From contig NZ_JH584241.1 of the NCBI RefSeq assembly GCF_000241485.1, forward strand, positions 1,101,435 to 1,165,434: a stretch of DNA of 64,000 bases. Direction: 5' to 3'. The translations under genes and the position numbers were made by a program. Below the pieces are notes generated by a model. The model was given only the letters and a program-made list of their open reading frames with translations. It did no database searches and was not told the DNA's origin. Positions 1 to 64,000 of the stretch are shown one piece after another. The DNA is from Sphingomonas sp. PAMC 26605. Lineage in GTDB: Bacteria; Pseudomonadota; Alphaproteobacteria; Sphingomonadales; Sphingomonadaceae. Numbering within the stretch: the first letter of the stretch is position 1; each line of letters begins with the position of its first letter.

Positions 1-168
1 TGCCGCGATCGCCGCCATGCCGTGATCGATCGGGACTTCGGCGCCGCCGATCGCCGCGACGATGTGCTGCGCGCGCGCCGGGGTTTCGGCATAAGCCGTG
101 AAACCGCCGTTGTGCAGCTCGCGCGCCGGCGCGTGCGCAAGCTGGGCGGGGGAGAAGAATTTACGCAT
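1..168 (-). CDS. Acetylpolyamine amidohydrolase / histone deacetylase-family protein, N-terminal part
   Basis: Only the first 56 codons are in the window; the gene runs off the left edge. The ATG at 168 overlaps the nhaA stop codon (ATGCGTAA), so the two genes are translationally adjacent with nhaA upstream. The visible residues (MRKFF..., then a segment with GG near residue 21 and 'ETPARAQHIVAAI' near residue 28) resemble the N-terminus of class II histone-deacetylase-like acetylpolyamine amidohydrolases, which remove acetyl groups from polyamines or related amides using zinc. The catalytic His/Asp residues lie beyond the window, so the family call rests on the N-terminal pattern alone. The substrate cannot be told. 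Confidence 0.6.
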   Translation of the reverse strand, partial: MRKFFSPAQLAHAPARELHNGGFTAYAETPARAQHIVAAIGGAEVPIDHGMAAIAA

Positions 169-1381
169 GCGGCCTCCGTGCTGGGCAATAGCGCAGGACA
201 AGATAGCCCGCGATCGCCGAAACGATCGACCCTGCCAGCACCCCGATCTTGACCTGGTCCTGCACAGACGGGCTGCCAGGAAAGCCGAGCCCGCCGATGA
301 ACAGACTCATCGTGAAGCCGACCCCCGCGATCAGCGCCACGCCATAGAGCTGGATCCAGCGCATCCCCTTGGGCCGCCGCGCGATCCCGAGCCGCTCCGC
401 CAGCGCGACGCCGCCCATGATTCCCGCCTGCTTGCCGAGGAACAGCCCGCCGGCGATGCCGAGCACGAGCGGATTGCCAAGCGTGGCGAGGCTCGCACCG
501 CCAAGCGACACGCCGGCATTGGCGAGCGCGAACAGCGGCACGATACCGAACGCGACCCACGGGCTGAGCGCATGTTCGAGCCGGTGGAGCGGCGAGTGCA
601 CGTCGTCGGGCGCGCCGGGCGAGCGCGTGATCGGGATCGTCGTCGCGGCCAGCACCCCGGCGATCGTGGCATGCACGCCCGACAGCAAGACCAGCCACCA
701 CAGGGCTGCAAAGCCGATCAGATACGGCCACAACACCCACACCCGGCGCTGCTTCAGCGTGAACATCAGCAGCAATACGCCGAACGCGCCACCGAGCGCG
801 ATCCAGTCGATGCCGTGGCTGTAGACGAGCGCGATAATAGCGACTGCGCCGCAATCGTCGACGATCGCGACCGTCGTCAGGAACAGTTTCAGCGCGGGTG
901 GCACGCGGCTGCCGAGCAAGGCGAGCACGCCGATCGCGAAGGCGATGTCGGTCGCCGCCGGGATCGCCCAGCCCGGGCGCAAGTCCGCGGCGCCACCGGT
1001 GATGGCAAGATAGACCATCGCCGGCGCCGCCATCCCTGCCGCGGCGGCGATGATCGGCAAGCGCCGCCGCGCGGGGCTCGCCAATTGCCCGTCGATCAGT
1101 TCGCGCTTGATCTCGAGCCCGACGAGCAGGAAGAAGATCGCCATCAGACCGTCGTTGATCCACAGATCGACCGTCATAGCGCCGATTGCCGGCGCGAGCG
1201 TCGGACCCGTCGCGTAATGGAGCAGCGCGAAATAGGAGCCGGCGAGCGGCGAATTGGCAAGGATCAGCGCGAGCGCCGCGGCCGCCATCAAGACGATCCC
1301 GCCTGCGGCTTCTTGGCGCAGGAAAGTACGGAGCGCCGACCGCACGCGGCGGAACGGCGCAGACGGGCTGCGCTCGATCAT
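161..1381 (-). CDS. nhaA: Na+/H+ antiporter NhaA
   Basis: Encodes a 406-residue inner-membrane Na+/H+ antiporter that exports sodium in exchange for protons. About a dozen hydrophobic segments follow a short basic N-terminus. The family hallmark 'VGLEIKREL' lies near residue 90, and the paired ion-binding aspartates of 'VAIVDDCGAVAI' are D175-D176, matching the Asp pair of the family. The length is normal for NhaA. The start is the ATG at 1381. The 3' end overlaps the amidohydrolase-like gene by 8 nt, so the two are probably co-transcribed. A 74-nt gap separates it from the lysyl-tRNA synthetase gene upstream. The family call is secure. Confidence 0.96.
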   Translation of the reverse strand: MIERSPSAPFRRVRSALRTFLRQEAAGGIVLMAAAALALILANSPLAGSYFALLHYATGPTLAPAIGAMTVDLWINDGLMAIFFLLVGLEIKRELIDGQLASPARRRLPIIAAAAGMAAPAMVYLAITGGAADLRPGWAIPAATDIAFAIGVLALLGSRVPPALKLFLTTVAIVDDCGAVAIIALVYSHGIDWIALGGAFGVLLLMFTLKQRRVWVLWPYLIGFAALWWLVLLSGVHATIAGVLAATTIPITRSPGAPDDVHSPLHRLEHALSPWVAFGIVPLFALANAGVSLGGASLATLGNPLVLGIAGGLFLGKQAGIMGGVALAERLGIARRPKGMRWIQLYGVALIAGVGFTMSLFIGGLGFPGSPSVQDQVKIGVLAGSIVSAIAGYLVLRYCPARRPHA

Positions 1382-1455
1382 AGCCCTACCCTATCGCCGC
1401 GCGACACAAAGACCAGCATGATCGGCGCGCCGACCTCCGATGGCCGCAAGGTCGC

Positions 1456-3018
1456 CTAGCGCGCCAGCGCCTCGGCGATCAGCTTGCGCGAGTTCTCGAC
1501 CCCGTAGAGCGCGATGAAGCTCCCCATCCGCGGCCCCTGGCTCGATCCGAGCAGCGTCTCGTATTGCGCCTTGAACCAGTCGCGCAGATTTTCGAAGCCG
1601 CCGGTCTTGCCGATCTCGTAGACGATGTTCTGGATGTCCTCGGCACTCGCGCCTTCGGGCAAGGCCGCGAGTTCGGCGTCGAGCCGCGCCAGCGCCGCCG
1701 CCTCGACCGCGTCGGGCCCACGCTTGACGAGCGTCGGCGCGACGAAATCGCGGCCATAGGCCAGCGCATAGTCGATCAGCCGGTCGAGCTCGGGATAGGC
1801 TTCGGGCGTCGCCTCGGGCAGGTAATTGGCGAGATAGCCCCACACTTGCGGCTTGGTCGCCTCGCCCATCACGCTGACGAGGTTGAGCAGCAGCCCGAAG
1901 GTCACCGGCAGCGTCGCGCTCGGCACCTTGCCGTCATGGATGTGATGGACCGGATTGCCGAGCCGCTCCTTGATCTCCTGCGTCGGCCAGGCGGCGCGGA
2001 ACTGCCAGTAATCGTCGACCGCGCGCGGGATCACCCCCATGTGGAGCGACTTGGCCTTTTTGGGCTCGCGATAGATGTAGAAAGCGAGGCTCTCCTGCGG
2101 GCCATAGGTCAGCCATTCCTCGATCCCCAGGCCATTGCCCTTCGACTTGGAGATTTTCTCGCCCTTCTCGTCGAGGAACATTTCGTAATTGAACCCCTCG
2201 GGCGGCCGCCCGCCGAGCACGCGCGCGATCTTCGAGCTCTGCGTGACCGAGTCGATCAGGTCCTTGCCCGCCATCTCATAATCGACGCCGAGTGCGACCC
2301 AGCGCATCGCCCAATCGACCTTCCATTGCAGCTTGGCCTGCCCGCCGAGGATCGATTGTTCGATCCGCTCGCCTTCATCGTCGAAGGCGATCATCCCGGC
2401 CTCGGCGTCGAGCACTTCGACCGGCACCTGCAGCACGATCCCGCTCTTCGGGCTGATCGGCAGCACCGGCGAATAGGTCGCCTGGCGCTCTTTCCGCAGC
2501 GTCGGCAGCATCACGTCCATGATGCCCCGATAGTGCCGCAGCACGCCCTTCAGCGCGTCGTCGAACACGCCGCCGGTGTAGTAATCGGTCGACGAGACGA
2601 ACTCGTAATCGAAGCCGTAATCGTCGAGGAATTGCCGCAGCATCGCATTGTTGTGTGCAGCGAAGCTCTCGTGCGTGCCGAACGGATCGGGGATGCGCGT
2701 CAGCGGCTTGCCGAGATGTTCGGCGAGCATCGCCTTGTTGGGGACGTTGTCGGGCACCTTGCGCAAGCCGTCCATATCGTCGCTGAACGCGATCAGCCGC
2801 GTCGGCGTGTCGGAAAGCGCGTGAAAGGCGTGGCGCACCATCGAGGTGCGCAGCACTTCGTTGAAGGTGCCGATGTGCGGCAGCCCCGAGGGGCCATAGC
2901 CCGTCTCGAACAGCACCGGCGCGCCCTTGCCCTGCGGATAGCGCTTGAGCAGCTTGCGCGCCTCTTCATACGGCCAGGCTTTGGAGTCGAAGGCGGCGGT
3001 GCGGAGGTCATCGGTCAT
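1456..3018 (-). CDS. lysS: Lysyl-tRNA synthetase, class I
   Basis: A 520-residue class I lysyl-tRNA synthetase (also called LysK), which charges tRNA-Lys in the cytoplasm. This archaeal-type enzyme replaces the class II LysRS in most alphaproteobacteria. The class I signatures are present: the HIGH-type motif HIGT at residues 48-51 (in '[14 protein letters not shown]') and the KMSKS-type loop KISKS at 288-292. The start ATG is at 3018, and the stop is a TAG at 1456-1458. It is followed after 74 nt by nhaA on the same strand. Its upstream side is a palindrome-containing spacer shared with the divergent lysin gene. Being a housekeeping gene, it is probably expressed from a promoter just upstream. 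Confidence 0.96.
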
Positions 3019-3158
3019 GCACAGCGACTAGCGCCACACGACGCCCACGTCATCCCCGTCGCATGGCCGCGTCCGGGCGCGCGCTATTCTCGGCAAATGC
3101 CGCGATGCCGCCATTCCTGGGATCCTACGGATAATTCTCCACAATCGATTCCCCCTAT

Positions 3159-3180
3159 AGAGATAAGGATCATTATCTCT
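3159..3180. promoter_or_regulatory. AT-rich perfect palindrome, possible operator
   Basis: Inverted repeat AGAGATAA (3159-3166), 6-nt loop, TTATCTCT (3173-3180), lying in the divergent spacer between lysS and the lysin gene. The core GATAA...TTATC resembles the enterobacterial Fur-box core, but the spacing is 3 nt short, so I do not call it a Fur site. It could be an operator or simply a hairpin. Confidence 0.4.
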
Positions 3181-3187
3181 CGTTAGT

Positions 3188-3220
3188 AGAGTAATGACTC
3201 GACAATTTGCCCGTTACTCT
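3188..3220. promoter_or_regulatory. Second inverted repeat upstream of the lysin gene
   Basis: AGAGTAA (3188-3194) and TTACTCT (3214-3220) are perfect reverse complements around a 19-nt loop. The arms begin with the same AGAGxTAA-like letters as the palindrome at 3159, suggesting two related half-sites. It ends 51 nt before the lysin start. The function is unknown. Confidence 0.35.
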
Positions 3221-3271
3221 GCAGCTTACCGCAAATAACGCGATCATTTTCCTACTGCCAAGGAATACGAA

Positions 3272-4339
3272 ATGACGCCATACGACGCTCTGAACGCGAT
3301 CCTGTTGTACGGCGTACTTGGTTTAGTCGGCCAGGGCACCCGTGCCGTCGTCGGACTTAAGAACAACAGGGCGTCGGGCACGACCACCCCGTCAGCGCAA
3401 TCCGTATTCAGCTTCGCCTATTTTGGCATCAGCCTGATGATCGGCTTTATTGCCGGCGTCCTATACGGTCTTTCAACCAGTTTTTCCGCAGCGGCGACGC
3501 TTGACCCAAAGACGCTCATCACGATCGCCGGTTTTGGCTATCTCGGGGCCGATTTTGTCGAGAATGCCGCATCGATTTTCATTCCGGCCGCCCCACCCGC
3601 GCCGACCGCTGCGCCGGCCCCGATACCCGCACCGGCACCATCACCATCGCCATCCCTTGCGTCGGCCGCACTCCCCATCTCGGCGGTCGAATCGAAGGTC
3701 GCCGCGCTCCCTTCGCCAGCCGCTCACCTCACCGCGGCGCTCGGAATCGTTCTGCCGCACGTCAAGACGTCCGTCTGGAGCCCGGCGCTAATCGCGGCTT
3801 TCGCTCGGTATGACCTGTCGAACGCAAGGCGCATAGCGGCGGCGATCGGGCAGTTCGCGGTAGAAGCCGGCGCGGGCTTCCAGGAGGTGGTGGAAAATCT
3901 CAACTACACCCACGCCGAACGGCTTCACGCCGTTTTCCCGCATGCGTTTCCGAGCATCGCCGATGCCGAGCCTTATGTCGGGCATCCCGAAAAAATCGGC
4001 AACCGCGTCTATGCCAACCGGCTCGGCAATGGCGACGTGGCGTCGGGCGACGGCTTTCGGTTCCGCGGCCGCGGTCTCATCCAGCTGACCGGGCGCGACG
4101 AATATGCCGAGTTCGGATCGACCCTCGGCAAGACCGCAGACGAGGCATCCGCCTATTGCGAAACGGCCGAAGGCGCGGCGATGTCGGGCTGCTGGTATCT
4201 CGCGTCGCGCGGCTGCCTGCCGCTGGCCGACACATGGCAGCTCTCGACGATCACCAAGAAGGTCAACGGTACCGCGATGCTCGGCAATGCAGAACGCATC
4301 GCCTATGCCGAAGCGATGCGGAAGGCGCTCGGCGGATAA
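3272..4339 (+). CDS. Membrane-anchored GH19 chitinase-like lysin
   Basis: A 355-residue protein. Residues 1-105 hold two or three hydrophobic segments (about 9-27, 46-68 and 80-104). Residues 106-140 are an Ala/Pro/Ser linker. Residues 150-355 form a glycoside hydrolase family 19 domain of the phage-endolysin/chitinase type. The likely catalytic Glu is E198 in 'GQFAVEAGAGF', followed by 'ENLNYTHAERL' and the conserved 'GRGLIQLTGRDEYAEFG'. It probably cleaves peptidoglycan or a chitin-like glycan from a membrane-tethered position. An AAGGA ribosome-binding site at 3260-3264 supports the ATG at 3272. The gene stands alone, with no phage structural genes nearby, and its AT-richer 5' end hints at acquisition. 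The N-terminal part looks holin-like, but I do not recognise it as a named family. Confidence 0.75.
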   Translation: MTPYDALNAILLYGVLGLVGQGTRAVVGLKNNRASGTTTPSAQSVFSFAYFGISLMIGFIAGVLYGLSTSFSAAATLDPKTLITIAGFGYLGADFVENAASIFIPAAPPAPTAAPAPIPAPAPSPSPSLASAALPISAVESKVAALPSPAAHLTAALGIVLPHVKTSVWSPALIAAFARYDLSNARRIAAAIGQFAVEAGAGFQEVVENLNYTHAERLHAVFPHAFPSIADAEPYVGHPEKIGNRVYANRLGNGDVASGDGFRFRGRGLIQLTGRDEYAEFGSTLGKTADEASAYCETAEGAAMSGCWYLASRGCLPLADTWQLSTITKKVNGTAMLGNAERIAYAEAMRKALGG

Positions 4340-4401
4340 ACGACCGCCATCCGAGGCGTGCGGAGGTTGCCATTTCGTTCTCTTCCGGCGATATACCGCC
4401 A

Positions 4402-7110
4402 GTGCCCACGCTTCCCTATCCCGCGCTCCATGCGAGCCACAGCGGCATCTGGATCGCCGATGCCGAGGGCACGCGGCCGATCGGGCGCGGCGAGGCGATC
4501 CGCATTGCCGCCGATACCCCCGTCATCCTGCTCAACGCCGCCTTGATCGGCCAGCGGCTCGGCTATGCCGACCTGTCGGGGCTCGATCTGCTCGAATTGT
4601 TCGCCTTCCTCTGCCCGGCGCGCTTCATGGTGCCGACGCCGCGCGGGCTCGCGCGCGTCGCCGGGCTCGAAGCGCCGAGCGAAGACGGCCAGATCGCCGC
4701 CTTCCTGCGCGACGCGGCCGAAGCTTTGCTCGGTATGACCGCCCCCGGTGGTGACTGGCCCGAGCGCGAGGGCGCCTGGACCGCGGCGCAATCCTTGTTC
4801 AAGCTCCGCTGGACCTGGGCGCCGATCCTCGCGCAGCGGCTCAAGACCCCCGACGTCGCCGAACGCTGGCTGTTTTCGAAACTCGGCGAATGGTCGGAGG
4901 GCGCGCCGCGCCCGCAGCCGCGCACGGTGACGCTCGACGTTGATGAGACTCAGGCCCGCCTCGCTCGCCTCACCGGCAGCGCCGCCGAGCAACGCTCGGG
5001 GCAACGCGCCTATGCTCAAGCAGCGCGCGAGGCGTTCGGCCCCCGCATGGCGCAGGGCGCGCCCAACATGGTGCTCGCCGAAGCCGGCACCGGGATCGGC
5101 AAGACGCTCGGCTATCTCGCACCCGCCTCGCTCTGGGCCGAGAAGGCCGATGGCGCGGTGTGGGTATCGACCTTCACCAAGGCGCTGCAGCGCCAATTGG
5201 GGCATGAAAGCGCACGCCTCTTCCCCGACGCCGCGACGCGCCGCGCCAAAGTCGTCACGCGCAAGGGTCGCGAGAATTACCTCTGCCTCCTCAATCTCGA
5301 GGATGCGCTGCAGGGCGGGTTCGCCGGCCGCGCCGCGATCCTCGCGCAGCTCGTCGCGCGCTGGGCGGCGTATAGCGCCGATGGCGACATGGTCGGCGGC
5401 GACCTCCCCGGCTGGCTCCCCACGCTGTTCCGCCGCAACGGCGCGACCGCGCTGACCGACCGGCGCGGCGAATGCGTCTATGCCGGCTGCCCACATTACC
5501 GGAAGTGCTTCATCGAAAAGGCCGCGCGCGCGAGTGCCGACGCCGATCTCGTCATCGCCAACCATGCTTTGGTGATGGTCAACGCCGCGCGCGGCCGCGA
5601 ATCGACGACGCGCCCGACGCGCTACGTGTTCGACGAAGGCCATCACCTGTTCGATGCCGCCGACGCGATGTTTTCGACCGCGCTCACCGGTGCCGAGACG
5701 ATCGAGCTGCGCCGCTGGGTGCTCGGCCCCGAATCGGGCGGGCGCGGGCGGCGGCGGGGTCTCGCCGCGCGTCTCTCCGACGTGGCGAGCTATGACGAAG
5801 GCGGCGCCCGCGCGATCGCCGATGCGGTGGCGGCGGCGCAGGGTCTCGCGAGCGACGGCTGGCTCCAGCGGATCGGCGAAGGCGCGCCGTTCGGACCGAT
5901 CGAGACGTTGCTCGCCGCGGTGCGCGGCCTCACCTACGCCCGCGCCGAAGCGGAAGGCGACGCGGGCTACGCGCTCGAAACCGAACTTGCCGAGCCCGAC
6001 CCCGGCCTGATCGAAGCGGCTGGCCCCGCCGCACACGCGCTCGATTCGCTCGTCCGCCCCTTGGTCGCGCTCGGCCGCCGGCTCGAGGCGGTGCTCGACG
6101 AAGGCCCCGACTGGATGGACGGCCCCGCACGCGCGCGCATCGAAGGTGCGGTCGCCTCACTCGGCTGGCGCGCCGAGACGGTCGCGGCGTGGCTGTCGCT
6201 GCTCGCACGGATCGGCCGGCCGGCCTCGCCCGATTTCGTCGACTGGCTCGCGGTCGACCGCGTCGAGGGGCGCGAATACGACATCGGCCTCCACCGCCAC
6301 TGGCTCGACCCGACGCGCCCCTTCGCCGAGACCGTGCTCAAGCAGGCGCACGGCGTGCTCGTCACCTCGGCGACCTTGCGCGGCGGTGGCGACTGGGACG
6401 TCGCCGAGGCGCGCACCGGCGCCAACCATCTGCTGCGCGGCGCGAGCCGGTTCGAGGCGATCTCGCCGTTCAATTATGCCGACCAGGCCGAGGTGCTGAT
6501 CGTCACCGACGTCAAGCGCGGCGACATGGGCGCGCTCGCCAATGCCTATGCCAAGCTCGGCGTGGCGAGCGGCGGCGGGATGCTCGGCCTGTTCACCGCG
6601 ATCCGCCGGCTGCGCGGCGTCCATGCCCGCATCGCCGACCGGCTCGCGCGGGAGGGCCTGCCGCTCTATGCGCAGCATGTCGATCCGATCGACACCGGCA
6701 CTTTGGTCGACATCTTCCGCGACGATCCCGCCGCCTCGCTGCTCGGCACCGACGCTTTGCGCGACGGGGTGGACGTGCCCGGCCGCTCGCTCCGCCTCGT
6801 CGTGCTCGAGGGCGTGCCCTGGCCCAAGCCGACCGTGCTGCACGCCGCGCGGCGCCTCGCCGGTGGCGGCAGCAGCTATGACGACCGGATCGTCCGCGCC
6901 CGGCTCGCCCAGGCATTCGGGCGGCTGATCCGTCGCGCCGACGATCATGGGCTGTTCGTCCTGCTCTCCGCAGCGATGCCGTCGCGGCTGCTCACCGCTT
7001 TCCCTCCGGGGGTAAAGATCACGCGCTGCACGCTCGACGAGGCGGTCGCGCGTGCGGGAGCGCTTCCCTCTGGCGTCCAAACGGGGCATGAGGCGCGCGA
7101 ACCCGCCTGA
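4402..7110 (+). CDS. dinG: DinG/XPD-like ATP-dependent DNA helicase with FeS cluster
   Basis: About 902 residues, a superfamily 2 DNA helicase of the DinG/YoaA type that unwinds damaged or forked DNA. Walker A 'GTGIGKT' has its Lys at residue 234. The Walker B box is DEGH (D411-H414), a variant of DEAH. Four cysteines (C295, C358, C363, C369) fit the 4Fe-4S domain, and helicase motif VI lies near 'QAFGRLIRRADDHG'. I chose the GTG at 4402 because the protein from there begins like sphingomonad homologues. A GGAGGT at 4362-4367 precedes an in-frame ATT (4372), a less likely alternative. The region before the helicase core (residues 1-150) is an extra N-terminal segment of unknown role. sixA follows after 11 nt. 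Confidence 0.85.
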   Translation: MPTLPYPALHASHSGIWIADAEGTRPIGRGEAIRIAADTPVILLNAALIGQRLGYADLSGLDLLELFAFLCPARFMVPTPRGLARVAGLEAPSEDGQIAAFLRDAAEALLGMTAPGGDWPEREGAWTAAQSLFKLRWTWAPILAQRLKTPDVAERWLFSKLGEWSEGAPRPQPRTVTLDVDETQARLARLTGSAAEQRSGQRAYAQAAREAFGPRMAQGAPNMVLAEAGTGIGKTLGYLAPASLWAEKADGAVWVSTFTKALQRQLGHESARLFPDAATRRAKVVTRKGRENYLCLLNLEDALQGGFAGRAAILAQLVARWAAYSADGDMVGGDLPGWLPTLFRRNGATALTDRRGECVYAGCPHYRKCFIEKAARASADADLVIANHALVMVNAARGRESTTRPTRYVFDEGHHLFDAADAMFSTALTGAETIELRRWVLGPESGGRGRRRGLAARLSDVASYDEGGARAIADAVAAAQGLASDGWLQRIGEGAPFGPIETLLAAVRGLTYARAEAEGDAGYALETELAEPDPGLIEAAGPAAHALDSLVRPLVALGRRLEAVLDEGPDWMDGPARARIEGAVASLGWRAETVAAWLSLLARIGRPASPDFVDWLAVDRVEGREYDIGLHRHWLDPTRPFAETVLKQAHGVLVTSATLRGGGDWDVAEARTGANHLLRGASRFEAISPFNYADQAEVLIVTDVKRGDMGALANAYAKLGVASGGGMLGLFTAIRRLRGVHARIADRLAREGLPLYAQHVDPIDTGTLVDIFRDDPAASLLGTDALRDGVDVPGRSLRLVVLEGVPWPKPTVLHAARRLAGGGSSYDDRIVRARLAQAFGRLIRRADDHGLFVLLSAAMPSRLLTAFPPGVKITRCTLDEAVARAGALPSGVQTGHEAREPA

Positions 7111-7121
7111 CGGAGATCCGC

Positions 7122-7670
7122 ATGACCGCCGGCACCAAGACGCTGACGCTGCTCCGCCACGCCAAATCGGGCTGGGACGACCCCGCCTTGCGCGATTACG
7201 ATCGCGGCCTCAACGCCAAGGGCAAGCGCGCCGCCGCGCTGATCGGCGGGCATCTGCGCAGCGTCCCGGAGGCATTCGACCATGTCGTGGCATCACCCGC
7301 GGTGCGCGTCGCCGAAACGCTCGAACAGGTCGAGAGCGGCTATGGCCGGACGCTCGCACCGCAATGGGACCGGCGAATCTATCTCGCTTCGGCGGTGACC
7401 TTGCTCGACATCGTTCACGAGACGCCGGCCGACACTACGCATCTATTGCTCGTCGGGCACAATCCCGGTCTCGAGGACCTCGCGATGCTGCTCGTGCCCA
7501 ATTCGGACGAGCCGCTGCGCGTCGCGCTCGAGGCAAAATATCCGACCGCGACGATCGCCGAGCTCAGCTTCGATGGTGCATGGGCCGACCTCGCGGCGGG
7601 CGGCGCACGGCTGACGCGCTTCGTCCGCCCGCGCGATCTCGATCCAGCGCTCGGCCCCGACGAAGACTGA
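7122..7670 (+). CDS. sixA: SixA-type histidine phosphatase
   Basis: A 182-residue protein of the phosphoglycerate-mutase-like (histidine phosphatase) superfamily, SixA branch, whose members dephosphorylate phosphohistidine on signalling proteins. The catalytic RHG-type motif is 'LLRHAKSGW' at residues 10-18, and the second catalytic His lies in 'LLVGHNPGLED' near residue 112. The length fits SixA. It starts 11 nt after the dinG-like helicase, with GGAG 6 nt before the ATG, so the two genes are probably co-transcribed. The stop is 3 nt from the end of the convergent yceD gene. No phosphotransfer partner lies next to it. The nearest candidates in the window are PtsN and the HWE kinase. Confidence 0.88.
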   Translation: MTAGTKTLTLLRHAKSGWDDPALRDYDRGLNAKGKRAAALIGGHLRSVPEAFDHVVASPAVRVAETLEQVESGYGRTLAPQWDRRIYLASAVTLLDIVHETPADTTHLLLVGHNPGLEDLAMLLVPNSDEPLRVALEAKYPTATIAELSFDGAWADLAAGGARLTRFVRPRDLDPALGPDED

Positions 7671-7673
7671 GCC

Positions 7674-8201
7674 TCACACCTTCCCGAACAGGCCCTTCAG
7701 TCCCGCCAGGGCGCCGGCGGGTTTGGCTTCTTCCTCGCTGATCACGCCGGCCTCGCGCAAGGCGGCCGCGGCATTGGGCCCACGCGGAAAGGGATCGAGC
7801 GCGAGCGCCATCGTCTCCGCCGCCGCTTCGCCGAGATCGATCGCCGCGCCGTCATACGGCATCGTGTCGAGCGCATCGAGATCGAGTTCGATTTCTTCCT
7901 CGGCCGCACTTTCCGCTTCGGTGACGAAGCGCAAGGCGACGTCTTCCGCTACCGTCTGCGGCAAGGGTTCGTCGGTCACCGAGCAGGCTTGGACGACCGC
8001 CGCGCTGACGGCACCCCGCGCGACGACGCCCGCGGCATCGCGCTTGACCCGGAACGTCGCCTCGAGCCGATCGACCGAGATCAGCCCGAAGCGTGTCGCG
8101 AGCGCCGCGCGTTCGGCTTCGCTCGCGACGATCGCGACGCTGCGCTCGCCCTCGCCGATCGTGTCGATCCGCTCGAGCCGCGAGAATTCGGGGGTACTCA
8201 C
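7674..8201 (-). CDS. yceD: YceD family protein (DUF177)
   Basis: A 175-residue acidic protein of the YceD/DUF177 family, linked in other bacteria and plants to 23S rRNA accumulation. The visible features are the family-type central segment ('ACSVTDEPLPQTV', with one Cys) and the acidic stretch leading to 'IDLGEAAAETMALALDPFPRGP', typical of the C-terminal part of the family. The start is GTG at 8201, overlapping the TGA of the upstream chaperone gene (GTGA), so translation is probably coupled. In many bacteria yceD lies beside rpmF. Here it pairs instead with the cytochrome bc1 chaperone gene. Confidence 0.85.
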   Translation of the reverse strand: MSTPEFSRLERIDTIGEGERSVAIVASEAERAALATRFGLISVDRLEATFRVKRDAAGVVARGAVSAAVVQACSVTDEPLPQTVAEDVALRFVTEAESAAEEEIELDLDALDTMPYDGAAIDLGEAAAETMALALDPFPRGPNAAAALREAGVISEEEAKPAGALAGLKGLFGKV

Positions 8202-8707
8202 GCTACGTCTCCTGCAATCACCGAATCGGTCGACCGCGCCGCCAGCGTATCGCGCAGCGCGAACAAGGCGGCCTGGGTATGTGCGACCGCAGCGTCTTCC
8301 GGCACGCCGCTGCGATAGAGGTTGCGCGCCATCGCACTACGCAGATCGTTCACGGCCAGCCCATCGCGATACGCGCCGAGCCGCCCGCCGAGCATCCCCA
8401 TCATCTTGCCGATATGCTTGCCGACGCCGATGTCGCCGATGCCGCTCTCGCGCAATTGTCCGTCCATGTCGGTGACGAAGCGCTCGGTCAGTCGCGCGCT
8501 CGCTAGCCCCGCGTCGGGCACATCCTCGAGCCGCAGCAGGACGAGCGACAGCACGGCGGCGACCATGTCGAAGCGCCCGTCGAGCGTATCGGGAACGCCG
8601 CCCGCTTCATACCAATGCGGCGCGCGCGCAATCGCGATCACGCGGTCGTAGAGCAGTGCCGCGGTGTCGTCGGGTGCGTGTCCCAGCAGCTTCGAAAACC
8701 AGCCCAA
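8198..8707 (-). CDS. Ubiquinol-cytochrome c chaperone family protein
   Basis: A 169-residue protein matching the CBP3-like ubiquinol-cytochrome c chaperone family, which in mitochondria and alphaproteobacteria assists cytochrome b synthesis and assembly of the bc1 complex. The typical pattern is visible: 'AIARAPHWYEAGGVPDTLDGRFDM' is broken here as PHWYEAGGVPDT near residue 26, then 'FVTDMDGQLRESGIGDIGV' and 'GRLGAYRDGL' towards the C-terminus. I chose the TTG start at 8707 because AAGGGA lies about 10 nt upstream and the protein begins 'LGWFSKLLG' as the family does. It overlaps yceD by 4 nt. bamE starts divergently 111 nt away, so both promoters lie in 8708-8818. Confidence 0.85.
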   Translation of the reverse strand: MGWFSKLLGHAPDDTAALLYDRVIAIARAPHWYEAGGVPDTLDGRFDMVAAVLSLVLLRLEDVPDAGLASARLTERFVTDMDGQLRESGIGDIGVGKHIGKMMGMLGGRLGAYRDGLAVNDLRSAMARNLYRSGVPEDAAVAHTQAALFALRDTLAARSTDSVIAGDVA

Positions 8708-8818
8708 AAGTGTCGTGTCCCTTCGCGCCCTTGTTTGGCCGCCTTTCCCGGCATATTGAGGCTTCGTGTCCGCGGGTGCAATGCGTCGTGGCCAGCTTTG
8801 GTGCCTTGGAGAGTGTCG

Positions 8819-9322
8819 ATGAGCCTTAAGTCCGTCCGCCAGTTGACGGCTGCCGCCCTCCTCGCATCGTGCGTGTTCGGGGCGAGCGCCTGCGTGCCGC
8901 TCAAGTCGCACCAGGGCTATGTCATCGACGCCGATCTGGTGAACTCGGTCCAGACCGGGACCGACACGCGCCAGTCGGTGCTCGCGACGCTCGGCAAGCC
9001 GACCTTCACCTCCGAATTCAACCAGGGCGACTGGTATTACGTATCGCGCGAGACGCGCAATTACGCCTATAACAACCCGCATGTCCGCGATCAGACGACG
9101 CTGCGGATCAGCTTCGACGACAAGGGCAATGTCAGCGCGGTGCGCCGCTCGGGCGTCGAGCAGGTCGCGTCGATCAGCCCGTCGGGCAAGACCACGCCGA
9201 CGCTCGGCAAGAAGCGCAGCTTCTTCGATGAGCTGTTCGGCAATATCGGCACGGTCGGCGCGGTCGGCGGCGGCGGGCAGCCCGGCCAGAGCAACACCGG
9301 TGGTGGTCGCGATACGCCGTGA
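8819..9322 (+). CDS. bamE: Outer membrane assembly lipoprotein BamE (SmpA/OmlA)
   Basis: A 167-residue lipoprotein precursor. The N-terminal signal ends in a lipobox (GASAC, with the acylated Cys at residue 25). The following SmpA/OmlA domain carries 'LVNSVQTGTDTRQSVLATLG' and 'WYYVSRETR' and ends near residue 110. A Gly/Ser/Pro-rich C-terminal tail follows. BamE is a small subunit of the BAM complex that folds beta-barrel proteins into the outer membrane. A GGAG ribosome-binding site at 8808-8811 supports the ATG at 8819. It is transcribed divergently from the bc1 chaperone gene, and two tandem hairpins follow it. Confidence 0.92.
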   Translation: MSLKSVRQLTAAALLASCVFGASACVPLKSHQGYVIDADLVNSVQTGTDTRQSVLATLGKPTFTSEFNQGDWYYVSRETRNYAYNNPHVRDQTTLRISFDDKGNVSAVRRSGVEQVASISPSGKTTPTLGKKRSFFDELFGNIGTVGAVGGGGQPGQSNTGGGRDTP

Positions 9323-9329
9323 CGGCGGC

Positions 9330-9372
9330 GCAATCCTGACGGATTGCTGACGAACGCATTCGCATTGCGTTC
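9330..9372 (+). terminator. Two tandem hairpins after bamE
   Basis: The first hairpin has arms GCAATCC (9330-9336) and GGATTGC (9341-9347) around TGAC. The second has arms GAACGCA (9352-9358) and TGCGTTC (9366-9372) around a 7-nt loop. Neither is followed by a T-run. They lie between bamE and the RcnB-like gene and may end bamE transcription or protect its 3' end. Confidence 0.5.
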
Positions 9373-9439
9373 AGTGGCGGGGTGCGAAATCCTCTTCATG
9401 GCCTGGCCGCTCTCTGGCCGGCTGGAGATGGAGGATACA

Positions 9440-9946
9440 GTGCGTAAGCTGATTTTGACCGCTGTGATGGCGGCGACCTTGGTTCCCGTCGCTGCAAGCG
9501 CGCAATCGAACGACGAGCTGCGGCGCGACCGGCGCGACATCCGCCAGGAGCAGCGCGACCTGCAGGATGCGCGGATGCGTGGCGACCGGCGCGACATTCG
9601 CGACCAGCGTGAGGACGTCCGCGACGCCCGCCAGGAATATCGCGAGGATCTGCGCGATCGCGACCGCGCCTGGGGCCGCGACGACTGGCGCGGCTGGCGT
9701 GACCGCAACCCGAACGTCTATGCCCGCGGCGGCTGGAACGCGCCGTTCCGCTACACCGTCTTCCGCCCCGGCCTGCGCATCGCGCCGACCTATTATGGCG
9801 GCCGCTACATCATCGCCGATCCGTGGCGCTATCACCTGCGTCGCCCGGCATTCGGCCAGCAATGGGTGCGGCATTATGACGACGTGATCCTCGTCGACAC
9901 CCGGCGCGGCTATGTCGTCGACGTGGTCCGCGGCTTCTACCGCTAA
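9440..9946 (+). CDS. RcnB family periplasmic protein
   Basis: A 168-residue exported protein. A signal peptide (residues 1-21, ending ASA before Q) is followed by a highly charged Arg/Asp/Glu stretch (about 25-75) that should be helical or coiled. The C-terminal part is Tyr/Trp/Arg-rich ('YTVFRPGLRIAPTYYGGRY', then 'WVRHYDDVILVDTRRGYVV'), typical of the RcnB/YohN-like family, some of whose members tune nickel/cobalt homeostasis. The metal role is not shown here because no rcnA-like exporter is nearby. The GTG start at 9440 has GAGG 5 nt upstream. An ATG at 9428 would overlap that site. A strong terminator follows. Confidence 0.75.
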   Translation: MRKLILTAVMAATLVPVAASAQSNDELRRDRRDIRQEQRDLQDARMRGDRRDIRDQREDVRDARQEYREDLRDRDRAWGRDDWRGWRDRNPNVYARGGWNAPFRYTVFRPGLRIAPTYYGGRYIIADPWRYHLRRPAFGQQWVRHYDDVILVDTRRGYVVDVVRGFYR

Positions 9947-9964
9947 TCCTGTTCGTCACGGGCG

Positions 9965-9992
9965 CGACCGTCCCCCGCACGGGGGGCGGTCG
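9965..9992. terminator. Bidirectional terminator hairpin
   Basis: A 12-bp stem with one T-G wobble (9965-9976 pairing with 9981-9992) around the loop GCAC, very GC-rich (CCCCC/GGGGGG). It sits between the convergent RcnB-like and pbpC genes and can act for both. No long T-tract is present. Confidence 0.75.
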
Positions 9993-9996
9993 TCGT

Positions 9997-12240
9997 TCAG
10001 CGAATCGTGAAGCGCACTTCATCGACCACGCGTCCTGCGACGTCCGTCAGGCGGAGGCGGTGGACTCCCGGCGGAGCGATGATCTCGGGCTGCGAATCGG
10101 CAGCCCCGAGTTCGGTCTTGTCGAGCCACAGCCGGTGCGCGACGACCGCGCCCGACACATCGACCGACAGCCTTTGCCGATCGGACGGGATGTCGGGATC
10201 GATCGCATAGACGCTGCCCGACACCGGATTGGTAATGCGCGGGCGACGCGATTCGGCGGGGGCGACGGCGATCTGCGTCTGGCCCGTTCCGGACAGGAAA
10301 TATTCGGTGCGCGGCTGTTCGATCGCGTTCGCGAAGGTGATCGCGCGCGCTTCGATTCCCGGCGGGCGCGGGGGCGGGCTGCCGCGTGTGTCGGCGTTGA
10401 GCGCGAGCATGATGTCGCGCCACACGGGCGCCGCGCCGCTGACACCCGAGACGGCACGCATCGAATCGCCCTCGAGATTGCCGACCCAAACCGCGACCGT
10501 GTATTTGTGCGTGAAGCCGATGCACCAATTGTCGCGCAACGCCTTGCTCGTCCCCGTCTTCACCGCCGCCCAGAAGGGCAAATGCAGCGCCGAATCGAGC
10601 CCGAACGTCACCGCGCGGGCATTCGAATCGGCCATCATGTCGGCGACGAGCCACGCCGCCTGCGGGGTCGTGATCGCATGCGGCGACTCGCGCGATGCAT
10701 CCATCGTAAGGCGCAGCGGCGACCAGCGGCCGGCTTGCTCCAGGCTGCGATAGGCGGCTGCCTGTTCGAGCAGCGTGACTTCGGCCGAGCCAAGCGCGAG
10801 CGAGAAGCCGTAATAATCGCCATCCTCGACCAGTCCGCGATACCCCGTGTCCCACAGCCGATCGCGAAACGCATCGACCCCGACGAGCAGCAGCGTGCGC
10901 ACCGCGGGCACGTTGAGCGACCCTGCCAGCGCCGCGCGTGCCGACACCGGCCCCTTGAAGCCGCGATCGTAATTCTGCGGGACGTACAGCCCCGAGGCGG
11001 TGTCGAGCTGGACCGGCGAATCGTCGAGGATCGAGGCCGGGGTGAGATACCCCTTCTCGATCGCCTGCGCGTAAAGGAAGGGTTTCAGCGTCGATCCCGC
11101 CTGTCGATAGCTGTTCGCGCCATCGACCGCGGGCGCGGTCGAGGCGCCGCCGATCCCGCCGACATAGGCGAGCACGTCGCCGGTCGCGTTGTCGATCACC
11201 ACAACCGCGCCGTCGCGCGCGCGGGCTGCGCCAAGGCCCTGCAGCTGGCGTTTGAGCGCGACGATCGCGAGGCTCTGGATGCGGCGGTCGAGCGTGGTGA
11301 TGACCTTGAGTCCGGGCTTGGCCAGCAAGCGATCGGAGAGATGCGGCGCGAGGCCGGGATCGAGCTGCAGGCTGCGCGCCGGGCCGAGCATCGACGCCGC
11401 CTCGCCTGCAAAACGTGCGCAATCGGGCTCGTGGCTGACGGCGCAGGCGCGCCGCGCGACGCTCGCGGGGGCAGCCTGCGGATCGGGGAGGAGCGCGGCG
11501 AGCAACAGCGCATCGTCGCGTGCCAGCGCGTCAGGGGTCTTGCCGAACAGCCCGAGCGCCGCCGCGCCGATCCCCTGCGCCTCGCCGCGGAAACCCGCGA
11601 GGTTGAGATAGGCCTCGAGGATCTCGTCCTTCGACCAATGCGATTCGAGCGCCCAGGCGGCGCGCATCTGGCGGAGCTTGTCCCAGAGGTGGCGCTGGCC
11701 CGGCACGGCGAGATCGGGCGCGAGGAAGCCGGCGACCTGCATCGACAGCGTGCTCGCGCCGCGCTCGCGCGTCCCCTGCGCGCGGTCGCGCGCGACGCCG
11801 AGCAAGGCGAGCCAATCGACCCCGCCATGATGGAAGAAGCGGCGATCCTCGACGCCGACGATCGTCTCGCGTGTGACCGGCGAGACATGGTCGAGCGGCG
11901 TCCAGGCGAGTCGTCGCGCCGCGAAATCGACGCGTGCGCTGTCGATCAGCACGCCGTTACGATCGTAGAGCCAGGCCTCGGACGGGTGCCACGCAGCGCG
12001 GACCTGCGCATAGCCGGGCAGCGGCGGGGGGAGCGTGGCGTAATCGATCGCGACAAAGGCGACGAGCGCCAGCGCTAGCGCCGAAACCGTCATCCCCTGA
12101 CGGGTACGCAGCATTCTCCAGAGCGCCACGGCTCTTCCGCGGATGCTGGAGTCCCACGCATCGAAGCGCCGCGCCCAGTCTCCCGGCCTCCCGCGTACAC
12201 GCGCGGCCAGTTCGAGCAGAGACTTCCTCAGCCGTTCCAC
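9997..12240 (-). CDS. pbpC: Penicillin-binding protein 1C
   Basis: A 747-residue bifunctional class A PBP. There is a single N-terminal membrane anchor (about residues 48-68). The glycosyltransferase domain holds 'VGVEDRRFFHHGGVDW' near residue 128. The transpeptidase domain has the active-site SxxK in 'AGSTLKPFLYAQAI' near residue 382 and the KTG box 'KTGTSKALRDNWCIGF'. A C-terminal BiPBP_C-type domain covers about the last 90 residues. It polymerises and cross-links peptidoglycan in the periplasm. The start is GTG at 12240, 4 nt after the yfhM stop, so it is the second gene of a yfhM-pbpC operon, an arrangement known from E. coli. Confidence 0.95.
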   Translation of the reverse strand: MERLRKSLLELAARVRGRPGDWARRFDAWDSSIRGRAVALWRMLRTRQGMTVSALALALVAFVAIDYATLPPPLPGYAQVRAAWHPSEAWLYDRNGVLIDSARVDFAARRLAWTPLDHVSPVTRETIVGVEDRRFFHHGGVDWLALLGVARDRAQGTRERGASTLSMQVAGFLAPDLAVPGQRHLWDKLRQMRAAWALESHWSKDEILEAYLNLAGFRGEAQGIGAAALGLFGKTPDALARDDALLLAALLPDPQAAPASVARRACAVSHEPDCARFAGEAASMLGPARSLQLDPGLAPHLSDRLLAKPGLKVITTLDRRIQSLAIVALKRQLQGLGAARARDGAVVVIDNATGDVLAYVGGIGGASTAPAVDGANSYRQAGSTLKPFLYAQAIEKGYLTPASILDDSPVQLDTASGLYVPQNYDRGFKGPVSARAALAGSLNVPAVRTLLLVGVDAFRDRLWDTGYRGLVEDGDYYGFSLALGSAEVTLLEQAAAYRSLEQAGRWSPLRLTMDASRESPHAITTPQAAWLVADMMADSNARAVTFGLDSALHLPFWAAVKTGTSKALRDNWCIGFTHKYTVAVWVGNLEGDSMRAVSGVSGAAPVWRDIMLALNADTRGSPPPRPPGIEARAITFANAIEQPRTEYFLSGTGQTQIAVAPAESRRPRITNPVSGSVYAIDPDIPSDRQRLSVDVSGAVVAHRLWLDKTELGAADSQPEIIAPPGVHRLRLTDVAGRVVDEVRFTIR

Positions 12241-12244
12241 CCGC

Positions 12245-15200
12245 TTATCGCTGCACCACCGTCACAGGTGCCAGCGGCAGCTGCGCGCGGATCGCGGGCG
12301 AATACATCGCCTCGACTCGGCTCGGCGGCAGGTTGAAGCGCCCTGCCCCGTTCAACCGCAGCATGTACGACGCGCTGAACGCCCCACGCGGCACCCAGCC
12401 GTAATAGGCACGCCACGCATCGTTGCGCTTCTCGACATAGGCCGGAACCACCCCCACCTGCACGTCCCACAGCTTGCCATCGGCATCGCGCGCCTGGAAC
12501 TTGCTCCCAGGCCCGGCCTGCGCCTGCCCCGCCAAGATCTGCGACTGCCCGCCGAGATCGCCGATGATCGTCGCGCCCGCCGGGATCGGATCGTTGATCA
12601 CCACCCAGTTGCGCTCGGCATTCGCCTTGACGGTGATCGTCACCTTGACGACGTCGCCGCGCGTCAGCACGCCCTTGGTGTGCGCCTGCACCACCTCGAC
12701 GTTGCGCTGCATCTCATAGCCAGCGAACAGCGGCCTGGTCAGCGGCACCGCGGCCGAGATCGAGACGTTCGCCCACGGCCCGGCACCACCGCTCGATTGC
12801 GACAGCTTGAGCGGGGTGAGCACAGCCGGCAGCTGGAAGGTCGCCGTCCGCGCGGTGGTGGCGAGCGGCCAGGCCTTGCTGATCGTCTGCGCGTCCAGGC
12901 CCAGGGTCGTATTCCCGACGATCGCGCTCGCCGGATAGAGCGACGCGAACTTGCGCGCCGCGATCGTGCCCCAGGCGTTGGCGGTGGTGGTGTCCCAGCG
13001 GCCATGCGACTGGCGCAGCGCGACGCCGACCATCATCTTGGCCGCCTCGTCCTGCCAGCCGGGCCGGCCCAGCGTCGCGATCACCGTCTTGATCGAGGCT
13101 TCGTCGCCCGACGACATCAGCCACCATGGCTGGTTGCTGCTGTCCGACAGGTCGAGCCGCGTGCCCTCATAGACGAGGCGGGTGCGCAACTGCGCCTCGC
13201 CCGCCGCCTTCAGTGCATTCGCGTTGGCGAGCCCCTGCACATGGTCGAGCGCGACGAGATAATCGGCGAGCAGGGCGGTCGGCATCTCCTTCGGGATCAT
13301 GCTCAACTGCCCGAGCATCGCCGGCGTCGCTGCGCCTGCACGCGCGAGCGCGTTGAAGGCGTAGACGCGCTGGAGCCGGACATCGCCATATTCCTCGTGG
13401 CGCAAGCGCCCGTCTAGCACGGCCTTCAGCCCCTCGATCATCTTCGCGCGCGGGCCCTCGGGAATCGGCAGGCCGGCTTCCGACGTCATCGCCAGCACAT
13501 ACGCGGTGAGCGCTTCGGAGCCCGTCAGACTGCCCGACGGCCAGTAGCGCAGCAGCCCGTCATCGGCCTGATACGCCGGGATATCGCTCGCGAGCCTTTG
13601 CCACAGTGCCGCATCGCCGAGCGCCACCGCGCGCGACAGCTGCTGTTCGAAGCAATTGTACGGATAGCGCGCCATGAAATCGCGCACCCCGGCGAGCGGC
13701 GGCGCGAGCGTGTCGTCGAGCCGGATATCGACCGTCCCGCGGCCCGCAATCGCCCCCATCGGCGGCTGGATCGGGATCGTCGTGTCGCTGCCGACGCGCG
13801 CGAGCGTCCCGGCCCACACTTCGAGCGGGTAGAGCGGCGTCACCGCCTGGTTGACGGTAATCTGGTCGACCGCCTTGCCGTCTGCCGACTTGGCGCTGAC
13901 GTGCCAGCGCAGCGAGTCGAGATTGGCGGGCGCGGTCAAATTCCACGCGACCGGCATCGCGCCGCCCGCCGGGATCGTCACCGTCAGCGGCTTGCCCTGT
14001 GCGATCGCAGGCATGAGGTCGACGCTCGCGGTCACCGTCATCGGCTTGTCCGAGCCGTTGCGCAGCGTGAAGCTCGACGCATAGAAATCGCCGCTCCGCA
14101 CCACCGGCGCGATGCCGGCGAAGATCGACAGATCCTGCGCGGTGCGCACGCTCGCCATGCCGGTGCCGTAGAGCTGCGACCCGTCGGTCGCGATCGCCAC
14201 CAATTTGAACGAGGAGAGCGCGTCGGACAGCGTCACCGGGATCCGCGCATGGCCATTCTGGTCGAGCGCGACGCGGCCCTTCCACAGGATCACCGGCTGG
14301 AAATTCTCGCGGTTGAGCCCCGACGAATCGCCGCCGCCACCGCCGCCGGCCTCGACCGCCTTCTTGCCGTAATGGCGTTTTCCCACGACCTGCGTCTGCG
14401 CGGTCGAGGTGAGCACCGCGAGCGGGCGCTCGCCCATCACCGCGGTGAGCACGTCCCAGCTATCGTTGGGCGCGAGCTGGAGCAGCGCCTCGTCGACCGC
14501 CGCAAAGGCGACGTCGGCGGTACGCACCGGTTTGCCATCGGGGCCGTTCACCTGAACGTCGACCTGCGCGACGTCGCGCGCGGCGTAGCGTGCTTTATCG
14601 GCCTTGACCGCGACCTGGAGCTGATGCGCTTCCCAGCCGACCTTCACCTTGGCGATGCCGATGCGGTAGCTAGGCTTGGCGAGATCGACCAGCGCGGTCG
14701 GCTCCTGCCCCTCGGGCGGATCGCTCGACAGCCCGACCGAACGCGCGAGGCCGTGGAGCCAGCTCCAGATCCCGCTTTCGGTGCGGCCGCGCACGACCAT
14801 TACCGAGACGAACACGTCGGGCGCGTACGAGCCCGGCATCTTCACCTCGACCACCGGGTCCGCCCCGCTGAGCTCGGTGACGTAGCTCGCAAGCACGCCC
14901 TCGCGCTCGACCGTGACGAGCGCGGTCGCCTGGCGGAACGGCATGCGCACTTGGAAGCGCGCGGTCTCGCCCGCTTTGTAGGCGAGCTTTTCGGGGACGA
15001 CGTCCATGCGGTCGCCATTGTCGCCGCCGAACCACCAATCGTCCTTGCCGGCGAGCCACACGCTCTGCGTCGCGCGCGCCTCGTTGCCGGCGGCGTCCTT
15101 GGTCGTCGCGACCGCATAGACTTCACCCGAGATGCCGGGATCGAGCTTGCACGTCGCCAGCCCCTGTGCGTCGGTCGTCGCGCTGCAGGTCTGGCTGAGC

Positions 15201-18067
15201 TTCTCGGTCTTCATGCGGTTGTCATAGGCATAGAAGCCACCGATCAGCCGGCGCCGCGCGGTGAGGATCTGGCGGCTGTAGAGCGCGACCGAGATCGCCT
15301 GGTTGGCGAGCGGCTTGCCTGCGGTGTCGAGCGCGACGAAGCGCAGCCGCAGATCGTCCTGCTTCATCAGCCAGCCGTCGGTCTTGACGCCAAGCTGCAC
15401 CGCGCTCGGGAAGATCGGGATGCGCTTCGAGGCGGTCAGCACTTCGCCATTGGCGTCCTGATAGTCCATCTCGACAAGCATGTCGGTGACGCCGTCGAGC
15501 GTCTGCGGGATCGACACCGTCTGCTTGCCCGTCCCGTCGCCGCCGAGCGTCGAGGGAAGCGTCTGCGTCGGCGGGAGCGTCGCCTGCTCTTCCTCGCCGT
15601 CGCCGTTGAGCGGCTTGGTGCCCTCGACGATCGCCTTGCCGCCGAAGCTGTAGCTTTCGTAGCCGTCGGGCGTGCCCTCATGCGCGAAATAGCCGATTCG
15701 CATATCGACCGGCAGGTTCGATGCGCCGCCGCCCGAGAGGTAGCCGACGAACAGGTCGAGCGCGAGGCTGATCGGGCGGATCGCGGCGTCCTTCGGGCCG
15801 GTCACCGTCGCGCGCATCGTGGGCAACTTGTACTCGTCGACCTTGAACGACTGGCCGGTTTCGATCGTGCGGTTGTCCGCGATCACCGACAGGTCGTACT
15901 CGCCCATCGGCGCGCCCGCGGGGGCGGTCCATTCGCTCTCGCCGATGCCGTTCGCGTCGATCGTCAGCGGCAAGTCGAACTGCGTGTCGGATCCGCGATG
16001 CTGCAGCCGCAACGTCCCCGTCACGCCCGGCGCAAAGCCGAAGCCGTTCGCCACCGAGGTGCGCAGGATGTGCTTCATATGGACCGTCTCGCCCTGCCGG
16101 ACGAGCGCGCGGTCGAACACGGTATGGAGAAACTCGCCGCGGGCCGAATAGCCATAGGGCAGGTCGAAATCGTAGGGGCGGATGCCCTGGCCCCAATCGG
16201 TCAGCGTGAAGCTGAAATCGTCGCCCGCGCGGGCGGAGACCATCAGCGGGCTCGACCCGCCGTTGCATGAGCCGCCATAGGCTTCGGGCTCGGGCAGCCC
16301 CGGCGGCACGTTGAGCCCGCCATTCCTGTCGGTGATGCCGCGTGCGAGCAATTTGCCGGTGCAGCTGTCGGTGACATGCACCTCGGCATTGGCGACGGGC
16401 TTGCCGGTGTCGAGTGCGGTGACCCAGGCGAGGCTCGCCGCGCGGCCCCATTTGAAGTGGACGCTCATGTTGGTGACGAGCGCGGCGGTCACGACGTAGC
16501 GCGGGGCTTTGCGCCCGAGCAGCGCCTGGCCAAGCACCGGGCTGGCCAGTTCGACGACGTAGAAACCGGGCTTGCCGCCGCCGAGCGGCAGGCCGACGAC
16601 TTCGAAATCCTTGCCCTTGCCGGGCAGGCCGATCTGCATCGGCGCGCCTTCGCCGGCGAGGATCGACTTGGACCCGGTGTCGTTGATCCGCACCTTCTCC
16701 TTGCCGCGCGTTTCCTCGTGACTGGCCTCGTCATCGGCATGGCCGACGGTGCGCAGCCACTGCGCGATCTTGCCGTCGGAGCCATCGACGCGCAGCGCCT
16801 GCCCGCCGATCGTGACGTTGGTGCCCTGGAGCGCGGGCTCGACGTTGCGCACGGTGACGGGCAGCACGCCGCCCTGCTTCGATTCGAGAATGCCGAACGA
16901 CGCGGCGAATTTGACGAGCGGCGGGGCGGCATCGAAGCGCACGGCGAGCGGGAAGCGCTCGGCATTCGACAGCGGGCGGCCGCTTTCGTCCTTGACGCCC
17001 GACGGGAGCACGACCTTGCCGGTCTGCGCCTGCGGCAGCGGGCTCTTGAAGCCGACCGAAGTGATCGTCGCCTTGGTCTTGGCATCGCCCCGCTCGGTGT
17101 CCGAGCTCGAATCGAACAGCGTCGGCGTCAGCACTTTACCGTCGGCGGTCTCGATGCGGACCTGCTTGGCAAGCTCGCTCGGCACCGGCGCGGAGAAACG
17201 CACCCAGGCTTTCTCGACCGGGTTGCAGCCAGCGGCGGCGTTGACGCGCGAACATTCGAAGCGCGCGGTGAAGGGTTTGCGCACGGTGTAATCGAACCGC
17301 TGGTCGGTGCCCGCGGTCTTGCCGCCAGCGCCCGCGATGTTGGCGCCCCAGACAAGCGCAACGTCGGCGCCGGGCGGCAGCGGACGGCGGCACTTCAGCG
17401 CGGTGACGCCGGCATAGGCCTTGGCGCGATCGGCCGGAGCCGGGATCGCGGCGGGCAAGCCACCGCTTTCGAGGAAGCTGCGGACCCTCCAATTATCGGT
17501 GCCCATTTCACCGAGCAGCTTGCCGGGCAAGTCGGCGGGCAGCACGTCGACCGGGATCTTCTCGCCGATCCCCTTGACCGCGCAATAGGCGTTGGCGGCG
17601 ACCGAGGCTGGCGTCGCGGGCAGGTTCGCCGCGACGAGGAAGGTCTGGTCCTCCTCGATCTCGTCCGAATCGCTGCCGGGCAGGATTGCGCGGGCGACCG
17701 GGCCGCCGGCATCGACGGTGAACTCGCTCTGCCCCGTCGCGGCATAGCCCGAGACGCTTTTCAGACCCTTGCGCAGCGCGAACTTGCACGTCGTGCCGCC
17801 AGGCAGGCCGCTCGCGAAATCATAGACGAAGGTCTGCGGATCGACCCAGCGTCCCTGCCCACCGACCGCGCAGGTCACCTCGAACGGCGAGGCCGCGCGC
17901 GGATCGCCGAGCGGCACCATCGGCTGATTGAAGCGCGCCGTGAAGCGCTCGATCGCACCGTCGCCGATGCCAGGGGTTGCGAGGATCACCTGCGGGCTCG
18001 CATCGCCAAAGGCCGCAATCGGGGCGAAGACAAGCGCAAGCAACGCGACTCGAAAACCCAGTTTCAT
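12245..18067 (-). CDS. yfhM: Bacterial alpha-2-macroglobulin (YfhM-type)
   Basis: A 1940-residue exported protein of the bacterial alpha-2-macroglobulin family, thought to trap proteases that reach the periplasm, together with PBP1C, which repairs the wall. Macroglobulin-like and bait regions fill the first two thirds. The thioester motif CFEQ is intact, with its Cys at residue 1472 ('YPYNCFEQQLSR'), followed by the alpha-alpha toroid domain. The signal peptide (residues 1-22, ending AFG before DAS) has no lipobox Cys, so the protein looks soluble or loosely held, unlike the lipoprotein YfhM of E. coli. pbpC follows after 4 nt. A 172-nt divergent spacer separates it from the glycosyltransferase gene. 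Confidence 0.95.
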   Translation of the reverse strand: MKLGFRVALLALVFAPIAAFGDASPQVILATPGIGDGAIERFTARFNQPMVPLGDPRAASPFEVTCAVGGQGRWVDPQTFVYDFASGLPGGTTCKFALRKGLKSVSGYAATGQSEFTVDAGGPVARAILPGSDSDEIEEDQTFLVAANLPATPASVAANAYCAVKGIGEKIPVDVLPADLPGKLLGEMGTDNWRVRSFLESGGLPAAIPAPADRAKAYAGVTALKCRRPLPPGADVALVWGANIAGAGGKTAGTDQRFDYTVRKPFTARFECSRVNAAAGCNPVEKAWVRFSAPVPSELAKQVRIETADGKVLTPTLFDSSSDTERGDAKTKATITSVGFKSPLPQAQTGKVVLPSGVKDESGRPLSNAERFPLAVRFDAAPPLVKFAASFGILESKQGGVLPVTVRNVEPALQGTNVTIGGQALRVDGSDGKIAQWLRTVGHADDEASHEETRGKEKVRINDTGSKSILAGEGAPMQIGLPGKGKDFEVVGLPLGGGKPGFYVVELASPVLGQALLGRKAPRYVVTAALVTNMSVHFKWGRAASLAWVTALDTGKPVANAEVHVTDSCTGKLLARGITDRNGGLNVPPGLPEPEAYGGSCNGGSSPLMVSARAGDDFSFTLTDWGQGIRPYDFDLPYGYSARGEFLHTVFDRALVRQGETVHMKHILRTSVANGFGFAPGVTGTLRLQHRGSDTQFDLPLTIDANGIGESEWTAPAGAPMGEYDLSVIADNRTIETGQSFKVDEYKLPTMRATVTGPKDAAIRPISLALDLFVGYLSGGGASNLPVDMRIGYFAHEGTPDGYESYSFGGKAIVEGTKPLNGDGEEEQATLPPTQTLPSTLGGDGTGKQTVSIPQTLDGVTDMLVEMDYQDANGEVLTASKRIPIFPSAVQLGVKTDGWLMKQDDLRLRFVALDTAGKPLANQAISVALYSRQILTARRRLIGGFYAYDNRMKTEKLSQTCSATTDAQGLATCKLDPGISGEVYAVATTKDAAGNEARATQSVWLAGKDDWWFGGDNGDRMDVVPEKLAYKAGETARFQVRMPFRQATALVTVEREGVLASYVTELSGADPVVEVKMPGSYAPDVFVSVMVVRGRTESGIWSWLHGLARSVGLSSDPPEGQEPTALVDLAKPSYRIGIAKVKVGWEAHQLQVAVKADKARYAARDVAQVDVQVNGPDGKPVRTADVAFAAVDEALLQLAPNDSWDVLTAVMGERPLAVLTSTAQTQVVGKRHYGKKAVEAGGGGGGDSSGLNRENFQPVILWKGRVALDQNGHARIPVTLSDALSSFKLVAIATDGSQLYGTGMASVRTAQDLSIFAGIAPVVRSGDFYASSFTLRNGSDKPMTVTASVDLMPAIAQGKPLTVTIPAGGAMPVAWNLTAPANLDSLRWHVSAKSADGKAVDQITVNQAVTPLYPLEVWAGTLARVGSDTTIPIQPPMGAIAGRGTVDIRLDDTLAPPLAGVRDFMARYPYNCFEQQLSRAVALGDAALWQRLASDIPAYQADDGLLRYWPSGSLTGSEALTAYVLAMTSEAGLPIPEGPRAKMIEGLKAVLDGRLRHEEYGDVRLQRVYAFNALARAGAATPAMLGQLSMIPKEMPTALLADYLVALDHVQGLANANALKAAGEAQLRTRLVYEGTRLDLSDSSNQPWWLMSSGDEASIKTVIATLGRPGWQDEAAKMMVGVALRQSHGRWDTTTANAWGTIAARKFASLYPASAIVGNTTLGLDAQTISKAWPLATTARTATFQLPAVLTPLKLSQSSGGAGPWANVSISAAVPLTRPLFAGYEMQRNVEVVQAHTKGVLTRGDVVKVTITVKANAERNWVVINDPIPAGATIIGDLGGQSQILAGQAQAGPGSKFQARDADGKLWDVQVGVVPAYVEKRNDAWRAYYGWVPRGAFSASYMLRLNGAGRFNLPPSRVEAMYSPAIRAQLPLAPVTVVQR

Positions 18068-18239
18068 CGAACTCTTCCCCCCGAGCCGCGTCCGAAGCGC
18101 TTATAGTGCGACGAATCGTGTCCGTATAGCGACGAACTGCTTCCGATCGACCGCTTGCACAATAGCCGAACCTGCTGGAAAATCACGCCGAACGACTCGC
18201 GGGGGCCCGTTTCGGGTTGGGTCGTCAGGGGGACCGGGC

Positions 18240-19640
18240 GTGGGGGCGGGATGGGTCATCGCTGCGGTCGACGCAGTCGCGCGCGAAACCATGGTGTTCG
18301 CGGCGATCGGCTTCCTCATCGGCGGATGCGACGAACTGGCGATCGACCTGACCTGGCTTTGGGTCACGCTGCGGCGCGAACGGCAGCGTGTGCCGCGCAC
18401 GCTCGACGCCTATCGGCATCGGCCAATGCGACCCATCGCGGTATTCGTCGCGGCGTGGGACGAGTCGGCCGTGATCGGCGCGATGCTGCGCAGTGCGCTC
18501 GCCCGCTTCGACCATGACGATTATCGCCTCTATGTCGGCACCTATCCCAATGATCGCGCGACGATCGACGCGGTCGCCGCGGTCGCCGTGGGCGATTGCC
18601 GCGTGCGGCTCGTCATCGGGCCCTCCGACGGACCGACGACCAAGGCCGGGTGTCTCAATGCAGTGTGGCGCGCGCTCGCACGCGACGAAGCGCGCGATGG
18701 GATCACCGTCGCCGCGGTGGTGCTGCACGATGCCGAGGATTTCGTCCATCCGGGTGAATTGCGTGTCTTCGATGCGCTGATCGGACGCTATGCCGTGGTC
18801 CAGCTCCCGGTGCTGCCGCTGGTCGATCGCGGTGCGCCGCTGGTATCTGGACATTATGCCGACGAATTTGCCGACGCGCACAGCCGGCAGATGATCGTGC
18901 GGCAGGCGCTTGGCGCCGGGCTGCCGCTCGCCGGAGTCGGGTGCGCGATCGAACGCGCCATGCTCGGGCGGATCGCCACGGCGCGCGGCGGGGAACCGTT
19001 CGACGCCGGCTCGATCGTCGAGGATTACGAGCTCGGCCTCCACATTGCGATGCTCGGCGGGCGCGGCGTGCTGGCGCGGGTGCGCGAACGGGTCGGCGGC
19101 GATCTGGTCGCGGTGCGCGCCTATTTCCCGGCGACGGTGCCGACTGCGGTGCGGCAGAAGGCGCGCTGGATGACCGGGATCGCGCTCGCCGGCTGGGACC
19201 GGATCGGCTGGAGCCGCACGCTCGACTGGCGCGATCATTGGATGCGGATGCGCGACCGGCGCGCGCCGCTCGCCGTGCTGGTGCTGTTCGTCGCCTATAG
19301 CGCGCTGGTCGCCTGGGGCGCTTCTTTACTGGTGCATGCGCTTGCCGGGCGGGCGGCTGCGCCGCCGTCCGACGCGACGGTGCGGCTGCTGCGCGTGAAT
19401 GGCGTGCTGCTCGCCTGGCGGTTGACGTGTCGCGCCGCCGCCACGGGAGCGGCGTATGGCTGGCGCGAAGCGCTGTGGTCGCTGCCGCGCGCACTGGTCA
19501 GCAATTACGTCGCATTGTTGGCCGGGCGCCGCGCGATGACGGCGTATGTCCGCTCGCTGCGCGGCGCGGCCTTGCAATGGGACAAGACGCGCCATGTTTT
19601 TCCCGGCGCTCGCGATTCCGCCCCCGAGCCCGAACGATGA
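18240..19640 (+). CDS. Membrane glycosyltransferase, family 2, NfrB-like
   Basis: A 466-residue inner-membrane protein. A hydrophobic N-terminus (about residues 5-40) precedes a GT2 domain with 'MRPIAVFVAAWDES', a metal-binding DAED at 164-167 and the processive-synthase motif QKARW at 306-310 (QxxRW). Two or more C-terminal membrane segments follow. It resembles the front part of NfrB, the phage N4 adsorption protein B now linked to a c-di-GMP-controlled exopolysaccharide. NfrB of E. coli is about 745 residues with a C-terminal MshEN domain, which is absent here. The GTG at 18240 has GGGGGA 6 nt upstream. The stop overlaps the next start (ATGA), so the two genes act together. The sugar substrate is unknown. 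Confidence 0.75.
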   Translation: MGAGWVIAAVDAVARETMVFAAIGFLIGGCDELAIDLTWLWVTLRRERQRVPRTLDAYRHRPMRPIAVFVAAWDESAVIGAMLRSALARFDHDDYRLYVGTYPNDRATIDAVAAVAVGDCRVRLVIGPSDGPTTKAGCLNAVWRALARDEARDGITVAAVVLHDAEDFVHPGELRVFDALIGRYAVVQLPVLPLVDRGAPLVSGHYADEFADAHSRQMIVRQALGAGLPLAGVGCAIERAMLGRIATARGGEPFDAGSIVEDYELGLHIAMLGGRGVLARVRERVGGDLVAVRAYFPATVPTAVRQKARWMTGIALAGWDRIGWSRTLDWRDHWMRMRDRRAPLAVLVLFVAYSALVAWGASLLVHALAGRAAAPPSDATVRLLRVNGVLLAWRLTCRAAATGAAYGWREALWSLPRALVSNYVALLAGRRAMTAYVRSLRGAALQWDKTRHVFPGARDSAPEPER

Positions 19641-20731
19641 GCATCGCGGGGCGCGGAAGGCCCTTGCGGTTCCTGTTCGTTATCGCCGTCGTCTGGGTCA
19701 CCTTGCGGGTCGCGATGCTGTGGCCCGCGCCGAAGGCGGCGGCAGACGGACAGGCGATCACGCCCGCTCTGGCACGGTCTGGAGCGAGCGACGCCGTGGC
19801 AAAGGCCGGGGAGCCGCCACGGCCGACTGCGGTGAGGCCGCGACCGTCGCCGCCGCCATCCCTCCTGCCCCCCACCGCGCGCCCACCGGTACGCGTGCCG
19901 AGTACCCTCGCGCGGCGACCCAAGCGCGCTTTCATCCATCGCGTGGCCGTGTCGCTGCCACCCGAAGCGGCACCCCGCGTCGACGCGGCCTTCGCGGAGC
20001 ACGGCGCCGCGCCAAATCCGGTAGCGGTACCGGCGAACCAAGCCCCCGTCGCGCGATCGGCGATGGTCGTTCCGGCGCTGCCACCCCCGATACCGGCGGC
20101 GTCGCGCTGGTCGGGCAGCGCCTGGATGGTGGCACGCGGCGGAGCGGCGCTCGCCCCAGGCGCGCTCGGTGGACAGCTCGGCGGATCCCAGGCCGGCGCG
20201 CGCTTGGTCTACGCGCTCGATCCCGGGCGGCGGCTCGCGCTCGTCGGTCGTGTGACGACGCCGCTCGGTGGCGGGCTGCGCGAGGCGTCGCTCGGGATCG
20301 AATGGCAGCCGACTCGGCTCCCGCTACGGCTTGTCGCCGAACAGCGCCTCGCTTTATCCGACGGACAGGGCGGTCCCGGGGTCGGCGTCATCGGCGGTTT
20401 CGGGCCAATCGCGATCGGACACCGGCTGCGCGCGGAATGCTATGCGCAGCTGGGCGTCATCCGCCGTGCGGCGACCGAACCCTATGTCGATGGCGCGACG
20501 CGGATCACACATCCGGTCGCGCGCCTCGGCCAGGTGCACGTCGACCTCGGCGCGGGCGTGTGGGGTGGCGCGCAGCGCGGCGCCACGCGGCTCGATCTCG
20601 GGCCATCGCTCGGCCTTGCAATTCCCCTCGGCAAACAATCGGTGCGGTTCGCGCTCGACTGGCGCGAGCGCCTTGCGGGGAATGCCTATCCGGGATCGGG
20701 TCCCGCGCTGACAGTTGGCAGCGATTTCTGA
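19637..20731 (+). CDS. Proline-rich membrane-anchored protein with NfrA C-terminal-like domain
   Basis: A 364-residue protein translationally coupled (ATGA overlap) to the NfrB-like glycosyltransferase. One hydrophobic segment at residues 11-30 could be a signal anchor. A Pro/Ala/Arg-rich stretch runs to about residue 150. The rest, beginning near 'GGQLGGSQAGARLVYAL', is a beta-rich region of alternating strands ending in a terminal Phe ('LTVGSDF'), as outer-membrane barrels do. The C-terminal part resembles the NfrA C-terminal domain. NfrA itself is much larger and carries TPRs, absent here. A role in exporting or presenting the glycan made by the partner is inferred from context only. Confidence 0.6.
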   Translation: MSIAGRGRPLRFLFVIAVVWVTLRVAMLWPAPKAAADGQAITPALARSGASDAVAKAGEPPRPTAVRPRPSPPPSLLPPTARPPVRVPSTLARRPKRAFIHRVAVSLPPEAAPRVDAAFAEHGAAPNPVAVPANQAPVARSAMVVPALPPPIPAASRWSGSAWMVARGGAALAPGALGGQLGGSQAGARLVYALDPGRRLALVGRVTTPLGGGLREASLGIEWQPTRLPLRLVAEQRLALSDGQGGPGVGVIGGFGPIAIGHRLRAECYAQLGVIRRAATEPYVDGATRITHPVARLGQVHVDLGAGVWGGAQRGATRLDLGPSLGLAIPLGKQSVRFALDWRERLAGNAYPGSGPALTVGSDF

Positions 20732-20779
20732 AACGCCGTGCTTTGCGCACGCTCCCTGAGCGGCTAACGCTGGCGGGCA

Positions 20780-21694
20780 ATGGACATCTACCTGCCCATC
20801 GCCAATCTTTCGGTCAACGCGCTCGTGATCGTGCTGCTCGGCGGCGGCGTCGGGCTGTTGTCGGGGATGTTCGGCGTGGGCGGCGGCTTCCTCACCACGC
20901 CGCTGCTGATCGTCTATGGCATTCCACCGACGGTCGCGGCCGCTTCTGCGGCAAGTCAGGTGACGGGCGCGAGCGTGTCGGGGGTGTTCGCGCACGTTCG
21001 GCGCAAGGGCGTCGATTTCAAGATGGGCGGTTTCCTCGTCGCGGGCGGTCTGGTCGGCGCGGTGTTCGGCGGCTGGATCTTCCGCCTGCTCCAGGCGAGC
21101 GGGCAGATCGATACGGTGATCGCGATCGTCTATGTCCTGCTGCTCGGCTCGATCGGCGGTATGATGGCGACCGAATCGTGGGGTGCGATCCGCCGGCTGC
21201 GCAGCGGCGAGGCGCCCAAGCCGCGCAAGCGCCGCCACCATCCGCTGGTCGCGTCGCTGCCGATGCGGACGCGCTTCTATCGCTCGGGGCTTTACATCTC
21301 GCCCTTCGCCCCGCTGCTGCTCGGCTTCGGCGTGGGCATCCTGACGATCCTGCTCGGTGTCGGCGGCGGATTCATCCTGGTGCCGGCGATGCTCTATCTG
21401 CTCGGCATGACGACGCAAGTGGTGGTCGGCACGTCGCTGTTCCAGACGCTGTTCGTCACCGCGATGGCGACGATGGTGCATGCGACGACGACCAAGGCAG
21501 TCGACATCGTGCTCGCCGCCTTGCTGCTGCTCGGCTCGGTCGCCGGCGCGCAGATCGGCGCGCGCTTCGCGGCGCGGGTGAAGCCCGAATATCTGCGGCT
21601 CGCGCTCGCGGTGATCGTTTTGCTCGTTGCGGGGCGGATCGCGCTCGGGCTCGGCTGGCGCCCCGACGAGATCTATTCGGTCGAGCTTTCGTGA
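20780..21694 (+). CDS. Sulfite exporter TauE/SafE family permease
   Basis: A 304-residue membrane protein with two homologous halves, each with a glycine-rich turn: 'LLSGMFGVGGGFLTTPLL' near residue 28 and 'ILTILLGVGGGFILVPAML' near residue 187. The halves are separated by a basic cytoplasmic loop near residues 140-165. TauE/SafE proteins are implicated in export of sulfite or other sulfur and organic anions. The GTGA overlap with the TIGR02186-type gene that follows suggests a two-component transport unit. It begins 48 nt after the NfrA-C-like gene, so it could be read from the same transcript. The substrate is not evident from sequence. Confidence 0.88.
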   Translation: MDIYLPIANLSVNALVIVLLGGGVGLLSGMFGVGGGFLTTPLLIVYGIPPTVAAASAASQVTGASVSGVFAHVRRKGVDFKMGGFLVAGGLVGAVFGGWIFRLLQASGQIDTVIAIVYVLLLGSIGGMMATESWGAIRRLRSGEAPKPRKRRHHPLVASLPMRTRFYRSGLYISPFAPLLLGFGVGILTILLGVGGGFILVPAMLYLLGMTTQVVVGTSLFQTLFVTAMATMVHATTTKAVDIVLAALLLLGSVAGAQIGARFAARVKPEYLRLALAVIVLLVAGRIALGLGWRPDEIYSVELS

Positions 21695-22473
21695 GGCGCG
21701 GCTGGCTCGCGGTCGCCGCCGCGCCGCTGCTGATGGCGCAATCGGCACCGCGACCCGCGGCCAAACCGGTGCTCGTCCCCGACGTGTCGCAGCGCGACAT
21801 CGAGATCCAGTACAGCTTTACCGGCGCGAACCTGCTGCTGTTCGGCGCGATCCTGTATCCGGGCGGGCGGCTGCCCGACGACGACAAGCCGACCGACATC
21901 GTGGTCGTGGTCAAGGGGCCGGTCCAGTCGATCCTGGTGCGCGAGAAGCAGAAGCTCGGCGGGCTGATCTGGGTCAATGCCAGCCGGCTGCGCTATCGCT
22001 CGGCGCCGAGCTTCTATGCGATTGCCTCGTCGAAGCCGATCGCGCGGATGCTCGATGCGCGGACCCGCGCGATCTACGAGCTCGGCCTGTCGAGCCTGCA
22101 GCTGTCGCCCGCTTCGAGCGCGCCGCTGACCGAGCAGGACCGCTTCGCGCGCGGGCTGGTCGAATTGAAGACGCGCACCGGCCTCTATCTTGAAGCGCCG
22201 GGCGCGGTGGAGATCACCGACGGCGTACTTTATCGCGCGCGTGTCACGATCCCGGCGCGCGTGCCGGTCGGGCGCTTTACCGCAGAGACCTTCCTGATCC
22301 GCGACGGGCGCGTGCTAGCGGCGGCGACGCGCGATATCGAAATCCGCAAATCGGGCTTCGAGCGCTTCGTCGCGCGCTCGGCGGAGCGGCGATCGGTACT
22401 GTATGGGCTGGTCGCGGTGGCGCTGTCGGTGCTGTTCGGCTGGGGCGCCGGAGTCATCGCGCGCCGCTTCTGA
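21691..22473 (+). CDS. TIGR02186 family membrane protein
   Basis: A 260-residue protein with an N-terminal signal (about residues 1-17), a long extracytoplasmic beta-rich region starting near 'IEIQYSFTGANLLLFGAIL', and a single C-terminal membrane helix (about residues 234-255) ending in Arg-Arg-Phe. This layout fits the alphaproteobacterial TIGR02186 family, often found next to TauE/SafE permeases, as here. The GTG start at 21691 overlaps the permease stop (GTGA). It may be an extracytoplasmic partner of the permease. The biochemical role is unknown. A perfect 13-bp terminator hairpin follows. Confidence 0.82.
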   Translation: MRRGWLAVAAAPLLMAQSAPRPAAKPVLVPDVSQRDIEIQYSFTGANLLLFGAILYPGGRLPDDDKPTDIVVVVKGPVQSILVREKQKLGGLIWVNASRLRYRSAPSFYAIASSKPIARMLDARTRAIYELGLSSLQLSPASSAPLTEQDRFARGLVELKTRTGLYLEAPGAVEITDGVLYRARVTIPARVPVGRFTAETFLIRDGRVLAAATRDIEIRKSGFERFVARSAERRSVLYGLVAVALSVLFGWGAGVIARRF

Positions 22474-22492
22474 GTCTGCGCGAAAGCGGCAA

Positions 22493-22521
22493 CCGCCGCC
22501 CCGATCGCATCGGGGCGGCGG
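22493..22521. terminator. Perfect 13-bp terminator hairpin between convergent genes
   Basis: CCGCCGCCCCGAT (22493-22505), loop CGC, ATCGGGGCGGCGG (22509-22521). The arms match perfectly. It lies 19 nt after the TIGR02186 gene and 12 nt past the end of the ene-reductase gene on the other strand, so it probably serves both. Confidence 0.8.
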
Positions 22522-22533
22522 CGTGCGTCAGCT

Positions 22534-23622
22534 TCAGGCGTCCGCGGTTTGGAGCGCCGGATAGTCGATATAGCCCTCGGCGCCCTGGCTGTACCACGTC
22601 TTGGGGTTGTCCGCGGCGAGCGGCGCCCCGGTGCGCAGCCGCTCGGGCAGGTCGGGATTGCCGATGAAAGTGCGGCCGAACGCGATCGCATCGGCAACGC
22701 CCGAATCGATTGCCGCCTGCGCCTCTTCGACGCTGCGATAGTCCGAATTGAGCACCAACGGGTTGGAGAAGACCTCGCGGATCTCGGGCGACAGCTTGGG
22801 CACGTCGGTGCGCCCGAAGGTGCCGTCGGGGCCGGGCTCGCGCAGTTCGAGAAAGGCGATGCCGATCTCGTCGAGCGCCTTGGCCGCAGCGACGAACAGC
22901 GCCTTGGGGTTACTGTCGTCGACGCCTTGCGAATCGCCATTGGGCGACAGGCGGATCGAGGTGCGGTCGGCACCCGCGACGCTCGCCACGCGCTCGGTCA
23001 CTTCGCGCATCAGGCGGATGCGATTCTCGATCGAGCCACCATAGATGTCGTCGCGAAAGTTAGCATTGTCGCGCAGAAACTGGTCGATCAGATAACCATT
23101 CGCACCGTGGATCTGGACGCCGTCGAAACCGGCGCGGAGCGCGTTCTTGGTCGCGAGCTCATAATCAGCGAGCAGACGCGGAATTTCGTCGAGTTCGAGC
23201 GGGCGCGCGGTTTCGAAATCCTGCTTGCCCTCGTATGTATGCGCCTGGCCTGCGGTCGCGGTTGCCGACGACGACACCGGCTGGCCGCCGATTACCGAGG
23301 AATGCACCTGACGGCCCATATGCCACATCTGAACGACGATCCGGCCGCCCGCGGCATGGACCGAATCGGTGACGGGCTTCCAATGCTCGATCTGCTCGTC
23401 GGTCCACAGGCCCGGTGCGAACGGCCAGCCGAGACCTTCGCGGCTAATCCCGGTCGCTTCCGAGATGATCAGGCCCGCGCTCGCGCGCTGCGTATAATAT
23501 TCGGCCATCATCTCGGTCGGCACATGCGCCTTGGTAGCGCGGCCGCGCGTCAGCGGCGCCATCAGGATGCGATTCGGGGCGTGGATCGCGCCGAGCTGGA
23601 TGGGATCGAACAGACTTGGCAT
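22534..23622 (-). CDS. nemA: Old-yellow-enzyme family alkene reductase
   Basis: A 362-residue FMN-dependent NAD(P)H:flavin oxidoreductase of the old yellow enzyme family, which reduces activated C=C bonds and some nitro or ester substrates. Recognisable stretches are 'NRILMAPLTRGRA' near residue 17, 'QMWHMGRQVH' near 97, the substrate-binding pair in 'VQIHGANGYLIDQFL' near 180, and 'YGGSIENRIR' near 205. The start ATG at 23622 has AGGA 7 nt upstream. The gene diverges from the EamA exporter over 50 nt. No regulator is visible next to it. The symbol is used by family similarity; the natural substrate is unknown. Confidence 0.88.
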   Translation of the reverse strand: MPSLFDPIQLGAIHAPNRILMAPLTRGRATKAHVPTEMMAEYYTQRASAGLIISEATGISREGLGWPFAPGLWTDEQIEHWKPVTDSVHAAGGRIVVQMWHMGRQVHSSVIGGQPVSSSATATAGQAHTYEGKQDFETARPLELDEIPRLLADYELATKNALRAGFDGVQIHGANGYLIDQFLRDNANFRDDIYGGSIENRIRLMREVTERVASVAGADRTSIRLSPNGDSQGVDDSNPKALFVAAAKALDEIGIAFLELREPGPDGTFGRTDVPKLSPEIREVFSNPLVLNSDYRSVEEAQAAIDSGVADAIAFGRTFIGNPDLPERLRTGAPLAADNPKTWYSQGAEGYIDYPALQTADA

Positions 23623-23672
23623 GCAGAGTCCTTTTGCTGAGACGCGCCACAGATAGGAAGCTAGGGGGCGGC

Positions 23673-24566
23673 ATGCACGTGGCCCCGCCAAAAAGAAAAA
23701 CTGTCGCCGACGAAACGACGCTTCTACCGCTGCTCGCGCTGATCGTCGCGAATGCCGCGCTCGCCTTCGGGCCGTGGTTCGTGCGACTCGCCGATACCGG
23801 GCCGATCGCCTCGGCGTTCTGGCGGATCACGCTCGCCGCGCCGATCCTGGCCGGAGCGGCCTTGGCGACGGGTTGGCGGCCACGCGAAGTGCCGCGCGCG
23901 CTATGGGGGATGATCGCGCTGGGCGGGCTGTGTTTCGCCGCCGATCTCGGCAGCTGGCACCTCGGCATTCTGCGCACCACGCTCGCCAATGCGACGCTGT
24001 TCGGCAATTCGGCGACGTTGATGTTCCCGCTCTACGGCTTCCTCGTCGCGCGCGCCTGGCCGACGCGGCTGCAGGGCGTAGCGCTTGGGCTCGCGACGAT
24101 CGGCGCGGGGCTGTTGATGGGGCGGTCGTACCAGCTCGACCCGCGCCATCTCGCGGGCGATCTGCTCTGCCTGACCGCCGGCATCCTCTATACCGGCTAT
24201 TTCATCCTGATGGCGCGCGCCCGCGCGACGATGGCGCCGCTCCCCGCGCTCGCGCTGTCGACGCTCGCCAGCGTGCTGCCGTTGCTCGCCTTCGCGGTGG
24301 TGATGGGCGAGAAGATCCTGCCGACCGACTGGAGCCCGCTGATCGGCCTTGCCCTGGTCAGCCAGATCATCGGCCAGGGCATGATGATCTATGCGCTCGG
24401 CCGCTTGCCGCCGCTGACGGTGGGGCTTGGTCTGCTGACGCAGCCGGTGGTCGCCGGGACGATCGGCTGGATCGTCTATGGCGAGCGACTGGGCGTGGCC
24501 GATCTGGTCGGCGCGGTGCTCGTTGCGATCGCGCTCGTACTGGTCAGTCGGCGTCCACGCGCCTAG
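23673..24566 (+). CDS. EamA/DMT superfamily transporter
   Basis: A 297-residue integral membrane protein with about ten predicted helices in two EamA-type repeats, typical of drug/metabolite transporters. 'LALIVANAALAFGPWFVRLA' opens the first repeat and 'PPLTVGLGLLTQPVVAGTIGW' closes the second, with 'GERLGVADLVGAVLVAIAL' as the usual last helix pair. A Pro/Lys-rich N-terminus of about 15 residues is cytoplasmic. I chose the ATG at 23673, with GGGGGC just upstream. An in-frame ATG at 23616 would overlap the divergent nemA start. The substrate is unknown. coq9 follows after only 9 nt. Confidence 0.85.
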   Translation: MHVAPPKRKTVADETTLLPLLALIVANAALAFGPWFVRLADTGPIASAFWRITLAAPILAGAALATGWRPREVPRALWGMIALGGLCFAADLGSWHLGILRTTLANATLFGNSATLMFPLYGFLVARAWPTRLQGVALGLATIGAGLLMGRSYQLDPRHLAGDLLCLTAGILYTGYFILMARARATMAPLPALALSTLASVLPLLAFAVVMGEKILPTDWSPLIGLALVSQIIGQGMMIYALGRLPPLTVGLGLLTQPVVAGTIGWIVYGERLGVADLVGAVLVAIALVLVSRRPRA

Positions 24567-24575
24567 ATAGCAGGC

Positions 24576-25256
24576 ATGACAGACTCGCTCGCCCCCGCAG
24601 CTTCGCTCGCCGACGCGACGCTCGACGAAATCCGTGCCGCACTCGCCCCCGCCATCGCGAGCAATGCGGGCTTCGACGGTTGGGGCGACGCGGCGCGCGA
24701 CATGGCGGCCGATGGCGCTGGCGTCGATCGCGACGTCGCGCGGCTCGCCTTTCCGGGCGGCGCGGTCGACATGATTGCGGCGTGGTTCGCGCATATCGAC
24801 GCCGACATGCTGGTTCGCGTTTCGCCCGAACACCTCGGCAGGATGAAGATCCGCGAGAAGATCACCGCGCTGGTCGAAGCGCGGCTCGCCGAAACGGCGC
24901 CCGACCGCGAAGCGCTGCGCCGCGCGCTCGCCATCCTTGCGCTGCCGCAGAATGCCGTGCGCGGGGTCAAGCTCGGCTGGCACGCGGCGGATGTGATGTG
25001 GCGCGCCGCCGGCGATACCGCGACCGACTATAATCACTATACCAAGCGCGCGATCCTCGCCGGCGTCTATGCCGCGACCGTCACGGTCTTTCTCGACGAC
25101 CAGAGCGATGGGTATGCCGACACGCGCGCCTTCCTCGCGCGGCGGATCGAGGGGATCCTGCGGTTCGAGACCGCCAAGGCCAAGCTCGTCACCAAGTCCG
25201 AGCTTCGCCCGAGCCTGTCGCGGTTCATCGGCCGGCTGCGCTACCCCGCGGTCTGA
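24576..25256 (+). CDS. COQ9 family ubiquinone-biosynthesis protein
   Basis: A 226-residue protein of the COQ9 family, whose mitochondrial member binds lipids and presents ubiquinone precursors to COQ7. After an alanine-rich TetR-like helical N-terminus, the family core is visible at 'LAFPGGAVDMIAAWFAHID' near residue 50 and 'TDYNHYTKRAILAGVYAATV' near residue 150. The C-terminus has basic helices ('PSLSRFIGRLRYP'). No other ubiquinone genes are adjacent. It starts 9 nt after the EamA gene. Its TGA stop overlaps the Fur-box-like palindrome of the feo operon by one base. Confidence 0.87.
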   Translation: MTDSLAPAASLADATLDEIRAALAPAIASNAGFDGWGDAARDMAADGAGVDRDVARLAFPGGAVDMIAAWFAHIDADMLVRVSPEHLGRMKIREKITALVEARLAETAPDREALRRALAILALPQNAVRGVKLGWHAADVMWRAAGDTATDYNHYTKRAILAGVYAATVTVFLDDQSDGYADTRAFLARRIEGILRFETAKAKLVTKSELRPSLSRFIGRLRYPAV

Positions 25257-25274
25257 TTGCGAGTGCGTCGCAAT
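25256..25274. promoter_or_regulatory. Fur-box-like palindrome upstream of feoA
   Basis: A perfect inverted repeat ATTGCGA-GTGCG-TCGCAAT, 19 bp, centred about 50 bp before the feoA start. Fur sites reported for several alphaproteobacteria have TTGCGA/TCGCAA-type half-sites, and feoAB is a classic Fur target. Binding is inferred. The first base is the last base of the coq9 stop codon. Confidence 0.6.
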
Positions 25275-25316
25275 TAAAGCTGGCGTTGCCCCGTTGTTAT
25301 TGATAATCGCTCGCAG

Positions 25317-25601
25317 ATGGATATCTTGCGCAGCATGAAGCCTTCATCCTCTGAGTCGTTCAGCCTCGAATCGCTGCCGCAGCGCCGCCAGGCAACGGTC
25401 GCGGCGATCGACTGGACGCATCTGTCGACGCCCGAGGCGCGCCGTCTGCGCGAACTCGGCTTCGACGAAGGCGTCGGGGTCGAAGTGCTTCATCGCGCAA
25501 GCCTCGGCAAAGGGCCGATCGCGTGCCGCATCGGCCGCATGACCGTCGCGCTTCGCCGGGCGGTTGCCGGCGCGATCCTCGTCTCGCCCGTCACGCAGTA
25601 A
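25317..25601 (+). CDS. feoA: Ferrous iron transport protein FeoA
   Basis: A 94-residue cytoplasmic SH3-like protein that assists the FeoB ferrous-iron transporter. The FeoA core runs from 'RRLRELGFDEGVGVEVLHRA' near residue 41 to 'GRMTVALRRAVAGAILV' at the end. Two starts are possible, ATG 25317 and ATG 25335. Neither has a strong ribosome-binding site, and the first gives an N-terminal tail slightly longer than the family core. It is directly upstream of feoB with a 1-nt gap and downstream of a Fur-box-like palindrome, so it should be induced when iron is low. Confidence 0.9.
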   Translation: MDILRSMKPSSSESFSLESLPQRRQATVAAIDWTHLSTPEARRLRELGFDEGVGVEVLHRASLGKGPIACRIGRMTVALRRAVAGAILVSPVTQ

Positions 25602-25602
25602 C

Positions 25603-27465
25603 ATGACCGCTGCGCCGCTGGTGGCGCTGGTCGGCAATCCCAATGCCGGCAAGAGCGCGCTGTTCAACGCGCTGACCGGCGCCCGGCAGAAGGTCGGCAA
25701 TTATCCCGGCGTCACGGTCGAGCGCCATTCGGGCAAATTGACGCTCCCCGACGGGCGGATCGTCGATCTCGTCGATCTTCCCGGCGCCTATAGCCTCGAC
25801 CCGTCGAGCCCCGACGAGCGCGTAACGCGCGACTTCGTCACCGGCACGCAGGCGGGCGAGCGGTTGCCCGACGCGCTGGTGGTCGTGGTCGACGCGTCGA
25901 ACCTCGACAACCATCTTCGCTTCACGCTCCAGCTGATCGCGCTCGGACTGCCGGTGGTGGTCGCGCTCAACATGTTCGATCTCGCCGAGCGCGACGGGCT
26001 GACGCTCGATCCGTTGAAGCTCGCGGCCGAACTCGGCGTTCCGGTCGTACCGACCGTCGCGGTGCGGCGGCGGGGGCTCGACGAATTGAAGATCCTGCTC
26101 GGCGGGATCGTCGATGCGGACGCCGCGATCCGGCTGCGCCCGAGCAACCATGCGATCGGCGAGGACATCGTCACGCTGCAGCGCCGCGCGCGGAAGATCG
26201 CGCAAGCGGCGACGGTCGAGGAAGCCCCGGCGCGGCGCTGGGGCAATGCGCTCGATGCGGTCGCGCTGCATCCGGTGTTCGGGCTGGTGCTGCTGTTCGC
26301 CATCCTGTTCGTGATGTTCCAGGCGGTGTTCTTCGCAGGCGCCGCGCCGGCCGACGCGATCGCCGGCGTGTTCGATTGGATCGCCGGGCTGGTCAAGCAG
26401 GCGATGCCCGATTCGGTGCTGCGCTCGCTGATCACCGACGGGATCATCGCCGGCGTCGGGGCAGTGGTGAAGTTCCTGCCGCAGATCCTGATCATGTTCT
26501 TCTTCATCCTCGTGCTCGAGGCGAGCGGCTACATGGTCCGCGCCGCTTTCCTGATGGACCGGATGATGGCGAGCGTCGGGCTGTCGGGGCGTGCCTTCAT
26601 CCCGCTCCTGTCGAGCTTCGCCTGCGCGGTGCCCGGCATCATGTCGACGCGGACGATCGAGGACGAGAAGGACCGGCTGACCACGATCCTCGTCGCGCCG
26701 CTGATGACCTGCTCGGCGCGGCTCCCCGTCTATACGCTGGTGATCGGCGCGCTGATCCCCGACACCAAGGTACTGCCGTTCGTCGGGCTGCAAGGGCTGG
26801 TGATGCTCGGGCTCTACATCATGGGCGTGGTCGGCGCGTTCGTCGTCGCCTTCGTGCTGCGCCGGACGGTGACCAAGGGCGCCTCGTCGGGCTTCATGAT
26901 GGAGATGCCGAAATATCAGCTGCCGCGGCTGCGCGATCTCGCGATCGGGCTGTGGAGCCGTGCGGAGATCTTCCTCAAGCGTGCCGGCACGACGATCGCC
27001 TTCACCACGATCGTGCTGTGGGCGTTGCTGAGCTTCCCCAAGCCGCCCGAGGGCAGCCCGGTGTCGCCGGTCAATTATTCGGTCGCCGGACGGATCGCCA
27101 ACGGGATCGAACCCGCCTTCCGCCCGATCGGTTTCAATCGCGACATCGTGCTCGCGTTGATCCCGGCGATGGCGGCGCGCGAGGTCGCGGTGGCAGCACT
27201 CGGTACCGTCTATGCGATCGACACCGCCGGCGACGCAGATGAATCCAAAATGGCGCAAACGCTCCACACACGCTGGAGTTTGCCCACCGCGCTCGCTTTC
27301 CTGATGTGGTTCGTGTTCGCGCCGCAGTGCATTTCGACGATCGCGGTGACCCGGCGCGAGACCAACGGATGGAAGTGGCCCGCCTTCATGGTTGGCTATT
27401 TGTTCGCGCTCGCTTACATCGCTGCAGGAGCGGTCTATTGGGCCGCGATCGGATTCGGGCTCTAG
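25603..27465 (+). CDS. feoB: Ferrous iron transporter FeoB
   Basis: A 620-residue inner-membrane Fe(II) transporter with an N-terminal GTPase domain: G1 GNPNAGKS at residues 11-18, G3 DLPG near 54, G4 '[10 protein letters not shown]' near 124. The membrane domain begins near residue 220 and has two Gate-type repeats, including the conserved '[18 protein letters not shown]' segment near residue 340. The length is somewhat shorter than E. coli FeoB (773). The ATG at 25603 follows the feoA stop by one base. No feoC is present. ssb starts 28 nt downstream. Confidence 0.95.
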
Positions 27466-27493
27466 CGGGCCCCACAGCAGCGGGATTAGGGAT

Positions 27494-28051
27494 ATGGCGG
27501 GCGGCAGCGTCAACAAGGTGATCATCATCGGGAATCTCGGGCGCGATCCCGAGAGCAAGTCGTTCCAGAATGGCGGCAAGGTGGTCAACCTGCGGATCGC
27601 CACGTCGGAGACGTGGAAGGACAAGAACACCGGCGAGCGCAAGGAACAGACCGAATGGCATTCGGTCGCGATCTTCAACGAAGCGCTGGGCGGCGTCGCC
27701 GAACGCTATCTGCGCAAGGGGTCGAAAGTCTATATCGAGGGCGCGCTGAAAACGCGCAAATGGCAGGACGCCAGCGGCAACGACAAATATTCGACCGAGA
27801 TCGTGCTGCAGGGCTTCAACGGCGTGCTGACGATGCTCGACGGTGCGCCCGGTGCGGGTGGCGGCGGCGGTGGCGGCGGCGGTCCGCGCGACGATTTCGG
27901 CGGGAATGACGATTTCGGTGGCGGCGGCGGTGGCGGCTATGGCGGCGGCCAGCGCAGCGGTGGTGGCGCGGCGCGTGGCGGCGCCCCGGCCGGCGGCGGC
28001 GGCCAGCGCGGCGGATTCGCCGATGATCTCGACGATGATGTGCCGTTCTGA
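27494..28051 (+). CDS. ssb: Single-stranded DNA-binding protein
   Basis: A 185-residue SSB with an N-terminal OB fold (about residues 1-110: '[16 protein letters not shown]', '[11 protein letters not shown]', '[13 protein letters not shown]'), a very glycine-rich linker (about residues 118-172, with long Gly runs) and the acidic C-terminal tip DLDDDVPF that binds partner proteins. It coats single-stranded DNA during replication, repair and recombination. ATG 27494 is the only sensible start. It sits 28 nt after feoB, close enough for read-through, though an own promoter would be expected. The start of the sensor kinase follows 33 nt after its stop. Confidence 0.96.
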
Positions 28052-28084
28052 ACCCGCGGCGCCGTACCGCGTTAACGCTTGGAT

Positions 28085-29608
28085 ATGACAGAGACTCCCG
28101 CACCGCCCGCTGAGGCTCGCCCCGGCTGGCGGATCGACGAAGGCGCGCGCGCCGACGCGATCGCGGAACACGATATCGAAACGCTGCGCGACGACGCAGC
28201 GCTGCGCCGGATCACGGATTTCGCCGCGGCGCTGTGCGGCGTGCCCGTCAGCCTGGTCAGTATCGTCGAGGCCGAGCGGCAGACCTTCCTGTCGCGCACC
28301 GGGCTCGATCTGTCGGAAACGCCGCGCGAAACCTCGTTCTGCGCGCATGCCATGCTCGAGGACACCATCATGGTCGTTCCCGACGCGACGCGCGATCCGC
28401 GCTTCGCCGACAATCCGCTCGTCACCGAGGGGCTCGGCATCCGCTTCTACGCCGGTGTGCCGCTGGTGCGCGAGGACGGCATCCCGCTCGGGTCGCTGTG
28501 CGTGATCGATACCGTCCCGCGCGCGGGGCTCACCCCGCTGCAGCGCCAGGGCCTTGCGGTGCTCGCCGCCGACGTGCTGCGGCGACTGGGCGACAGCCGC
28601 TCGGCGGCCGCCTCGCGCGCCGCGATCGGCGACAGCGAAGGCCGTTTCCGCACGCTCGCGGACACGATGCCGCAAATGGTCTGGTCAACCCAGCCCGACG
28701 GCTTCCACGATTATTACAATGCGCGCTGGTACGAATTTACCGGCGTTCCGGCGGGATCGACCGATGGCGAGGGGTGGAACGGCGTGTTCCATCCCGAGGA
28801 CCAGGAGCGCGCCTGGGCGGTGTGGCAGCGCTCGCTTGCCACCGGCGAGCCATATCAGATCGAATATCGCCTGCGCCGCTACGATGGCGAATACCGCTGG
28901 ACGCTCGGCCGCGCCCTGCCGATCTACGACGCCAATGGCGCGATCGTCCGCTGGTTCGGCACCTGCACCGACATTCACGAGGGCAAGCTCGTACGCGAAG
29001 AGCGCGAAGTCGTCGCGCAAGAGCTGAGCCACCGCATCAAGAATATTTTCGCGGTGATTTCCGGCCTGATCGGCTTTTCCGCACGCGCGCATCCGGGCTT
29101 TGCCAATGTCGCCGACGATTTACGCGCGCGGGTCATCGCGCTTGGACGCGCCCATGATTTCGTCCGGCCGCACAGCGCGCAATCGCGCCCGGCGGCCGAA
29201 CAAACGAGCCTCCAAGGGCTGCTTACCGAACTGTTCGAGCCCTATCAGTCGCGCATCGCGCCGCGCATCTTGGTGACCGGCGACGACATCGTGATCGATG
29301 ACCGGTCGGCGACGCCGCTCGCGTTGCTATTCCATGAGCTTGCGACCAATGCGACCAAATATGGCGCGTTGTACAATGATGACGGCACGATCCGGGTGCA
29401 CAGCCGCCGCGCTGGCGACCGCGTGATAATCGAATGGCGCGAAAGCGGCGGCCCGATCGTTGCGCCGCCAGAAAAGACGGGTTTTGGATCGCAGTTGATT
29501 GAACTGAGCGCCGTTCGTCAACTCGCTGGCACTGTAGCGCAGCGCTGGGAAAGCACTGGGCTCGAGGTCGAAATCATGCTTCCCGAACGTTCGCTCAGCC
29601 GGGTTTGA
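28085..29608 (+). CDS. GAF-PAS sensor histidine kinase, HWE/HisKA_2 type
   Basis: A 507-residue cytoplasmic sensor kinase without membrane helices. Residues about 25-175 form a GAF domain ('FCAHAMLEDTIMVVPDAT', 'FYAGVPLV'). Residues about 185-300 form a PAS domain with 'WYEFTGVPAGSTDGEGW' and the PAC-like 'YRLRRYDGEYRWTLGRALP'. Then comes the phosphoacceptor His316 in 'LSHRIKNIFAVISGL', followed by an HWE-type ATPase with N-box 'LLFHELATNATKYGAL'. Such kinases often sense light, redox or small molecules. No conserved flavin Cys (NCRFLQ) is seen, so LOV-type light sensing is unlikely. It converges on a receiver-only regulator, a probable partner. Confidence 0.87.
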   Translation: MTETPAPPAEARPGWRIDEGARADAIAEHDIETLRDDAALRRITDFAAALCGVPVSLVSIVEAERQTFLSRTGLDLSETPRETSFCAHAMLEDTIMVVPDATRDPRFADNPLVTEGLGIRFYAGVPLVREDGIPLGSLCVIDTVPRAGLTPLQRQGLAVLAADVLRRLGDSRSAAASRAAIGDSEGRFRTLADTMPQMVWSTQPDGFHDYYNARWYEFTGVPAGSTDGEGWNGVFHPEDQERAWAVWQRSLATGEPYQIEYRLRRYDGEYRWTLGRALPIYDANGAIVRWFGTCTDIHEGKLVREEREVVAQELSHRIKNIFAVISGLIGFSARAHPGFANVADDLRARVIALGRAHDFVRPHSAQSRPAAEQTSLQGLLTELFEPYQSRIAPRILVTGDDIVIDDRSATPLALLFHELATNATKYGALYNDDGTIRVHSRRAGDRVIIEWRESGGPIVAPPEKTGFGSQLIELSAVRQLAGTVAQRWESTGLEVEIMLPERSLSRV

Positions 29609-29645
29609 CGATCATCCCAGCAGCGCCGGTCCCCATCGGGAAAGA

Positions 29646-30032
29646 TCAGGCGAGCGGTACGAAATCCACATGCTCGACTGTTTCGGACCCAACCGTGGCG
29701 GCTGCCGCCGCGGCGAGAATCGCATCGGCGCGGAACGGCTTGCGGACATAGCCGACCGCGCCGCTCGGATGCGCGATCTGTCCCGGGTTGGCGGTCACGA
29801 AGATCACCTTGACGCCATAATCGCGCGCAAGCGTTCGCGCCAGGTCGGGACCGGTCGCGCCGTCGCGCAAATTGATGTCGACCAACGCAAAGCTGCAATC
29901 GGCAGCCGCGTCGAGCGCGCCGGTGCGATCCGCCGCGATCGCTTTGACGGCGTACCCTGCATCCATCAGGATCCGCTCGAGGTCGAGTGCAACGAAAATC
30001 TCGTCTTCGACAATGAGGGCGGTAGCGGACAT
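29646..30032 (-). CDS. Single-domain response regulator
   Basis: A 128-residue protein that is a receiver domain only. The acidic pocket is 'LIVEDEIFVALDLE' (residues 6-19). The phosphorylated Asp is D52 in 'ALVDINLRDG', the conserved Thr lies in 'VIFVTANPGQ', and Lys is in 'YVRKPF'. With no output domain, it should work by protein contact or as a phosphate relay. The 'VALDLERILMDAGY' opening is common in receivers paired with HWE kinases, and the gene converges on one at 29608. I chose the ATG at 30032; an upstream in-frame ATG at 30080 would add 16 unlikely residues. Confidence 0.85.
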   Translation of the reverse strand: MSATALIVEDEIFVALDLERILMDAGYAVKAIAADRTGALDAAADCSFALVDINLRDGATGPDLARTLARDYGVKVIFVTANPGQIAHPSGAVGYVRKPFRADAILAAAAAATVGSETVEHVDFVPLA

Positions 30033-30096
30033 GAACAGGGTAACCTTCAGGGTGACGAAACCTACGAACCCCGCGTCCAACGCTTTAGTTCCTGAT

Positions 30097-30693
30097 TTAA
30101 GTTGTCTTCCTCAGGAGAAACACAGCGTGCTCGGCCAGCACATTGGCCGCTGCGGTGATCGTGCGCTGATCCCCCGACAGGAACCAGGCACCCTCGACGA
30201 TGATCCCGCGCTCGCGCACGAAGCTGCGGAAATCGTCAATCGTGACATGGTGAATGTTGGGCGTGTCGTACCAGCGCTCGGGCAGCAGCCGCGTCACCGG
30301 CATCCGCCCGCCGAGCAACAGCGACAGCCGCACGCGCCAATGCGCGAAATTCGGGAACGACACGAACGCCTGGCGGCCGACACGGAGCAGATGGTCGAGC
30401 ACGACGTCGGGACGTTTGGCGGTCTGCAGCGTCTGGCTGAGGATCGCATAATCGAAACTCGCCTGCGGATAATCGGCGAGATCCAGATCGGCATCGCCCT
30501 GGATCACTGACAGCCCACGCGACACCGCCGCGGCGACATTGCCCGAATCGAGCTCGAGCCCGCGCGCATCGACCCGCTTGGTGTCGCGGAGCGCCGCCAT
30601 CAGCGCGCCATCGCCGCAGCCGACGTCGAGGATCCGGCTGCCGGGCGCGACATGCTCGGCGATGATCGCGAGATCGGGGCGCAGCGCGGTCAT
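30097..30693 (-). CDS. metW: Methionine biosynthesis protein MetW
   Basis: A 198-residue SAM-methyltransferase-like protein. Motif I 'RILDVGCGDGALMAAL' lies near residue 20. 'LELDSGNVAAAVSRGLSVIQ', split here by residue 50-70, and 'PNFAHWRVRLSLLLGGRMP' near residue 118 are typical of MetW. MetW works with MetX in homoserine acetylation and methionine synthesis. The start ATG at 30693 overlaps the stop of the GNAT remnant (ATGA). The metX - remnant - metW order on the minus strand is one transcript. No SAM riboswitch is visible because the upstream genes abut closely. Confidence 0.93.
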   Translation of the reverse strand: MTALRPDLAIIAEHVAPGSRILDVGCGDGALMAALRDTKRVDARGLELDSGNVAAAVSRGLSVIQGDADLDLADYPQASFDYAILSQTLQTAKRPDVVLDHLLRVGRQAFVSFPNFAHWRVRLSLLLGGRMPVTRLLPERWYDTPNIHHVTIDDFRSFVRERGIIVEGAWFLSGDQRTITAAANVLAEHAVFLLRKTT

Positions 30694-30905
30694 GCGCGCC
30701 GCGCCGCGGCGAAGGTCGCGCGATCGGTGATCGCGCGGGCAAAGCCGATCTGGGTGCCGCCCCTGTAGGCACCGAGGCAGTGCGAACCGCCGAGCGCGCG
30801 CTCGACCAGGGGGCGGGCGATACCGGGCGAGCAATAGCTCGAAGCGAGCCAGGCGTGGATTCGCGGCCCGTCGAACAGGGCTGGGTCGGCGGACAGCGTG
30901 ATCAT
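30690..30905 (-). pseudogene. Truncated GNAT acetyltransferase remnant between metX and metW
   Basis: A 71-residue reading frame that matches the first half of a small GNAT family acetyltransferase: 'IHAWLASSYCSPGIARPLVERAL', seen here as LASSYCSPGIARPLV near residue 19, then 'GAYRGGTQIGFARAITDRAT' around residues 45-65. Family members continue for another 65-70 residues with the acetyl-CoA-binding loop and C-terminal helix. Here the similarity stops after ITDRATFA and five Ala/Arg residues precede the stop. Both ends overlap the neighbours by 4 nt (ATGA with metX, ATGA with metW). The frame is open, so a short peptide could be made, but the CoA-binding half is missing. Confidence 0.7.
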
Positions 30906-32035
30906 TCGCCCGCCCTCAGGAAGCCGTTGACGACACGGTTCATCTCGGGCGCGTCGAGCAGGAAGGCGTCGTGCCCGAACGGGCTCGACAGCTCGACGAA
31001 GCTGACGGGCGCCCCGGCGGCGTTGAGCGCATGGACGATCGCGCGCGATTCGGCGGTGGGATACAGCCAGTCGGTATCGAAGCTGACGAGGCAGAAGCGC
31101 GCCCTGGCCGCGCGGAAGGCCGTGGCGAGCTGCCCGCCATGTTCCCCCGCGAGATCGAAATAATCCATCGCGCGCGTGATATAGAGGTAGGAATTGGCGT
31201 CGAAGCGATCGACGAAGCTGATCCCCTGGTGGCGCAGATAGCTTTCGATCTGGAAATCGGCGTCGAAGCCGAAGCTGATCGCGCCATCGGGCCGGTCGGG
31301 GCGCGCCTGAAGTCGGCGGCCGAATTTTTCGGTCAGCCCCGCCTCCGACAGATAGGTGATATGCGCCGCCATCCGCGCGACCGCGAGCCCCGCCGCAGGC
31401 GGATCGCCGGCTTCGTAATAGGCGCCGCCGCGCCATTTCGGGTCGGCCATCACCGCCTGGCGCCCGACTTCGTGGAAGGCGATGTTCTGCGCGGTATGAC
31501 GCGCGGTCGAGGCGATCACCACCGCGGCGCGGACACGCTCGGGGAAGGTCGCGGGCCAGCTCAGCGCCTGCATCCCGCCCATTGAGCCGCCGACGACGGC
31601 TTGCAGCGTCTCGATGCCGAGATGATCGAGCAGCATCGCCTGCGCACGCACCATGTCGCGGATCGTGATGACGGGGAACGCCATTCCCCAGGGCGCGCCG
31701 GTCGCCGGATTGACCGTCGCCGGGCCCGACGAGCCCATGCAACTCCCCAGCACATTGGCGCAGACGATGAAGTGCCGCGCCGGATCGATCGGCTTGCCCG
31801 GCCCGACCATCCGCACCCACCAGCCGGGCTTGCCCGTCACCGGATGCGCCGAGGCGACATGCTGGTCACCGGTCAGCGCGTGGCACAGCAGGATCGCGTT
31901 GCTGGCGTCGGCGTTGAGGCTGCCATAGGTCTCGTAGGCGATCTCGACCGGCGAGAGCAGCACGCCGCCATCGAGCCGGAGCGGCCCGGGCAGGCTGACA
32001 TGGCGGGCTAGCCCGAAACGCGGATCGTCGCTCAT
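30902..32035 (-). CDS. metX: Homoserine O-acetyltransferase MetX
   Basis: A 377-residue alpha/beta-hydrolase enzyme that transfers an acyl group to homoserine, the first committed step of methionine synthesis (acetyl or succinyl donor cannot be told with certainty). The nucleophile is Ser151 in '[19 protein letters not shown]'. 'DTDWLYPT' near residue 305 carries the catalytic Asp and 'SPFGHDAFL' near 345 the His. The length and the '[17 protein letters not shown]' segment are typical. The 3' end overlaps the GNAT remnant and metW follows. It lies 27 nt downstream of the amine oxidase gene, leaving no room for a SAM-II riboswitch. Confidence 0.95.
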
Positions 32036-32062
32036 TTGCCTGCGGTTAGGCCTGCGCAGGGC

Positions 32063-33631
32063 TCAACTCAAGCGGCGCGCATGCGCGCGCCCGGCGATGA
32101 TCGTCTGCGCCGCCAGCCGCCCGGTCTGCGCGCTGCCGTTCATGTAACCGGGATAGGCGTCGGAGAGATGTTCGCCAGCGAAGAGTACAGGGCCCGACGC
32201 GACCGGCGCCTTCGCCATGCCGTCGACTTCGGTCCAGATCAGCCGGCCGAAGCGCGTCAGCTGCCCGGGGCGGAAATTGACATAGGCCCCCATCGACATG
32301 GGGTCACGATGCCAGTTGCTGCGCCGCGCGAACGCGCTCGTCGCGGCAGTGATGCCCGGCAGGCCCGCTTCGGCCTGCGCTGCAAAGCGCTTGGCGAGCG
32401 CCGCGGGTTCGGGCGTATCGGCCGCGGCGACTTCGGCGCCGCCGAGGAACCAGGTCCACACGTCGCCGCTAGCACCACGCCCGCGCACGCTGCCGTCCCA
32501 GCCACTCGCGACGCCACCGCGCGGATTGGTCTGCCAGATCTCGCCGCCGCGGCCCATCACCTTGTCCCACGGCCGCGCGCTCATCCCGGCCTGGACCTTC
32601 ATGTTCACGCCGAGCCCGACCTCGGCGATGAAGCGCGTCCACAGCGGCGGCAGCGGGATGCGGAAATCGATCTTCCGCGTGACCGAAGCGGGCGTCGTGA
32701 CGATGACGTTGGCGGCATCGACGGTCTTGCCGTCCGAAAAAACCAGCCGCACGCCGGGCCCGAACGGATCGACCCGCGTCACGCGACGGTTGGTGGTGAT
32801 CCGCCCGGTGAGCCGCGCCGCCATCGCTGCGATCAGCGCGCTGCTGCCGCCCTCGATCAGATAGCGTTCGTCGCTGCGGCTGAGCACGTCGATCCGCCGC
32901 CCCGAGATCGACGGCAGGTTGAAGATCAGCTCGATCGCCGAGGCCTGGCCCGGCTCGACGCCATATTCGGTGCGCGCGGTCGCCTCCATCAGGCGGCGCA
33001 CCCATGGATCGGGCATCAGCGCGGCGTGCTTGTCGAGATAGGAGGTGAAGCTCATCGCATCGAGCTCGAGCGCGACCTTGGCGTAATTCTGGTCGAGCCG
33101 GACCGAATCGGCATCGATCTGCCCGGCGATTCCGCGCAAGGCGGCCGCGAGCTTGCCCTCGGGCACTTCCTTGCCGTCGCTCAGGATGACGGTGCGATGC
33201 GGCGCGCCCTTGCGGTCGAGCAGCGCAAGTCCGAATTCGCGCGTGAGGGTGTGCATGTCGGCATGGTCGGTGTTGACGAGCTGCCCGCCCGCCTCGACCG
33301 TCGGCTTGCCGGGTTCGTGCGCGGTGTACATCCGCCCGCCGAGCCGCGTACGCGCCTCATAGAGCTGCGCGTCGATCCCGGCCTGCGTCAGGTGCCACAA
33401 CGCCGTCAGCCCGGCGATCCCGCCGCCGATGATCGCCACCGGGCCACCACCCGGCGCCGCAAAGGCGGGCCGCGGCAGTGCCGCCGCGACTCCGCTCGCG
33501 CCCAGCGCCAGCAACACCGCGCGGCGCGTCTGTCCGGTATCGCCTGGCACCGGCGGAGCGATGCCCGCTTCGCTCAGGTTCGCCTGTCGCGCGTCTTCCA
33601 GCGCATGCCAGACCGTTTCGCCACCCCGCAT
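32063..33631 (-). CDS. Flavin monoamine oxidase family protein with Tat-type signal
   Basis: A 522-residue FAD-dependent amine oxidase. Residues 35-60 hold a twin-arginine type signal (RRAVLLALGASGVAAALP...AFA), so the protein is probably exported folded with FAD. The FAD site is 'VAIIGGGIAGLTALWHL' near residue 70, followed by 'EARTRLGGRM'. The C-terminal FAD-contacting block is 'VLFAGEHLSDAYPGYMNG' near residue 495. It should oxidise a primary or secondary amine with oxygen; the substrate is unknown. I chose the ATG at 33631, with a purine-rich GGGAGACGGGA just upstream. A longer N-terminus would overlap the divergent prephenate dehydrogenase gene. Confidence 0.83.
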   Translation of the reverse strand: MRGGETVWHALEDARQANLSEAGIAPPVPGDTGQTRRAVLLALGASGVAAALPRPAFAAPGGGPVAIIGGGIAGLTALWHLTQAGIDAQLYEARTRLGGRMYTAHEPGKPTVEAGGQLVNTDHADMHTLTREFGLALLDRKGAPHRTVILSDGKEVPEGKLAAALRGIAGQIDADSVRLDQNYAKVALELDAMSFTSYLDKHAALMPDPWVRRLMEATARTEYGVEPGQASAIELIFNLPSISGRRIDVLSRSDERYLIEGGSSALIAAMAARLTGRITTNRRVTRVDPFGPGVRLVFSDGKTVDAANVIVTTPASVTRKIDFRIPLPPLWTRFIAEVGLGVNMKVQAGMSARPWDKVMGRGGEIWQTNPRGGVASGWDGSVRGRGASGDVWTWFLGGAEVAAADTPEPAALAKRFAAQAEAGLPGITAATSAFARRSNWHRDPMSMGAYVNFRPGQLTRFGRLIWTEVDGMAKAPVASGPVLFAGEHLSDAYPGYMNGSAQTGRLAAQTIIAGRAHARRLS

Positions 33632-33715
33632 TCCCGTCTCCCACTTGGGCTTTCCTAGCAGGGACGCGCGACAACGCCAGAGGCGCAAACCTTGCCATGA
33701 CGCCAGCGATCCGCC

Positions 33716-34636
33716 ATGCGGCGCGCCATGCTGCCTTTCGCCCGCGTCACCATCATCGGGATCGGCCTGATCGGATCCTCGATCGCGCGCGCCACGCGCG
33801 CCGCGATGCCGAGCGTCGCGCTGACCGGCTACGACGCCGATCCCGACGTGCGCGCGACCGCCGAGCGGCTCGACATGTTCGACGATGTCGCGAGCAGCAG
33901 CGGGGCGGCGGTGATCGACGCCGACCTCGTCATCCTGTGCGTGCCCGTCGGCGCGATGGAAGCCGCCGCGAGCGATTTCGCCGCCGATCTTCCTCCCGAA
34001 GCCGTGGTCAGCGATGTCGGGAGCTGCAAGGCTGAAGTCGTCCGGGCGCTGACAGCAGCGCTGCCCGACGCGACGATCGTGCCCGCGCACCCCGTCGCCG
34101 GAACCGAGCGCAGCGGCCCCGAAGCGGGCTTCGCGACGCTGTTCCACAAGCGCTGGTGCATCCTGACGCCGCCCGAGGGCACCGACACGCTCGCGGTCGA
34201 GCGCGTCGCCGAATTCTGGCGGCGCCTCGGCGCCGAGATCGAGACGATGGCGCCCGACCATCACGACCGCGTGCTCGCGATCACCAGCCATCTGCCGCAT
34301 CTCATCGCCTATACGATCGTCGGCACCGCGTCGGACATGGAAGAGGTCACGCAGTCCGAAGTGATCAAATATTCGGCGGGCGGCTTCCGCGATTTCACGC
34401 GCATCGCCGCGTCGGACCCGACGATGTGGCGCGACGTGTTCCTCGCCAATCGCGAGGCGGTGCTCGATATGCTCCAGCGTTTCTCGGAGGATCTTTCGGC
34501 GCTCCAGCGCGCGATCCGCTGGGGCAAGGGCGACGAGCTGTTCGAGCTGTTCACCAAGACGCGCGCGGTGCGGCGCGGGATCATCGAACAGGGGCAGGAC
34601 GACCCGGCGCCGGATTTCGGGCGGACGCACGAATAG
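33716..34636 (+). CDS. tyrC: Prephenate/arogenate dehydrogenase family protein
   Basis: A 306-residue NAD(P)-dependent dehydrogenase of tyrosine synthesis, acting on prephenate or arogenate. The Rossmann motif is 'ITIIGIGLIGSSIA', written here as IIGIGLIGSS at residues 13-22. 'VVSDVGSCKAEVV' near residue 100 and 'PAHPVAGTERSGPEAG' near 123 carry the substrate-binding His and Arg residues of the family. 'SHLPHLIAYTIVG' lies near 195. Two close starts are possible, ATG 33716 and ATG 33728. It diverges from the amine oxidase gene (84-nt gap). The REP-like pair lies beyond its stop. In this group the gene usually sits with aspC/hisC, which is not seen here. Confidence 0.88.
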   Translation: MRRAMLPFARVTIIGIGLIGSSIARATRAAMPSVALTGYDADPDVRATAERLDMFDDVASSSGAAVIDADLVILCVPVGAMEAAASDFAADLPPEAVVSDVGSCKAEVVRALTAALPDATIVPAHPVAGTERSGPEAGFATLFHKRWCILTPPEGTDTLAVERVAEFWRRLGAEIETMAPDHHDRVLAITSHLPHLIAYTIVGTASDMEEVTQSEVIKYSAGGFRDFTRIAASDPTMWRDVFLANREAVLDMLQRFSEDLSALQRAIRWGKGDELFELFTKTRAVRRGIIEQGQDDPAPDFGRTHE

Positions 34637-34655
34637 CCATTCGGAATACCCCCGC

Positions 34656-34741
34656 CGTCACCCTCGCGAAAGCGAGGGTCCCGCTTCTTCTACTCAGCGC
34701 GGGCCAGGCAGCGGGATCCCCGCTTACGCGGGGATGACGGG
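34656..34741. repeat. Inverted pair of REP-like palindromes
   Basis: Two similar palindromic units face each other. Unit 1 is a hairpin with arms CCCTCGC (34661-34667) and GCGAGGG (34672-34678) and a GAAA loop. Unit 2 has arms ATCCCCGC (34716-34723) and GCGGGGAT (34728-34735) with a TTAC loop. Read on the opposite strand, unit 2 has the same CGTCAnCC...GGGATCCCGCT layout as unit 1. The outer parts (TCCCGCT 34679-34685 and AGCGGGA 34709-34715) also pair. This is a BIME-like element, probably dispersed in the genome, between two convergent genes. Confidence 0.7.
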
Positions 34742-34750
34742 CGATTTTCG

Positions 34751-35461
34751 TTAGCCGCGCGGCGTATCCAGCGCGTTGATCGCAGCATGCACCCGCCGCT
34801 CGGCTTCTTCGCGCGGCAGCCCCGGCGGGATCGGATCGCCGAAACGGAAGGTCACCGTGCCCGGCACCTTGGGCCCATGCTTCGGCCACACCAGCCCGCT
34901 GTCGATCGCCACCGGCACCACGGGAATCTTGAGCATCTGATACAGGCCGGCGAACCCCGCGCGCAGCTCGGGCTGCTCGCCCGGCGAAACGCGCGTGCCC
35001 TCAGGGAAGATCAGGATCGAGCGCTTCGCCGCCAAGGCGGCGCGCGCATCGCGCAGCATTCGCCGCAAAGCGCCAGCCGACGCCTCGCGATCGACGACGA
35101 TGACGCCATAGCGCTTCGCCGCCCAGCCCCACACCGGAATGTCGGTCAGCTCCTGCTTCATCACGATCGCGGGGTTGCGCAGCATCCGCCCGAGCTCGAG
35201 CGTCTCGTACATCGACTGGTGCTTGGCGGCGTAGAGCACCGGCGCGCCGCCGAACGCCATGTCGCCGAAGCGCCCGCCCTCGATCCGCTGATCGATCCCG
35301 AGGATATGGCGCGTCGTCCAGCCGTGCCAGCGCGTCCAGAAATGCGTGTGCGCGACGAGTGCGGGCCAGCCGATCAGCGCCGAGATCGGCGTGGTCAGCA
35401 CGATCGGCACCGATCCGCCGTAGAACAGCAGCTTGAACAGCAGGTTGCGCAGCGCGGTCAT
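34751..35461 (-). CDS. plsC: 1-acyl-sn-glycerol-3-phosphate acyltransferase
   Basis: A 236-residue membrane-associated acyltransferase that makes phosphatidic acid from lysophosphatidic acid. The catalytic HX4D-type motif appears as 'AAKHQSMYETLEL' with His near residue 80 (HQSMYE, Glu in place of Asp). The substrate motif 'FPEGTRVSPGEQ' lies near residue 152, and 'IPVVPVAIDSGL' near 182. One N-terminal hydrophobic segment anchors it. The ATG at 35461 overlaps the ydcF-like stop (ATGA). It is the last gene of the ftsE-ftsX-ydcF-plsC string, so phospholipid synthesis may be co-expressed with division genes. Confidence 0.9.
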   Translation of the reverse strand: MTALRNLLFKLLFYGGSVPIVLTTPISALIGWPALVAHTHFWTRWHGWTTRHILGIDQRIEGGRFGDMAFGGAPVLYAAKHQSMYETLELGRMLRNPAIVMKQELTDIPVWGWAAKRYGVIVVDREASAGALRRMLRDARAALAAKRSILIFPEGTRVSPGEQPELRAGFAGLYQMLKIPVVPVAIDSGLVWPKHGPKVPGTVTFRFGDPIPPGLPREEAERRVHAAINALDTPRG

Positions 35462-35994
35462 TTGGCGGTCCCGATCAGCAACGCCGCGCGCCGCACCAGC
35501 AATTTGTTATATTCGCCGATCAGCACGGCATAGCGCGGGCTGCTCTGCACCCCGTCGCCGATCACGCTGGCATCGCCGTCGAGCGCATTGACCAATTCGA
35601 GCTTGGCGCGCGCGAGATGCCAGTCCGACGTCACCAGCCGGACCGATTTGTACCGGTGGTCGCGCACCCAATCGGCGGTCTCGTCGGCGTTCGAGCGCGT
35701 ATCGACCGCCTCATGACCGAGATCGATGCAGCAATGGAACAGCGCCGGGCTGACGCGATATTCGTGCGCCAGTTCGCCCGGCGTCACCTCGGGCGCGACG
35801 CCGCTGATCAGCATGCGCTGCCCGGCATGCGCCTTGAGCAAGGCAAGCCCGCGGTCGATCCGCCCGGCCCCGCCGGTCAGCACGACGATCGCGTCGGTCC
35901 TCGGGCCGTCGAGCGGCGCGGGGATCGTCTTGAGGAAGATCGCGAAGCCGATCCCGTAGAGCAGCGCCAGCACGGCGAGGATGCGAAGGATCAT
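35458..35994 (-). CDS. YdcF family (DUF218) envelope protein
   Basis: A 178-residue protein with one N-terminal membrane anchor (residues about 2-20) and a DUF218/YdcF domain: 'TDAIVVLTGGAGRIDRGLALL' is seen here near residue 33 (VVLTGGAGRIDRGLALL), 'MLISGVAPEVTPGELA' near residue 60, 'SNADETADWV' near 100 and 'VRLVTSDWHLARAKLEL' near 118. Family members (SanA, ElyC, YdcF) affect envelope integrity and lipid-carrier use, but no enzyme activity is settled. It sits between ftsX and plsC with ATGA overlaps at both ends, so all are probably co-translated. Confidence 0.85.
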   Translation of the reverse strand: MILRILAVLALLYGIGFAIFLKTIPAPLDGPRTDAIVVLTGGAGRIDRGLALLKAHAGQRMLISGVAPEVTPGELAHEYRVSPALFHCCIDLGHEAVDTRSNADETADWVRDHRYKSVRLVTSDWHLARAKLELVNALDGDASVIGDGVQSSPRYAVLIGEYNKLLVRRAALLIGTAK

Positions 35995-36884
35995 AGATAT
36001 TTGCCGAGCGTGCCGAGCACCGCCTGGCGCGCGGCGAAGGTCGCGAGCAGCGCGAAGGCGATCGGCAAGCCAGCGAGCAGGATCCAGTCGCGCGCGCCGA
36101 GCGTCAGCCCGGCAAGCAGGTCCGAGCCGAGCGCCGAGAGCTGCCATCCGATCACGCCGACCATTGCAAACGCGCATACGGTGCCGAGCAACCCGCCGAG
36201 CAACGTGTCGAGCGCGATCCGCCGCTGGAACAGCCGTGCGACCTGGACGTCGGTCGACCCCAGCATGTGGAGCACTTCGATCGTCGCGCGATGCGTCTCG
36301 AGCCCTGCGCGCGCCGCGAGGATCACCACCGCCGCGGTCGCCGCCGCCATCAACAGGACGAGCCCGCCGGCAAGCCAGGTGACCATCGCCATGAAGTCGC
36401 GCACCGGCGACATCCAGCTCTCGTGCCGGTCGATCCGCGCCGACGGCGCGACGCGACGCACCGCAGCGGTGACGCGCGCAACCGCGCCCGCGCCGGCCCC
36501 GCCCAGATCGACATCGATCATCGCCGGAATCGGCAGGTCGGGATCGGCCGCGTCGCTGCCGAGCCATGGCCGCAACAGCGTCGCGAGCTTGGCATGGTCG
36601 ACCGCAGTCGCGCGCGTGACGTCTGGCATCGTCCTGAGCGCCGCGAGCGCCCGCGCCGCCTGGTCGAGCCGCTGGGTTTCGACCGGTTCGACGATCTGCA
36701 CCGTCAACCGCCCCGCCAATTGGCGATCGAGCAGCGTCGCGGCCCCCAGCGTGCCAAGACCAAGCGCTGCGGCCAGGACGGTAAGAAACAGCATGATCGC
36801 CATCACCCACGTCATCGCGCGCGTGCCGCGGCTTTCGTCGAGCAGCCGCCGGTCGGCGGTCGAGGCGAGCAGCGCCAGATTCAT
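35991..36884 (-). CDS. ftsX: Cell division protein FtsX
   Basis: A 297-residue inner-membrane permease-like protein, partner of the ATPase FtsE. Hydrophobic segments lie at about 22-45, 165-190, 215-240 and 265-290, with a periplasmic loop between the first two (residues about 50-160) that in other bacteria activates peptidoglycan hydrolases. The family features 'LLGGLLGTVCAF' and 'VEVLHMLGSTDVQVARLF' (read here as VLHMLGSTDVQVA near residue 200) are clear. ATGA overlaps join it to ftsE upstream and ydcF downstream. The length is close to the family average. Confidence 0.92.
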   Translation of the reverse strand: MNLALLASTADRRLLDESRGTRAMTWVMAIMLFLTVLAAALGLGTLGAATLLDRQLAGRLTVQIVEPVETQRLDQAARALAALRTMPDVTRATAVDHAKLATLLRPWLGSDAADPDLPIPAMIDVDLGGAGAGAVARVTAAVRRVAPSARIDRHESWMSPVRDFMAMVTWLAGGLVLLMAAATAAVVILAARAGLETHRATIEVLHMLGSTDVQVARLFQRRIALDTLLGGLLGTVCAFAMVGVIGWQLSALGSDLLAGLTLGARDWILLAGLPIAFALLATFAARQAVLGTLGKYL

Positions 36885-37588
36885 TCGCCGTTCGCCGGCG
36901 GCGGGAAGCGCAGCGAGCCGGTCGGATCGAGCAGGCGGCCCTTGTCGAGCCGCATCATGTGCGCGTTCTGGATCCGCCCGAGCAGGTGGAAATCGTGCGT
37001 CGCCACCACCACCGTCGTCCCGAGCCGGTTGAGCGAATCGAACAGGTGGAGCAGCCGCTCGGCCATGTCGGGATCGACGTTGCCGGTCGGCTCGTCGGCG
37101 ACGAGCATTTCGGGCCGGCCGATCACCGCGCGCGCGATCGCGACGCGCTGCTGCTCGCCGCCCGACAGCGTCAGCGGCTTGGCATCGACCCGGTCGCTGA
37201 GGCCCACCCAGTCGAGCATTTCGCGCACCGGCGCCGCGACGTCGCTTTCGGGCACGCCCGAGACGCGCAACGGCAGCGCGATATTGTCGAATGCCGAGAG
37301 ATGCGGAACGAGCCGGAAATCCTGGAACACCACGCCGATCCGCCGGCGAAAGCCCGGGAGGCGCGCACGCGGCAGCGTCACCGCATCCTCGCCGAACAGC
37401 CGGATATTGCCGCGCGTCGGGCGCTGCGCGAGATAGAGCAGCCGCAGCAGCGAGGTCTTGCCCGCCCCCGACGCGCCGGTCAGGAAATAGAACGCGCCGC
37501 TCGACAGGGTGAAGCTGACATCGGTCAACGTCTCCTCGCTGGTGCCGTAGCGCAGCCCCACATTCTCGAACTGGACGATATTCGCCAT
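36881..37588 (-). CDS. ftsE: Cell division ATP-binding protein FtsE
   Basis: A 235-residue ABC ATPase. Walker A is 'GASGAGKTSLLRLLYL' near residue 36, the signature is 'LSGGEQQRVAIARAV' near 139, Walker B is 'MLVADEPTGNVD' near 160, and the H-loop is in 'VVVATHDFHLL' near 195. Together with FtsX it forms the complex that couples cytoplasmic ATP use to wall hydrolysis at the division site. The start ATG at 37588 gives 'MANIVQFENVGLRYG'. It is the first gene of the four-gene string. The 163-nt spacer before the divergent zinc-ribbon gene holds its promoter. Confidence 0.94.
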   Translation of the reverse strand: MANIVQFENVGLRYGTSEETLTDVSFTLSSGAFYFLTGASGAGKTSLLRLLYLAQRPTRGNIRLFGEDAVTLPRARLPGFRRRIGVVFQDFRLVPHLSAFDNIALPLRVSGVPESDVAAPVREMLDWVGLSDRVDAKPLTLSGGEQQRVAIARAVIGRPEMLVADEPTGNVDPDMAERLLHLFDSLNRLGTTVVVATHDFHLLGRIQNAHMMRLDKGRLLDPTGSLRFPPPANGE

Positions 37589-37751
37589 GTGGCGGGTGTT
37601 GCTCGCTTCTGATCTATGCCCCTGTGCTGCATCGCACGATCCGCCACGCTGCGACAAGCGCGGACGCATCGCGGCCCTTGCGGGTCTCTGCGCAAAGGCG
37701 TAGATTTCGAGACACGTTGCCAGCGGGCGGCAACGGGGCCAAAGCCGTATC

Positions 37752-38462
37752 ATGATCCTCGAATGTACCGAGTGCCACACGCGTTACCTCGTACCCGACA
37801 GCGCGATCGGGCCCGATGGACGCACTGTGCGCTGCGCCAGCTGCAAGCATAGCTGGTTCCAGGAGGGCGTCACCGCCGACGAGACGCTCGATCGCGACGA
37901 CGCTTCGGCGACCGAGGCCGCGGTATCGCCGCCCATTCCCGACGCGCCGCCCCCGGTCGAGCATGCCGCGCCCACCGAGGCTGCAGCGCCGAGCCAATCC
38001 GGCTATGACGCCTTCGCGCACGCGCCGCCGTTCCGCGCGCGCCGCAATCCGGCCAAGCGCTGGACGATCGCCGCACTCGCCGCTGGCGTCGTGATGATCG
38101 CGGCCTTCGGCGGGATCGTCTATTCGGGTGCCCCAGGCCTCGCGAGCGACCTGTTCCAGCGCAATGCCGGCACCCCGCTCAAGATCGTCAGCAAGCCGAT
38201 CGACCAGCACGTCTTCAACGGCAACGAGATCTTCGCGGTGAGCGGCACCGTGCTCAACCCGACCGATTCGCCGCAGCCCGTCCCCGACATCCGCGCCGAC
38301 CTGCGCGATGCGCAACGCCGGATCGTGTTCAGCTGGATGATCCGGCCCGAGGCCAATACGCTCGCGCCGCGCGGCAAGCTCGACTTCAACAGCGCCAAGC
38401 TCGACGTTCCGGTCAACGCCAAGGAATTGGTGCTCAGCTTTTCCGGCGAGCCGCCGCGCTGA
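37752..38462 (+). CDS. Zinc-ribbon membrane protein (MJ0042 finger plus DUF3426-like)
   Basis: A 236-residue protein. The N-terminus is a zinc-ribbon of the MJ0042 type: Cys5 and Cys8 in 'ECTECHTRYLVPDSAIG' and a second CxxC in 'VRCASCKHSWFQ' near residue 29. An acidic/Pro linker, a single membrane helix (about residues 105-125) and an extracytoplasmic beta-rich C-terminal domain of the DUF3426 kind ('VSGTVLNPTDSPQPVPDIRA') follow. Such proteins are common in proteobacteria beside ftsE, and the role is unknown. The last 29 nt overlap the end of the convergent MATE gene. Confidence 0.85.
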   Translation: MILECTECHTRYLVPDSAIGPDGRTVRCASCKHSWFQEGVTADETLDRDDASATEAAVSPPIPDAPPPVEHAAPTEAAAPSQSGYDAFAHAPPFRARRNPAKRWTIAALAAGVVMIAAFGGIVYSGAPGLASDLFQRNAGTPLKIVSKPIDQHVFNGNEIFAVSGTVLNPTDSPQPVPDIRADLRDAQRRIVFSWMIRPEANTLAPRGKLDFNSAKLDVPVNAKELVLSFSGEPPR

Positions 38463-39810
38463 CCCACAGGAAGCGGCCCCCGTGCAGCAGCGTCGCAGTG
38501 ACCATCCCCGCGCCCGCCGCATAGATCAGCCCGACCGGCCCCATGCCCGCACCGACCAACAGCCACGCCGTCCCGCCGGTGATGATGAAATAGGCAAGAA
38601 TGCTGTTGAACCCTGCGAAGATCTGGTCGCCAAGCGAGCGCAGCGCATAGACGAAGACGAGCTGCACCCCGTCGAACAGAATGAAGGGCGTCCATACCGG
38701 TAGCAGCGCGAGCGCGACGCCGTGGACTCCCGGTGCGGCCGGGAAGGCGGCGACGATCGGTCCGCGCGCGACGAACAACGCCAGCGCCAGCAGCCCGGTC
38801 AGCGCCGCGGTCAGCCCGGTCGCGATGAAGGTGCGCTGCCGCGCTGCGCCCGGAACACCCGCGCCGACGACCTCCTCGCCCACCGCATTGCCCACGCGTA
38901 CGCCCGCCGCCGACGCGAGCCCCGCCGCCGCGCCGAAGGTGAGGTTATGGAGCGAAAAGACGATCTGGAAACCGTGCGCGGTGACCGCGCCGAAATCGGT
39001 CGACAGCGCGATCAGGACCGAGAAGCCCGCGAGCTCGAGCCCAGAGGCGATCGCCGGGATCACCCCGAAGCGCGCGAGCGCCACCGCCTCTGGCACCGCA
39101 CGCGCCCACGAGGCGGGGCCGACGCGGCGAATCCCGCGCGCTGCGGCCGACTCGATCGTCCACGCCATTGCCAGCATCGCGACCGCGCCGATCAGCGACA
39201 CGATCGCGGTCGCCGTCGCTGCGCCCACCGCACCCAGCATCGGCAGCCCGGCATGCCCCCCTGACAGCGCCCAGGCGAGCAGCGCGTTGAGCGGGACGGT
39301 CGCAAGGTTGACCACCATCACCCGCCGCGGTCGCGCGAGCCCTTCCAGAAAGAAGCTCGCCGCGATCAGGATCATCTGCGCGGGATAAGCGAGCGCCATC
39401 ACCCGCACCACCGCTGCCGCCGGCGCGACGAGCGGCGGGGCGACGCCGATCGCGGCGAGCAGCGGCGCGGCGAACAGCCCGAATCCGATCGCGCCGACCG
39501 TCCCGAGCACCGCCGCGAGCAGCAACGCCGCGCGAAAGGTGTCGCCGGTCCGCAGCGGCTCCCCCGCCCCCTCGGCGCGCGACACCGCCACCAATATCCC
39601 CGACAGCCACGCCAGGCCCGCGACGATGGTGACGAAGGTCAGCGCGCGACTCGCCCCGAACGCCGCGACCTGATCGGTCCCGGTCAACCCGACGACGATA
39701 ATGTCGGTGACGCTCAGCAGCGTCCAGTTGAGGCTGGTCAGCATCACCGGCCAGGCGAGCGCGAGGATGCGGCGCGTTTCCGCGAGGATGGAGCTGTGCC
39801 GCGCGTTCAT
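38434..39810 (-). CDS. MATE family efflux transporter
   Basis: A 458-residue inner-membrane protein with twelve hydrophobic segments in two halves, typical of multidrug and toxic compound extrusion transporters, which export drugs or metabolites with H+ or Na+. The first half opens with 'LALAWPVMLTSLNWTLLSVTD' (written here without the last residues) and continues with 'GLAWLSGILVAVSRAEGAGE'. The second half has 'FQIVFSLHNLTFGAAAGLAS' near residue 275. The substrate is not evident. The 3' end overlaps the convergent zinc-ribbon gene by 29 nt. tRNA-Leu lies 111 nt upstream of its start on the other strand. Confidence 0.9.
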   Translation of the reverse strand: MNARHSSILAETRRILALAWPVMLTSLNWTLLSVTDIIVVGLTGTDQVAAFGASRALTFVTIVAGLAWLSGILVAVSRAEGAGEPLRTGDTFRAALLLAAVLGTVGAIGFGLFAAPLLAAIGVAPPLVAPAAAVVRVMALAYPAQMILIAASFFLEGLARPRRVMVVNLATVPLNALLAWALSGGHAGLPMLGAVGAATATAIVSLIGAVAMLAMAWTIESAAARGIRRVGPASWARAVPEAVALARFGVIPAIASGLELAGFSVLIALSTDFGAVTAHGFQIVFSLHNLTFGAAAGLASAAGVRVGNAVGEEVVGAGVPGAARQRTFIATGLTAALTGLLALALFVARGPIVAAFPAAPGVHGVALALLPVWTPFILFDGVQLVFVYALRSLGDQIFAGFNSILAYFIITGGTAWLLVGAGMGPVGLIYAAGAGMVTATLLHGGRFLWVSAAARRKS

Positions 39811-39921
39811 GCCAAGGCTGGTACGGCGATTGATCGGTGCGCGATAGGCGTTGCGCTCCCCGAAAGGCTTTGCTAGTGGCGCTCGCCTACCAGCTGCCGG
39901 GCTCGCCCGGTGATGTTACGT

Positions 39922-40008
39922 GCGGCCGTGGCGGAACTGGTAGACGCGCAACGTTGAGGTCGTTGTGGGCGAAAGCCCGTGGAAGTTCGAGTCTTCTCGG
40001 CCGCACCA
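39922..40008 (+). tRNA. tRNA-Leu, anticodon GAG
   Basis: An 87-nt tRNA with an encoded CCA. The acceptor arms GCGGCCG (39922-39928) and CGGCCGC (39998-40004) pair fully. The anticodon stem CAACG/CGTTG encloses loop TTGAGGT with GAG at 39956-39958. A long variable arm with GGGC-GAAA-GCCC marks a class II tRNA. The T-arm loop is TTCGAGT. It reads CUC and CUU leucine codons. A terminator-like hairpin follows at 40029. Confidence 0.96.
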
Positions 40009-40028
40009 CTTTTCATCTGGAATTCGCT

Positions 40029-40055
40029 GCCACGCACGGGACACCGTGCCGTGGC
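40029..40055 (+). terminator. Terminator-like hairpin after tRNA-Leu
   Basis: An 11-bp stem with one bulged C: 40029-40039 pairs with 40044-40055 around a GACA loop. It is GC-rich and lies 21 nt after the tRNA. It probably ends tRNA transcription before the polyketide synthase gene. No T-run follows. Confidence 0.55.
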
Positions 40056-40168
40056 GGTCGATCCGCGTGCGGCGCGGTCGCGGTTTCTGTGTCCCCTTGC
40101 GGATCGTAGCGGCTGGCGTAGCGTTGTCTTTCGAAACCGGATGTACCGCCGGTCTGTGAAAGTCCCGC

Positions 40169-41242
40169 TTGCCTAGCACCGCCCATATCGCCGCGATCGG
40201 CACCGCCGTTCCGGATCATGACATCCATGACGCCTTCATCGCATGGGCGCGCACGCGTTTGCCCGATGCGCGCGCCGCCCGCGTGTTCGATCGCATGGCG
40301 GCGCGCGCCGCGATCGGGCATCGCTGGTCGGTACTGCCGATCGGCGACGACGGCGGGTCGCCGGTCGATCCCGGCGGGTTCTACGCGCGCGATCTGCTCC
40401 CCGGCACGGCCGAGCGGATGCAGCTCTACGCGCGATTCGCGCCCGCTTTGAGCCTCGCCGCGATCGACGCGTTGCGCGCGCAGGTCGCGCTCGACGGGAT
40501 CACCCACCTCGTCGTCGCGAGCTGCACCGGCTTCGTCGCGCCCGGAATCGACCAGATCGTCGCCGCGCGGCTCGGGCTCGATCCCTCGGTCGAGCGGCTG
40601 CTCGTCGGCTTCATGGGCTGCTATGCCGCGGTCGCTGCGGTGCGCAGCGCGCGCCATATCGTCCGTTCCGACCCGCAAGCGCGCGTGCTCGTCCTGTGCG
40701 TCGAACTCTCGACGCTGCATCTGCAGGATACGCCCGCGCTCGAGCCGTTGCTCGCGATGCTGCAATTCGGCGATGGCGCGGCGGCGGCGCTGATCACCGC
40801 GGAGCCGGCCGGCCTTGCGCTCGGCCAGCCCTTCGCGACGACGCTCCCCGATTCGGCCGAGCTGATTCGCTGGGACATCACCGATCAGGGCTTTGCGATG
40901 CACCTGTCGGGCGAGGTCCCGGCGCGGATCGCGGCGGGCTTGAGCGATCCGGTGTTCGCCGCCGCCGCTACGGGCGGCCGCGCGCCGACCGAAATCGACG
41001 GCTGGGCGGTCCATGCCGGGGGGCGCTCGATCCTCGACGCGGTCGAGACCAGCTTTGCCTTGCCCGGCGATGCGTTGACGGCATCGCGCGGCGTGCTCGC
41101 CGAGAACGGCAACATGTCGTCGGCGACGTTGATGTTCGTGCTCGCCCGCCTGCTCGCTGGGCCACCGGTTCGCGAGGGTGTCGCGCTGGCGTTCGGCCCC
41201 GGCCTCGCTGCCGAGGGCTTCGGCTTCCGGAGCGCCGCGTGA
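40169..41242 (+). CDS. Type III polyketide synthase
   Basis: A 357-residue chalcone/stilbene-synthase-superfamily enzyme that condenses malonyl-CoA units onto an acyl-CoA starter. The catalytic triad is present: Cys151 in 'VGFMGCYAAVAAVR', His282 in 'WAVHAGGRSILDAV' and Asn315 in 'LAENGNMSSATLMFV'. The His-to-Asn distance equals that of plant chalcone synthase. 'VASCTGFVAPGID' near residue 112 is the usual bacterial type III PKS block. The start is a TTG at 40169, since no ATG lies near the expected N-terminus. The stop overlaps the methyltransferase start (TGATG), making a tight cluster. The product cannot be told; a resorcinol, pyrone or phloroglucinol is possible. Confidence 0.9.
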   Translation: MPSTAHIAAIGTAVPDHDIHDAFIAWARTRLPDARAARVFDRMAARAAIGHRWSVLPIGDDGGSPVDPGGFYARDLLPGTAERMQLYARFAPALSLAAIDALRAQVALDGITHLVVASCTGFVAPGIDQIVAARLGLDPSVERLLVGFMGCYAAVAAVRSARHIVRSDPQARVLVLCVELSTLHLQDTPALEPLLAMLQFGDGAAAALITAEPAGLALGQPFATTLPDSAELIRWDITDQGFAMHLSGEVPARIAAGLSDPVFAAAATGGRAPTEIDGWAVHAGGRSILDAVETSFALPGDALTASRGVLAENGNMSSATLMFVLARLLAGPPVREGVALAFGPGLAAEGFGFRSAA

Positions 41243-41925
41243 TGCTCGAACAGCGCGCCATCGCCGAAGAGTTGATGGACGCCGACGATCTCGCGCCCGA
41301 GACCTATGCCGCGGTCGTCGGCGATCTCGCCAAGGTCAATGGCGTGACGCTGGCGGCGCGGCCGACGCTCGATTTCCTGCGCCGGGGGACGGTGGGCATG
41401 CGGCGCTTCAAGCTGCTCGACGTCGGCTTCGGCGACGGGGATATGCTGCGGCGAATCGCGCGTTGGGCAGCGCGGCGCGGGATCGACACCGAGCTCGTCG
41501 GGGTCGATCTCAACCCGCGCAGCGAGCGCGCCGCCGCCGCGCACACGCCCGCCGATCTGCCGATCCGCTATGTCACCGGCGATTATGCCGATCTCGCCGG
41601 GCAAGGCTGGGATTTCGTCGTGTCGAGCCTCGTCGCGCACCATATGGAGCATGGCCAGCTGATCGCCTTCCTGCGCTTCATGGCACGCGAGAGCGCGCGC
41701 GGCTGGCTGGTCAACGATCTCCACCGCCACGGCTTCGCCTATCGCGGCTTCCCGCTGCTCGCGACGCTCGCGCGCTGGCATCCGATCGTCCGGCACGACG
41801 GCACGCTGTCGATCGCGCGCTCGTATCGCCCGAACGAATGGGCCCCGATCCTCGCCGAAGCCGGCGTTTCCGGTCGCGTCTATCGCGCCTTCCCGTTTCG
41901 GTTATGCGTCGAACAGCTGCGCTGA
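41242..41925 (+). CDS. Class I SAM-dependent methyltransferase of the PKS cluster
   Basis: A 227-residue methyltransferase. Motif I is 'LLDVGFGDGDMLRRIA' at residues 58-73, and the acidic motif II residue lies in 'ELVGVDLNPRSE' near residue 90. 'FVVSSLVAHHMEHGQLIAFL' follows near 132. The N-terminal helix 'LEQRAIAEELMDADDLAPET' and this core are typical of small O- or C-methyltransferases acting on phenolic products. The ATG at 41242 shares a base with the PKS stop, and its own last 22 nt overlap the flavoprotein gene. The probable substrate is the polyketide made by the preceding gene, which is an inference from position. Confidence 0.85.
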   Translation: MLEQRAIAEELMDADDLAPETYAAVVGDLAKVNGVTLAARPTLDFLRRGTVGMRRFKLLDVGFGDGDMLRRIARWAARRGIDTELVGVDLNPRSERAAAAHTPADLPIRYVTGDYADLAGQGWDFVVSSLVAHHMEHGQLIAFLRFMARESARGWLVNDLHRHGFAYRGFPLLATLARWHPIVRHDGTLSIARSYRPNEWAPILAEAGVSGRVYRAFPFRLCVEQLR

Positions 41926-43022
41926 TCCTCGGCGGCGGGCCGGCGGGAGCGAGCGCCGCGATCGTGCTCGCGCGCGCCGGCGCGCCGCACCTGCTGGTCG
42001 AGCGGAGCCGCGAGACGGGCGATGCGATCTGCGGCGGCTTCCTCAGCTGGCGCACGCTCGAATCGCTCGGGCGGCTCGGCGTCGCGCCCGCCGCGCTCGG
42101 CCCGGCGCGGGTGACCATGGTGCGCGTTCTCGCGGGCGAGCGCACCGTCGAGACTCGCCTGCCGCGCCCCGCGCACGGCGTGTCGCGGCGTCTGCTCGAC
42201 ACCGTCCTGCTCGAGCATGCCGTCGCGGCGGGCGCGGCGGTCGAGCGCGGCGTGACGGTGCGGGCGATCGACGGCCTTACCGCACGACTCGACGATGGCG
42301 CGGATCTCGCGGCCGACACGCTGTTCCTCGCCAGCGGCAAGCATGACGTGCGCGGTGCGGCGCGCCCCGCCGACGCGCGCGGCAGCGATCCCGTGCTCGG
42401 CCTGCGCGTCCGCATCGCCGCGGCGCCGGGACTCGATGCGCTGATCGGCGAGTCGATCGAGCTGCATCTGTTCGATCGCGGCTATGTCGGGATCGTCCGG
42501 CAGGAGGACGGCAGCGCCAATTGCTGCCTCGCGGTCCACCGCTCGGCGTTGCTCGAAGCCGGCAGCCCCGCCGCCTTGCTCGACCAGCTCGGGCGCGACC
42601 ATCCGCGCCTCGGCGAGCGCTTCGCCTATCGCCGCGGCGGCGAGTCGATCGATGCGATCGCCAACGTGCCCTATGGCTGGCGCGCTTTGCACGGCGCGCC
42701 CGGGCTGTTCCGGCTCGGCGACCAGGCTGGCGTCATCCCGTCGCTCGCCGGCGAAGGCATGGGGATCGCGATCGCCAGTGGCATTCGCGCAGGCCATGCC
42801 TATCTAGGAGGCGGTGCAGCGGCGGCGCCCGGCTTTCAGCAGGGGTTCGCACGTGCGACCGCCCGACCGATTCGCCTTGCCGGACTGGTCCGCGATGCCG
42901 CCGAGCGCCCGATCCTCACCGGGTTCGCGCTTCCGCTGTTGCGGCAGGTGCCGGGGCTGATCGAGATTATCGCATCCTTGACCCGGATCGGCCATTCCCG
43001 GCTTGACCGGACGCCTCGCTAA
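41904..43022 (+). CDS. FAD-dependent oxidoreductase of the PKS cluster
   Basis: A 372-residue flavoprotein of the geranylgeranyl-reductase / aromatic hydroxylase-like group. The dinucleotide-binding motif is 'LILGGGPAGASAAIVLARAG' at residues 8-27. The second FAD motif is 'GLFRLGDQAGVIPSLAGEGM', read here as RLGDQAGVIPSLAGEGM near residue 270. 'CGGFLSWRTLESL' near residue 45 is a family feature. It may hydroxylate or reduce the methylated polyketide. The start ATG at 41904 overlaps the methyltransferase gene by 22 nt. It is the last gene of the cluster, and msrB starts 15 nt later and may be co-transcribed. Confidence 0.83.
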   Translation: MRRTAALILGGGPAGASAAIVLARAGAPHLLVERSRETGDAICGGFLSWRTLESLGRLGVAPAALGPARVTMVRVLAGERTVETRLPRPAHGVSRRLLDTVLLEHAVAAGAAVERGVTVRAIDGLTARLDDGADLAADTLFLASGKHDVRGAARPADARGSDPVLGLRVRIAAAPGLDALIGESIELHLFDRGYVGIVRQEDGSANCCLAVHRSALLEAGSPAALLDQLGRDHPRLGERFAYRRGGESIDAIANVPYGWRALHGAPGLFRLGDQAGVIPSLAGEGMGIAIASGIRAGHAYLGGGAAAAPGFQQGFARATARPIRLAGLVRDAAERPILTGFALPLLRQVPGLIEIIASLTRIGHSRLDRTPR

Positions 43023-43037
43023 TTGGAAAATCTCCGC

Positions 43038-43460
43038 ATGGATCACATCACCCTGTCCGAATCCGAGTGGCGCAAGAAATTGAGCCCCGAGGCCTATCAC
43101 GTGCTGCGCGAAGCCGGCACCGAACGCGCGTTTACAGGGCGTTACGACAACAACAAGGCCGATGGCATCTATCGCTGCGGCGGCTGCGCGCTGCCCTTGT
43201 TCGATTCGGCCGACAAATATGATTCGGGGTCGGGCTGGCCGAGCTTCACCCAGCCGATCTCGCCCGAGCGCGTCGTCGAGCATAGCGACGTCAGCCACGG
43301 TATGGTGCGCACCGAAGCGCGCTGCGCGCGCTGCGACGGGCATCTCGGCCATGTCTTTCCCGATGGTCCGCCGCCGACCGGCCTGCGCTATTGCATGAAC
43401 TCGCTCAGCCTCGACTTTCGCGGTCGGGAGAGCGCGGGCAGCGACGAGACGAAGGACTGA
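43038..43460 (+). CDS. msrB: Peptide-methionine (R)-S-oxide reductase
   Basis: A 140-residue MsrB that repairs oxidised methionine (R form) in proteins. Two zinc-binding CxxC pairs are present, 'CGGC' near residue 46 and 'CARC' near residue 95. The catalytic Cys lies in '[12 protein letters not shown]' near residue 117. '[12 protein letters not shown]' near residue 62 is the classic substrate loop. The start ATG at 43038 gives '[15 protein letters not shown]'. It lies 15 nt after the flavoprotein gene and 56 nt before the PBP1A gene. Whether it is part of the PKS transcript or has its own promoter is unclear. Confidence 0.95.
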
Positions 43461-43516
43461 CCTAGCCGGCAACGGCTTGTCGGCGTGTCCCGCAAAGCCT
43501 AACGCTACGCTGCTTC

Positions 43517-45706
43517 ATGGCCCGCTCCCCCGCTTCCCCGCCCCGCCCCAAACGCGCGCCCGCCTGGCGGCGCTGGAGCGTCTTCGTCGTTCAGCTCGGC
43601 GCAGGGCTGGCGGTGCTCGCCGCGATCGTGCTCGCGATCACCGTCTATGTCTCGGAAGGCCAGCTGCCGAGCTTCGATGCGCTGAAATCATCGCCCAATG
43701 GCCAGATGATCCGCGTCCACGCCGCCGACGGCACGGTGATCGTCTCGATGGGGCCGAGCTATGGCGAATGGCTTCCCTATGACCGCATCCCCAAGGTGAT
43801 GCGCGACGCGATGATCTCGGTCGAGGATCGGCGCTTCCGCTCGCATATCGGGGTCGATCCGATCGGGATGGTGCGCTCGGTCCAGGTGCGCTTCGAACGC
43901 GGGCATTGGACGCAGGGCGGCTCGACCATCACGCAGCAGCTCGCGCGCAACATCTTCCTCAATTCGAACAAGAAGTTCGGGCGGAAGATCCGGGAGGGCA
44001 TCATCGCGCTCGCGCTCGAGCGCAAGTTCAGCAAGGACGAGGTGCTCGAGCTCTACCTCAACAAGGTCTATTTCGGCGGCGGCGCATACGGGATCGATGC
44101 CGCCGCGCGGAAATTCTTCGGCCACGGCGCCGACCATCTCAGCCTGACCGAGGCGGCGGTGATCGCGGGCCTCGTCAAGGCGCCGTCCAATTATTCGCCG
44201 ACCGCCGATATCGAGGCTGCGCGCGGACGCGCTGGCGTCGTGCTCAAGCTCATGCAGGAAACCGGCGCGATCACGCCGTCCGAGGCGGACGAGGCGCAGA
44301 TCGACAAGGTCGCCTTCGTGCCCGAAGCGCGGCAAAACAGCGTGCGCTACTTCACCGACTGGGCATTGCCGCAGCTCGAGATGTTGATCGACGAGACGCA
44401 GCGTCCGCTCGACGTGTGGACGACGCTCGACCTCAACATGCAACGCGCCGCCGATACCGCGGTCCAGCAGAATGCGCCGCGCGGCGCGCAGGGTGCGCTC
44501 GTCGCGATCGATCGTGATGGGGCGGTGCGGGCGATGGTCGGCGGAACCGACTATGTAACGTCGATCTACAATCGCGCGACGCAGGCGGTGCGGCAGCCGG
44601 GGTCGGCGTTCAAGCTGTTCGTCTATCTCGCCGCGCTTGAGGCGGGGCACAAGCCCGAGGATTCGATCGTCGACGAACCGGTGACGATCGACGGGTGGAG
44701 CCCGCGCAACGACTCGCGCCACAATAGCGGTGCCGTCAGCCTGCGCACTGCTTTCGCCTATTCGCTCAACACCGTCGCGGCCAAGCTCGGCCAGGAAGTC
44801 GGCTTCGCGACCGTCGCCGACATGGGGCGGCGCTTCGGCATCACGACCAAGGTCAACACGCATCCCTCGATGGTGCTCGGCACCTCCGAAGTGCGGCTCC
44901 TCGACATGACGCGCGCCTTTGCCAGCGTCGGCAACAAGGGTGTCGCGGTCACGCCGTACGGCATCACCAAGGTGACCGCATCGGGCGAGACGATCTACGC
45001 GCAATCGGTCGACACCAGCCATGTGCTCGTCGCGCCCTATGTCGCCGCCGAGATGACCGATCTGCTTCAGACGACGGTCAATACCGGCACTGGCAAGGCC
45101 GCGCAGATCGGTCGACCGGTCGCGGGCAAGACCGGCACGACCACGTCGAACAAGGATGGCTGGTTCCTTGGCTTCTCGAGCGGACTCACCACCGGCGTGT
45201 GGATGGGCCGCGACGACGCCAAGCCGATCGCCGGGCTCCACGGCGGCACCGCGCCGGCCAAGGCGTTCGCGGCGTTCATGCGCGTTGCGGTCGCGCGGCG
45301 CCCGGTCGAACAGTTCGACACCAAGGTCACGCTCCCCGAATTCCAGCTCGAACCCGATCAGGAATCCTATTTCGGCGAGGCCGATAACGGTCTGTTCGTC
45401 GACGAGAATGGCAATCCGGTCGATTCGGCGCGCACCCCTTCTGCCGGCCAGCAGGTCGATGCCGACGGCAACCCGATCGCACCGCGGACCACCGATCCGC
45501 GCGTCGCACGCGGTGCTGAGGATCAGCCGACCCAGGAGCGGCCCGACGACACGCAGCGGCTAGACCAAAGTTGGCTCGATCATGTGCTCGGCCGCGACGG
45601 TCAGCGTCCTGCGCCCAATCCGACCCGGCCCCCGCGCGATCGGTCGGCGATCCCGCCGCCCGAGCAGCGCTCTGACGACCGTCAGGACTCGCGCCCGACC
45701 CAGTGA
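43517..45706 (+). CDS. Penicillin-binding protein 1A-type
   Basis: A 729-residue class A bifunctional PBP. A cytoplasmic Pro/Arg-rich start precedes one membrane anchor (about residues 22-46). The glycosyltransferase domain has 'MISVEDRRFRSHIGVDP' near residue 100 and 'GGSTITQQLARNIFL' near 134. The transpeptidase domain has SxxK 'QPGSAFKLFVYLAALE' near residue 365, a Ser-x-Asn in 'FAYSLNTVAAKLGQEV' near 416, and KTGTT near 538. The Asp/Pro-rich C-terminal tail (from about residue 615) is low-complexity. It polymerises and cross-links peptidoglycan. The 3' end overlaps the convergent metallopeptidase gene by 25 nt. Confidence 0.94.
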   Translation: MARSPASPPRPKRAPAWRRWSVFVVQLGAGLAVLAAIVLAITVYVSEGQLPSFDALKSSPNGQMIRVHAADGTVIVSMGPSYGEWLPYDRIPKVMRDAMISVEDRRFRSHIGVDPIGMVRSVQVRFERGHWTQGGSTITQQLARNIFLNSNKKFGRKIREGIIALALERKFSKDEVLELYLNKVYFGGGAYGIDAAARKFFGHGADHLSLTEAAVIAGLVKAPSNYSPTADIEAARGRAGVVLKLMQETGAITPSEADEAQIDKVAFVPEARQNSVRYFTDWALPQLEMLIDETQRPLDVWTTLDLNMQRAADTAVQQNAPRGAQGALVAIDRDGAVRAMVGGTDYVTSIYNRATQAVRQPGSAFKLFVYLAALEAGHKPEDSIVDEPVTIDGWSPRNDSRHNSGAVSLRTAFAYSLNTVAAKLGQEVGFATVADMGRRFGITTKVNTHPSMVLGTSEVRLLDMTRAFASVGNKGVAVTPYGITKVTASGETIYAQSVDTSHVLVAPYVAAEMTDLLQTTVNTGTGKAAQIGRPVAGKTGTTTSNKDGWFLGFSSGLTTGVWMGRDDAKPIAGLHGGTAPAKAFAAFMRVAVARRPVEQFDTKVTLPEFQLEPDQESYFGEADNGLFVDENGNPVDSARTPSAGQQVDADGNPIAPRTTDPRVARGAEDQPTQERPDDTQRLDQSWLDHVLGRDGQRPAPNPTRPPRDRSAIPPPEQRSDDRQDSRPTQ

Positions 45707-46356
45707 AGCGCCGCGCCGTTGGCGCGCAGCCAGCGGCGCGAGTCGTCGGGATCGCGTTCGTCGAGCAGTTCGAGCACGCGGTAGAAGCGCGCGCTGTGAT
45801 CCATATGGAGCCGGTGCGCGACTTCGTGCGCAACGGTCGAGCGCCGGACGAAATCGGGCATCAGGATCAGCCGCCAGCTGTAGCGGATCGTGCCCGAAGA
45901 GGCGCAGCTTCCCCACCGCGTCCTCGGATCGCCGACCGCGACCTTGGCCACGGTAACACCCGCGCGTGCGGCGAAGTCGGCGGTTTCGGCGCTGAGCACG
46001 CGTAAAGCTTCGCGTTTGAGCCACCTCGTTACACGTCGCGACACGCCGTCGCGCGTTCCGCCGCAGACCAGATCGGCACCGACGCGCTTGACCGTACGCG
46101 GCGCGTTCGGCTCCCAGACGATCGTTAGCGTGCCGTCGCCGAACGGAATCGTGCCGCCGGGCGCGAACGGCCGTGCTTGCGGGAGTTGCGCGCGTTGCTC
46201 GGCAATCCACCCGGCCTTGTCCTCCGCCCAGGCGAGCGCCTTCTTGAGCGGCGCGCGTGGTGGCAGGACGAGGCGGACGCGCCCGGTCGCGCTATCGACC
46301 GACAATCGCGCGCGCCGTGCGCGCGCGTTGCGGACGACCTCGATCCCGACGCTCAC
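45682..46356 (-). CDS. YgjP-like zinc metallopeptidase (DUF45/SprT-like)
   Basis: A 224-residue protein of the YgjP family (M48-like). The zinc site is 'STVAHEVAHRLHMDHSARFY', with HExxH as HEVAH near residue 178 and a third His downstream. The upstream 'RTRWGSCASSGTIRYSWRLI' near residue 145 is characteristic. The role of the family is unclear; some members act on surface or stress proteins. I chose the GTG at 46356, which overlaps the ycgN stop (GTGA). An ATG at 46380 is the alternative. The gene converges on the PBP1A gene with a 25-nt overlap. Confidence 0.85.
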   Translation of the reverse strand: MSVGIEVVRNARARRARLSVDSATGRVRLVLPPRAPLKKALAWAEDKAGWIAEQRAQLPQARPFAPGGTIPFGDGTLTIVWEPNAPRTVKRVGADLVCGGTRDGVSRRVTRWLKREALRVLSAETADFAARAGVTVAKVAVGDPRTRWGSCASSGTIRYSWRLILMPDFVRRSTVAHEVAHRLHMDHSARFYRVLELLDERDPDDSRRWLRANGAALHWVGRES

Positions 46357-46784
46357 AATTCGCGGTCGACCAGATGACATTCGAGCTCGCCTGCATCGTC
46401 CTCGGAGATCGTCCAGCCGCGCACCGATTGTCCCGCGCGGTGGACCGCGTCGCGATCCCCCGAGACGAGATAATGCCACTCGGGCAGCGGCTCGTCGGCC
46501 GCGCGCAGGCGATACGCGCAGGTTGCGGGGAGCCAGTCGATCGTCCGGACATTGTCGCGGCTCAACCGCACGCACTCGCTGACATAGGCGTGACGATGCT
46601 TGTAGTTCGAACATTGCGCGGTTGCGCGGTCGAGCAGCCGGCACGAGACGTTGGTTGGCAACAGCTCGCCCGTTTCCTCGTCCTCGAGCTTGTGGACGCA
46701 GCATTTGCCGCAGCCGTCGCACAACGCCTCCCACTGGCCGCGGTCGAGCGTGTCGATCGGCTCCTCCCAGAACTTGCCGCTCAT
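46353..46784 (-). CDS. YcgN family cysteine-cluster protein
   Basis: A 143-residue protein of the YcgN/UPF0153 group. The N-terminal cysteine cluster 'CDGCGKCCVHKLEDEETGEL' starts near residue 22, with further Cys in 'VSCRLLD', 'QCSNYKHR', 'SECVRL' and 'TCAYRL'. The pattern suggests a metal- or FeS-binding fold. The ATG at 46784 overlaps the stop of the SCO gene (ATGA), and its own stop overlaps the metallopeptidase start (GTGA), so three genes form one tightly packed unit. The function is not known. The CxxCGxCC pattern is shared with zinc/iron-chelating domain proteins. Confidence 0.85.
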   Translation of the reverse strand: MSGKFWEEPIDTLDRGQWEALCDGCGKCCVHKLEDEETGELLPTNVSCRLLDRATAQCSNYKHRHAYVSECVRLSRDNVRTIDWLPATCAYRLRAADEPLPEWHYLVSGDRDAVHRAGQSVRGWTISEDDAGELECHLVDREL

Positions 46785-47374
46785 CGCACCCACCGCTCGA
46801 GCTCGTCCGCGACCGCGCGCGGCGTCTTATCGGCAGGCAACAACACGACAGGCTTCCCCGTCGGGTCCACCAGCACCGCAAAGCGGCTATGCGAGACGAG
46901 ATACCCGCCCTCGGCATTGGGTTTCCCAAGTTCGACCGTAACGCCGTAGGCCTTGGTTACGGGGGCGAGCATCTCGGGCGTTCCGGTCAGGCCGATCATC
47001 CGCGGATGGAACGCCGCGACATACGGCTTGAGCACCGCGGGTGTATCGCGCTTCGGATCGACCGAGACGAAGATCGGCACGACGCGCGCCGCGCGTTTGA
47101 CGTCATCGGCTTCGAACAGGCGAAGGCCGGCGCCGATCGTCTGGAGGTCGGTCGGGCAGACGTCCGGGCAAAACGTGTACCCGAAATACATGATCCGATA
47201 GCGACCGGCGAAATCGCGATCGGTCCGCGTCTTCCCGTCCTGGTCGGTCAGGCGGAAAGGACCGCCGATCCTGACGCCGTCGAGCGGAGCGGTGGTCGAG
47301 GGTGCCGATCCGCTGCACCCGACCGCCGGGACGGTAAGCAACAGCGCGCCGAGCGTGCGGGCAATCTGGTTCAT
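46781..47374 (-). CDS. SCO family copper chaperone-like lipoprotein
   Basis: A 197-residue protein of the SCO1/SenC family, which assists copper delivery to cytochrome c oxidase or acts in redox sensing. The lipobox 'VPAVGC' puts the acylated Cys at residue 20. The thioredoxin-like core has the copper-binding 'FGYTFCPDVCPTDLQTIG' with CxxxC near residue 73, and the conserved His lies in 'YLVSHSRFAVLVD' near residue 163. It is the first gene of the SCO - ycgN - metallopeptidase unit (ATGA overlap). The start ATG at 47374 is preferred over an upstream in-frame ATG at 47389. The ankyrin gene diverges 90 nt away. Confidence 0.9.
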   Translation of the reverse strand: MNQIARTLGALLLTVPAVGCSGSAPSTTAPLDGVRIGGPFRLTDQDGKTRTDRDFAGRYRIMYFGYTFCPDVCPTDLQTIGAGLRLFEADDVKRAARVVPIFVSVDPKRDTPAVLKPYVAAFHPRMIGLTGTPEMLAPVTKAYGVTVELGKPNAEGGYLVSHSRFAVLVDPTGKPVVLLPADKTPRAVADELERWVR

Positions 47375-47464
47375 GGCGCCGCCAGCCATGATCTGTTAGG
47401 CCGACCGGCGCAAGCTCTTGAGCTTCTTCTGATCGTGTCGCTCGCCCTAGCCAGGACCTTTTCG

Positions 47465-48082
47465 ATGACCCTCCGCCTCCCCTCGCTCGCCCGTTCCCTG
47501 ATTATCAGCGGCGTGCTTGCGCTCGCTGTGACGCCCGCGATGGCGCAGATCGGTCAATCGGCCGGGTATAAATTTCTGCAGTCGATCAAGGATGCCAAGA
47601 ATGACGAGGTCATCGCCGCGCTAGAAAAGCCTGGCGTGACTTTGGTCAACACGCGCGACAGCAGCACCGGCGAAGGGGCGCTTCACATCGTCGTACGTCG
47701 CGGCGACATGGCCTATCTCTCGTATCTATTGTCCAAGAGCGCCGACGCCAATCTTCGCGACAACAAAGGCGAAACGGCAATGCTGCTGGCGACCCGGCTC
47801 GGCCGCAAGGAAATGGTCGACGTGCTCGCCAAGGGCGGCGGCAACGTCAACCTTGCCAACGCCAGCGGCGAGACCCCGTTGATCATTGCGGTGCAGCGGC
47901 GCGACCAAGCGCTGGTGCGCGATCTGCTCGACCTCGGCGCCGATCCCGATCAGGCGGACCACCTGCAGGGCTTTTCCGCACGCGAATATGCGCAACAGGA
48001 CAAGCGCTCGCCAAGCATTGCGCAAATGATCGACGCCACGCCGAAGAAGGTCCAAAGGGCGGTCTCCGGTCCCAAACTCTGA
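47465..48082 (+). CDS. Periplasmic ankyrin-repeat protein
   Basis: A 205-residue exported protein. The signal peptide (residues 1-27, ending AMA before Q) is followed by four or five ankyrin repeats, e.g. 'GEGALHIVVRRGDMAYLSYL' around residue 75, 'KGETAMLLATRLGRKEMVDV' around 100, and 'SGETPLIIAVQRRDQALVRD' around 133. Ankyrin repeats make protein contacts. Some alphaproteobacterial periplasmic members protect against peroxide (AnkB-type), but no katalase gene is adjacent here. The stop at 48082 lies 1 nt before a parS-like site. It diverges from the SCO gene. Confidence 0.82.
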   Translation: MTLRLPSLARSLIISGVLALAVTPAMAQIGQSAGYKFLQSIKDAKNDEVIAALEKPGVTLVNTRDSSTGEGALHIVVRRGDMAYLSYLLSKSADANLRDNKGETAMLLATRLGRKEMVDVLAKGGGNVNLANASGETPLIIAVQRRDQALVRDLLDLGADPDQADHLQGFSAREYAQQDKRSPSIAQMIDATPKKVQRAVSGPKL

Positions 48083-48083
48083 T

Positions 48084-48099
48084 TGCTCCACGTGGAACA
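48084..48099. other. parS-like centromere site (left arm)
   Basis: TGCTCCACGTGGAACA, one mismatch (C at position 3) from the palindromic parS consensus TGTTCCACGTGGAACA. It lies between the ankyrin gene stop and mmcB, about 7 kb left of the putative oriC. The outer bases T and A extend the palindrome. Confidence 0.75.
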
Positions 48100-48116
48100 A
48101 TCTCGCGAATGGCCTA

Positions 48117-48644
48117 TTAGATCGTCGCGGCCTCCGGATCGGCCATCGTGATAAGGCGCCGCGCCGCCCGGCGGCCAAACGCCAACGTGACGCGTTTGCG
48201 CGTCGCCGCTGCCAAGGCAGCGGTATGTGCTTCGCGGACAACCACAGCGTCGTACCGATCCGCGACGATGATTCCGGTCCGCTCCGGAAGAAGGGCGGCA
48301 CCCGACAGCGGTGTTAGATCAAACCCCGCAGGGACCGCCCAATAATAGCGGTCGCAACACTCCAGATATTCGGTCCATTTACCGTCACCGAGCAAATCGG
48401 CGCGCGACACCTTGATCTCGACGATGACGATCTGACCGCGCGCGTCGATCGCCATCAGGTCGGCGCGCCGATTGCCGTCGAGCGGCACTTCCCCCATCGC
48501 GGTCAGATCATGCCGGAGCAACATGCGGGTCGTGCCACGCGCGACGTCGGCGGCACGAAGCGGCCAGCCCGGCGCCGCAGCGCAAGCCCCATCGAGATCA
48601 GGAGTTGGAAGACCATCGGCGATCGGGTTGGGTGCGCATACCAT
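48117..48644 (-). CDS. mmcB: MmcB family DNA repair protein
   Basis: A 175-residue protein of the MmcB family, a PD-(D/E)xK-type nuclease-like protein reported in Caulobacter as part of a DNA damage response. 'RHDLTAMGEVPLDGNRRADL' near residue 44, 'VIVEIKVSRADLLGDGKW' near residue 72 (with the ExK pair) and 'YLECCDRYYWAVP' near 92 are the family core. The N-terminal 30 residues are an extension of unclear relevance. The start ATG at 48644 follows an AAAGGCGGG site. It converges on the ankyrin gene; a parS-like site lies between the two stops. Confidence 0.87.
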   Translation of the reverse strand: MVCAPNPIADGLPTPDLDGACAAAPGWPLRAADVARGTTRMLLRHDLTAMGEVPLDGNRRADLMAIDARGQIVIVEIKVSRADLLGDGKWTEYLECCDRYYWAVPAGFDLTPLSGAALLPERTGIIVADRYDAVVVREAHTAALAAATRKRVTLAFGRRAARRLITMADPEAATI

Positions 48645-48694
48645 TACCCGCCTTTAGAACATCTCATGAACACGTCCAAGGGGACGCATTCCGT

Positions 48695-49345
48695 TTACCG
48701 ATAGAAAAGGTGATTGCCGATCGCGGCAACCTGAACGCGGTGCCAGCCGGGGGCGCTGCGACGCGCGTGGAAATACATCGCGTCCGAGGCCGGGCTGTCC
48801 CATGCATCGGCGAGCGCGACGCGGGCAACCGCGACCGCGGTGCGATATTGCTTGTTGGGGGCAATCGCGGGAACATGGCCGCCGCGGACGAAGGAGAATT
48901 GACCCGGCTGGGTCACGACCGAGCACACGCCCTTGGGAAAACGGCCTGACTTGGAGCGGTTGAGGATCACTTCGGCGACGGCGAGCTGTCCGCTCAGCGG
49001 TTCGCCCTTGGCTTCGAAATAGATCGCGCCGGCCATGCATTGCAGTTCGTCGTTCATAGCGTCGGGGCCAGGCTGTGCGGCAACGGCTGCGTCGAGCGTG
49101 CCATAAGCGACGGTATCGCCAGGCTGTTCGGCATCGGATTGGGTCGACGGGTTGGTCTGCGGATCGGTCGACTCGGTCGTCGCGATCGCTGGCATCATCT
49201 GTGGCGTCTGCGGAACCGAAAGCGGCGACGGCACGTTGATAGCCCGATTGATTTCCTGGGCGAAGCCAGGCGTGCCGAAGCCGATGAGCGCAGCGACGGT
49301 AAAGGTCAGCGTCACGATGGATGCGACGCGATTCGAAAACGACAT
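48695..49345 (-). CDS. Cell wall hydrolase, SleB-like
   Basis: A 216-residue exported hydrolase. The signal peptide (about 1-29, ending GFA) precedes a Pro/Thr/Gln-rich spacer (to about residue 90) and a Hydrolase_2/SleB domain with 'AGAIYFEAKGEPLSGQLAVA' near residue 102 (Glu in AxYFEAKGEP as the catalytic candidate) and 'GQFSFVRGGHVPAI' near 150. SleB-type enzymes cut glycan strands of peptidoglycan. In non-sporulating alphaproteobacteria they act in wall turnover. The ATG at 49345 has no obvious ribosome-binding site, so the start is provisional. The 154-nt gap before DUF1491 holds nothing I recognise. Confidence 0.83.
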   Translation of the reverse strand: MSFSNRVASIVTLTFTVAALIGFGTPGFAQEINRAINVPSPLSVPQTPQMMPAIATTESTDPQTNPSTQSDAEQPGDTVAYGTLDAAVAAQPGPDAMNDELQCMAGAIYFEAKGEPLSGQLAVAEVILNRSKSGRFPKGVCSVVTQPGQFSFVRGGHVPAIAPNKQYRTAVAVARVALADAWDSPASDAMYFHARRSAPGWHRVQVAAIGNHLFYR

Positions 49346-49499
49346 GAAGACGACTAAAATGCGGTTGGTGCACGAAGAGGGTCGACACAATGTCGCCCTT
49401 CCGGACAGCCCCCCGACTGCGTAACCATCCCGGATCGCACCCGGCACGGCACAACGCCCTGACTAAGGGGTGTGGCTATCGGTGGGATGCGCCACGCGG

Positions 49500-49841
49500 T
49501 CAATCACCGAGGATTGTTTCTGCGGCGAATCGTTCCGCCGATGGGATATCCAGTTCGATCACCCATAGATCCGGGTCGCGCTCGCGGCGACGGCGCCAAT
49601 AGGCATCTCGCGATAGCGAGTCGGCCGGACCGGCTGGCCCAACAGCAACCAAGGATGGTTTGCCACCCGGGTCGAGCGCGCGTTCGAGCATCCGGGACGG
49701 GCCGACACTGTCGTTCAAAATCAACAGGATAGCCCCGGAATGGACATCGCCCTTGGCGCGTACCATGCCCATTCCGCCAGCATCGTTGACGCGCTTGAGC
49801 AGAGCGGAGACGAGCAATCCCGACGGCAAGCTGCCGTTCAT
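49500..49841 (-). CDS. DUF1491 family protein
   Basis: A 113-residue protein of the DUF1491 family, found mainly in alphaproteobacteria. The recognisable parts are 'LPSGLLVSALLKRVNDAGGM' at the start (read as GLLVSALLKRVNDAGG from residue 8), 'GDVHSGAILLIL' near residue 32, and 'RDPDLWVIELDIPSAERF' near residue 90. The biochemical role is unknown. The ATG at 49841 overlaps the stop of the hotdog thioesterase gene (ATGA). It is the last gene of the ptsN - hotdog - DUF1491 unit and converges with nothing in the spacer up to sleB. Confidence 0.82.
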   Translation of the reverse strand: MNGSLPSGLLVSALLKRVNDAGGMGMVRAKGDVHSGAILLILNDSVGPSRMLERALDPGGKPSLVAVGPAGPADSLSRDAYWRRRRERDPDLWVIELDIPSAERFAAETILGD

Positions 49842-50311
49842 ACCGGGCGATACCCCGGCAATCCGGCAAGTGCGATCTGGGAGCGCATGAAGGTTCCCGT
49901 GCCACGCGCGGCCTCGTCGCCATTGGCGTCGATCAGCCGCGCTTCGGCGACGAACACCCGCCGACGCCCCGAAATCCAGCGCCCTTCGGCTGTCACGGGT
50001 CCGGCACGGAGCGGTTTGGTGAGCAGCAGATTGAACGCGGTGGTGAGCAGGAAGCGATCGGTCACTAAGCTGTTCGCGGCATAGAAGGCGGCATCGTCGA
50101 GCATCTTGAAATAGCTCGTACCGTGCGCGGCCCCGCCGGCATGGAAGACGCGTTCGTCGATCGTGAACTGGATCCGGGCGACCCCGGCCGCGGGAATCGT
50201 TAGCGTCGAGACGAACATCCGGTTGATCGGCGCTGCAGCGTAAAGCGATTCGAGCGCACGGAAATGGGCTTGCTCGCCTGACGGCGCGGGGCCGGCGCTA
50301 GGCGGCATCAC
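49838..50311 (-). CDS. PaaI-like hotdog-fold thioesterase
   Basis: A 157-residue hotdog protein. 'AAPINRMFVSTLTIPAAG' at about residue 26, 'RVFHAGGAAHGTSYFKMLDD' near residue 54 (conserved His-Gly region before the main helix) and 'LLTTAFNLLLTKPLRAG' near residue 87 fit the PaaI/YiiD group of acyl-CoA thioesterases. The substrate is unknown. It could start at ATG 50311 or ATG 50308. It overlaps the 3' end of ptsN by 14 nt and ends by overlapping DUF1491, so translation is coupled throughout. Confidence 0.83.
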   Translation of the reverse strand: MMPPSAGPAPSGEQAHFRALESLYAAAPINRMFVSTLTIPAAGVARIQFTIDERVFHAGGAAHGTSYFKMLDDAAFYAANSLVTDRFLLTTAFNLLLTKPLRAGPVTAEGRWISGRRRVFVAEARLIDANGDEAARGTGTFMRSQIALAGLPGYRPV

Positions 50312-50765
50312 GCGCCTGATCAGCGGTCAGCAACGCAACAAGCGCGTCGCGCGACCCCGCCCCGCGCAATTTTGCGACGAACGCCTGGTCGCGCAGCGCG
50401 CGCGAGACCCGCGCCAGCGCCTTCAAATGCGTCGCGCCGGCATCGGGGGGCGATAACAGCATGAACACGATGTCGACGGGCATGTCATCGACTGAGTCGA
50501 AATCGATCGGCTGCGCCAATCGCGCGAACACCCCGCAGACTCGGTCGAGCCCGGCAAGTTTGCCGTGCGGCGTCGCGACACCGCCGCCGAAACCGGTAGA
50601 TCCCAGCTTTTCGCGCGCGCTGACAACCTCGGCGACCGCGCTCGCTTCGACTCCATACGCATTCGTCGCTGCCGTCGCGAGCTGCTGGAACAGCGCCTTG
50701 CGGTTGCCGGCGGTGACGCGTTCAAGCACGGCGTCGGGCGCGAGAATATCGTGCAGATCGGTCAT
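50298..50765 (-). CDS. ptsN: PTS IIA-like nitrogen regulatory protein PtsN
   Basis: A 155-residue EIIA-Ntr protein of the nitrogen phosphotransferase system. The phosphorylated His lies in 'GFGGGVATPHGKLAGLDRV' near residue 67, and 'FDSVDDMPVDIVFMLLSPPD' follows near 93. It regulates potassium uptake, stringent response or other targets by phosphorylation state. The hpf gene lies upstream, an order common in proteobacteria. The spacer between them carries a strong hairpin at 50777-50808. The 3' end overlaps the hotdog gene. No rpoN is in the window. Confidence 0.93.
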   Translation of the reverse strand: MTDLHDILAPDAVLERVTAGNRKALFQQLATAATNAYGVEASAVAEVVSAREKLGSTGFGGGVATPHGKLAGLDRVCGVFARLAQPIDFDSVDDMPVDIVFMLLSPPDAGATHLKALARVSRALRDQAFVAKLRGAGSRDALVALLTADQARDAA

Positions 50766-50776
50766 CTTAGTCCTCG

Positions 50777-50808
50777 GGCTCGCGCAAAGCGGAAGCTTTG
50801 TGCGAGCC
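50777..50808 (-). terminator. Strong hairpin between hpf and ptsN
   Basis: A 14-bp stem with one G-T wobble (50777-50790 with 50795-50808) and a GGAA loop. It lies 72 nt past the hpf stop and 12 nt before the ptsN start. It may be a terminator or attenuator limiting read-through, or a hairpin in the ptsN leader. No T-run is seen on the minus strand. Confidence 0.55.
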
Positions 50809-50880
50809 CATAGCGCCGATCGATCCTCGGCGAAAGCACGAGCCGAATGCTAGGACATCCGCGTCATGCGGAGACAGCCC

Positions 50881-51468
50881 TTACGCCTGCCGCTGCGGCT
50901 CGACCCAGCCGATCGTCCCGTCTCCGCGGCGATAGACCATGTTGTAGGTGCCGGACCCGCTGTTGCGAAACAGCAGCGCCGCGGTGTTGCGCAGATCGAG
51001 CATCATCACCGCGTCGGAAACCGTCGCATCGGGGACGTCGACGCGGGTCTCGGCGACGATCAGCGGGAAATCCTCGGCTTCCTCCTCGGCGGTGTTCTCC
51101 TGAAACAGCGTATATCCGGCATTGTCGGCGTCGGCCGCCTGCGCCGCGGCGGCGCTCGCTTCGCCAGCGTTGCGATCCTTGAGACGGCGCATGTAGCGGC
51201 GGAGCTGCTTTTCGATCTTGGCGGCGGCGGCGTCGAAGGCGAGATGCGCGTCGGCGGCATCGCCGTGCGCCTTGAGGATCAGCCCCTGCATCACGTGCGC
51301 GACGATGTCGGCGGTGAAGCGATTGTCGTGCGGCCCCTTGCCGAAGGTGACTTGAGCCGAGATGGCGCGCGCGAAATATTTGGTGGCGATGCCCTGGAGC
51401 CGCTCGTCGACATGGGTCCTGAGCGCCTCGCCCGTTTCGACCTGATGGCCGGAAACCCGAATATCCAT
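50881..51468 (-). CDS. hpf: Ribosome hibernation promoting factor, long form
   Basis: A 195-residue long HPF. The N-terminal domain opens with 'MDIRVSGHQVETGEALRTHV' and occupies the 30S tRNA/mRNA channel. The C-terminal domain ('FPLIVAETRVDVPDATVSDA' near residue 130 to the end) dimerises to join two ribosomes into 100S particles in resting cells. The long form alone is typical of alphaproteobacteria. A strong AGGAGA site 7-10 nt upstream supports the ATG at 51468. ptsN follows after a 115-nt spacer with a strong hairpin. The dnaQ gene lies upstream. Confidence 0.93.
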   Translation of the reverse strand: MDIRVSGHQVETGEALRTHVDERLQGIATKYFARAISAQVTFGKGPHDNRFTADIVAHVMQGLILKAHGDAADAHLAFDAAAAKIEKQLRRYMRRLKDRNAGEASAAAAQAADADNAGYTLFQENTAEEEAEDFPLIVAETRVDVPDATVSDAVMMLDLRNTAALLFRNSGSGTYNMVYRRGDGTIGWVEPQRQA

Positions 51469-51557
51469 GAGCATTCTCCTTACAAAGGCCAGCGTCGCTG
51501 TGACGATCGCCGGCGGTAGATGACGCCTGCCGGGCGCCTCGACCCCCCAAACTGGAA

Positions 51558-52250
51558 TCACGCCATGGCCGGATCGCTCCCCCATAACGGGTTGACCACG
51601 GTCTTGAGAAAAGCCGCATGGCGCGCTCGCTCGTCCTCGGCGACCGCGAAGATACGGGGCGGGCGGACGACGGTCGCGGCGATCTGGATGCTGGGCGCGG
51701 TGTCTTCGACGACTTCGCGCACCAGGCCAAGCCCGATCTGGCGGCCACCGGTGAGTTCGACATAGACTTGCGACAGCAATTGCGCGTCGAGCAACGCGCC
51801 GTGAACGGTGCGATGGCTGCGGTCGATCCCGTAGCGGTTGCACAGCGCATCGAGGCTATGCTTGGCACCCGGGTGCCGCATCCGCGCCATCGCGACGGTA
51901 TCGACCATGCGGTGCATCGCTACGGTTGCGCGGCCGCAGCGCTGCAGCTCGCCATTGAGGAAGCCGAAGTCGAAGCTCGCATTGTGCGCGACGAGCGGGC
52001 TGTCGCCGATGAAATCGAGCAGATCCTCGACTCGCTGCACGAACAGCGGCTTGTCGGCGAGGAACGCGTCGCTCAGGCCGTGGACGCGCTGCGCCTCGGC
52101 CGGCATCGACCGTTCGGGGTGGAAATAAGCGTGGAAGGTGCGCCCGGTCTCGACCTTGTTGACCATCTCGAGACAGCCGATCTCGACCATGCGGTCGCCG
52201 TCGGAAAAGCTGAAGCCGGTGGTCTCGGTGTCGAAGACGATTTCGCGCAT
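51558..52250 (-). CDS. dnaQ: DNA polymerase III epsilon subunit
   Basis: A 230-residue proofreading 3'-5' exonuclease subunit of the replicative polymerase. ExoI 'IVFDTETTGFSFSDGDRMVE' begins near residue 4 with the DxE metal ligands. ExoII is 'VAHNASFDFGFLNGEL' near residue 94, and ExoIII-epsilon 'HGALLDAQLLSQVYVEL' near residue 153 carries the HxxxxD pair. The C-terminal tail binds the alpha subunit. It is the last gene of the oriC-proximal ppsR - maf - aroE - coaE - dnaQ string. The start ATG at 52250 is 4 nt from the coaE stop. Confidence 0.95.
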   Translation of the reverse strand: MREIVFDTETTGFSFSDGDRMVEIGCLEMVNKVETGRTFHAYFHPERSMPAEAQRVHGLSDAFLADKPLFVQRVEDLLDFIGDSPLVAHNASFDFGFLNGELQRCGRATVAMHRMVDTVAMARMRHPGAKHSLDALCNRYGIDRSHRTVHGALLDAQLLSQVYVELTGGRQIGLGLVREVVEDTAPSIQIAATVVRPPRIFAVAEDERARHAAFLKTVVNPLWGSDPAMA

Positions 52251-52254
52251 AGGC

Positions 52255-52869
52255 CTAGGATAGTGGGGTCTCGCGCGCGTCGAGGCAAGCGATGATGGCG
52301 GCGACCGCGCGGCGCGTCGCATCCAGCGACCCGCCTGTCGGCACGACGAAGTCGGCGCGCGCGACTTTCTCCTGATCGGGCAATTGCCTGGCGAGAATCG
52401 CATCGAGCTTGGCAGGGGTCATTCCGCTGCGTTTCAGCACGCGCGCGCGCTGGATTTCGGGGGGCGCCGATACGACGACGACCCGATCGACGCGCGACTC
52501 GCCGCCGGTCTCGAACAGCAATGGGACGTCGAACAGCACGATCGGCGCATCTGCGTGTCGCGCGAGGAAGGCGGCCCGCTCCTCACCCACTGCGGGATGG
52601 ACGATCGCCTCGAGTCGCGCCAGCTCGGCGGGATCGCCGAGTACGATCGCGCCGAGCGCGCCGCGATCGACGCCATTTGGCCCGGTCGTGCCGGGAAAGG
52701 CGGCTTCGATCGCCGCGACGATCCGGCCGTCCGCCCCTTGCAAGGCGTGGACCGCGGCGTCGGCGTCGAACACCGGCACGCCAGCCTCCGCGAACATCGC
52801 GGCGACGGTCGATTTGCCCATCCCGATCGAGCCCGTAAGGCCGAGCGTGATCGGCCGCCTGACGGTCAT
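52255..52869 (-). CDS. coaE: Dephospho-CoA kinase
   Basis: A 204-residue kinase for the last step of coenzyme A synthesis. The P-loop is 'LGLTGSIGMGKSTVAAMFAE' near residue 8 (GSIGMGKST). 'AGVPVFDADAAVHAL' follows near 29, and 'IVLFDVPLLFETGGE' near residue 108 binds the substrate. Length and motifs are normal. The ATG at 52869 overlaps the aroE stop (ATGA). The gene order coaE between aroE and dnaQ next to the origin is conserved in alphaproteobacteria. Confidence 0.95.
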   Translation of the reverse strand: MTVRRPITLGLTGSIGMGKSTVAAMFAEAGVPVFDADAAVHALQGADGRIVAAIEAAFPGTTGPNGVDRGALGAIVLGDPAELARLEAIVHPAVGEERAAFLARHADAPIVLFDVPLLFETGGESRVDRVVVVSAPPEIQRARVLKRSGMTPAKLDAILARQLPDQEKVARADFVVPTGGSLDATRRAVAAIIACLDARETPLS

Positions 52870-53678
52870 GCGGTCAACAGGGCGCGGAGCTCGTCGTCGC
52901 TGGCCTCGTCGCGCGGCGGGGCGACGCCGAAGAACAGTTCGAACGCGAGCGCGGCCTGACCGATCAGCATGTCGAGTCCGTCGACCGTATCGAGTTCGCG
53001 CTCGCGCGCCGCCGCCAGCAGCGGCGTCTCGAGCGGCGCATAGACGACATCATAGATCACCGCATCCTCGGGGAGTGGCGTTAGGTCGAGCGACAGCGGC
53101 GGTTGCCCGACCATGCCGAGCGCGCTCGCGTTGACCAGCAGTGCCGCCGGCGGGAGCGTCGCATCGAGCGGCAGCGCCTTGCCCTTCAATCCGAACGACG
53201 CGAGCAACCCGGCGGCCTTGAGCACGTTGCGGTTGAGGATCGTCACCGGCCCCACCCCGAGCCGCGCCAGCGCGAACAGCACCGCGCGCGCCGCCCCCCC
53301 TGCCCCGATCACCACGACCGGCGCGCCGGTGAGGTCGAGCTGGTTGATCGGCGCATAGAAGCCCGCGGCATCGGTGTTGGTCAGAATCAGCTTCGCGTCC
53401 TCGCCGCGAAACACGGTATTGGCCGCACCGATCGTATCGCGCACCCCGCCGGGATCGACGACATGGTTGAAGATTGCGAGCTTGTGCGGGATCGTGACGT
53501 TGCACCCGCGCCACGCGGGATCCGCACTGCGCTCGGCAATATAGGCGCCAAGCCCGTCGGGCGTGACCTGGCAGAGCCGGTATTCCGCGTCGAGTTTGAG
53601 TCGATCTATCCAGAAACCGTGGATCAGCGGCGATTTGGAATGCGCGATCGGATCGCCGATCACCTCGGCCAGCATCAT
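52866..53678 (-). CDS. aroE: Shikimate dehydrogenase
   Basis: A 270-residue NADP-dependent shikimate dehydrogenase, the fourth step of the aromatic amino acid pathway. The substrate site 'GDPIAHSKSPLIHGFWI' starts at residue 8, the Lys of 'CNVTIPHKLAIF' lies near residue 68, and the NADP motif 'VVVIGAGGAARAVLFAL' near 126. 'DGLDMLIGQAALAFELF' near the C-terminus is also diagnostic. Two adjacent ATG codons (53678, 53675) could start it. They overlap the maf stop. Co-transcribed with maf and coaE. Confidence 0.95.
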   Translation of the reverse strand: MMLAEVIGDPIAHSKSPLIHGFWIDRLKLDAEYRLCQVTPDGLGAYIAERSADPAWRGCNVTIPHKLAIFNHVVDPGGVRDTIGAANTVFRGEDAKLILTNTDAAGFYAPINQLDLTGAPVVVIGAGGAARAVLFALARLGVGPVTILNRNVLKAAGLLASFGLKGKALPLDATLPPAALLVNASALGMVGQPPLSLDLTPLPEDAVIYDVVYAPLETPLLAAARERELDTVDGLDMLIGQAALAFELFFGVAPPRDEASDDELRALLTA

Positions 53679-54271
53679 GACGGCATCACCCCTCTAACGC
53701 GCAGATAGTCGAGCACCGGGAGCAATGGCAGGCCGAGCACGGTGAACTGGCTTCCCTCGATCCGGCTGAACAATTGCGCGCCCGGCCCCTCGATCCGATA
53801 GCAGCCGACGCAACCGGAGATCTCGGGCCATTCGAGATCGAGATAGCGCTCGATAAAATCGTCCGACAGCGAGCGGACGTGCATCCGCGCGCGATCGACC
53901 ACGCGCCACACCGGGCGGCCGCCTTCGGCCATCACCGCGGCGCTGACGAGTTCGTGGCGTTTCCCCGACAAGCGCCGCAGATGCGCGCGCGCCTCGTCGC
54001 GGTCGCGCGGCTTGTCGAGCATCGACCCGTCCTCGAGCGCGACGATCGAGTCGCTTCCGAGGACGAGCGCCTGGCCCTCGCCCGAGGATATCTTGATCGC
54101 CTTCAGTTCGGCGAGTGCGTCCGCCATGTCGCGCGCGGCAAGCCCTTCGCCGAGCAACGCCGCCTTCGCCGACTCCTCGTCGACGCCGGCCGACACAGCG
54201 GCGAACGGAACCCCCGCTGCGGTCAGCATCGCGCGCCGCGACGCGCTTTGCGAAGCCAGGATAAGGTTCAT
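53675..54271 (-). CDS. maf: Maf family nucleoside triphosphate pyrophosphatase
   Basis: A 198-residue house-cleaning enzyme that hydrolyses non-canonical nucleoside triphosphates and affects septum formation. The opening 'NLILASQSASRRAMLTAAG' carries the SxSxRR motif. 'VLGSDSIVALEDG' near residue 70 has the catalytic Asp region, and 'GCYRIEGPGAQLFSRIEGSQ' is read here near residue 155. The ATG at 54271 overlaps the ppsR stop (ATGA). The subgroup (dTTP/UTP or m7GTP preference) cannot be told from sequence alone. Confidence 0.93.
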   Translation of the reverse strand: MNLILASQSASRRAMLTAAGVPFAAVSAGVDEESAKAALLGEGLAARDMADALAELKAIKISSGEGQALVLGSDSIVALEDGSMLDKPRDRDEARAHLRRLSGKRHELVSAAVMAEGGRPVWRVVDRARMHVRSLSDDFIERYLDLEWPEISGCVGCYRIEGPGAQLFSRIEGSQFTVLGLPLLPVLDYLRVRGVMPS

Positions 54272-55092
54272 GGTTCCCCACTCGTATCGCCGCGACGTTC
54301 GCCGACGAGCGCAATGATCGCCGCCGCGGTTTCCTCGATCGAACGCCGGGTCACATCGATCACCGGCCAGCCATTGTCGGCGAACATGCGCCGCGCATAG
54401 GCCACTTCGCGCGTCACCGCCTCCTGATCGACATAAGCGGTGGTCGTCAGCTCGTTGAGCGACAGCAATCGGTTGCGACGGACCTGGATAAGCCGGTCGG
54501 CGCTCGTGGTGAGCCCAACGACGATCGGATTCTTGAGCGTGAAGAGATTTTCCGGCGGCGGGCTCTCGACCACGATCGGGATGTTGGCGGTCTTGAAGCC
54601 GCGATTGGCGAGATAGATCGAGGTCGGCGTCTTCGACGAACGCGACACGCCGGCAAGCAGGATGTCCGCCTCTTCCCAGTCTTCGGACAAGATACCGTCA
54701 TCATGCGCGATAGTGAACTGAATCGCATCGACCCGCGCGAAATAGGCCGCATCGAGCACGTGTTGCCGCCCCGGGCGCGCCTTCGCCGCCTGGCCGAGCA
54801 ACCCCGACAGCGCGCCCGTCACGGCGTCGAGCGGCGCGACCGCCGCCAGCCCGAGCGTACGACAGCGCGACTCCAAGGTCCGCCGCGTCTCGCTATTGAC
54901 CAGCGTGAACAACACCAGCCCCGGATTTTGCGAGATCTCCTGGAGGATCCGTTCGAGATGCGCTTCGGTCCGCACCATCGGCCAGAAGTGGCGGATCGTC
55001 TCGACATCGTCATATTGCGCGAGCGCGGCCTTGGCGATGTTCTCGAGCGTTTCCCCCGTCGAATCCGACAAAAGGTGGAGATGCAGGCGCAT
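54268..55092 (-). CDS. ppsR: Pyruvate, water dikinase regulatory protein (DUF299/PSRP family)
   Basis: A 274-residue bifunctional kinase/pyrophosphorylase of the PSRP family that switches PEP synthase or pyruvate phosphate dikinase on and off. It opens 'LHLHLLSDSTGETLENIAKA', read here as LHLLSDSTGETLENIA near residue 5. The P-loop-like 'ILLAGVSRSSKTPTSIYLAN' lies near residue 146. It is the first gene of the leftward string and lies at the edge of the putative oriC, matching the alphaproteobacterial order in which an RP001-type gene sits beside oriC. The start ATG at 55092 leaves the DnaA boxes outside the gene. Confidence 0.93.
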   Translation of the reverse strand: MRLHLHLLSDSTGETLENIAKAALAQYDDVETIRHFWPMVRTEAHLERILQEISQNPGLVLFTLVNSETRRTLESRCRTLGLAAVAPLDAVTGALSGLLGQAAKARPGRQHVLDAAYFARVDAIQFTIAHDDGILSEDWEEADILLAGVSRSSKTPTSIYLANRGFKTANIPIVVESPPPENLFTLKNPIVVGLTTSADRLIQVRRNRLLSLNELTTTAYVDQEAVTREVAYARRMFADNGWPVIDVTRRSIEETAAAIIALVGERRGDTSGEP

Positions 55093-55115
55093 CAGAAAGC
55101 GGTGCGGGGCGAAGC

Positions 55116-55124
55116 TGTGGACAA
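55116..55124 (-). promoter_or_regulatory. DnaA box, one mismatch
   Basis: TGTGGACAA on the plus strand, i.e. TTGTCCACA on the minus strand, one mismatch from TTATCCACA. It lies 24 nt from the ppsR start. Confidence 0.6.
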
Positions 55125-55146
55125 CATGGGCGTAAGCGCTAGCGCA

Positions 55147-55166
55147 ACTTTGCCCGTCCGCAAAGT
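55147..55166. repeat. Inverted repeat within oriC
   Basis: ACTTTGC and GCAAAGT separated by CCGTCC. The arms are perfect. It could bind a dimeric regulator or form a cruciform near the DnaA boxes. I do not recognise the binding protein. Confidence 0.5.
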
Positions 55167-55194
55167 CGAGCGACCGCGGTGCATAACCCATCGG

Positions 55195-55203
55195 CTATCC
55201 ACA
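55195..55203 (+). promoter_or_regulatory. DnaA box, one mismatch
   Basis: CTATCCACA, one mismatch from TTATCCACA, on the plus strand, 35 nt left of the perfect box and facing it. Confidence 0.65.
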
Positions 55204-55237
55204 ATCGCGCAAACAGCGCTGGGTTCCTCCCACAGCC

Positions 55238-55246
55238 TGTGGATAA
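55238..55246 (-). promoter_or_regulatory. DnaA box, perfect match
   Basis: TGTGGATAA on the plus strand is the exact reverse complement of the consensus TTATCCACA. It is the strongest DnaA box of the putative origin. Confidence 0.8.
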
Positions 55247-55250
55247 TGGG

Positions 55251-55262
55251 GGCGGATCCGCC
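55251..55262. repeat. 12-bp perfect palindrome within oriC
   Basis: GGCGGATCCGCC, immediately after the perfect DnaA box and immediately before a GACTC (GANTC) site. The role is unknown. Confidence 0.5.
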
Positions 55263-55410
55263 GACTCAAGGCGTGCGCGTCGATCGCGCCACGTCAATCT
55301 GTTGGCATTTTCGGGATGGCGGCATAAGCCCCGCTATCAACGTGCCAACAACCGCTTCAACCTTTTAAGATTCTAGATTCTTATGGAAGTAGGGCGAGGA
55401 AAGACCGATC

Positions 55411-56442
55411 GTGCTCACACAGAACAAGCCGTTGCTCGCCACGCTCAAGGGTGAGCGTGCGCCCACCCCGCCGATCTGGCTGATGCGTCAGGCCGGGCGG
55501 TATCTCCCCGAATATCGCGCGCTTCGGGCCGAGAAAGGCGGCTTCCTCGCTTTGGTCAATGACAGCGAAGCGGCGGCCGAGGTGACGATCCAGCCGATCC
55601 GCCGCTTCGGCTTCGACGGAGCGATTCTGTTCTCGGATATCCTGATGGTCCCGTCGGCGCTGGGACAGGGACTGAGCTTCGGTGTTGGCGAAGGACCGGC
55701 GCTGACCCCTCCACTGGTCGATCATGCGCTGTCCGGCCTCCACGGGGCGCCTGAGCGGCTCGATCCGGTGTATGCGACCGTGCGCCTGGTCGCAGCGCAG
55801 CTTCCACCGCAGACCACCTTTCTCGGCTTTGCCGGGAGCCCGTGGACCGTCGCCACCTATATGGTCGCGGGACATGGCAGCAAGGACCAGGGCGAGACGC
55901 GGCGTTTCGCGTACGGCGACCCTGCGGCGTTCGGTGAGATCATCACCGCGATCGCCGATTGCACCGTCGAGTATCTCTCGCGGCAGATCGAGGCCGGGGT
56001 CGAGGCGGTGCAATTGTTCGACAGCTGGTCGGGCAGCCTCAGCCCCGCGCAATTCGAACGCTGGGTGATCGCCCCCAATGCGGCGATCGTAGCGGCGCTG
56101 CGGGCGCGCCATCCCGGCGTGCCGATCATCGGCTTTCCCAAGGGTGCCGGCGAAAAGCTTCCGGCCTATGCGCGGGAAACCGGCGTCGATGCGCTCGGGC
56201 TCGACGAGACGATCGATCCCGAATGGGCCGCCGCGACCTTGCCGGCGGATTTGCCCGTGCAAGGCAATCTCGACCCGCTCGTGTTGATCGCCGGCGGCGC
56301 GGCGATGGAACAGGCCGCCACGCGGATCCTGCGCGCGTTTGCCGATCGTCCGCATATCTTCAATCTCGGTCATGGCATCCTGCAGGACACCCCCATCCCC
56401 CATGTCGAGCAGCTGCTCGATTTCGTCCGGAGCGCGCGATGA
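55411..56442 (+). CDS. hemE: Uroporphyrinogen decarboxylase
   Basis: A 343-residue heme-pathway enzyme that decarboxylates uroporphyrinogen III to coproporphyrinogen III in the cytoplasm. The signature 'PPIWLMRQAGRYLPEYRAL' lies near residue 16 (RQAGRYLPEY). 'GFAGSPWTVATYMVAGHGSK' near residue 138 and 'NLGHGILQDTPIPHVEQL' near the C-terminus are typical. The start is GTG at 55411 with AGGAAAG about 9 nt upstream. It borders the putative oriC, an order conserved in alphaproteobacteria. Its promoter must lie inside the origin region, so replication could affect its transcription. Confidence 0.95.
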   Translation: MLTQNKPLLATLKGERAPTPPIWLMRQAGRYLPEYRALRAEKGGFLALVNDSEAAAEVTIQPIRRFGFDGAILFSDILMVPSALGQGLSFGVGEGPALTPPLVDHALSGLHGAPERLDPVYATVRLVAAQLPPQTTFLGFAGSPWTVATYMVAGHGSKDQGETRRFAYGDPAAFGEIITAIADCTVEYLSRQIEAGVEAVQLFDSWSGSLSPAQFERWVIAPNAAIVAALRARHPGVPIIGFPKGAGEKLPAYARETGVDALGLDETIDPEWAAATLPADLPVQGNLDPLVLIAGGAAMEQAATRILRAFADRPHIFNLGHGILQDTPIPHVEQLLDFVRSAR

Positions 56443-56894
56443 TCGGAATGCTCGGGAACGCCTACCCTTGGGTCAAGGCAGCGCATCTGATCTTCGTGAT
56501 CTTTTGGATGGCGGGGCTGTTCATGCTGCCGCGTTACTTGGTTTATCACCAGGAGGCCGCGATCGGGTCGCCCGAGGCCGCGCAATGGGTCGAGCGCGAG
56601 AGCAAGATCCGCAACATCATCCTGACGCCCGCAATGGTCATGGTGTGGGTGCTTGGCCTGACGCTCGGTGCCAATCTCGGGCTCTTCTCGGGTGCGAGCG
56701 GGCTCGGTTGGCTGCATCTCAAGCTGCTGCTGGTGGTGATCCTCAGCGGCTATCACGGCTGGGCGGTGGGCTATGCCAAGAAGCTCGCGGCGGGCCGACC
56801 GACGCTGACCGGGCGACATTTGCGGCTGATCAACGAAGTGCCTGCGGTGCTGGTGACGTTCATCGTCATCCTCGCGATCGTCCAGCCCTTCTGA
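56439..56894 (+). CDS. hemJ: Protoporphyrinogen oxidase HemJ
   Basis: A 151-residue membrane protein of the HemJ type (also annotated CopD-like), which oxidises protoporphyrinogen IX in bacteria lacking HemG/HemY. Four hydrophobic segments are seen. 'WVKAAHLIFVIFWMAGLFML' near residue 10 carries the conserved His (H16). 'PRYLVYHQEA' follows, and the later 'LKLLLVVILSGYHGW' near residue 94 has another conserved Lys/His pair. The ATG at 56439 overlaps the hemE stop (ATGA), a heme-pathway pairing. No terminator is evident before rho. Confidence 0.9.
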   Translation: MIGMLGNAYPWVKAAHLIFVIFWMAGLFMLPRYLVYHQEAAIGSPEAAQWVERESKIRNIILTPAMVMVWVLGLTLGANLGLFSGASGLGWLHLKLLLVVILSGYHGWAVGYAKKLAAGRPTLTGRHLRLINEVPAVLVTFIVILAIVQPF

Positions 56895-57074
56895 TCGCGC
56901 CTTTCCGGTAAAACCCCAGCCTTGACGCGGCCGCTGGCGGACCGTATCTCGAAACCCGTGTCGCGATGCGGCGGGTCCACCCGTTCGGTTGCGGCATCTT
57001 TCCTCCAGCATCGTCGCGTAGCTGTTCGCCGACCGAAGCTCCCCCCTCGCATTCCTATGCCCCGGACGCCCTCC

Positions 57075-58331
57075 ATGCATCTCAAAGACCTTAAGAACAA
57101 AAAGCCGGCCGACCTGGTCGCGATGGCCGAGGGGCTCGGCATCGAGAGCGCCTCGACGCTGCGCAAGCAGGATCTGATGTTCGCGATTCTCAAGGTCCAG
57201 GCCGAAGAGGGTGAGGAGATCATGGGGCTCGGCACGATCGAAGTGCTGCCCGACGGCTTCGGCTTCCTGCGCAGCCCGGAGGCCAATTATCTTGCCGGCC
57301 CCGACGATATCTACATCTCGCCCAACCAGGTCCGTAAGTTCGGCCTGCGCACCGGTGACACGGTCGAGGGCGAAATCCGCGGGCCGAAGGATGGCGAACG
57401 CTATTTCGCACTGACCAAGCTGACCGCGGTCAATTTCGACAATCCCGACGCCGTCCGTCATCGCGTCAATTTCGACAATCTCACCCCGCTTTACCCCGAG
57501 CAGAAGCTGACGCTCGATCCCGCCGACCCGACGGTCAAGGACAAGAGCGCGCGCGTGATCGACATCATCTCGCCGCAGGGCAAGGGTCAGCGCACGCTGA
57601 TCGTCGCGCCGCCGCGCGTCGGCAAGACGGTGATGCTGCAGAACATCGCCAAGGCGATCACCGACAACCACCCCGAAGTGTTCCTGATCGTCCTGCTAAT
57701 CGACGAGCGCCCCGAGGAAGTCACCGACATGCAGCGCTCGGTCAAGGGCGAGGTGGTCAGCTCGACCTTCGACGAACCCGCGACGCGCCACGTCCAGGTC
57801 GCCGAAATGGTGATCGAAAAGGCCAAACGCCTGGTGGAGCATAAGAAGGACGTCGTGATCCTGCTCGACTCGATCACGCGTCTCGGTCGTGCCTACAACA
57901 CCGTCGTACCGTCGTCGGGCAAGGTGCTGACCGGCGGTGTCGATGCCAATGCGCTGCAGCGCCCGAAGCGATTCTTCGGTGCGGCGCGCAACATCGAGGA
58001 AGGCGGTTCTCTATCGATCATCGCGACCGCGCTGATCGATACCGGCAGCCGCATGGACGAAGTGATCTTCGAGGAATTCAAGGGCACGGGTAACTCGGAA
58101 ATCGTGCTCGATCGCAAGGTTGCCGACAAGCGCATCTTCCCCGCGCTCGACGTCGGCAAGTCCGGCACGCGCAAGGAAGAGCTGCTGGTCGATCAGAGCA
58201 AGCTGTCGAAGATGTGGGTGCTGCGCCGCATCCTCATGCAGATGGGCACGATCGACTCGATGGAGTTCCTGCTCGACAAGATGAAGAATTCGAAGACCAA
58301 TGAGGATTTCTTCGACAGCATGAATCAATAG
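57075..58331 (+). CDS. rho: Transcription termination factor Rho
   Basis: A 418-residue hexameric RNA-dependent ATPase that ends transcription. The N-terminal part '[20 protein letters not shown]' is followed by the RNA-binding cold-shock-like domain ('[20 protein letters not shown]' near residue 51). Walker A lies in '[20 protein letters not shown]' near residue 176, and the Q/R loops include '[17 protein letters not shown]' near 261. The length equals E. coli Rho (419). I chose the ATG at 57075. An ATG at 57057 would add 6 residues. The 180-nt spacer after hemJ may hold its promoter. Confidence 0.96.
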
Positions 58332-58341
58332 CTGGATGCGG

Positions 58342-58362
58342 CCGGCGGCAGACTGCCGCCGG
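58342..58362 (+). terminator. Terminator hairpin after rho
   Basis: CCGGCGGCA (58342-58350), loop GAC, TGCCGCCGG (58354-58362), a perfect 9-bp stem 11 nt after the rho stop. No T-run follows. Confidence 0.65.
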
Positions 58363-58404
58363 ACTCGCACCGGCTCGGCCGGCGGGCGGCTGCGTCCGAC
58401 CGAC

Positions 58405-58425
58405 GGCATGGGCTTCGCCCATGCC
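58405..58425. terminator. Terminator hairpin after ogt
   Basis: GGCATGGGC (58405-58413), loop TTC, GCCCATGCC (58417-58425), a perfect 9-bp stem 16 nt past the end of ogt on the minus strand. It may also serve rho. Confidence 0.6.
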
Positions 58426-58440
58426 CGCCCGCACGAATCG

Positions 58441-58920
58441 CTACAGCAGCAGATCGCGCCGCCCGCGTCGCTCGAACGCCAGCAGCCAGTCCTTGGTAAC
58501 CGGCCCGTCGCCCGCAGAATAGGCGCCAAGGCTTCCCGAGGCGTTGAGCACGCGGTGACAGGGCACCACGATTGGGAACGGGTTGCGCGCGCACGCCTGT
58601 CCGATCGCGCGCGCGCTCGACCCGGCGCGCTTCGCGAGCGCGCCATAACTGAGCGTTTCGGCATAGGGGATCGCGATCATCGCATCGCGCAACACCTGGC
58701 CCCGCTCGGACACGGCCGGTGATAGCGGCAGGTCGAAGGTCTTCAGCGTCCCCGCGAACCATGCACGCAACTGTTCCTCCGCGGCGCGCACCGATCGGGC
58801 GTGTCCGGCAAGAGCGTCGTCTTGCCCGCCGATCGTAATCGAATAGAGCGCGTCGTCATCACCCGTGAGGGTGATCACGCCCACGGGCGTTGCGATCCGG
58901 GTCGTATCGCGCGCATACAT
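58441..58920 (-). CDS. ogt: Methylated-DNA--protein-cysteine methyltransferase
   Basis: A 159-residue single-use repair protein that removes the methyl group from O6-methylguanine to its own Cys. The active site is 'PIVVPCHRVLNASGSLGAYS' near residue 118 (PCHRV), with 'ETLSYGALAKRAGSSARAIG' before it near residue 90. The start ATG at 58920 gives the usual length. Longer forms would run into the divergent DUF6489-like gene, which starts 49 nt away. The gene points left, against the direction of its neighbours in the origin-right arm. Confidence 0.92.
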   Translation of the reverse strand: MYARDTTRIATPVGVITLTGDDDALYSITIGGQDDALAGHARSVRAAEEQLRAWFAGTLKTFDLPLSPAVSERGQVLRDAMIAIPYAETLSYGALAKRAGSSARAIGQACARNPFPIVVPCHRVLNASGSLGAYSAGDGPVTKDWLLAFERRGRRDLLL

Positions 58921-58969
58921 GTTGCGACTATGCAGCCCGGTCGGTGCCGGCTCAAGGGGAGACGCCATC

Positions 58970-59194
58970 ATGAAGATCAATGTCGAGATCGATTGTACGC
59001 CGCAAGAAGCGCGCGCTTTCATGGGACTTCCCGATCTGACCCCGCTTCACCAAAAGTATCTGACGATGATGACCGATTCGATGGACGGCATGGTGTCGCC
59101 CGATCTGATCGAGAACATGATGCGCAGTTGGGCACCGGTGAGCGATGCCAGTATGGGCCTGTGGCGAACGATGTTCGAACGCGCGGCGAAATAG
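58970..59194 (+). CDS. Small DUF6489-like protein
   Basis: A 74-residue protein: 'MKINVEIDCTPQEARAFMGL', then 'LHQKYLTMMTDSMDGM' and 'MMRSWAPVSDASMGLWRTMF' towards the end. It resembles the DUF6489 family of small alphaproteobacterial proteins next to mnmE. It is rich in Met and amphipathic helices, and no membrane segment is seen. GGGGAG at 58957-58962 lies 7 nt before the ATG. The mnmE start is 3 nt after its stop, so the two are co-translated. The function is unknown. Confidence 0.75.
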   Translation: MKINVEIDCTPQEARAFMGLPDLTPLHQKYLTMMTDSMDGMVSPDLIENMMRSWAPVSDASMGLWRTMFERAAK

Positions 59195-59197
59195 CCC

Positions 59198-60484
59198 GTG
59201 GCCGACGATACGATCTTCGCCTGTTCGAGCGGGCCACCTCCCGCTGCGATCGCGCTTATGCGGATCAGCGGCCCCGCGGCGCTCGACGTAGCGGGAAAGC
59301 TTGCTGGTGCTTTGCCCGCTGCGCGGCGCGCGGCCGTGCGCGCCTTGCGCGATCCAGCAGACGGGCATTTGCTCGATCGGGCGCTCGTTCTGGTTTTTCC
59401 CGCGCCCCATACCGCAACGGGCGAGGATCTGGTCGAACTCCATCTGCACGGCGGTCGTGCCGTCGTCGCGGCGGTTAGCGCGACGCTGGCGGCTTTCGCG
59501 GGCGTTCGCCAAGCCGAGCCAGGAGAGTTTACCCGACGTGCGCTGAGCAATGGCGTCATCGATCTTACGGCCGCAGAAGGACTGGGTGATCTGCTTAACG
59601 CCGAAACCGAGACACAGCGTCGCGCGGCTTTGCGGATCGCCGAGGGGGGCTTGCGCACCATTATCGAAGCCTGGACCGATCGCCTGGTCGATGTCGCCGC
59701 GCGCATCGAAGCACAGCTGGACTTTTCCGATGAGGACGAAGTACCCGCGGCCGCTGTCGCGGACATTGTCGATGAGATCGGCGAAGTCCGCGGTGCAATG
59801 GCGGAATTGCTTGCCGCTCCCCCGGTTGAGCGCTTGCATGACGGTGTCCGTGTCGTGATCGCCGGGCCCCCCAACAGCGGTAAGTCGACGTTGCTCAATG
59901 CCCTTACCGGTCGGGATTTGGCGATCGTCTCGCCGCTGTCGGGTACGACGCGCGACCGAATCGACGCATCGGTGACGCGGGGTGGGATCGCCTTTGTCCT
60001 TACCGACACTGCCGGGCTGACCGATGCGCCTAACGATATGGTCGAGCAGATCGGAGTGGCGCGCGCCGAGGCCGCGATCAGCGCGGCTGACGTCGTCTTG
60101 TGGCTCGGGGATACAGCGCCGTCCGATCCAGGCCATATCGCTATTCACGCCCGAGCCGATCTCCCCGAGCGCGCGATGCTTCCGCCCTTCTGTGACCTCT
60201 CGGTATCTGCCGAAACCGGCGCAGGAATCACGGATCTCTGGAATATGATCGCTGATCGCGCAGCAAATCTTTTGCCGATCGCCGATGCGATTGCGACGAA
60301 CGAGCGGCAGCGAGCTTTGCTTCGCGCTAGCTTTCAGCATCTCGCGCCTGATGCCCCCGATGACTTGATCGTCATCGCCGAGCACGTGCGCGGCGCAATT
60401 CGCTCGCTCAACGCGGTCACGGGTCGGGTCGGCACGGAAGATGTGCTCGACGCGATTTTCTCGCGGTTCTGCATCGGCAAGTGA
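59198..60484 (+). CDS. mnmE: tRNA modification GTPase MnmE
   Basis: A 428-residue GTPase that with MnmG adds the 5-carboxymethylaminomethyl group to wobble uridine 34 of several tRNAs. The N-terminal tetrahydrofolate-binding domain opens '[19 protein letters not shown]'. The G domain has '[20 protein letters not shown]' near residue 217 and 'LTDTAGL' near 267. The C-terminal catalytic motif is the final FCIGK (FCxGK). The start is GTG at 59198. Its stop is followed by one parS-like site at once, then mnmG. Confidence 0.95.
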
Positions 60485-60500
60485 TGTTCCACGTGGAACA
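60485..60500. other. parS centromere site, perfect palindrome
   Basis: TGTTCCACGTGGAACA, a perfect 16-bp palindrome in the 61-nt gap between mnmE and mnmG, starting right after the mnmE stop codon. It matches the bacterial parS consensus bound by ParB. The parAB genes lie 2.5 kb to the right. Confidence 0.92.
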
Positions 60501-60545
60501 CGATCGGCTTTGACAGATTCGCCCGCGGCATCTAGCGCCACGCTT

Positions 60546-62390
60546 ATGAAAACGTTCGACGTCATCGTCGTCGGTGGCGGCCATGCCGGCACCGAGGCCG
60601 CGGCCGCAGCGGCGCGTCGCGGCGCCTCGACCGCGCTGATCACCTTCGACGCCCGAACCCTGGGAGCGATGTCGTGCAATCCCGCCATCGGGGGGTTGGG
60701 CAAAGGGCATCTCGTCCGGGAAGTCGACGCGTTCGACGGCTTGATGGCGCGCGCTACCGACGCAGCTGGTATTCACTACCGCATGCTCAACCGCAGCAAG
60801 GGCGCGGCGGTGCAAGGCCCGCGTGTCCAGGCGGATCGCCGCCGGTACGCCGCAGCGATCCAATCGATGCTCGCAGCCCAGCCCGGTTTGACCATCGTCG
60901 CGAGCGAAGTCGTCGCCCTGATTATCGGTACCGATGGATCCGTCGCGGGGGTGAGGCTTAGCGACGCCACGGCATTGCAAGCGCGCGCGGTGATCCTCGC
61001 GACAGGTACGTTCCTTGGCGGCCGGATGTTCTGTGGTGAAGAGCGGTCGGACGGTGGCCGCGTCGGGGAAGCGGGCGCCTCTTTGCTTGCGGCACAGTTG
61101 CGCGCAGCCGAGCTACCAATGGCGCGGCTTAAGACCGGAACGCCGCCACGGCTCGATGGGCGGAGCATCGACTGGGCGAGCCTCGAGCCGCAGGGTAGCG
61201 ATACCGACCCTTGGACGATGTCGCCGCTTTCGCGGCATCGCCCCCTCCCCCAGCTGCATTGCGCGGTCACCCGTACGACGCCCCGCACGCATGATATCAT
61301 CCGCGCGGGACTCGATCGGTCGCCGTTGTTCGGCGGCGCTATCGCAGGGGTCGGTCCACGCTATTGCCCTTCGATCGAGGACAAGATTCATCGCTTCGGT
61401 GATCGTGACGGCCACCAGATTTTTCTCGAACCCGAGGGGCTCGACGACGCGACGATCTATCCCAATGGCATCTCGACCTCGCTTCCGGTCGATATACAGG
61501 CGGCGATGCTTCGGACGATCCCCGGTCTCGAGGCGGTCAAAATGCTGACCCCGGGATACGCCGTCGAATATGACCATATCGACCCTCGCGCGCTGCTGCC
61601 GACGCTTGAGGTGCGCGCGCTACGCGGTCTTTTCTTTTGCGGCCAGATCAATGGAACGACCGGTTACGAAGAAGCGGCCGGCCAGGGGCTTGTCGCGGGG
61701 CTCAACGCCGCAGCGCGGGCGCTCGATCGTGCTCCGCTCGTGCTCGATCGAGCATCCTCGTATCTCGGCGTGATGATCGACGATCTTGTGTTGCAGGGCA
61801 TCACCGAACCCTATCGGATGCTGACCGCGCGAGCCGAGTATCGGTTGCGACTACGCGCCGATAATGCCGAGACCCGTTTGAGCCCGACCGCGGCAGCGCT
61901 CGGCTGCCTGTCCCAGTCGCGCATCGCGCGGCTTGAGCAGCGCGGTAATCACCGCGCGGAAATTGAACACCGGCTCCAGCGTCCGGTCGCGAGCGATGAG
62001 ATCGCGGCGAGCGGCGCCATGGTCGGCGCAGCCCCCGAGCAACGCTCAGCTGCGGCATGGCTGCGCGTTTCGGGGGTTACGCTTGCGATGGTCGCGCCCG
62101 ACCTCATCGACCGGTTCGACAGTGATCTGCTCGCGGAAACGGTCGAGGATGCTCGGTATGCGCCGTATCTGGCGCGACAGGAATCGGAAATTGCCGAGAT
62201 GCGCGCACAAGACACGATGGTCATACCAGCGACGCTGGACCTGGCGAGCATTCCCGGCCTGTCGACGGAAATGATCGAGCGGCTTACGACAGCCCGTCCG
62301 ACGACGCTTGCAGCCGCTGGCAGGATCCGCGGCATCACCCCGGCAGCCCTTACCGCGATCCTCTTGCAAATCCGGAGGAAAGCGGCGTGA
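60546..62390 (+). CDS. mnmG: tRNA uridine-5-carboxymethylaminomethyl modification enzyme MnmG
   Basis: A 614-residue FAD enzyme, the partner of MnmE in wobble uridine modification (also called GidA). The FAD motif is '[20 protein letters not shown]' at residues 4-23. '[20 protein letters not shown]' lies near residue 47, and the tRNA-binding C-terminal helical domain includes '[20 protein letters not shown]', near residue 423. The start ATG at 60546 is 61 nt after mnmE, with a parS site in the gap. Its stop overlaps the rsmG GTG start (GTGA). Confidence 0.95.
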
Positions 62391-63001
62391 GCGAAGACGA
62401 GGCGCAAGACTGGATCGCACGCCATTTTGGCACCGAGGCGAAAGTCGGATTACAGCAACTGATCGACATCGTTGTTACCGAGAGCGCTCGACAAAATTTG
62501 ATCGCCCCATCGACGCTGTCGGCGATGTGGGTCAGGCACGTTGTTGATTCCGCGCAATTGGTCACGCTGGCGGCAGAGTCGGATGGGGTATGGCTCGATA
62601 TCGGGAGTGGTGCCGGCTTTCCCGGTCTGGTCGTCGCGACGCTGACCGATCGGCCGGTGATTCTGCTCGAGCCGCGTCGCCGCCGTGCCGAGTTCCTTTT
62701 GGTTGCAGCCGATGCGTTGGGCGTTAGCGATCGTGTGACGGTGCACTGCGCTCGCATCGAGGACGTCAAGATCACCGCCAATGTGATTTCGGCGCGGGCC
62801 GTCGCATCGCTGGACAGTCTTTTCACCTGGGGGTTGCAATGCGCATCTTCCGCAACGCGCTGGGTTCTGCCAAAAGGTCGAACGGCGCTTGCGGATATAG
62901 CCGCGGCGCAGGAGCATTGGGACGGAGTGTTTCACGTGGAACACAGCATCACCGACCCCGATTCGCTGATCGTAGTTGCATCAGGGGTGACACGCCGATG
63001 A
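62387..63001 (+). CDS. rsmG: 16S rRNA (guanine527-N7)-methyltransferase RsmG
   Basis: A 204-residue methyltransferase that makes m7G527 in 16S rRNA (streptomycin-binding region). '[20 protein letters not shown]' lies near residue 40 (family-type H-DS motif). The SAM motif '[19 protein letters not shown]' lies near 69, and '[20 protein letters not shown]' (here [13 protein letters not shown]) near 93. The start GTG at 62387 overlaps the mnmG stop. A parS-like site is embedded in its coding sequence at 62928. The stop overlaps the parA start (ATGA). Confidence 0.94.
62928..62943. other. parS-like site inside the rsmG coding region
   Basis: TGTTTCACGTGGAACA, one mismatch from the palindromic parS consensus, within the last 75 nt of rsmG, where it encodes part of 'VFHVEHS'. 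It lies 55 nt before the parA start. Confidence 0.85.
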
Positions 63002-63792
63002 ACGTCATTGCCGTCGCGAATCAGAAGGGCGGGGTCGGCAAGACGACGACCGCGATCAACCTCGGTACGGCGCTTGCTGCAACGGGGCTGCGGGTGTTGT
63101 TGCTTGACCTCGATCCGCAAGGAAATTGTTCGACCGGGCTGGGCATTGCGCGCGCCGATCGCCACCATTCGACCTACGACATCCTGTTGGGCGAGACTTC
63201 GATCGAGACGGCCGCGATCGGCACCTGCGTCCCCAAGCTCGATATCGTTCCGGCGACCGTTGACCTTTCGGGCGCCGAAATCGAACTCGTCGAATATGAG
63301 GAGCGCACGCATCGCCTGTCGCGGGCCTTGGCGCGATCGGATCACCGCTGGGACGTCGTGCTGATCGATTGCCCGCCCTCGCTCGGTTTGCTGACGCTCA
63401 ATGCGATGGTCGCGTCGAACTCGCTGCTCGTGCCGCTGCAGTGCGAATTCTTCGCGCTCGAGGGCCTCAGCCAACTATTGAGCACGGTCGAGCGGATCCG
63501 CGAGCGCTTCAACCCGGCCCTTTCGATCATGGGCGTTGCGCTGACGATGCACGATCGCCGCAATCGGCTAACCGATCAAGTATCGAACGATGTCCGCGCG
63601 GTGCTCGGCCGGGTCGTTTTCGACACCGTCATTCCGCGTAACGTCCGCCTGTCCGAGGCGCCGAGCCACGGCCTGCCCGCGTTGATCTACGATTATCGCT
63701 GTCCGGGGTCGGAAGCCTATATCGCGCTCGCACGCGAGCTGATCGCCCGACTGCCGGCGATGGATACACCCCAACCTGCTAGGGCTGCATGA
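62998..63792 (+). CDS. parA: Chromosome partitioning ATPase ParA
   Basis: A 264-residue Walker-type ATPase that moves the origin region to opposite poles together with ParB bound at parS. The deviant Walker A is 'VANQKGGVGKTTTAINLG' at residues 6-23, Walker A' is 'LLLDLDPQGNCSTGLGI' near residue 36, and Walker B is 'VVLIDCPPSLGLLTLNAM' near residue 118. The length is typical of chromosomal Soj/ParA. The ATG at 62998 overlaps the rsmG stop, and its stop overlaps the parB start (ATGA). Confidence 0.96.
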   Translation: MNVIAVANQKGGVGKTTTAINLGTALAATGLRVLLLDLDPQGNCSTGLGIARADRHHSTYDILLGETSIETAAIGTCVPKLDIVPATVDLSGAEIELVEYEERTHRLSRALARSDHRWDVVLIDCPPSLGLLTLNAMVASNSLLVPLQCEFFALEGLSQLLSTVERIRERFNPALSIMGVALTMHDRRNRLTDQVSNDVRAVLGRVVFDTVIPRNVRLSEAPSHGLPALIYDYRCPGSEAYIALARELIARLPAMDTPQPARAA

Positions 63793-64000
63793 CCGACCCG
63801 ACGACCCCAATGACGCGCCCCAAGCCCCGCTCGGGGTTGGGACGCGGCCTTAACGCGCTGATGGGCGATCTGGCACGCGAAGAGCCCGTCGGCGAAGGCA
63901 AGGAAAATGCCTCGCCGGGTGTCCGATCGCTCCCGGTAGGATCGCTGACGCCGCATCCGGGGCAGCCGCGGCGGCATTTCGACGAAGCGGCGCTCGAGGA
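63789..64000 (+). CDS. parB: Chromosome partitioning protein ParB, N-terminal part
   Basis: The first 70 codons of parB; the gene continues beyond the right edge. The N-terminus 'RPKPRSGLGRGLNALMGD' holds the Arg-finger-like motif that stimulates ParA. 'RSLPVGSLTPHPGQPRRHFD' near residue 45 begins the ParB/Srx CTPase domain. ParB loads at parS and spreads as a CTP-dependent clamp. The ATG at 63789 overlaps the parA stop. The DNA-binding and dimer domains are outside the window. Confidence 0.95.
   Translation, partial: MTDPTTPMTRPKPRSGLGRGLNALMGDLAREEPVGEGKENASPGVRSLPVGSLTPHPGQPRRHFDEAALE

Follow-up and report, generated by a model that had tools for sequence, protein, structure and literature searches.

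The ppsR–hemE spacer as the very probable chromosomal replication origin of a Sphingomonas-like alphaproteobacterium

The analyses described below lead us to place the chromosomal replication origin (oriC) of a Sphingomonas-like alphaproteobacterium, with very little doubt, in the intergenic spacer between the divergent genes ppsR and hemE, as an earlier note on this DNA had proposed. The assignment is supported by the sites in the spacer and their clustering (the DnaA-box cluster is unique), by the gene context, by conservation of the box positions in relatives, by parS sites, and, less decisively, by strand composition, which switches close to the spacer here and, in a second genome (G012), at the spacer itself. 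The origin is an ordinary one, its place and parts being as already described for relatives; since PMC1914354 and PMC4741004, in the extracts on which we draw, describe origins near hemE, we regard the call as both right and ordinary. The window (the whole stretch of 64,000 nucleotides that was analysed) corresponds to positions 1,101,435–1,165,434 of contig C1 (3,958,115 bp), from a genome of 4.80 Mb in 23 contigs, and the spacer, with a GC content of 0.58, to C1 positions 1,156,527–1,156,844. In a search of genome contigs the nearest matches to hemE came from Sphingomonas and allied genera, at identities of up to 79%.

Matches to PF01208 and PF03618 flank the spacer, which is the hemE/COG1806 position of alphaproteobacterial oriC, PF03618 being, as we take it, COG1806/DUF299. 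The start of ppsR was set at 55092 on the minus strand because most homologues align from residue 1–3; the mechanical ORF reaches 55191. The flanking gene order that had suggested an origin neighbourhood is backed by Pfam for a dnaQ-type exonuclease, coaE, ppsR, hemE, rho, mnmE, mnmG, rsmG and parA, and the flanks presumably also hold aroE, maf and hemJ, which were identified from translations only. The parB gene of the presumed parAB locus would fall past the end of the window. The reported change of gene direction at the spacer holds locally, with minus-strand genes at ~49.5–55 kb and plus-strand genes at 55.4–63.8 kb (with exceptions), but not over a longer range: across the full 55.3 kb to the left of the spacer, long ORFs make up nearly equal lengths of the two strands, 24.5 kb of the plus and 25.8 kb of the minus strand. 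Coordinates are collected in Table 1.

Table 1. Features of the putative origin region (window positions)
Feature	Position	Strand	Basis or remark
Very probable oriC: ppsR–hemE intergenic spacer (318 bp)	55093–55410		Noncoding, divergent flanks; three DnaA boxes; 67 orthologous spacers compared
ppsR / COG1806 / DUF299 (kinase-pyrophosphorylase)	54268–55092	-	PF03618, E 3.1e-90
hemE (uroporphyrinogen decarboxylase), GTG start at 55411	55411–56442	+	PF01208, E 1.5e-112
parA-type ATPase, presumed chromosomal parAB locus	62998–63792	+	PF13614, E 6.7e-62
DnaA box 1, TTGTCCACA (differs from TTATCCACA at one position)	55116–55124	-	Strongly conserved CTGTGGA block, 67-spacer alignment
DnaA box 2, CTATCCACA, one mismatch	55195–55203	+	Less conserved among 67 spacers
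Degenerate box position, window GCGCAAACA	55207–55215	+	Alignment consensus (partly 50–70%) TTGTCCACA
DnaA box 3, exact TTATCCACA	55238–55246	-	Conserved CCACAG-CTGTGGATAA block
GANTC site (GACTC)	55263–55267		Sequence
TGTTGGCA motif	55300–55307	+	TGTTGGC in 28/67 spacers
Conserved right-hand block, consensus TAAnCCCCG...TCCAC..GCCAAC	55322–55350		Window TATCAACGTGCCAACA, degenerate DnaA-box position
AT-richer stretch, possibly the unwinding element and the region of the hemE promoter	55350–55405		Presumed function
Two GANTC sites (GATTC at 55369, GATTC at 55376)	55369–55380		Sequence
parS-like site	48084–48099		One mismatch
parS, TGTTCCACGTGGAACA	60485–60500		Zero mismatches to pattern
parS, TGTTTCACGTGGAACA	62928–62943		Zero mismatches to pattern

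The spacer carries, as had been noticed, one exact DnaA box (TTATCCACA) and two near-exact ones (TTGTCCACA and CTATCCACA, one mismatch each). The consensus YTRTCCACA occurs 30 times genome-wide and 15 times on C1; the three occurrences in the spacer lie within 131 bp, the other 12 on C1 at least 20 kb apart, and with no other pair closer than 20 kb the spacer is the sole cluster on this 3.96-Mb contig. As a word YTRTCCACA is not over-represented, since the reversed control pattern occurs 65 times genome-wide against its 30. Elsewhere, on contig C3, looser groups of DnaA boxes were observed (three at 93,132–94,852 and two at 111,183–111,368), which perhaps mark the origin of another replicon.

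The arrangement is widely retained among relatives. In 74 of 80 hemE loci from genome contigs ppsR lies divergently upstream of hemE, the other six having no ppsR match; after exclusion from the spacer counts of eight of the 74 loci, in which the ppsR match stopped short of residue 3, the remaining 66 and the window gave 67 spacers. These contain 158 boxes at a tolerance of one mismatch, 44 of them exact, whereas the controls average 3.5 boxes (0.11 exact) and an equal number of hemE-coding bases holds two; at least one box is present in 66 of the 67, at least two in 49, and a single spacer has none. When the 67 spacers were aligned, boxes 1 and 3 fell in conserved blocks; another box position came to light at 55207, and the right-hand part has a block of its own at 55322–55350. 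Judging from the alignment, 55207–55215 is perhaps a DnaA box that the window has lost. Class-wide, a ppsR match was found in 30 of 58 genomes and hemE lies divergently beside ppsR in 24 of these 30 loci (our own included); a box is present in 20 of the 24 spacers and absent from four. Two records, named Microvirga sp. SRT01 (L012) and Bacillus sp. 2B10 (L047), contain sphingomonad-like hemE–ppsR loci with 74% and 70% identity, respectively, to the hemE of the window, and hence these record names may be wrong.

A genome-wide search with the parS pattern TGTTNCACGTGNAACA found three sites at one mismatch or fewer, all of them in the window and none farther than 8 kb from the spacer. At two mismatches six more places appeared (three on C1, three on C2), the reversed control giving three forward and three reverse. 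A comparable picture emerged from G012, a genome of the same genus in one contig of 3,376,213 bp, in which ppsR lies at 2,208,874 with hemE divergent at 333 bp (L123) and the spacer occupies ~2,208,540–2,208,873: only two parS sites at one mismatch or fewer were found there, at 2,200,163 and 2,202,599, which puts them ~6 and 8.5 kb away from the G012 spacer.

Strand composition in the present genome was followed along C1 by sampling (40 stretches plus the window, ~22% of the contig). The expectation that the GC-skew minimum would fall near 55.2 kb of the window stood in so far as a local minimum lies 3.6 kb away, but the contig samples show two further switches. Over 1.02–1.32 Mb (less 1.5 kb) the cumulative skew is lowest at 1,160,298 (window 58864), on a broad floor, since 1.114–1.179 Mb stays within 250 of it and the spacer stands at −1571 against −1608. 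All eight stretches sampled at 0–0.86 Mb have positive GC skew. Negative values were obtained for seven of eight at 0.86–1.10 Mb and, within the window, for three of the five pieces that precede the spacer; between the spacer and 2.94 Mb 16 of 18 stretches are positive, and six of seven from 3.0 Mb onwards are negative. The motif GGGCAGGG, which in our view resembles KOPS, is found among the matches listed 61 times on the plus and at least 10 times on the minus strand up to 0.84 Mb, twice and at least 17 times, respectively, at 0.869–1.213 Mb, and 37 and at least seven times at 1.237–1.81 Mb; these listings agree with the sampled stretches and the window, outside which sites on the minus strand may be undercounted.

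Near 0.86 Mb (C1 ~0.861) both GC skew and GGGCAGGG polarity flip from plus to minus, so that C1 has four skew segments rather than two, and the segment 0–0.86 Mb looks inverted against its arm, which a large rearrangement or a join made in assembly would explain. Rfam gave no match, and so no rRNA, at 0.84–0.88 Mb and in the terminal 20 kb on both ends of C1, and the outer 6 kb of C1 matched no other sampled stretch. A search for dif with a single pattern gave no site on C1 and one match on C2 (three mismatches), which equals the reversed-control count. As to dnaA as an origin marker, the sole Bac_DnaA_C match lies 0.83 Mb from the spacer.

In G012, among the matches listed, eight minus-strand GGGCAGGG sites extend up to 2,207,806 and the first on the plus strand is at 2,221,749, and thus the strand switch brackets the spacer; plus-strand sites number at least 64 at 0–0.601 Mb and at least nine at 0.88–1.93 Mb, and resume from 2,221,749. 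In 20 sampled stretches of this genome, the arm that runs from the spacer over the contig start to 0.6 Mb has 18 plus and two minus sites, and the opposite arm none and 24. The opposite switch falls near 0.60 Mb; on a circular contig the two switches would delimit arms of ~1.6 and ~1.8 Mb. Raw GC skew in G012 is noisy and keeps its sign across the spacer (+0.06 on one side, +0.07 on the other). Polar octamers were learned on G012 with its arms set by its spacer and 0.60 Mb, and because these arms were preset the octamer result tests the present genome only. Here the 30-word minimum lies at 1,156,718 (window 55284), with a second low at 1,223,501 that is nearly equal (−130 vs −139); with 100 words it lies at 1,160,705 (window 59271; −299 against −336), and with the ten most polar words at 1,234,588 (1.2346 Mb).

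These data bear on a reading that we consider highly improbable, namely that the spacer is just a divergent ppsR/hemE promoter under DnaA control and that the true origin lies elsewhere, for instance 56–80 kb to the right. DnaA does regulate promoters, and among the matches listed GGGCAGGG turns plus in this genome only at 1.237 Mb, 56–80 kb right of the spacer, with seven of seven sites between 1.1567 and 1.2127 Mb pointing the ‘wrong’ way; the ten most polar octamers likewise place a switch in the 1.21–1.24 Mb interval. However, from the spacer to 1.50 Mb YTRTCCACA is absent, with a lone TTTTCCACA at 1,230,823, parS sites lie at the spacer and not at 1.21–1.24 Mb, GC skew is positive in every sampled stretch from 1.165 to 1.32 Mb, and in G012 the GGGCAGGG switch (among the matches listed) is at the spacer itself. 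Gene order round the origin, moreover, differs between the two genomes: the longest collinear block in the sampled stretches surrounds the origin (own 1.1416–1.1662 Mb; other blocks are shorter), and own 1.069–1.075 Mb, which is on the ppsR side here, adjoins the origin block on the hemE side in G012. Given this change of side, a rearranged flank could account for the polarity offset. At 1.167–1.237 Mb seven consecutive GGGCAGGG sites (among the matches listed) face the origin while GC skew is already positive, and this segment is possibly a recently moved flank. That an ordinary spacer came by its three boxes through chance has, in our estimate, a negligible probability: one-mismatch 9-mers are not rare (the window has six sites that differ from TTATCCACA at one position or none, three of them in the spacer, against 2.6 expected), but none of 5000 first-order Markov resamplings (which are not exact dinucleotide shuffles) put three boxes into one spacer, the resampled mean being 0.034, and relatives have the box blocks at matching places of the alignment.

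With the spacer thus read as oriC, its remaining elements can be considered. The AT-richer end described previously was recovered, GC being 0.49 in two 100-bp steps (55300–55449) against 0.58–0.79 in the other steps of 54000–56499; AT content is also above the genome average, since GC is 0.62–0.71 in 20 samples of C1, of 20 kb each, compared with 0.58 for the spacer and 0.49 for its right end. GANTC, the site of CcrM methylation, is present three times in the spacer, at 55263, 55369 and 55376, in line with what had been reported, and 303 times in the 67 sphingomonad hemE–ppsR spacers, where the controls averaged 97 and reached 116 at most, an approximately threefold enrichment, with at least one site in all 67. 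Inverted repeats do occur in the spacer, but the best-looking pair, TGTTGGCA/TGCCAACA, is not preserved as a pair in relatives. A functional hairpin of this pair was considered and found no support: its single-stranded DNA fold has z = −1.8, nine of 200 shuffles fold equally well, and of the 28 loci that have the left arm nine have a right arm complementary to it throughout. Scans of 54900–55600 for a sigma-70 consensus promoter and for a terminator gave no match. Caulobacter CcnA is an origin RNA, according to the extract of PMC8959179; in 54900–55650 no Rfam match of any kind was found up to E 5, although Rfam may omit CcnA.

The right-hand part of the spacer, beside hemE, may vary by lineage. 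The right-end motif TCCACAG[GC] occurs in 24 of the 67 spacers and TGTTGGC in 28, both together in none and neither in 15; and in four alignment rows (L055, L077, L078, L079) a box-like CTGTGGATG stands at the aligned place of TGTTGGC, which on the alignment would make this place box-like by origin. We offer only as a doubtful suggestion, drawn from the same comparison, that DnaA-box-like positions beside hemE have undergone lineage-specific replacement in part of the sphingomonads. TGTTGGC might be recognized by another protein, or by a DnaA of shifted preference, that controls opening beside hemE, or it may amount to just a lineage marker.

In the scheme that we infer, DnaA-ATP would bind at 55238, where the box is exact, and at 55116 and 55195, where it is near-exact; weaker, degenerate boxes to the right would perhaps be bound as well. 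Bound DnaA would then oligomerize and melt the AT-richer stretch beside hemE, the helicase would load at the opened stretch, and two forks would depart in opposite directions. ParB on the parS sites 5–8 kb away would segregate the new origin copies, and GANTC methylation may mark the state of replication. Placement of oriC in the spacer fixes the start point and the arms of the chromosome. The hemE/ppsR rule is backed by box positions aligned over 67 loci; knowledge of alphaproteobacterial origins is left unchanged by this assignment, and for the control of sphingomonad origins TGTTGGC and the excess of GANTC offer small leads.

Finally, the spacer may be set beside origins already described. 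The origin region of Rickettsia prowazekii (RP001/hemE) has COG1806–hemE boundaries and, in the extracts of PMC1914354, is much AT-richer (82.55% AT, Table 1 therein) than the window spacer with its GC of 0.58. The Caulobacter crescentus origin, Cori, identified experimentally, lies between hemE and CC_0001 (COG1806/DUF299), as the earlier note had broadly stated, and contains five DnaA boxes, five CtrA sites and one IHF site (PMC1914354, same extracts). The window spacer resembles Cori in its identical flanking gene pair and in the DnaA boxes and AT-rich part between them (as Cori is described in those extracts), but unlike Cori it lacks TTAA-N7-TTAA (CtrA) and WATCAN5WTR (IHF). In these scans, which were run without the Caulobacter spacer as a positive control, the CtrA pattern occurred once in each of two of the 67 spacers (control total mean 0.18) and as a full site in one of the 24 class-wide hemE/ppsR spacers, and the IHF pattern four times in the 67 spacers against a control mean of 4.5; CtrA sites are thus rare in both sets, and by that test their absence here is not special. 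For Sphingopyxis granuli TFA, oriC was predicted close to hemE (Ori-Finder/DoriC), as for most Sphingomonadaceae in DoriC (PMC4741004, in extract). Compared with these predicted origins by description rather than position by position, and as far as the extract goes, the window spacer differs in nothing essential, and it shares with them the conserved gene organization, the putative DnaA boxes and the putative unwinding element (PMC4741004).
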